Positions 1-21,609 of a DNA stretch of 21,609 nt are shown piece by piece (position 1 is the first letter of the stretch; every line of letters starts with the position of its first letter). The stretch comes from a virus: IMG/VR virus record IMGVR_UViG_3300020465_000108, positions 1 through 21,609 of that record, one strand, 5' to 3'. The translations under genes and the position numbers were made by a program. The notes under the pieces were generated by a model that worked only from the letters and a program-made list of their open reading frames with translations, did no database searches and had not been told where the DNA came from.

Positions 1-29
1 AAATTCATCTTCAATATAAATTAATTTCT

Positions 30-944
30 TCACATAGTTATAGTATTAGGTGGTCCTGAAAAAGCAGGATCAGTAAATGTTTGATTTTCATAACTCACTT
101 TATCAGGATTGTAATTTGGATCAGGATAATCTTTCCAAGTATCACCCTCATACTCAGTAATTAATGGATTAATATCTTTCCTCTCTGCATATACATGATA
201 GAAGCAATCAATTGGCATACCACCCATAGTTTGAAGATATATCTTTTCATCATCCCATCTCTTTATAATTATATCTTGATGCGATCCAATAGGTTGGAGT
301 TGAACAGTGATACTATTGATATGAACTAAATCCTTCCAATAGTTTGGTAGTAATATTTCCTTTCCTCTCCTCAATCTACCTCTATGATAAACTCCTACCT
401 CTGCTCCCTCAATACAAGCATATCTTAATCTCCATCCTTCTTTAGATGGGTGTTTTATATCAAAAGGTTTTGGTCTACCGTCAGCAGAACTAAATCTAGA
501 TGACATAGTTTGCCCACTAGTTCCTGCCTTGAACATTGCCTCACCTGAGTCATCTATCCAAACAGTTCCCTTATTAATATCAATTGCCTTTCCTGCTTCA
601 CTTGTAATTTTAAGAGTATGAGGTTTTCCTTTATCACCTTTAATCTCAACATTACCCATAGTTTGTAATGCTAATTTAATTGCAGGAGTAAAGCAATCTT
701 TATCATCATTATAACATCTAGTCACCATTAAATTAGCTGGTGCTGCACCTGTAATATTATCTGGATCATCAGGATCTCCTCCAACAGCACCAAGTTTAAT
801 CTTAGTACCCTCACCAATAACTACTGGTCCTTCCAAAGAAGCAGACCCATTAATTTTATAATCACCCTCCTTGATAGGAGGGCAAATACCTGTTCCCACT
901 CTTAATTGCCCACCAACTACTAGATCATCAAAATTCCAAGACAT
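30..944 (-). CDS. Virion structural / fibre-like protein with C-terminal conserved beta domain
   Basis: This 304-aa protein is probably a tail- or baseplate-attached fibre or spike component. The N-terminal half (about residues 5-140) is rich in short beta-strand patterns with many Gly and Asp residues (GGQLRVGTGICPP, GNVEIKGDKG). Residues about 158-258 form a distinct domain: FDIKHPSKEGWRLRYACIEG, then VYHRGRLRRG, NYWKDLVH, ITVQLQPIGSHQ and CFYHVYAERKD. I recognise this pattern from the ends of fibre-like structural proteins in T4-like marine phages; its exact function is not known to me. The start at 944 is well supported by an upstream GGGAGGAAT Shine-Dalgarno. It is the last complete gene of the minus-strand cluster and follows the 207-aa gene with a 12-bp gap. 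The stop is TGA. No terminator is visible in the remaining 29 bases. Structural role is inferred from context and composition. Confidence 0.6.
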   Translation of the reverse strand: MSWNFDDLVVGGQLRVGTGICPPIKEGDYKINGSASLEGPVVIGEGTKIKLGAVGGDPDDPDNITGAAPANLMVTRCYNDDKDCFTPAIKLALQTMGNVEIKGDKGKPHTLKITSEAGKAIDINKGTVWIDDSGEAMFKAGTSGQTMSSRFSSADGRPKPFDIKHPSKEGWRLRYACIEGAEVGVYHRGRLRRGKEILLPNYWKDLVHINSITVQLQPIGSHQDIIIKRWDDEKIYLQTMGGMPIDCFYHVYAERKDINPLITEYEGDTWKDYPDPNYNPDKVSYENQTFTDPAFSGPPNTITM

Positions 945-956
945 TTTTATTCCTCC

Positions 957-1580
957 CTATACTTGATTGTTTTCTTTTTGAAATCTTTGACTGCCATTCT
1001 TATCATTTTTAACAGAACAGGCATCACTAACACCTTTAATTATAGACCCATAAATCTTCAAGCAACTATTGGCAGCTATATCAATAATACCAGTACTTGA
1101 AAGTTTAGTCAATGTTGTAGAAGCTAAAATTATCTTAGGAGTTTCGTGAACTGTAAAAGTTTCTGTTGCACTACAAGTAATATTACCTTTACCTTGTTCA
1201 CCCTCACCAATCGCAACTAATTCAATGTCAGTTCCTTGCAATCTAATCTTACCATTATGAGCAGTAATACAAATATCACCATTTAGTGCGTTTATAATAC
1301 AAGTAGTATCTGCTTCTTCTCTATCAGATCCACATTCTACCTGAAAATTACCAGGACTTGTAGAACTTGTCCACCCCTTCCTTTCACCATCAATCTCTAA
1401 ATTAAATTGATGACGACCATCAGGTGTGTCAAGTTTAACTCCAGAAGTAACAGTTGCCTTTTTATCAAGATGACCAAAACTAATAGATCCCTTATCAGTA
1501 CCAGTTCTTACAGCACTATAATTCTTTTTAGACTGTCCCTTTCCATTTCTATTCAGTTTTTGATTATTAGCTGTAGCCAT
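957..1580 (-). CDS. Beta-rich spike/needle-like structural protein
   Basis: The product has 207 aa and no family I can name firmly. Residues 1-30 are polar and basic (NRNGKGQSKKN). From about residue 30 it is beta-rich, and residues about 90-180 show alternating hydrophobic/polar strands with Gly/Asn turns (GDICITAHNGKIRLQG, GIIDIAANSCLKIYGS). That pattern resembles the shaft or beta-helix parts of phage spikes and fibres. It starts 5 nt after the stop of the 2191-aa gene and has no clear Shine-Dalgarno, so it may be translated by coupling to that gene. Because gp5 here lacks an evident beta-helical needle, this protein is a candidate for a separately encoded spike part; that is inference only. 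Five Cys residues lie in the second half (CGSD, TTC, ICI, ITC, SCL), with a sixth near the end (DACS). Confidence 0.5.
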   Translation of the reverse strand: MATANNQKLNRNGKGQSKKNYSAVRTGTDKGSISFGHLDKKATVTSGVKLDTPDGRHQFNLEIDGERKGWTSSTSPGNFQVECGSDREEADTTCIINALNGDICITAHNGKIRLQGTDIELVAIGEGEQGKGNITCSATETFTVHETPKIILASTTLTKLSSTGIIDIAANSCLKIYGSIIKGVSDACSVKNDKNGSQRFQKENNQV

Positions 1581-1585
1581 TTTAA

Positions 1586-4500
1586 TTAAGTAAGATTGTC
1601 AGGAGTTCCAGGAATATTAAGTCGAGAATTGTTGCTGTTAACATCAGTACCCTGTCTCTGAATTGCAGATGGTGGAGTGGTGACTTGTGCATCAATACTC
1701 TCCTGTAAGGTAGCATAGATTTGAACCTTTTGTCCAGGTGTATCATAATATCCTGCATAAGAAACACCATTCTCATAGAAAATAGCACCATAGTAAGGTT
1801 TACCCTCATAATATCCAGTTTGTTTCAAACCAGGAAGATCAGTAACCTGAATCAATCTCTTTGGATCAACTCCAATAGGATCAAGAACTGCTTTCATTCT
1901 TGGTATTCCCTTGTAACCAATACCTGTACCTCTTCCTCTTACTATTATTTGAGGATACTCCCTATATCCATTGGGAGGTTTTTGTTTACCATCCTCTGGT
2001 GGTGCATCTAACAAAGGATCATCAGGATCTTTAACAACCGTCACTGTTGTGGTTGCAGTATTAGAACCACCCCCATCATCACCACCGTCACCAGTAATTT
2101 TATAAGTTGTGGTTACAGGAGGACAAACCTTCACAGTTCCTCTTGGAGTAACAGGAACCTCACCAACTCCATTATCAATTACTAATTTTGTATTTCCTGC
2201 AGATGTATAAACAAGCTCCGTACATTTTCCTTCAGGTATTACTGGAGGAGTGGCAGTAATTGTTACTGTTGGTGTTGGTGGTCCTGGTGGATCTCTATCA
2301 TCAGGAGGATCAGGTGGTCCTCCAGGAACTGGTGGGGTAATACGAGGATCAAATGGAAATATCTCTCCAAATGGACCTTTAGGAGGAATATAACATACTT
2401 CTTCACCAGTTTCAGTATTTACAATACATACCTTATCATCTGGTCCATAATTGATACCAGGATTTTCAGGATCAATTGTATCCACTTCTATAATAACTGA
2501 TGGTCCTGAAGGATCACCATCATCATCTGGTTTTTCGGGTGGATCAAATCCATTTCCAGGATCATCAATAATAACAGCAGTAACAATACCAACACCATCT
2601 ATTTTTTTAGGGCAAGGTGGTGGAATAAGAATTGCAGAAACACCAAGAGGATTAACTGTCCAAGGTTTACCCAATGCTGTTCCCGATCTTGGATCTACTT
2701 TTGCTACTTGTACTTTTCTTGTAATTTTCACAGCAGCGACAGCAGGATTCTGTGAAAATGGAGCATTAAAATCCAAATTCATTAAAGTTAATTCTATCGT
2801 TCTCTTTCCTTTAGGTGCATTAAATTGTGTTTTTGTTATACCATTACCAACTTCAGAAGTAGCAATTTCAACACCATCAAGTTTAACAGTTAACTTATCA
2901 TCTGCTTCTGCCTGTATATCATAAGTTCCTTTCTCAGGAAAATCAACATTACTAAATGTCATTGTCCATGTCTTACCATTAAAATTAGCAATATACTCTT
3001 CATCAGTATTCCAAGTAGGAGTAAGGAATGGTCCTAATGTTCCACTTATATAAGTCGATAATGGAGGTCCAGAATAAATAACACCACTCTTTGATGATCC
3101 ACTAGTAAGACCTTTACCATATTCTATAGTTGTTTTATCTTTAGAAGGAATTCTATATTTACACCTTCTTCCCTGTATATTATAGAATTCCCCATCAGTA
3201 GCAGAACATACAAGATCTTTAAAGAATATATTCGGATCATTAGTACCACCAGTACCTGCAAAAAAATTACCAGGTATATCTTCCATTTCAATTACATTCT
3301 TACCTTTGTTTCTTAGTGCTATTGCTGAATTATTATTATTACTCTGCACCGTATCTCCAGTTGTAATAGATGGTCCTAAATCAATAGTACGAGTTCGATC
3401 TTCCAGTTTAACCCTATTGCTGCTAAAAGTCGATCTGGCATCCCATACCATCTTTCCTACCTTAATAGTTTTAATAGCATTTCCTAGATTTATACCATCT
3501 TCATCATCATCTCCTCTAGCTTGATTCCACCATAATTCTATAGTTACCCTTCCTGTTCCTACTATAGTAGGACCACTTGCAGTCTCTTCAAATCTTGCAT
3601 TACCACTAGTAATTCTAAATGATGCATCCATTTCCCAATCGAATCCAGCATTATCAAAATCATATGTTAACCCTCCTGCACCTACTCTTCTATTACCAGG
3701 ATTTTTACCTTCACCATCTATAATAACTGCTTTTCTATTCTGAGATATATTACCAGGAATAACTCTTTGATTATCACTTCTAAATTCTACATCATAAACC
3801 TTACCAACTTCTATATTTTTAGTATGAGTTTCAGGAACATGATACTCCTTATATGGTTTATAAGAATCAAACAAAACATCATTAGTACCAGCATCAAATA
3901 ATTTTATTCCATTACCATAAAGAGAAGCGATACTTACTTTAAAATCAACGTCTATATTCTTAGCACCTTCAATCGTAGTAGAAGTATTATTTTGCTTAGA
4001 TGCCCAATCTGCAGTACTAAAAACTTTTTGGTCTATTGTATTCCAAATAAATTGTTTTTCATTTTCAACCTCAACAGTTATATCAACCGTTTTCTTTTCC
4101 AAAAGTATTTTCTTAGTTTTTGGAGCTTGTGTCTGCGACGTATCAAATTTAGAATCAACATTAGGTCCAAGAACCTCTACACCATCAATAAAAAGTTTTC
4201 CAAAATTATCTACAGTTCCTTTAACACCATAAAAACCCCTATAAGGAAGTTCTACTTTCCAACTATTTCTATACACCGCACCAGCACCATCAGTTCCTTT
4301 TAATCCTAAAGGAGGAAGAGGTGATATTGAATACCTATTCATAAATTTACCCCAAGAATTCACATTAACTGGATACCATATTTCATTAACAGCATTAGTA
4401 GATCTAGTAGTCCAAATCGGATTATTGGGACATCTACCTTCTTGTTGTTGAGGAGGTTCTTTAGGAATTGGAGCAAAAGGAGCATCAATACTTAATGCAA

Positions 4501-7500
4501 CTCCCATTGGATTTTCATTCCAAGATTTAGAAGAAATTACTTCTATTTCATCACTAACAAATGCAGCTTTTATATCAACAGCAAGTCCCATTACATTACC
4601 TTCTGCTATTGTCCCACCTGGAATTTGTTCAAGAACTGCATTTAATGTATAAGTTCCTGATTCAAAATATTTTATAAAAACAGACTTACCTGTAGGACTA
4701 AACCTCCCTTTATTAACTGCTTGAATTGCAGATCCAAAATTACTATAAGTAGTTGGATTATTCCCAAAAGAAAATCCTTCTTTAGTAATAACAATATCTT
4801 TTTTATTAGGTCTAGTAAATTTAAGTTCTACATTATCATCAACCATTACTGCAACTGAATAATTTCCAGATTCAGGGAAGGTAATATTATTCCAAATAAT
4901 TTCATGGAATCCTGCATAATCATCAGTAGATATAACAGTCTCATATCCAGAAGACCCTAATTGCCCTACTCCTTCTTCAAAGTCCCAATTCTGTTCATTA
5001 AACTTTATAATATTTTTAAGTTCAGGAGTATCAATTGGAGTAATACTCTTAACCTTTACATTAGCATATCCACGTCCATCAAATCCATATTTAACAGCAT
5101 CATCAAATTGTAATACTGTTTTATCTACACCAATCTTTGATCCAGATGTTTGACTTCCACCTAAAGATTTTATCAAATATTTTTTACCAGAGGTAAACAT
5201 ACCAGTTCCATTAAGTTTCTCAAAACGTGTTCCAGTCCTCTTTAATATAATTTGTCCCTCATCTGAAAATATTTTAACCTCTCTTACAGCAGCTCCAAAT
5301 CTATTTCCCACTTCATCATCCACATCCATTTCAAATCCAACTTTAACTCTTCCTTTACCAATAACTTTTAGATAAGTTTTTCCATCATCACCAACCTCAA
5401 ACTTTACACTAGGAGGGACCACTGGTACTTTTTTTTCTATCTTTACAACTTCTGTAGGATCAAAAGGAAGAACCCCAAATCGACTAATAAAATTAGAATC
5501 CTTACCAGCACCACTATTCATTTTCCATAATTTTCTATTTGCCTTCTTTATCCAATCAACAGTATTGAATATATGTGCTCTTTCTCCTTTTAGAGTAGAA
5601 CCTCCTTTATTATCTACAGGAGCATCTAGTGTAAAATTACAAGAACTACCATTTATACCATAAAGTCTTCCATTATTTACAGAAATAATAATATCATCCC
5701 AATATACACCTACACCACCTCCACCTGCAAAGGTTCCTGGAATATCTTCCACTTCAATAACCTTTTCACCTTTATTTCTCAATCTAATATTAGAAGTATT
5801 ATTTCCACCAGCAGTTGTATTACCACCGTCAAGAGTAATTGTTTTTGATTCTCCACCTTTATGTTTCCTTTCCTTCACCCACTTTGTCTTACCAATCGCA
5901 ATTGAACGCACAGCTTCACCAGAATACCTTGGATTATCATCATACCAAAGATTTAAACCAACCTTTCCTTTACCTATTATACGTCTACCATCATCAGAAA
6001 ACTTAGCATCTCCACTAGTAATAGTAAACTTAACATTCGCATCATTTCCTCTACCATCTTTTAATTCAATACATGTATTATTTTTTGCAACTCTAATTGT
6101 TTTATTTGATGGATTTAAATCTTCATATCGAATTACCGTACCATCACCATTTCCTCCTTCTACAACTCTTTGATTACTACTTTTAAATTTTACAGGATAA
6201 ACTCTTCCATACTCAACTTTTTTAGTAATTGTTTCCCTTATGTCTTTACCATTACCATATTCCTTACCTATATTAATACCCAAATCTGGAATTTCAAAAC
6301 CATTAGCATAAAGAGAAGCTGTGGTAACAGTAAAAGTAACCTCATCAGAAGTTGCAACCACATCTTTCTGAATCTTCTTCATCTCCATAATCTGATGGTT
6401 CAAAAGATCTAATCGAATCTTACGCATTCCTGCGCTTACAAATTTTTTAATTTTTGTAGGAGGGGATAGTATATGTCCTGCTGCACCACCACTTCCTAAC
6501 AAAATCTTATCACCTACTGAATCATTATCAATATATAAATGCGATTCATTATCTGCTTGAATATTAAATACATACTCACCTTCATAAGGAAATTCTTCTT
6601 CCCATTCAAAAGTATAATTTATTCCTGCCTTATCAGAACCAGCCACATTTGATGGAGCTACAGGAGATATTGCATATTGATTCATAAAAGAATCTTGAAT
6701 AGCAGTGTTCTTATTCTTATTATCTTTAATACCTTTGGAATACTTTGAATTCTTCTCTGCATTAAAAGCAGTAGAATCCTTCAACTCATAAGTTATATTA
6801 CCCTTATTAATAAAAAATGTTCCTTGCTTACATTGTACCTGCAAATCATCATCATCAGGAGCAGTTTTACCAATATCAGAAAAAATAGCATTGCTTGTAC
6901 CAGTACGTTGAGCGATATCTCCTCCCGTACCAAAAACTCCATTCTTTAAAAGTCCCTTATCTCTTATCCCCTTTCTACTAGTTGTTGTTACATTATATTT
7001 TGTATTTCTTTTAACTTTGATTTTTATTTCTTCTGCTGATGCATTATTCTTATAATCATCAGCTCTTATTTCAAAACTATGATTTCCAGAAGTTGATTTA
7101 AATATAAATTTTAAGTCTCTTCTCTGTCCACCTGATGTATAAACAAGAAAAGAAGATTCTATAAGACTAGTACCAACCCCAAATGTTGATGAAGTTTTAT
7201 TAGAATTATTATTGGAAGATTTTGATACTAACCCACCCCATGCTGGATGTTGAACATCAAATTTTTCTCTTGTTACCTTATCTGCAGATATGACTCTAAG
7301 AGGAGCTTTTTGTCTTGTTGTCCACCAACCCTTAATTTTATTACCCTCAATACTTGCCCCATCTCCTAAATTTAATAGGTATTTTTGATATCTTTGAATT
7401 TCATAAGCAATAGGATCTATACTTTTATTAAAATAAACTGAAGGATCCCATTTACCCAAATTTTTACCATCTGGACTCCATCTTTGACCATATCCAATAT

Positions 7501-8161
7501 TTTCCATTTCTGGAACACATTTATCTAGTACATATTCCTCATAATCATCCTCTGCATCAAATTCCTCAATTAAAACCCCTTCATCTGATGTGCGTGTTTT
7601 AATAATAGATCTAGCAACAACACCACCACCCTTTCCAGTATCATCAGTTATATCAACAATAGGAGCATACTTATATCCATAACCTCCATGAATAACTTGA
7701 ACAGCTAATATAGACCCATCATTACCTATTATAGGAGCAGCTTGAACCCCTACTCCACCACCACCATAAAAATTAACTGCTGTTTTATCTTTTTCTGGTA
7801 CAGCTTTTGAATCTTTGGTGCTTCCTCCAGTGTAAGCACGATCAGCATCTAAAGTTACATCAATACTTTTACTAGTGTCACCTTCTAAATTTAATCCAAC
7901 AATTCCAGAACATGATTTAGCACCTGAACGTTTCTCAGGAAGCATCATATTAGGAGTTAATGCATTAACTTCATTAATGTTTAAATATTTTACAAAATCC
8001 CTATTTCTAAAAATAAATTGAGTTCCTGGATTAAGCTTAGCAATATGATTAGCTTCATAGACACCAAGACCATCTACAAAACCCCTTTCGGAAGAAATAT
8101 AACCAACTGTAATATTACACTTAGTATTTGGACCTGACAATGAAAACCTTTTTTCTTCCAT
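1586..8161 (-). CDS. Giant modular virion structural protein (VrlC-like position)
   Basis: This 2191-aa protein is probably a large tail or baseplate appendage. Residues about 135-180 hold a Gly-rich segment (GGGGVGVQAAPI, HGGYGYKYAPIVDITDD) seen in cyanophage structural proteins. Four PA14/GLEYA-like beta modules can be picked out near residues 520 (FPYEGEYVFNIQADN), 1090 (FPESGNYSVAVMVDDN), 1310 (LPYRGFYGVKGTVDN) and 1735 (FPEKGTYDIQAEADD). Two Ig/Big-like stretches (residues about 610-830 and 1405-1640) share ASLYxNG, SxNQRV, ITSGxAxF and NKGxxVIExEDIPG. Residues about 1910-1960 are a Pro/Asp/Gly-rich linker. Residues about 1960-2045 resemble an Ig-like domain (TVTITATPPVIPEGKC...TTTYKITGDG). 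The start at 8161 has a strong GGAGGT 13 nt upstream. It follows gene 5 by 38 bp. Large genes after gene 5 in cyanomyoviruses are often labelled VrlC; I use that only as a positional comparison. Carbohydrate or receptor binding is plausible from the PA14-like modules but unproven. Confidence 0.65.
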   Translation of the reverse strand: MEEKRFSLSGPNTKCNITVGYISSERGFVDGLGVYEANHIAKLNPGTQFIFRNRDFVKYLNINEVNALTPNMMLPEKRSGAKSCSGIVGLNLEGDTSKSIDVTLDADRAYTGGSTKDSKAVPEKDKTAVNFYGGGGVGVQAAPIIGNDGSILAVQVIHGGYGYKYAPIVDITDDTGKGGGVVARSIIKTRTSDEGVLIEEFDAEDDYEEYVLDKCVPEMENIGYGQRWSPDGKNLGKWDPSVYFNKSIDPIAYEIQRYQKYLLNLGDGASIEGNKIKGWWTTRQKAPLRVISADKVTREKFDVQHPAWGGLVSKSSNNNSNKTSSTFGVGTSLIESSFLVYTSGGQRRDLKFIFKSTSGNHSFEIRADDYKNNASAEEIKIKVKRNTKYNVTTTSRKGIRDKGLLKNGVFGTGGDIAQRTGTSNAIFSDIGKTAPDDDDLQVQCKQGTFFINKGNITYELKDSTAFNAEKNSKYSKGIKDNKNKNTAIQDSFMNQYAISPVAPSNVAGSDKAGINYTFEWEEEFPYEGEYVFNIQADNESHLYIDNDSVGDKILLGSGGAAGHILSPPTKIKKFVSAGMRKIRLDLLNHQIMEMKKIQKDVVATSDEVTFTVTTASLYANGFEIPDLGINIGKEYGNGKDIRETITKKVEYGRVYPVKFKSSNQRVVEGGNGDGTVIRYEDLNPSNKTIRVAKNNTCIELKDGRGNDANVKFTITSGDAKFSDDGRRIIGKGKVGLNLWYDDNPRYSGEAVRSIAIGKTKWVKERKHKGGESKTITLDGGNTTAGGNNTSNIRLRNKGEKVIEVEDIPGTFAGGGGVGVYWDDIIISVNNGRLYGINGSSCNFTLDAPVDNKGGSTLKGERAHIFNTVDWIKKANRKLWKMNSGAGKDSNFISRFGVLPFDPTEVVKIEKKVPVVPPSVKFEVGDDGKTYLKVIGKGRVKVGFEMDVDDEVGNRFGAAVREVKIFSDEGQIILKRTGTRFEKLNGTGMFTSGKKYLIKSLGGSQTSGSKIGVDKTVLQFDDAVKYGFDGRGYANVKVKSITPIDTPELKNIIKFNEQNWDFEEGVGQLGSSGYETVISTDDYAGFHEIIWNNITFPESGNYSVAVMVDDNVELKFTRPNKKDIVITKEGFSFGNNPTTYSNFGSAIQAVNKGRFSPTGKSVFIKYFESGTYTLNAVLEQIPGGTIAEGNVMGLAVDIKAAFVSDEIEVISSKSWNENPMGVALSIDAPFAPIPKEPPQQQEGRCPNNPIWTTRSTNAVNEIWYPVNVNSWGKFMNRYSISPLPPLGLKGTDGAGAVYRNSWKVELPYRGFYGVKGTVDNFGKLFIDGVEVLGPNVDSKFDTSQTQAPKTKKILLEKKTVDITVEVENEKQFIWNTIDQKVFSTADWASKQNNTSTTIEGAKNIDVDFKVSIASLYGNGIKLFDAGTNDVLFDSYKPYKEYHVPETHTKNIEVGKVYDVEFRSDNQRVIPGNISQNRKAVIIDGEGKNPGNRRVGAGGLTYDFDNAGFDWEMDASFRITSGNARFEETASGPTIVGTGRVTIELWWNQARGDDDEDGINLGNAIKTIKVGKMVWDARSTFSSNRVKLEDRTRTIDLGPSITTGDTVQSNNNNSAIALRNKGKNVIEMEDIPGNFFAGTGGTNDPNIFFKDLVCSATDGEFYNIQGRRCKYRIPSKDKTTIEYGKGLTSGSSKSGVIYSGPPLSTYISGTLGPFLTPTWNTDEEYIANFNGKTWTMTFSNVDFPEKGTYDIQAEADDKLTVKLDGVEIATSEVGNGITKTQFNAPKGKRTIELTLMNLDFNAPFSQNPAVAAVKITRKVQVAKVDPRSGTALGKPWTVNPLGVSAILIPPPCPKKIDGVGIVTAVIIDDPGNGFDPPEKPDDDGDPSGPSVIIEVDTIDPENPGINYGPDDKVCIVNTETGEEVCYIPPKGPFGEIFPFDPRITPPVPGGPPDPPDDRDPPGPPTPTVTITATPPVIPEGKCTELVYTSAGNTKLVIDNGVGEVPVTPRGTVKVCPPVTTTYKITGDGGDDGGGSNTATTTVTVVKDPDDPLLDAPPEDGKQKPPNGYREYPQIIVRGRGTGIGYKGIPRMKAVLDPIGVDPKRLIQVTDLPGLKQTGYYEGKPYYGAIFYENGVSYAGYYDTPGQKVQIYATLQESIDAQVTTPPSAIQRQGTDVNSNNSRLNIPGTPDNLT
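2642..4354 (-). repeat. Internal protein duplication, unit 2
   Basis: This covers roughly residues 1270-1840 of the 2191-aa protein. Landmarks in the same order as unit 1 are FMNRYSISP, LPYRGFY, IASLYGNG, SDNQRVI, FRITSGNARF, NKGKNVIEMEDIPG, FPEKGTY and NPLGVS. It is shorter than unit 1, mainly through a shorter stretch between the EDIPG motif and the second PA14-like module. Boundaries are approximate. Confidence 0.75.
4502..6694 (-). repeat. Internal protein duplication, unit 1
   Basis: This covers roughly residues 490-1220 of the 2191-aa protein. The order of landmarks is FMNQYAISP, FPYEGEY, TASLYANG, SSNQRVV, FTITSGDAKF, NKGEKVIEVEDIPG, FPESGNY and NPMGVA. The same ordered landmarks recur in unit 2 (2642-4354), so this is a long tandem protein duplication with strong divergence. 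Boundaries are approximate, taken from motif positions by eye. Confidence 0.75.
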
Positions 8162-8199
8162 TAAAAATTATAACCTCCAGTTAAATTATTTATCTATCA

Positions 8200-10065
8200 T
8201 TAAAATAGTTCTTTAATAAGAGGAGCATCTCTCAAATCAACATTAGATGCATTTTTAGGAGGTTCAGCAAAAACTTCAATAGGTTCTTTATCAGGTATTA
8301 CTCTGTTCTTTAATTCTACAACAGCATCCTGAATAGCAGCAGAACTTGGTAATTGTGATTGAGATTGAGATGCTCCACCACCACAAAAAGTGTAGTAATC
8401 AGCAACTGCCTCATTTGGTGGAAGTTCAAAAGGAAAAACATTTTGTTTTATATTTTCAAAATCTAAAGCAGATGTCATATTTCCTCTAATATTTCCTAAT
8501 TTGGAAAGAACACCTGTAATTCCTGCTGCTGAACCCCCTACATTACCCATTTCATTCATCATATCACCTATAAACGTATCAATCCCATTAAGAATATTAC
8601 CATTAGTATCCTCAATTTTTGTTTGATTAGAATGTATTACTGCAGCAATAGCATCCTCAGATGTACAAACAGGAACTCTAGGTTTTGCTTTTTCTTTATC
8701 CCCTTTAGATGAGTCATTAAAAGCACTCTCTAATGCCTGAGTTAACAATCCTTTCTGTTGATTTCCAAAATTATCCTTATAATCATCTAACTTTAACATA
8801 TTATTCAACACACCTTCCATCAAACCACTCATACCTCCTGTCATACCATTAAATTCTGATAAAATATTTTGAGTCATATTATCTTTTAAATCAAGCATTT
8901 GCCATCTTTTACATGCAGGTAATGCAGAAACAGCAGATGTCATTTCTTGATTTATTTTTTTCTGACTATATTCCTTTACTTTATCCATAATCACTTTCAT
9001 ATATTTGGATTGGGTTTTAGAAGAATCCTTAATAACTTTCTTTAAATCTTTAACCCCTTGAGTAATAGAAACAGCATCTGTATAACTTGAAAATGCATTT
9101 ATAGCCTTCTCAATATTAGTTGTCATATTATCCATATCAGTTTTCATTGCTCTATTACAAGAATCGACAATACCAGTAGGTTTCAATAAAACTCTTTTTT
9201 TACAAAAAACTTCATCTAGTTTTATATCAGCAGAACTCTGAACATGAACTGCTTCAGATTCAATAGTTGCTCCTGGATTAACAGGAGATCTAGGAGAATT
9301 TGCTTCTTTCTTCCTAGCTGCCATTCCTGATGCAACTCTTTTTTTAATTAAATTTTCTTGTGCTAGTAAAGAAAAAGCAGGATTGGATTCTAATATTAAA
9401 CTTATTTCTGATCTTGCACTATTAATATCTTTTTGCTGTGATTTTGATATTGGTTTATTGGAAGGTAACCCAAATTGATTCAAACTAACTCCAGGAGTGG
9501 GATCAGCAAGTTCTTTTGCTAACTCAGGATCCTTTGGTTTCTCAACACCTTTATCTTTATCAGGTGGTAAAGGAGCGCTAGTTCCTTCATAATCTACATT
9601 ACCTTCAGCATAACCACTAGTTGCTACAGATCCAGGTTGAGTATTACTAACCCTATTATCACCAATTTTACCTGCCAATAATGTTTGAGAATTATTTCCC
9701 AAAACCCCCATAATTACAGGTTGTTGTTGCTCAGATCCATCTAAGAAGAATCCAAAAACAATATTACCCTGTCGGATCATGGGAGTAGATCCAGAGTTCT
9801 GCTGATATCCACCAGCAGTAATGGGATACATTACATTTGCCCAAGGTAAATTTTCTGATGGGATAGAATCTTCACCCCAATCATGAAGACCAAAAATTCT
9901 TACTTTATATCGATATCCCCATCCACGAACACTTTGTTTATCTTTAAATTTTCCAGCATTAATATTATCTCTCCAATAAGAATCATCGGCAACCTGTCCA
10001 ATCCACCAGACAAAAGATTCCCCCAAATAATCCTGATTAAATAATCCTCCTCCTTCTGCTGCCAT
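8200..10065 (-). CDS. gp5: gp5-like baseplate hub protein without lysozyme domain
   Basis: This is the central baseplate hub/spike protein homologous to T4 gp5 in its N-terminal OB-fold. Supporting segments are YRYKVRIFGLHDWG (51-64), LPWANVMYPITAGG (73-86), GNIVFGFFLDG (100-110) and QPVIMGVLGNN (115-125). T4 gp5 has 575 aa with a lysozyme domain after the OB-fold and a VxGxxxxx beta-helix at the end. I see neither in this 621-aa protein: after a Pro/Lys/Asp linker (about 165-200) the rest is mostly helical and polar (about 210-600), with Cys-containing segments such as LPACKRWQMLDLKDNM. The cell-wall hydrolase must therefore come from elsewhere or be absent. The start codon overlaps the stop of the 89-aa gene by one base (TAATG), so translation is likely coupled. 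It lies downstream of the gp27-like gene, consistent with a gp27-gp5 hub. Confidence 0.82.
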   Translation of the reverse strand: MAAEGGGLFNQDYLGESFVWWIGQVADDSYWRDNINAGKFKDKQSVRGWGYRYKVRIFGLHDWGEDSIPSENLPWANVMYPITAGGYQQNSGSTPMIRQGNIVFGFFLDGSEQQQPVIMGVLGNNSQTLLAGKIGDNRVSNTQPGSVATSGYAEGNVDYEGTSAPLPPDKDKGVEKPKDPELAKELADPTPGVSLNQFGLPSNKPISKSQQKDINSARSEISLILESNPAFSLLAQENLIKKRVASGMAARKKEANSPRSPVNPGATIESEAVHVQSSADIKLDEVFCKKRVLLKPTGIVDSCNRAMKTDMDNMTTNIEKAINAFSSYTDAVSITQGVKDLKKVIKDSSKTQSKYMKVIMDKVKEYSQKKINQEMTSAVSALPACKRWQMLDLKDNMTQNILSEFNGMTGGMSGLMEGVLNNMLKLDDYKDNFGNQQKGLLTQALESAFNDSSKGDKEKAKPRVPVCTSEDAIAAVIHSNQTKIEDTNGNILNGIDTFIGDMMNEMGNVGGSAAGITGVLSKLGNIRGNMTSALDFENIKQNVFPFELPPNEAVADYYTFCGGGASQSQSQLPSSAAIQDAVVELKNRVIPDKEPIEVFAEPPKNASNVDLRDAPLIKELF

Positions 10066-10334
10066 TAGTCGTCGTATACTCTACATTCCAGTGAATCTGG
10101 GTGGTTATCACAATAAACTTCTAAATGCTTGTCCTCGTGCCTAGTATGCCAATCATTGATCTTACCATCATTTGGTTCTACTTCCTCTTCAGTATGATCA
10201 TGAAAGGCATCATTGTGCATTTCTAAATCTGCTTCAGTATATTCAATCATACCATGATTAACATGCTCTTTATGATCTTTAGGATCAAGATAAACCTCAT
10301 GCTCTAGATCGTGTTCTGGAGTGTTAGTTGTCAT
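10065..10334 (-). CDS. Small His-rich acidic protein between the gp27-like gene and gene 5
   Basis: This 89-aa protein belongs to no family I can name. It is very acidic and has 12 His and 2 Cys, including EHDLEHE, DHKEHVNH, FHDHTEEE, WHTRHEDKH and YCDNHPDSLEC. The density of His with Asp/Glu and the C-terminal CxxH...C pattern suggest metal binding, but no known zinc or iron fold is evident. It starts 8 bp after the gp27-like gene with an AGAGGAAT Shine-Dalgarno, and its TAA overlaps the ATG of gene 5 by one base. Being locked between two hub genes suggests a hub-assembly or spike-related role. Other possibilities are a small chaperone or an unrelated passenger. Confidence 0.7.
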   Translation of the reverse strand: MTTNTPEHDLEHEVYLDPKDHKEHVNHGMIEYTEADLEMHNDAFHDHTEEEVEPNDGKINDWHTRHEDKHLEVYCDNHPDSLECRVYDD

Positions 10335-10342
10335 AATTCCTC

Positions 10343-11800
10343 TTAGTTAAAAGTTTTGCCCTTAGTTGGATTACCATCTCGACCAAAGGAGTCTCTAATC
10401 AAATTTAACTTAGTATAAGTTTCTTTGGCAGTAATGTAGTGACAAAGATCTGCTATAATATATAGACCTCCATCTTCTACATTTACCTGATCACCACAAG
10501 ATTTGTTTTCACTTTCACTTATCTGGGGAATATCTAGAAAAATAGTATCCCCTGCATGTAAGGAAAACTCACCAGGTATGGTAATAATTATTTGAGAAGC
10601 GAATAATTGATTATACCTCATTATTGATTGATTGACAATCAATTTTGTTTTAAGATTCTCATCTGTACACTCATCAAGTTGTTCTTCAGTTCCCCCCATA
10701 TTACGTTGACCCGTTGAAGATAATAAAAAAGTAGTTCTGGAAAATTCAGAGTCCAGTCCTGGTTTTGTAAAGGTATCATTCTGAACTGGTAATCTTTTTC
10801 CAGCTAATTTTATACCTTCTTGATTTATTTTTTTCTGCCCTTCTTCACTAAAAGCATCTAATGTGGTGGTGTCAAGATAATTATCAAAGGGATTAAATAT
10901 AATACTGCGAGTAGAATATGCACCCATCTGTAATTTTTTCTGAACATTGATACGATTTTCTACGTCCAAAGTTAAAGCTTTTATATCATATCCAGGTGGA
11001 ATACCCTTACCTGCAGTATCAGGTGTTTCATTATAGATAATAGATTTTTTCTGTGTTCCAGATAACAAAGTATCAATAGATTTGAAATGATATCCTTCAG
11101 AAGTTTCATAGAAAAAATATCCTGCACTAGCACCAAGTCCTTGATTTTCTGATGAGACTGCTTTTGTTGATAATTTATTAATTGCATAAAATGGTTTCTT
11201 ATTATTACCAATATAATCTAAAGGTTCTTTAGTATCATCCAAATCAATCTCCTTTTCACTTTTTAAAACCTCTTTTAAAATAAATTCAACATGATCAGAA
11301 ACTTCACCCCTCCTACAAACCCTAACTCTAGCCTTTTCATTATCAATATATTCTTTAGATACTAAATTTAATTCATATGATTTATTTGTGGTTTGGGAAT
11401 CTGTTGGGAGTGCGGTAATTTTATTAATATACAAATTATTATCAGAACTTTTACCAAAACTTATAGTATTATCATTATTATCTGTAAACTTTAATTCAAC
11501 CTGTTCTTCACCAATAATAGGTAATCCTTCAACAGCACTTACTTTCTTTCTTCTTTTACCATGCCCCTGCCCTTTCTTAGTTCTTGTCATCGTATTACCA
11601 GCATCAGTAAAAACCACAGATGCTGATACTGAATCTGATAAAATACTCTCCCAATATAATACCCGAACCGTTCCACTCACCAAACTTACACTAGAAGTTT
11701 TGCTTTCGTTAGAAATAACATCAATTTTCTGAAGAAGAGCTGGTGCTGCTGCTCTTGCTTGAGTTGCTTTTCTTTTTGCTGCTGTTGCTGCTCCTGCCAT
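10343..11800 (-). CDS. gp27-like baseplate hub subunit
   Basis: This 485-aa protein is probably the functional equivalent of T4 gp27, which trimerises as the hub torus holding gp5. After an Ala/Lys/Arg-rich leader (1-22), residues about 40-70 (SGTVRVLYWESILSDSVSAS) look like the first tube-like barrel of hub proteins. The C-terminal part (about 405-475) contains HAGDTIFLDIPQISE, GGLYIIADLCHYIT and YTKLNLIRDSFGR, a pattern I recognise from hub proteins of T4-like marine phages: a late beta barrel with the 'avoid-excess-solvent' style DxIxLDIP strand. It is longer than T4 gp27 (391 aa). The start at 11800 follows AGGAGGAAT at good spacing. Position next to gene 5, separated only by the small His-rich gene, supports the hub role. 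Assignment is by motif memory and context, not alignment, so no gene symbol is given. Confidence 0.65.
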   Translation of the reverse strand: MAGAATAAKRKATQARAAAPALLQKIDVISNESKTSSVSLVSGTVRVLYWESILSDSVSASVVFTDAGNTMTRTKKGQGHGKRRKKVSAVEGLPIIGEEQVELKFTDNNDNTISFGKSSDNNLYINKITALPTDSQTTNKSYELNLVSKEYIDNEKARVRVCRRGEVSDHVEFILKEVLKSEKEIDLDDTKEPLDYIGNNKKPFYAINKLSTKAVSSENQGLGASAGYFFYETSEGYHFKSIDTLLSGTQKKSIIYNETPDTAGKGIPPGYDIKALTLDVENRINVQKKLQMGAYSTRSIIFNPFDNYLDTTTLDAFSEEGQKKINQEGIKLAGKRLPVQNDTFTKPGLDSEFSRTTFLLSSTGQRNMGGTEEQLDECTDENLKTKLIVNQSIMRYNQLFASQIIITIPGEFSLHAGDTIFLDIPQISESENKSCGDQVNVEDGGLYIIADLCHYITAKETYTKLNLIRDSFGRDGNPTKGKTFN

Positions 11801-11822
11801 AAGTTATTCCTCCTAGTTATAT

Positions 11823-13895
11823 TTAACCACCTTTATAAAGTCTATCACCCATCTCATCACTTCCACCTCCAGCACCCACGGCAATAGGTGTTAATGTCTC
11901 TTTAGGTTGTGTTTCTGGAATACTATCTCCCTGTGATCCTGATTCAACAACGATAATTTCTCCAGAATCATCTTCATATGATGCACTCATAGAAACATCA
12001 TCGGTTTTCTTTTTAATAGAATTTACATCTAAAGGAATAATGTTTTCAGCATTACCTTTTATAGCAGCGGGTGTTTCCTTTGAATTTATATCAACATTAT
12101 CCTGAATACTCACCCGTCCTCCATCAATCTCTACCTTTCCCAATCCATGTTTCATAATCAAATTGACATCTCCCTCATACTTTGGATTGCCAACAAAATC
12201 ATTAAATCCACTACCATCACCTTGCTTGGCATTCAATCTCATATTATATAAAGCTTGTTCTATTTTACCTCTTTTTCCCGATTTTAACATAGAGTAATAA
12301 CCTTCCTTAGATGGCAATAGATTGATATTTCTTTCTATTTTAGTAGTTTTTTTCTTATCATCTTTCTTATCTTCTTTAGGTTCTTTAGGTTCTTTTTTCT
12401 CAAAAATAGCACCATAAAGAGCACCAGCTAATTTATCACCACCTACACCACCAACAAAAGCACCAATAGTAGTTCCAACAAATGGGACAGGGATTAGAGT
12501 TCCTAATATTCCACCAAGCCAAGCACCTACACCAGCACCAATTGCCATAAATGCAGATTTTCCTAGTGGTTCTTTAAATACAAAATAATTTAAAGCAAAA
12601 TCAACTAAAGCACCAATAAATGGAATTCGTTTTACAATAGGACTAATAATTTTCTTAGCAGCCTTCAATCCTTTTAATCCAGTTTTTAATCCAGTCTTTC
12701 CTAATTTTGTTGCAGTAGTTGTTGCTGTTTTTGCTGCAGATTTTATTACAGGGGTTGCTGTTTTTGCTGCAGTAGTTATTCCTTTTGTTGCGGTGCTTGC
12801 TACTTTTGTTGCTGTTTTTGCTGCAGTAGTTATTCCTTTTGTTGCGGTGCTTGCTACTTTTGTTGCTGTTTTTAATCCAGTCTTTCCCAATTTTGTTGCA
12901 GTCTTTGCTGCAGATTTTATTACAGGGGTTGCTGTTTTTACTGCAGTTTTTACTCCTTTTGTTACAGTCTGTGCTACTTTACCACCTGTTTTGACTATAT
13001 TTTTACCAAGATCAATACCCTTCCCTACAAATTGCTTTGCTTTAGCAAATTTCCTCAGTCTTCCAAATTTCTTAACCCTAAGTAATCTATCTGCTTTAAT
13101 CTTTTTAAGATTTTTTACTCTTGCTAATTTGTCAGCACGTTTAGGATCAAAAAGTCTCTTGAATAATTTTTTCTGTCTTTTTATTTTATTTTTAATACTT
13201 CTTTTGGGTTGCTTAATTTTAGGTTTTCCCATATTCGCCAACTTGGCAATACCCATCCCAAGAAGAACAATCCCATTAAACATCTTAGTAAGATTGCCCA
13301 TAAAGGACTCAAATTTTTCAGCAGCACCTTCCCCAAATTTATCTCCTATCCATCCCTTAGTTGCATCAAGTCCTTTATATCCCCAATCAATAAAAGTAAC
13401 TAAACCATCAAGAAATTTTCCACCCCATTTAATAAAGAAACCTGCAATAGCAGCTATGGGTTTAAGAAACTTAGTTATTGTGGGTAAGTACTTAATTAAT
13501 TTAAAGGTTAACCATCCAAGAAGAACATTACTAATAAACTTTTTTATCCCATCTAGGAAACTAAGCCTAGGCATTTTAAGTTTATTTTCCTCTTCATCAT
13601 CACTATCAGTAGCATCATCCTCCATCTTAGATTCTACTTTCTTTCTTTGCTCATCCTCCTTTTGTTTTTTCTCATCCTTTTGCCTTTTTTTCTTTTCAGC
13701 AATAGTTCCTTTTAAAAGGTCATCAATTAATATTATTTTTTTATGAATAGTAAAAAGAGTTTTCTCAGAACTATCACTCTCAGATTTTTCAATGGGATCA
13801 ATCCCTTTATATGAAACTAAAGAAGTAGTGGGTCTTACCGCAAGTGCTCCTCCACTTTCCCCCTTTCCTAAAAGTTTGTTTGCAGTTATTGCCAT
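11823..13895 (-). CDS. Tape-measure-like / tail-lumen hydrophobic protein (690 aa)
   Basis: This is probably a protein of the tail lumen or hub. Residues about 60-105 are a highly charged Lys/Glu helix (EKKKRQKDEKKQKEDEQ). Residues about 110-175 are hydrophobic (FISNVLLGWLTFKLIKYLP, FLKPIAAIAGFFIKWGG). Residues about 224-290 are extremely basic (KNKIKRQKKLFKRLF, KADRLLRVKKFGRLRKF). Residues about 312-412 are a Lys/Ala/Thr repeat region. Residues about 446-497 are Gly-rich and membrane-like (AIGAGVGAWLGGILGTLIP). The rest is polar. The motif F(I/V)xNxLLGxxxFKI also occurs in the 817-aa neighbour, so the two may be distant paralogues. The start shares one base with the neighbour's stop (TAATG), suggesting coupled translation. 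Tape measures carry hydrophobic helices and are ejected with DNA; the basic H1-like section would be unusual. Alternative: an injected internal protein. Confidence 0.5.
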   Translation of the reverse strand: MAITANKLLGKGESGGALAVRPTTSLVSYKGIDPIEKSESDSSEKTLFTIHKKIILIDDLLKGTIAEKKKRQKDEKKQKEDEQRKKVESKMEDDATDSDDEEENKLKMPRLSFLDGIKKFISNVLLGWLTFKLIKYLPTITKFLKPIAAIAGFFIKWGGKFLDGLVTFIDWGYKGLDATKGWIGDKFGEGAAEKFESFMGNLTKMFNGIVLLGMGIAKLANMGKPKIKQPKRSIKNKIKRQKKLFKRLFDPKRADKLARVKNLKKIKADRLLRVKKFGRLRKFAKAKQFVGKGIDLGKNIVKTGGKVAQTVTKGVKTAVKTATPVIKSAAKTATKLGKTGLKTATKVASTATKGITTAAKTATKVASTATKGITTAAKTATPVIKSAAKTATTTATKLGKTGLKTGLKGLKAAKKIISPIVKRIPFIGALVDFALNYFVFKEPLGKSAFMAIGAGVGAWLGGILGTLIPVPFVGTTIGAFVGGVGGDKLAGALYGAIFEKKEPKEPKEDKKDDKKKTTKIERNINLLPSKEGYYSMLKSGKRGKIEQALYNMRLNAKQGDGSGFNDFVGNPKYEGDVNLIMKHGLGKVEIDGGRVSIQDNVDINSKETPAAIKGNAENIIPLDVNSIKKKTDDVSMSASYEDDSGEIIVVESGSQGDSIPETQPKETLTPIAVGAGGGSDEMGDRLYKGG
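12754..12873 (-). repeat. 54-bp tandem repeat encoding Lys/Ala/Thr segment
   Basis: A 54-bp unit starting at 12754 repeats at 12808 and begins a third time at 12862 before diverging. It encodes TKVASTATKGITTAAKTA in two adjacent copies. Flanking sequence (about 12660-12960) repeats related blocks (ATPVIKSAAKTA, KLGKTGLKT) on both sides, so the whole 300 bp looks grown by nested in-frame duplication. The near-perfect match at third codon positions points to recent duplication or ongoing homogenisation. Confidence 0.85.
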
Positions 13896-16348
13896 TATAC
13901 ACTAATCCCCAATACCTTTATTTTTGGAGCAGATCTTCCTGAAGTTACATCAAACTGAGGTATTTCACTATTGGATTTTTCAACATTTGGACTATCTGAC
14001 ATTTTATTTTTTTCTTGTTCATATGCACGAATGACATTTTTCTTTTTCTCAGATGGTTGTATATTGGGATCACCAGATTTAGATGGTACTGCTCTTAATT
14101 TATTTCCTTGTCCTCTACCTCGTTGTGGTTTAACACGTTCTTCACCAGAAAAAGTTTTTCCAGAAAAAATATTACCAATACCCTTAAAGAAACCTGTACC
14201 TTCTGATGGTTTAGGTTTTATTGTTGAACCACCTCCCAATCTACTATTAAGAAAATCCTCTATAGGAGTATCTAACTCAGAACTACTTGAATATAATGCT
14301 CTCCTCTTTTGAATTTTACGCCCAAACAATCCTTTCTTTTTAGGAGGGAAAAGAACCTCAACAATACGATCACCTCCAACATTACCATGATCATTAATAA
14401 CACCTCCCTTCTCAACTAATTGTTGGTAAGATGTAACCTCACCACCACCAGCATAACCTGGTTTTCCACCCATAAGTGTTGGAATATTAGTTCCACCTCC
14501 AGCAGCATTCATAGCAGCAAGAGTATTCACACCATACTTTTCAACTGCTCCTTTACTCATCACAAACTCACCAGCAGTTAATCTTGCAGGAACTTTATCT
14601 ACACCACCAGCCCCTTTTACAACACCACCTCGTTTAAACTTTCTAATAGCACCAGTTGAAAGATTTGCATCTCTTTCTTCTTCTCCTTCAACTTTCAATT
14701 TTCCACCAAAATAACTATAACCCTTTACACTTCCATCAGGTCTTATTAAATCATTATCTACTAAGAATCTTTGATCTGCTTCCCTTTGCTTTGCACTTGT
14801 TGCCTTTGCTGCATCACTAGCATTAAGAATAGGATAAAGTGTTTCCTCTGGTATACCTACAAGTCTTCCCTCACCATTAGGATATTGCACAACATCCATA
14901 AAATTAATATTTTCATATCCAGGAACCTTACGTATCTCTTCAACTAATTGAGTCTGATGTTCTATCAAATCAGGCATACCAATAGAACCACCAATATCAG
15001 TAAAACTCTTCTCAACATTATGATCTACTAATTCACCATTTCTTTCCTTTGTAGTTATTTTTTTCTTAAATTCAGTCTTATTAAAAACAAATTGATCTGG
15101 CATTATCTCACCCATGCCATAACCCATAACTGGACCACCTTCATTAAATCCTTGAATTATATTTGAAGCTTCTTGAGTAGCATTATTATAATGTTGAACT
15201 AATCCACCTTCTTTAAATCCTTGGGTTTCCTCTCCACGACTCTCTGCCATCTGGTTTTTTAGTTGCTCAGCTTCAGGACCACCCCTAGTTGTAAAGGATT
15301 GTGAGGTTCTTTCTGTTGTTACACCCTCATCCTCCATTCCTTGATCAGAGGATTCCTCTATTCCTTGATCAGAGGATTCCTCTATTCCTTGATCAGAGGA
15401 TTCCTCTATTCCTTGATCAGGTTCTTTTTTCTTTCTCGTAGCTAAATATATACCTCCTCCCAACACAGCAGCCGCAGCTATTCCCCACGGACCCAAGGCG
15501 ACAGCAGCTTTTAAAAGTGCTGGAATAACTGTTGCTACTAATTTTGCTCCCCAGACTACAACATTTTTCAATAATCCCAAAGCAAATCCAGTTAAAGCAT
15601 TACCAAATATCAAGTACCCACCTAAAAGAACAGGCCACCAATCCTCAAAGAATTTTATAATACTATTCAACTTTCCTTGATTTTCGGGATTACCCATCCA
15701 GTTTAAAATTTTAAAAAGAACATTACCAAGAAGAATATTCCCTACAAATTCTATGAACTTACTCCAAGCACTCTTCATAGGTTCTAATACTTTAGTCACT
15801 GTATTTTTTAAACCTTCAAATACTTTAAATTCTAATTTATTTTCTTTCTTTCTTCTTTTAAAAGTCTCCATCACTTTTCTTAAAAAAGAAAAATGTTTCT
15901 TATCTTGTTTTTTCTCTGCTTTTAAAGTATCAACAATAGAATTAACACCAGTAAGAATCTCTGCTAGTACTCCTCCTTTTTCTTGAGTAGGTTCTGGGAT
16001 AAGTTTCTTAGTATCTATTTTTCCACTCTTACTTCTAACAGCAAGATCACTGGTTCCTGTAGTATTTGCTGCTGTTTGTTTTTCTTCTTTACCAAAAAAC
16101 TTAGAAGTGCTTATTTTTTTCTGAGTTACTTTCATTCCTGCACTTGGTGCAGCTGCCTTTCTTGCCTTTCTTACTCTTATTAATTCTTCTTGTAAAATAT
16201 CTGCTCTTTCACGTCCACTACCACCAGCTTCTTGTAAACTAACTATAGCTTCCATCAAGGCACTAAGATAGTCCTCATCGGATTCGATGTCTACCATCTC
16301 ATATCCGAGATCGTTAAGTATTTTTAATGGATTGATCTTAACGGGCAT
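13895..16348 (-). CDS. Tail tape-measure-like protein (817 aa)
   Basis: This is likely a tail tape-measure or hub-lumen protein. Residues 1-75 contain a short helical head. Residues about 120-190 are Lys-rich. Residues about 195-303 are strongly hydrophobic (FVGNILLGNVLFKILNW, WWPVLLGGYLIFGNALTGF, WGIAAAAVLGGGIYLATRKK). About 310-338 is a four-fold DQGIEESS-type repeat. About 345-372 carries a block shared with the 290-aa protein. Residues 380-410 have GFKEGGLV and GFNEGGPV. Residues about 565-625 have FKRGGVVKGAGGVDKVPARL then AGEFVMSKGAVEKYG and MNAAGGG, a signature I know from many phage tape-measure proteins. It follows genes 26 and 51, which matches the usual place of a tape measure after its chaperones, and overlaps gene 51 by 11 bp. 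T4 gp29 has 590 aa, so a longer tail or additional function is possible. Confidence 0.62.
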   Translation of the reverse strand: MPVKINPLKILNDLGYEMVDIESDEDYLSALMEAIVSLQEAGGSGRERADILQEELIRVRKARKAAAPSAGMKVTQKKISTSKFFGKEEKQTAANTTGTSDLAVRSKSGKIDTKKLIPEPTQEKGGVLAEILTGVNSIVDTLKAEKKQDKKHFSFLRKVMETFKRRKKENKLEFKVFEGLKNTVTKVLEPMKSAWSKFIEFVGNILLGNVLFKILNWMGNPENQGKLNSIIKFFEDWWPVLLGGYLIFGNALTGFALGLLKNVVVWGAKLVATVIPALLKAAVALGPWGIAAAAVLGGGIYLATRKKKEPDQGIEESSDQGIEESSDQGIEESSDQGMEDEGVTTERTSQSFTTRGGPEAEQLKNQMAESRGEETQGFKEGGLVQHYNNATQEASNIIQGFNEGGPVMGYGMGEIMPDQFVFNKTEFKKKITTKERNGELVDHNVEKSFTDIGGSIGMPDLIEHQTQLVEEIRKVPGYENINFMDVVQYPNGEGRLVGIPEETLYPILNASDAAKATSAKQREADQRFLVDNDLIRPDGSVKGYSYFGGKLKVEGEEERDANLSTGAIRKFKRGGVVKGAGGVDKVPARLTAGEFVMSKGAVEKYGVNTLAAMNAAGGGTNIPTLMGGKPGYAGGGEVTSYQQLVEKGGVINDHGNVGGDRIVEVLFPPKKKGLFGRKIQKRRALYSSSSELDTPIEDFLNSRLGGGSTIKPKPSEGTGFFKGIGNIFSGKTFSGEERVKPQRGRGQGNKLRAVPSKSGDPNIQPSEKKKNVIRAYEQEKNKMSDSPNVEKSNSEIPQFDVTSGRSAPKIKVLGISV
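15266..15314 (-). repeat. 49-nt direct repeat, copy A (in 817-aa gene)
   Basis: This block is identical at 48 of 49 positions to 17322-17370, with an uninterrupted 36-nt match (15266-15301). On the minus strand it encodes RTSQSFTTRGGPEAE, and weaker protein similarity continues (EQLKNQMAESR here against ERLKSLMAQNR in copy B). The single mismatch is synonymous (TCA/TCT serine). Confidence 0.95.
15336..15420 (-). repeat. 24-bp in-frame tandem repeat (DQGIEESS)
   Basis: The 24-bp unit occurs with starts at 15336, 15360, 15384 and a partial unit from 15408 to 15420, nearly identical at the nucleotide level. It encodes DQGIEESS three times, plus a diverged DQGMEDEG. The period is a multiple of three and lies inside the tape-measure-like gene, between its hydrophobic region and the shared peptide block. 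It looks like an acidic flexible linker of variable copy number. Confidence 0.92.
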
Positions 16349-16514
16349 TAGCTTGTTGTTGCTGTTGCTTTAATTTTTCATCCTCAAGATGTTGTTGAAG
16401 TAGAGCCACATAGATGTCCCTTTCCCAAGGCATCATATTTTCAATCTCTGTTAAGCTATATTTATGATACTGCATCAAGGCAAAATTTAGTTTAAAGTAA
16501 TCCTCTAAACTCAT
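16338..16514 (-). CDS. gp51: gp51-like baseplate hub / tape-measure assembly factor (58 aa)
   Basis: This small gene encodes 58 aa starting MSLEDYFKLNFALMQYHKYS, with MPWERDIYVALL at residues 28-39 and a Gln-rich end (KQQQQQANAR). The MPWERxIYxALL motif and the position right after gene 26 match the small gp51-type hub-assembly proteins of cyanomyoviruses. Its ATG lies 11 bp after the gene 26 stop, and the 20 nt before it show no Shine-Dalgarno. Its frame is open upstream through the end of gene 26 and is reached by a -1 shift at the T TTT TTC heptamer (16532-16538). A fusion would be gp26 residues 1-238, then RIALLH, then all 58 residues, 302 aa in total. It overlaps the next gene's start by 11 bp. 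Free gp51, a gp26-gp51 fusion, or both may be made. Confidence 0.78.
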   Translation of the reverse strand: MSLEDYFKLNFALMQYHKYSLTEIENMMPWERDIYVALLQQHLEDEKLKQQQQQANAR

Positions 16515-16525
16515 ATGCAGTAGGG

Positions 16526-17245
16526 CTATGCGAAAAAAGACGATAATCCTTCCAACACCACATCACTTTTCACTTTTGTCTTAGGATTAGTAACATTAAT
16601 GGTATGAGATAATTTAGGCATTGTCTCAAAAAATGTTTCGATCTCTTTGAATTGTTGAGAGTTCATTTGTTCTAAGAAATCTCTCATTTCCTTCTTAGTA
16701 CAATCAGCAGCAGTCCATACTTCATCTTCAGTATAAACCTTATCAATACAAGTTGCGATCAAATCAAATGATTGATCCATCATATTTTTTTCATTAAAAT
16801 CAAAATTATTTTTAATAAACTGTTCAAGTGATGGATATTTCATTTCCATCATAATAGAGTCATCTATTTTGATTTTATTAGTATGGTTATCATCTTTTTG
16901 AACTTCAATTTCATCTAGTGCAATTGTTACTGGAACCTGAGTTTTTTCATCATCAGGGCAAATAATATTTACTTCTAAATCCTCTCCAACAGATTTACCT
17001 CGAATATTGAGGAACAAATATTCAATATCAAATGTAGGAAGATCTTCTACTTTAATTCCTTTACTAAGAATACAGTTTTTAAGAACTGATTTGATAGCAG
17101 TGGTAATTTGTTTATTATCTTCACTCTCTAGAGCAATCACAAGAACCTTTTCTTCTTTTACAAGAAATGGTCTATAATTAATAGATGCACCTGTTGAAGG
17201 TAACTCCAACTCATAGGTCGGAGTGGCAATTTTTGGTAAAGGCAT
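16526..17245 (-). CDS. gp26: gp26-like baseplate hub subunit / tape-measure chaperone
   Basis: This 239-aa protein of the T4 gp26 baseplate family (T4_baseplate) begins MPLPKIATPTYELELPSTG. The N-terminal beta region contains INYRPFLVKEEKVLVIALES (residues about 23-42), followed by DIEYLFLNIRGKSVGE and NIICPDD. The C-terminal half is helical (YPSLEQFIKNNFDF, LEQMNSQQFKEIETFFETMP). This layout is characteristic of the family, which acts in central-hub and tape-measure assembly in the host cytoplasm. The start at 17245 has AGGA upstream. The last codons are TCT TTT TTC GCA TAG, which form a -1 slippery heptamer six nucleotides before the stop (see 16532-16538). It lies 43 bp after the tube-initiator-like gene and just before gene 51 and the tape-measure-like genes. 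Confidence 0.87.
   Translation of the reverse strand: MPLPKIATPTYELELPSTGASINYRPFLVKEEKVLVIALESEDNKQITTAIKSVLKNCILSKGIKVEDLPTFDIEYLFLNIRGKSVGEDLEVNIICPDDEKTQVPVTIALDEIEVQKDDNHTNKIKIDDSIMMEMKYPSLEQFIKNNFDFNEKNMMDQSFDLIATCIDKVYTEDEVWTAADCTKKEMRDFLEQMNSQQFKEIETFFETMPKLSHTINVTNPKTKVKSDVVLEGLSSFFA
16532..16551 (-). promoter_or_regulatory. Candidate programmed -1 frameshift site linking gp26 to gp51
   Basis: On the minus strand the heptamer T TTT TTC (16538 to 16532) fits X XXY YYZ in the gene 26 frame, with zero-frame codons TTT and TTC. An AAGGA element (16551 to 16547) lies 8 nt upstream, close to the spacing at which internal Shine-Dalgarno elements stimulate -1 slippage. After the slip, the codons CGC ATA GCC CTA CTG CAT lead into the gene 51 ATG without a stop. 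No strong downstream hairpin is evident; only a weak GCATA/TA-C-TGC stem can be drawn. The arrangement matches the G/GT type of tape-measure chaperone frameshift. Whether it is used cannot be seen from sequence. Confidence 0.6.
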
Positions 17246-17288
17246 AATGTCCTATAAGCACTTCAGTATTGTTATTTAGCAGGGTTGT

Positions 17289-18161
17289 TTAACGGTTCTG
17301 TGCCATTAAACTTTTTAATCTCTCAGCTTCAGGACCACCCCTAGTTGTAAAGGATTGAGAGGTTCTTTCTACTATTACTGGTGGTACAGGTTGTGGAACA
17401 ACAGGTGGAATTAATACAGGTCGAGGTGGTGCTGGTATATCACCTTGAGAGTTTATTTGTGCTTGCTTAATCGGATCTGGATTTTTCCCCCTCTTCACCT
17501 CTCTTATAGCCTCTTTATCATTATCTGTCCCACCTGTTGGTATCTGCGTTACAATATACCTTATATAACTCATCGATACTGTGCATTTTAATAATGAAGA
17601 TCCATCATAAGAAACTGGCATAGAATTTATTGCCAAAGGAAATGCATTTACAAATTTATATTCTAACGCACCACCACCATATGCTTGATCTTTCTCAAAT
17701 TTTGTAACTGTTAGTCCTTGTTGAGCCATATAACCACTATCACCTTGAGGATATCTCATCCTATAAAAATAATTACCATCCTCCTTTTGAAGTGGAGCAC
17801 TTGGAACTTGAATAAGATCTTCAGATGGACTTGTGATAAAATTTATCCAGTCTTCAAAAAAAGTAATTGGTTTATAAGCTCCAGCATCAACATAAAAAGT
17901 TAAATCTATTCTATCATCAAATATTCTTCTATGAACGTGCTTTTCTGTTACACCCATTCGATCATTATTAATTTCAAATGTTGCTAAATTAGATCCAGGC
18001 AAAGATGCTTCCGAGCATAATAATTGAATCTGATTTTGTTTTGAAGTATCATATTTTCTAGATAGCGCAGTGATAATTGGCACATTAACTTCAAAATGAG
18101 AAGTTGTTGCTGGTTTTAATAAATTTGCCTTGATGTCAGATACGTTAAATGTCCTTGGCAT
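17289..18161 (-). CDS. Tail-tube-fold protein, probable baseplate tail-tube initiator (gp54-like)
   Basis: This 290-aa protein begins MPRTFNVSDIKANLLKPATT, then SHFEVNVPI, LLCSEASLPGSNLATFEIN, FYVDAGAYKPITFFEDWINF (residues about 92-111) and YKFVNAFPLAINSMPVSYDG. This is the gp19/gp54-type tail-tube fold pattern: CxxAxLPG, an Asp/aromatic strand, FFxxWxNxI, and NAFPxxI. It is much longer than a plain tube protein (about 163 aa in T4 gp19) and nearer gp54 (320 aa), and it sits beside baseplate genes, so the initiator is the better guess. The C-terminal tail (about 235-265) is Pro-rich, then ends in RTSQSFTTRGGPEAE plus ten residues, a block shared with the 817-aa protein. The ATG at 18161 has no Shine-Dalgarno at normal distance. 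It is the first gene of the minus cluster, divergent from gene 4. Confidence 0.62.
   Translation of the reverse strand: MPRTFNVSDIKANLLKPATTSHFEVNVPIITALSRKYDTSKQNQIQLLCSEASLPGSNLATFEINNDRMGVTEKHVHRRIFDDRIDLTFYVDAGAYKPITFFEDWINFITSPSEDLIQVPSAPLQKEDGNYFYRMRYPQGDSGYMAQQGLTVTKFEKDQAYGGGALEYKFVNAFPLAINSMPVSYDGSSLLKCTVSMSYIRYIVTQIPTGGTDNDKEAIREVKRGKNPDPIKQAQINSQGDIPAPPRPVLIPPVVPQPVPPVIVERTSQSFTTRGGPEAERLKSLMAQNR
17322..17370 (-). repeat. 49-nt direct repeat, copy B (end of 290-aa gene)
   Basis: This is the second copy of the block at 15266-15314. Here it lies in the last 25 codons of the tail-tube-initiator-like gene, directly after a Pro-rich linker, and the protein ends soon after it (MAQNR then stop). 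Both copies are in the same orientation and the same reading phase relative to their genes. Confidence 0.95.
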
Positions 18162-18163
18162 TT

Positions 18164-18171
18164 TATAAATA
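18164..18171 (+). promoter_or_regulatory. T4-type late promoter motif TATAAATA
   Basis: An exact TATAAATA lies 32 bp before the gene 4 start codon, in the 42-bp divergent spacer. In T4-like phages this octamer is the -10-like element read by the gp55 late sigma factor, so a transcript would begin a few bases downstream and give a leader of about 25 nt. It would drive gp4, the 117-aa gene, gp48 and gp53. It is the only perfect copy I found in the window on either strand. Confidence 0.75.
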
Positions 18172-18180
18172 CTATTTGAC

Positions 18181-18199
18181 CTTATATATTATGTATAAG
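18181..18199. promoter_or_regulatory. AT-rich dyad in the divergent spacer
   Basis: CTTATA and TATAAG arms flank a 7-nt centre. The dyad lies between the late motif and the gene 4 ATG (18204), within the likely gene 4 leader. With one G/C pair per arm it would be a weak hairpin. It could instead be a binding site or simply an AT-rich coincidence. Confidence 0.25.
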
Positions 18200-18203
18200 A
18201 GAA

Positions 18204-18647
18204 ATGGCAGAAAGTATTAAAAGCATATTCAGACCCAAGAAACCTAAGAAGTATAAAGGTGACATAACTAACATCATTTGTCGTAGTTCATGGGAAAGAA
18301 GGTTTTGTAATTGGTGTGATATTAATGAAAATATTGTGGAATGGGGAAGTGAAGAATTTTGGATTCCCTACCTATCTCCTGTTGATAAAAGAGTTCATCG
18401 TTATTTTCCAGATTTTATTATTAAGGTGAAGGAGAGTACAGGTAAAATAAAAACCTATGTTGTTGAAGTCAAACCAAAAAAACAAACAAAACCACCAATA
18501 CAAAAGAAAAGAGTGACTAAATCATACCTATACGAATGTAAAACTTATGCTGTAAATCAAGCAAAATGGGAAGCAGCAGATGAATGGTGTAAAGATAGAA
18601 AAATTGAATTTAAGATTATAACTGAAAAAGAGTTAGGTATCAAATGA
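18204..18647 (+). CDS. gp4: gp4-like head completion protein (PD-(D/E)XK nuclease fold)
   Basis: This 147-aa protein is close in length to T4 gp4 (150 aa), which acts on filled heads before tail joining. The sequence shows the PD-(D/E)XK nuclease layout: CRSSWERRFCNWCD with Glu31, RYFPDF with Pro69-Asp70, and VVEVKPKK with Glu88-x-Lys90. These are the expected metal-binding and catalytic positions, so it is probably an active or ancestral DNA nuclease that trims or checks the packaged DNA end. The N-terminus is basic (RPKKPKKYKGD). The start follows AAGAGAA, a weak Shine-Dalgarno, and an exact late promoter motif lies upstream. The stop overlaps the next ATG by four bases (ATGA), so the pair is probably translationally coupled. 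Confidence 0.86.
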   Translation: MAESIKSIFRPKKPKKYKGDITNIICRSSWERRFCNWCDINENIVEWGSEEFWIPYLSPVDKRVHRYFPDFIIKVKESTGKIKTYVVEVKPKKQTKPPIQKKRVTKSYLYECKTYAVNQAKWEAADEWCKDRKIEFKIITEKELGIK

Positions 18648-18997
18648 ATAGAATTGAAGCAATCTACCAAGAATTAGAAAATTCCATAAATGATCCAGAA
18701 GATCTAATGCTTATCATCATGGAAGCATTAAATGATACTGTCACACCCATACCTGAAGTGGGTAAATTCTATACCTTTATATACAATGCAAAAACTCCTA
18801 ATATTACTTACGACCAACATCCCTTAATTGCTTGCACAGATTTGCAATCTTGGGGATTTAAGGGACTTAATTTTCATTGGAGACAATCTCGTAATTATAC
18901 ATGGGAAGAACTTGCAGGACAACTCTATATTGTTGATTATGATGAACTTGATGAGTTGCTTAGATTTCCTTATGGAAAATTCATACTAAATAAATAA
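18644..18997 (+). CDS. Conserved phage protein of unknown function (117 aa)
   Basis: I cannot name a function. The N-terminus is helical and acidic (NRIEAIYQELENSINDPEDL). The centre carries GKFYTFIYNAKTPNITYDQH, then PLIACTDL, WGFKGLNFHW and YTWEELAGQLYIVD. The aromatic block WGFKGLNFHW is a pattern I recall from small proteins beside gene 4 or gene 48 in marine T4-like phages. It overlaps gene 4 by four bases and is followed by gene 48 after 14 bp, so it is almost certainly expressed with virion genes late in infection. No signal peptide, membrane segment or catalytic motif is visible. A minor structural protein or assembly factor is the likeliest reading. Confidence 0.75.
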   Translation: MNRIEAIYQELENSINDPEDLMLIIMEALNDTVTPIPEVGKFYTFIYNAKTPNITYDQHPLIACTDLQSWGFKGLNFHWRQSRNYTWEELAGQLYIVDYDELDELLRFPYGKFILNK

Positions 18998-19011
18998 AAA
19001 GACTATATCTG

Positions 19012-20331
19012 ATGTCTGCAGTTACTAGTAAACTAAACCCAATCCAAATTGGAAAGGGTAAAAATAAAAAAACAATTTATACAGGCACACAAATAACGCC
19101 CACTACAGATTTGGATGGAAATAAAACATATAAAGTAGAAATTGTTCAATATGATAATGAAAATGGAGATGGAGGAAGAGTAATAGGAGAAAGATCATCT
19201 AGTCAACCATCAATAGTAGATTGGAATGAAAATGCAAGTGCAGACATAAAAGGAGATCCTGAAGCAATAAAAGCAATCAAATCTGCATCCAAAACACAGT
19301 CAAATAGTATAGAAGAACAACTTGTAAGAAATTCAGCAGAATCAAGAGCATATAATAGATCCAACGGAAATGGAAATAAAGGAAATGAATCTAGTAATGA
19401 TCAAGATAAAGCAAAATTAACTAGCATAGATGATCAAACTGCGGTTATCAACGGAGCTGCAGGTAAATCTGCAGTTGGAACAAGAGAAAAAGGATTTGGT
19501 GCATATGTTTTTCCCAAATCTTTAAGAGAAGGAAGTGGTGGACAAGATTTTCTAAAATTTGATATGATGAAATATGAACCAAAAGAATTTGATAAAAAAA
19601 CTTTTGCTTTTAGTGAAAGATCCACCGATATTGACAAAAGGAGTATAGGATCAGTGATATTACCGATCCCTGCTGGTATTCAAGATTCTTCTAGTGTTAG
19701 ATTTGGTGATGGTTCCATGAGTCCATTAGACATGGCAAAAGCTAATGTCGCATTAACTGCAGTACAAGATCTAGGGGCAGGTGTTAGTGAAGTAGGAAAT
19801 CAAGCAAGAAAAATTGCTGACGCATTTGTTGATACAAAGGGTGCTCTTGCAGCAGTTATAGCAGGAATGGCATCAGGTAGTCAAGAATTATTAACCAGAA
19901 CTACAGGTGCAATTGCTAACCCAAACATGGAATTGTTATTTGGTGGTCCTAATTTAAGAACCTTTAGTTTTCAGTTTCTTCTTGCTCCGAGAGATAAAGA
20001 TGAAGCTATGACTGTCATTAAAATTCTTAGATTTTTTAAACAAGGAATGTCACCAATTAGAACAAAATCAAGGTTGTTTATGAAATCTCCCCACACATTT
20101 CAATTATCTTATAGAAATTCTGAGGGTAAAAATCACAAATATTTAAATAAATTTAAAGAATGTGCTTTATCATCGTTTGGTGTTAATTATGCTCCTAATG
20201 GAAATTACTCAACTTATGAAGATGGTGTAATGACTGCTTATCAAATGACCATGACTTACTCCGAACTTAATCCAATATTTAATGATGATTATGGTGATGA
20301 CACTCCACTACCAGAAGAAATAGGTTTCTAA
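19012..20331 (+). CDS. gp48: gp48-like baseplate tail-tube cap protein
   Basis: This 439-aa protein matches T4 gp48 (364 aa), which sits on the hub and, with gp54, starts the tail tube. The N-terminal 130 residues are polar and look poorly folded (RNSAESRAYNRSNGNGNKGN), accounting for much of the extra length. A central Ala/Gly-rich helix (about 245-295: DMAKANVALTAVQDLGAGVS) is followed by the conserved C-terminal part from about 296: ANPNMELLFGGPNLRTFSFQ, then FLLAPRDKDEAMTVIKILRF, FKQGMSPIR, PHTFQLSYR, CALSSFGVNYAPNG and MTMTYSELNPIF. Those segments are the family signature. No Shine-Dalgarno is obvious close to the ATG, and AATAAATA lies just upstream at 18989-18996. Gene 53 follows after one base. 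Confidence 0.87.
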   Translation: MSAVTSKLNPIQIGKGKNKKTIYTGTQITPTTDLDGNKTYKVEIVQYDNENGDGGRVIGERSSSQPSIVDWNENASADIKGDPEAIKAIKSASKTQSNSIEEQLVRNSAESRAYNRSNGNGNKGNESSNDQDKAKLTSIDDQTAVINGAAGKSAVGTREKGFGAYVFPKSLREGSGGQDFLKFDMMKYEPKEFDKKTFAFSERSTDIDKRSIGSVILPIPAGIQDSSSVRFGDGSMSPLDMAKANVALTAVQDLGAGVSEVGNQARKIADAFVDTKGALAAVIAGMASGSQELLTRTTGAIANPNMELLFGGPNLRTFSFQFLLAPRDKDEAMTVIKILRFFKQGMSPIRTKSRLFMKSPHTFQLSYRNSEGKNHKYLNKFKECALSSFGVNYAPNGNYSTYEDGVMTAYQMTMTYSELNPIFNDDYGDDTPLPEEIGF

Positions 20332-20332
20332 A

Positions 20333-21004
20333 ATGTCAAACTACTTTAGTCTAATACCAAATTTTGAATATGTTAGCAGATTACCTAATGCTAAAATATC
20401 AGACTATATTACTGTTAAAAATCTTTTTAAGAGAGTCTTTTTGAGAGAAGACATTTTCCAAAACCTAACTTTCTTCAAAAAATACAATGTCGTAGGTGAT
20501 GATAGACCTGATAATGTTGCTAATCAAGTATATGAAGATTCTACTTTAGATTGGTTAATTTTGTTAGCAAATAATATAGTAAATATACCAAATGAATGGC
20601 CATTACCTCAAGCAGACTTTGATAGATATCTTTTAGAAAAATATGATAATGATTATAATAAAATATATAATGGGATTCATCATTATGAAACCATAGAAGT
20701 TAAAGACAGTAATAATGTGACAATAGTACCTAAAGGATTGGAGGTAAGTTCCGACTATAACGTTATTTACTATGATTTTTACATTGGTGGATTAACTGAA
20801 AAAAACAATATTACCAGACCAGTAACAAATTTTCAATATGAAGAAAATTTAGAAAATAAGAAAAGAGAAATTTTTATCCTAAAACCAGAATATATAAGTG
20901 TTGTCTTAGATGATATTGAAGATATTACAAAATACAAAAAAGGTTCCACCGAATATGTCGATGAAACCTTAAAGAGAGCCGAAAATATTAGATTATTCCA
21001 ATAG
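20333..21004 (+). CDS. gp53: gp53-like baseplate wedge protein
   Basis: This 223-aa protein is close to T4 gp53 (196 aa), the last wedge component, which clamps neighbouring wedges together around the hub. The N-terminus MSNYFSLIPNFEYVSRLPNA, with ITVKNLFKRVFLREDI, NLTFFKKY and YEDSTLDWLILLANNIVNIP followed by EWPLPQADFDRYL, is the typical order of the family. The last third is polar (residues about 150-223) with a helical, charged end. It starts one base after the gene 48 stop, so translation is coupled, and it is the last gene of the plus-strand unit, converging on gene 32. Confidence 0.87.
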   Translation: MSNYFSLIPNFEYVSRLPNAKISDYITVKNLFKRVFLREDIFQNLTFFKKYNVVGDDRPDNVANQVYEDSTLDWLILLANNIVNIPNEWPLPQADFDRYLLEKYDNDYNKIYNGIHHYETIEVKDSNNVTIVPKGLEVSSDYNVIYYDFYIGGLTEKNNITRPVTNFQYEENLENKKREIFILKPEYISVVLDDIEDITKYKKGSTEYVDETLKRAENIRLFQ

Positions 21005-21021
21005 AAAAAAAGTAATAGAGC

Positions 21022-21060
21022 AAAAAAATACCAGAGTTTTTTTTCCGCTTTTTTTGGAAT
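21022..21060. terminator. Bidirectional A/T-run terminator-like spacer between genes 53 and 32
   Basis: The 77-bp spacer between the convergent stops holds an A7 run pairing with a T8 run around a short CAGA loop (arms about 21022-21031 and 21036-21044), followed by TTCC...GGAA arms (21043-21046 and 21056-21059) around a GC plus T7 loop. Each strand ends in a U-rich tract. The stems are A/T-dominated and weak, so intrinsic termination is plausible but not certain. Confidence 0.4.
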
Positions 21061-21081
21061 AAAAAGTCGAATTTGCCTCAG

Positions 21082-21609
21082 TTATTCTTCCGCTAACTTC
21101 TGGAAGTATGATAGTGCATCATCCTCCTCTGAACTAGCAGATGCTACAGCAGAAGTCACAGTTTCCTCTGCCTTACGTGTCTCAAAGTTAGGTTGGAAAG
21201 AACCACGAGAGTTGTCCTCCTCAAACACTTCCTCATCTACACGACGAACAGGTTTTTGTCCTAAAACATACTTCAGACGTTTCTGAAGATCATCATAAGA
21301 CTTGAACTGATCTGGTGCTGTAACAGCAGCAAGTGAATACTGCTTCTTCCACAATGCTTCTAGTGCATCGTCATCATCTAGTACAGGAGATACCTTATCG
21401 AACTCTGACTTATCATAGTTCCAGTAACCATCCTTCTTCACAATCTTCAACTTGAAGTTAGCACCTTGCCAGAAGTCAAAAGGATTGATTGGAGTTTCAT
21501 CCTCAAACTCTGGTTGCATTGCTTCCATTACTTTATCAAAGATCTTCTTACCAAACTTGTAGAGGAATACTCCACCCTCGTTTTGAGGATTGGTAGGATC
21601 TTTTACAAC
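21082..21609 (-). CDS. gp32: gp32 single-stranded DNA-binding protein (C-terminal part, cut by window edge)
   Basis: The frame is open to the window edge, giving 175 codons. The visible start is internal, and the first readable residues are VVKDPTNPQNEGGVFLYKFG followed by KKIFDKVMEAM. This matches T4 gp32 (301 aa) around VxxDPxNPxNEGxVFxYxFGKKIxDK, then NPFDFWQGANFKLKIVKKDG corresponds to the CPWEGANFVLKV region, and DQFKSYDDLQKRLKYVLGQ to the KFKSFEELNxxFG stretch. The end is acidic and flexible (SASSEEDDALSYFQKLAEE), as expected for the partner-binding tail that contacts polymerase, helicase loader and recombination proteins. The zinc region and DNA-binding N-terminus are outside the window. 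GC is clearly higher than in the neighbouring structural genes. It converges with gene 53. Confidence 0.93.
   Translation of the reverse strand, partial: VVKDPTNPQNEGGVFLYKFGKKIFDKVMEAMQPEFEDETPINPFDFWQGANFKLKIVKKDGYWNYDKSEFDKVSPVLDDDDALEALWKKQYSLAAVTAPDQFKSYDDLQKRLKYVLGQKPVRRVDEEVFEEDNSRGSFQPNFETRKAEETVTSAVASASSEEDDALSYFQKLAEE

Follow-up and report, generated by a model that had tools for sequence, protein, structure and literature searches.

Genomic context of the giant gene

The window, the whole stretch of DNA analysed here, is an entire IMG/VR virus record of 21,609 bases with the gene set of a T4-like tail block. A gp48-like tube cap and a gp53-like wedge are encoded on one strand, and the tail tube, a hub, a tail protein, a gp5-like hub, a giant protein of 2191 aa and two small genes are encoded on the other. 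The nearest named relatives are the Kyanoviridae cyanophages S-SM2 and Bellamy and the single-cell-derived marine virus AG-345-E15, and a picocyanobacterial host is likely for the window virus. The genes considered here are as follows.

8200..10065, minus strand: short gp5 of 621 aa, a baseplate hub protein with a Gp5_OB domain, without the N or C module defined below
1586..8161, minus strand: giant virion-type protein of 2191 aa, PHROG 32965 'virion structural protein'
957..1580, minus strand: gene for a 207-aa protein, directly after the giant gene and, in other cyanophages, after one-chain gp5

The giant matches the PHROG 32965 profile with 1492.8 bits. Its gene neighborhood is constant among relatives: in every locus that extends more than 1200 nt upstream (74 loci), the next gene on that side is gp5, at a gap of -3 to 121 nt, and in every locus that extends more than 700 nt downstream (48 loci), the 207-aa gene follows. 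Labels of other records and our own reading of its repeats suggest that the 207-aa protein is a beta-helix needle; its search against the PDB gave a chance-level match only (E 0.49). As an identity for the giant, VrlC, a gene named in the pelagimyophage structural region, was set aside because it is reported to replace gp7 (PMC7029224) and nothing connecting it to the giant was found.

Modular organization of the giant and its relatives

The giant follows the plan N - (linker) - A1 - M1 - M' - B1 - A2 - M2 - B2 - (linker) - C, in which A and B are PA14-type modules and M is a middle module.

7232..8146, minus strand: N module, residues 6-310, of which profile residues about 112-180 match one-chain gp5
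6782..7165, minus strand: beta-rich linker domain, residues about 333-460, modelled confidently, shorter or absent in several relatives
6359..6700, minus strand: A1, PA14-type, residues 488-601, D-N at the dyad position
5615..6343, minus strand: M1, middle module, residues 607-849
5015..5416, minus strand: M', an extra half-M, residues 916-1049, in unit 1 only
4442..4930, minus strand: B1, PA14-type, residues 1078-1240, D-D dyad
3989..4366, minus strand: A2, PA14-type, residues 1266-1391, D-N at the dyad position
3137..3964, minus strand: M2, middle module, residues about 1400-1675, fast-changing in relatives
2558..3091, minus strand: B2, PA14-type, residues 1691-1868, D-D dyad, its model resembling 8vjh_B
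2024..2284, minus strand: Ig-like domain, residues about 1960-2046, outside the duplicated unit
1589..1978, minus strand: C module, residues 2062-2191, common to the C-terminal part of one-chain gp5

All four PA14 modules are present in 46 of the 48 complete ORFs of relatives, and 45 of these 46 also carry N and C in conserved order, the exception being locus L025, where the C module sits in a second ORF. M' is found in 35 of the 46. The two complete relatives without four PA14 modules are L081, a 506-aa ORF ending in A1, and SynMITS9220M01 (L005), whose 405-aa protein consists of N and C without PA14 or M. Complete giants range from 1424 to 2407 aa, with a median of 1854 (45 ORFs). Among the rows of an eight-row alignment, only L007 has a counterpart of the window's Ig-like domain. 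No other ORF in the relatives' loci examined contained M, and a tblastn search of phage sequences with the window M2 returned giants only (3 records).

Tandem duplication of the A-M-B unit

The sequence-only reading had proposed a tandem duplication within the giant, and alignment of its two halves bears this out. Smith-Waterman comparison of residues 481-1260 with 1261-1960 aligned 492-845 with 1273-1671, with 133 of 348 aligned columns identical (38%) and a score of 458, against a mean of 49 (SD 7.7, maximum 87) for 500 shuffles of the second half. This local alignment ends before PA14-B, and BLASTP of the giant against itself returned the trivial full-length match only. Profiles built with relatives recover the entire PA14-A/M/PA14-B block twice (A1-A2, E 1.5e-29; M1-M2, 1.5e-54; B1-B2, 5.8e-18), the relation of the B copies being visible at this level only. 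The A and B modules are also mutually related (A1-B1, 6.9e-9; A1-B2, 1.4e-14; A2-B2, 2.3e-9; B1-A2, 4.5e-6), and M' matches part of M1 (1.2e-6) and also matches M2 (8.3e-6), the remaining module pairs giving E values of 0.02 or above. The units occupy residues of about 488-1240 and 1266-1868, slightly past the limits first proposed. One duplication of an A-M-B unit is the best explanation for the array of four PA14 modules.

The eight landmark motifs said to recur in the same order do so, at offsets of 781 (FMN), 781 (PYxGxY), 797 (ASLYxNG), 801 (SxNQRV), 803 (ITSGxAxF), 822 (VIExEDIPG), 646 (FPExGxY) and 620 (NPxGV) residues. The drop in offset had been read as a shortening of the second unit; the drop itself is real, however its cause is the additional M' (916-1049), which occurs in unit 1 only and takes the offset from about 820 to 640. 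The spacing from M1 to B1 is 228 residues, compared with 15 from M2 to B2.

Relationship of the N and C modules to gp5

One-chain gp5 proteins of 766-919 aa are encoded by the cyanophages P-TIM68, S-H68, B23, S-SCSM1 and S-SCSM2R, and in all five a relative or positional equivalent of the 207-aa gene directly follows. Profiles of both end modules of the giant match the C-terminal part of these proteins (N, E 2.7e-13; C, E 6e-15), whereas those of A1, B1, B2 and M1 gave E values above 0.1 against one-chain gp5. By single sequence, the N module was found in five of five (best-domain E 5e-12 to 3e-9); the C module was clear in two (S-SCSM1, 2e-16; P-TIM68, 2.5e-8), weak in two (9e-4 and 4.5e-3) and not found in S-SCSM2R (0.26). 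An independent profile, PHROG 32965 at its C-terminal positions 1863-2021, matches the gp5 of P-TIM68 (4e-15), S-SCSM1 (3e-25) and S-H68 (5e-14). Neither module was found in the window's own 621-aa gp5.

The bare two-gene form of SynMITS9220M01 connects the giants with one-chain gp5: its 405-aa protein aligns with P-TIM68 gp5 in two blocks, residues 74-162 with 469-566 and 171-303 with 705-848. As a query it matched 56 records in the phage collection: 23 annotated as hub or central spike, seven giants, the query itself, two of P-RSM1, three 'hypothetical' or 'predicted', two unannotated and 18 baseplate wedge proteins, the last matching at residues 93-177 only, a glycine-rich stretch. The match of the N module to one-chain gp5 spans about 68 columns, is likewise glycine-rich and occurs in wedge and other proteins, and the case for fission of gp5 is therefore made mainly on the C module and the gene order.

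A gp5 tree was built from 29 chosen loci of the 76 with a gp5 match, the window and the five one-chain proteins, cut to 440 residues. The 30 split rows and the 5 one-chain rows are separated by a single change with a support of 99, and SynMITS9220M01 lies near the base on a long branch. The tree is unrooted, and a split rather than a fusion is the probable direction; T4 gp5 is one chain, which favors this direction. In three loci (L003, L074 and L080) the upstream gp5 is long, with lengths of 903, 972 and 989 aa, which counts against the proposed split and suggests that other parts were gained or kept there.

PA14 identity and the calcium dyad

The expectation of two PA14-type modules in each unit holds. 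The window giant matches Pfam PA14 (PF07691) in three stretches with 38.1 bits over a cut-off of 24 (E 1.6e-9), and the profile comparisons above relate all four modules to one another. Across the aligned fragments, Pfam PA14 was found in 34 of 34 from the second half and 35 of 47 from the first part. Assembly of the fragment set passed over 11 loci that lack the anchor motif and retained 48 of 60 and 37 of 45 fragments at 85% redundancy; the 47-row alignment comprises 46 relatives and the window (L044 and L074 left out), and the 34-row alignment comprises 33 relatives and the window (L025, L044, L066 and L074 left out). A profile match to the PA14 domain of 6qdi (E 1.2e-6) and Foldseek matches of predicted structure to the lectins MpPA14 (6x8a, 5.8e-4) and MhPA14 (6m8m, 8.9e-4) agree with this identity; a single-sequence search of the PDB with the window giant gave no match up to E 10.

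Two other domain proposals gained little or no support. GLEYA gave no match in the window giant up to E 10 and was found in two of 34 second-half fragments of relatives (best E 0.0014). The middle module, proposed to be Ig/Big-like, drew no Pfam match in the window giant; an Ig-like match lies elsewhere, around residues 1960-2046 and beyond the duplicated unit. A further profile match to the PA14 region, that of PHROG 773 'major head protein', was taken as a labelling problem.

In PA14 lectins, a pair of aspartates (D-D, DcisD) holds the calcium that binds sugar diols (PMC8092209). Counted by pattern and at the dyad residues alone, D-D is present in 55 of 55 B1 and 48 of 55 B2 modules, and D-N occupies the same position in 52 of 55 A1 and 41 of 55 A2 modules.

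Two predicted models of the giant are of modest confidence (pLDDT 67.9 and 66.0; pTM 0.29 and 0.30) and show strings of beta domains whose mutual placement is not defined. Structure searches with the whole models gave few specific matches: Foldseek returned none reaching 0.001 for model A, and unrelated multidomain proteins ranked highest for model B. The modelled B2 part resembles a tail-tip chain of phage Chi (8vjh_B) at a modest score (Z 8.6, 109 aligned, rmsd 2.5).

Age of the duplication and exchange of the middle module

The duplication had been taken as old, with both halves maintained. For the PA14 modules this is supported by the retention of all four in nearly every complete relative and by trees that split by position, however the M modules depart from a single old duplication of the whole unit. 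Trees were built for 50 of 55 proteins, two short B rows being dropped. The A (100 rows) and B (98 rows) trees each require one label change, with support of 100, and the M tree (100 rows) requires nine. On the 50 long-M rows, from the 25 of 55 proteins with long M modules, seven label changes are needed, and starred branches force at least six of these; a tree keeping M2 together was rejected (p-AU 1e-195, quick tree). In a simply old duplication all modules would be expected to group by position; A and B do, and M does not.

Identity between copies within the same protein gives a similar picture (55 proteins, after removal of eight that were incomplete or odd). The A copies share 30-45% identity in all proteins and the B copies mostly 27-39%, and identity between the M copies spans 28-80%, these copies being most alike in L037 (80% of 109), L003 (73% of 244) and L020 (71% of 230). 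DNA identity of these most alike copies is also high (75-81%). The window giant is not homogenized, its M copies sharing 41% of 240.

Near relatives also often differ in the M modules, which rank among their most variable parts, with little change in the neighboring modules. L061 and L076 share 25% identity in M2 and 83-100% in the other named modules; L011 and L013 share 58% in M2, 60% in M' and 94-99% in N, A and B; and L055 and L064 share 28% in M2. The drop is visible in the DNA and identity recovers on either side. Over 17 independent pairs drawn from 49 of the 55 proteins, the least similar module was M2 in eight, A1 in five and M1 in four, with M2 identity below that of A2 in 14 of 17, of B2 in 14 of 17 and of B1 in 17 of 17. 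M2 alone as a variable cassette was not upheld, M2 falling below M1 in 10 of 17 pairs (p 0.63), and since A1 or M1 is lowest in some pairs, variation is not confined to M2. Several contigs are metagenome assemblies, so that single cases are possibly chimeric, however the pattern is repeated in several pairs. On these sequence comparisons, M is exchanged or homogenized between units and the PA14 modules are not.

Proposed role of the giant at the tail tip

The reading we prefer, at a probability of roughly 60%, is that in this branch of marine T4-like cyanophages two genes carry gp5, the protein of the hub and central spike, and that the second of them keeps the N and C modules of gp5 around a tandem PA14 array and probably forms a glycan-binding arm at the hub or spike. 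Sequence evidence establishes that the unit is duplicated, that there are four PA14 modules, that N and C are homologous to one-chain gp5, that gene order is conserved and that M is exchanged; from these we infer the position of the giant in the virion, and its action as a sugar-binding arm is plausible. Under this proposal gp5 would have been split and the PA14 array placed inside its C-terminal half, the short gp5 and giant chains would assemble together at the hub or spike, and the array would project as arms near the tail tip, around the needle. Given the D-D pair kept in B and the D-N pair in A, the B modules would be expected to bind host surface glycans via calcium and the A modules to be mainly structural or altered. 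Changes in the M inserts may follow host surfaces and tune recognition. Before injection, the arm would give the phage additional adhesion or recognition around its needle. A bolder form, held tentatively and with the odds against it, makes the central spike a host-reading device, with gp5 cut in two, its distal half turned into a lectin array at the needle, and M cassettes traded between repeat units and between phages, so that recognition would change at the needle and not on fibres.

The suggestion of a long fibre fares less well, since flanks derived from gp5 point to an arm at the hub or spike rather than a separate fibre. On the fibre reading the giant would be a separate fibre or decoration on the baseplate or tail, with gp5-like ends borrowed as attachment tags and the PA14 array serving as a long bivalent fibre. 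The giant's size, its modular beta architecture and its many PA14 modules would suit such a role, the glycine-rich stretch of the N type is found in several virion proteins, and cyanophages have other PA14 virion proteins. However, the end modules stand in gp5 order and adjoin a gp5 that, in the same genome, lacks them, and SynMITS9220M01 has the two-gene form without PA14, making a fibre unlikely. Less probable still is an array that acts as a tip scaffold, spacer or spike protector without sugar binding, its PA14 conservation structural and its M variation drift: the D-N pair of most A modules and a sugar site examined at the dyad only would allow this, however the D-D pair is retained in B and M diverges sharply between close relatives with alike flanks, such as L061 and L076.

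Studies of host recognition in abundant marine T4-like phages usually look to the tail fibres. Should gp5 itself bear a variable lectin arm, determinants of host range would sit at the hub as well, and giant 'virion structural proteins', so far an unexplained class, would gain a place and a job. With PA14 modules fixed and M modules exchanged in one gene, the giant also clearly illustrates recombination at the level of modules within a single repeat.

Comparison with known systems

A PA14 annotation already exists in the giant's family (S-SM2_017), and Synechococcus myoviruses are reported to have a PA14 gene (PMC3037559); no report of a split gp5, of the giant as its distal part, of the tandem PA14 array or of M exchange was found in searches of open-licence papers. 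T4 gp5 and the one-chain gp5 of P-TIM68, S-H68, B23 and S-SCSM1 resemble the window's pair in their OB-domain hub, their neighbors and their N- and C-type modules. They differ in that the window has two genes, an array of about 1300-1400 residues of PA14 and M between N and C, and no lysozyme domain match (Pfam, 0.01). The RTX adhesin lectins MpPA14 and MhPA14 share the PA14 profile, a fold match and the D-D dyad of the B modules, however PA14 is here repeated fourfold within a protein of the phage baseplate region, and the binding site was compared at the dyad alone. S-SM2_017 'PA14 domain-containing protein' (1424 aa) and Bellamy gp17 (1993 aa; PHROG 32965) belong to the same family as the 2191-aa window giant and share its gene order and N-A-M-B-A-M-B-C plan, S-SM2 lacking M'. 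SynMITS9220M01_016 (405 aa) occupies the same place after gp5 and represents the bare two-gene form.

Variation in the giant gene among relatives

Within the gene encoding the giant virion-type protein, the homologues of two relatives (loci L021 and L040) are identical at the DNA level across the first ~480 codons, beyond which identity falls to ~82-95% in most of the remainder and lower in the middle module M2. The drop in identity is a putative recombination edge within the giant gene. Broken or shortened giants are also present: in L025 the giant is divided between two ORFs (6676-7164 and 2130-6728), the second of which carries module C, representing either a frameshift or an assembly error, and in L081 an ORF of 506 aa (2864-4381) encodes only module N and the start of the PA14-type module A1, followed by a stop codon.

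The hub/central-spike gene gp5, located directly upstream, is long in L003 (778-3693, 972 aa), L080 (166-3132, 989 aa) and L074 (6263-8971, 903 aa), each copy still preceding a separate giant; the additional part in L003 and L074 had no Pfam identification.

Neighbouring genes and annotation

Two further ORFs of the window lie nearby:
10065-10334 (-), 89-aa ORF flanked by a tail protein gene and gp5
30-944 (-), 304-aa protein, next after the 207-aa gene

The place of the 89-aa ORF is annotated as CP12 in S-SM2, S-SCSM1 and S-SCSM2R. The 304-aa protein, of function unknown in its PHROGs entry, has relatives occurring as a tandem pair in many loci. PHROG 773 and PHROG 32965 give these PA14 proteins of the tail block head-type labels, 'major head protein' as well as 'head and packaging', which look wrong.
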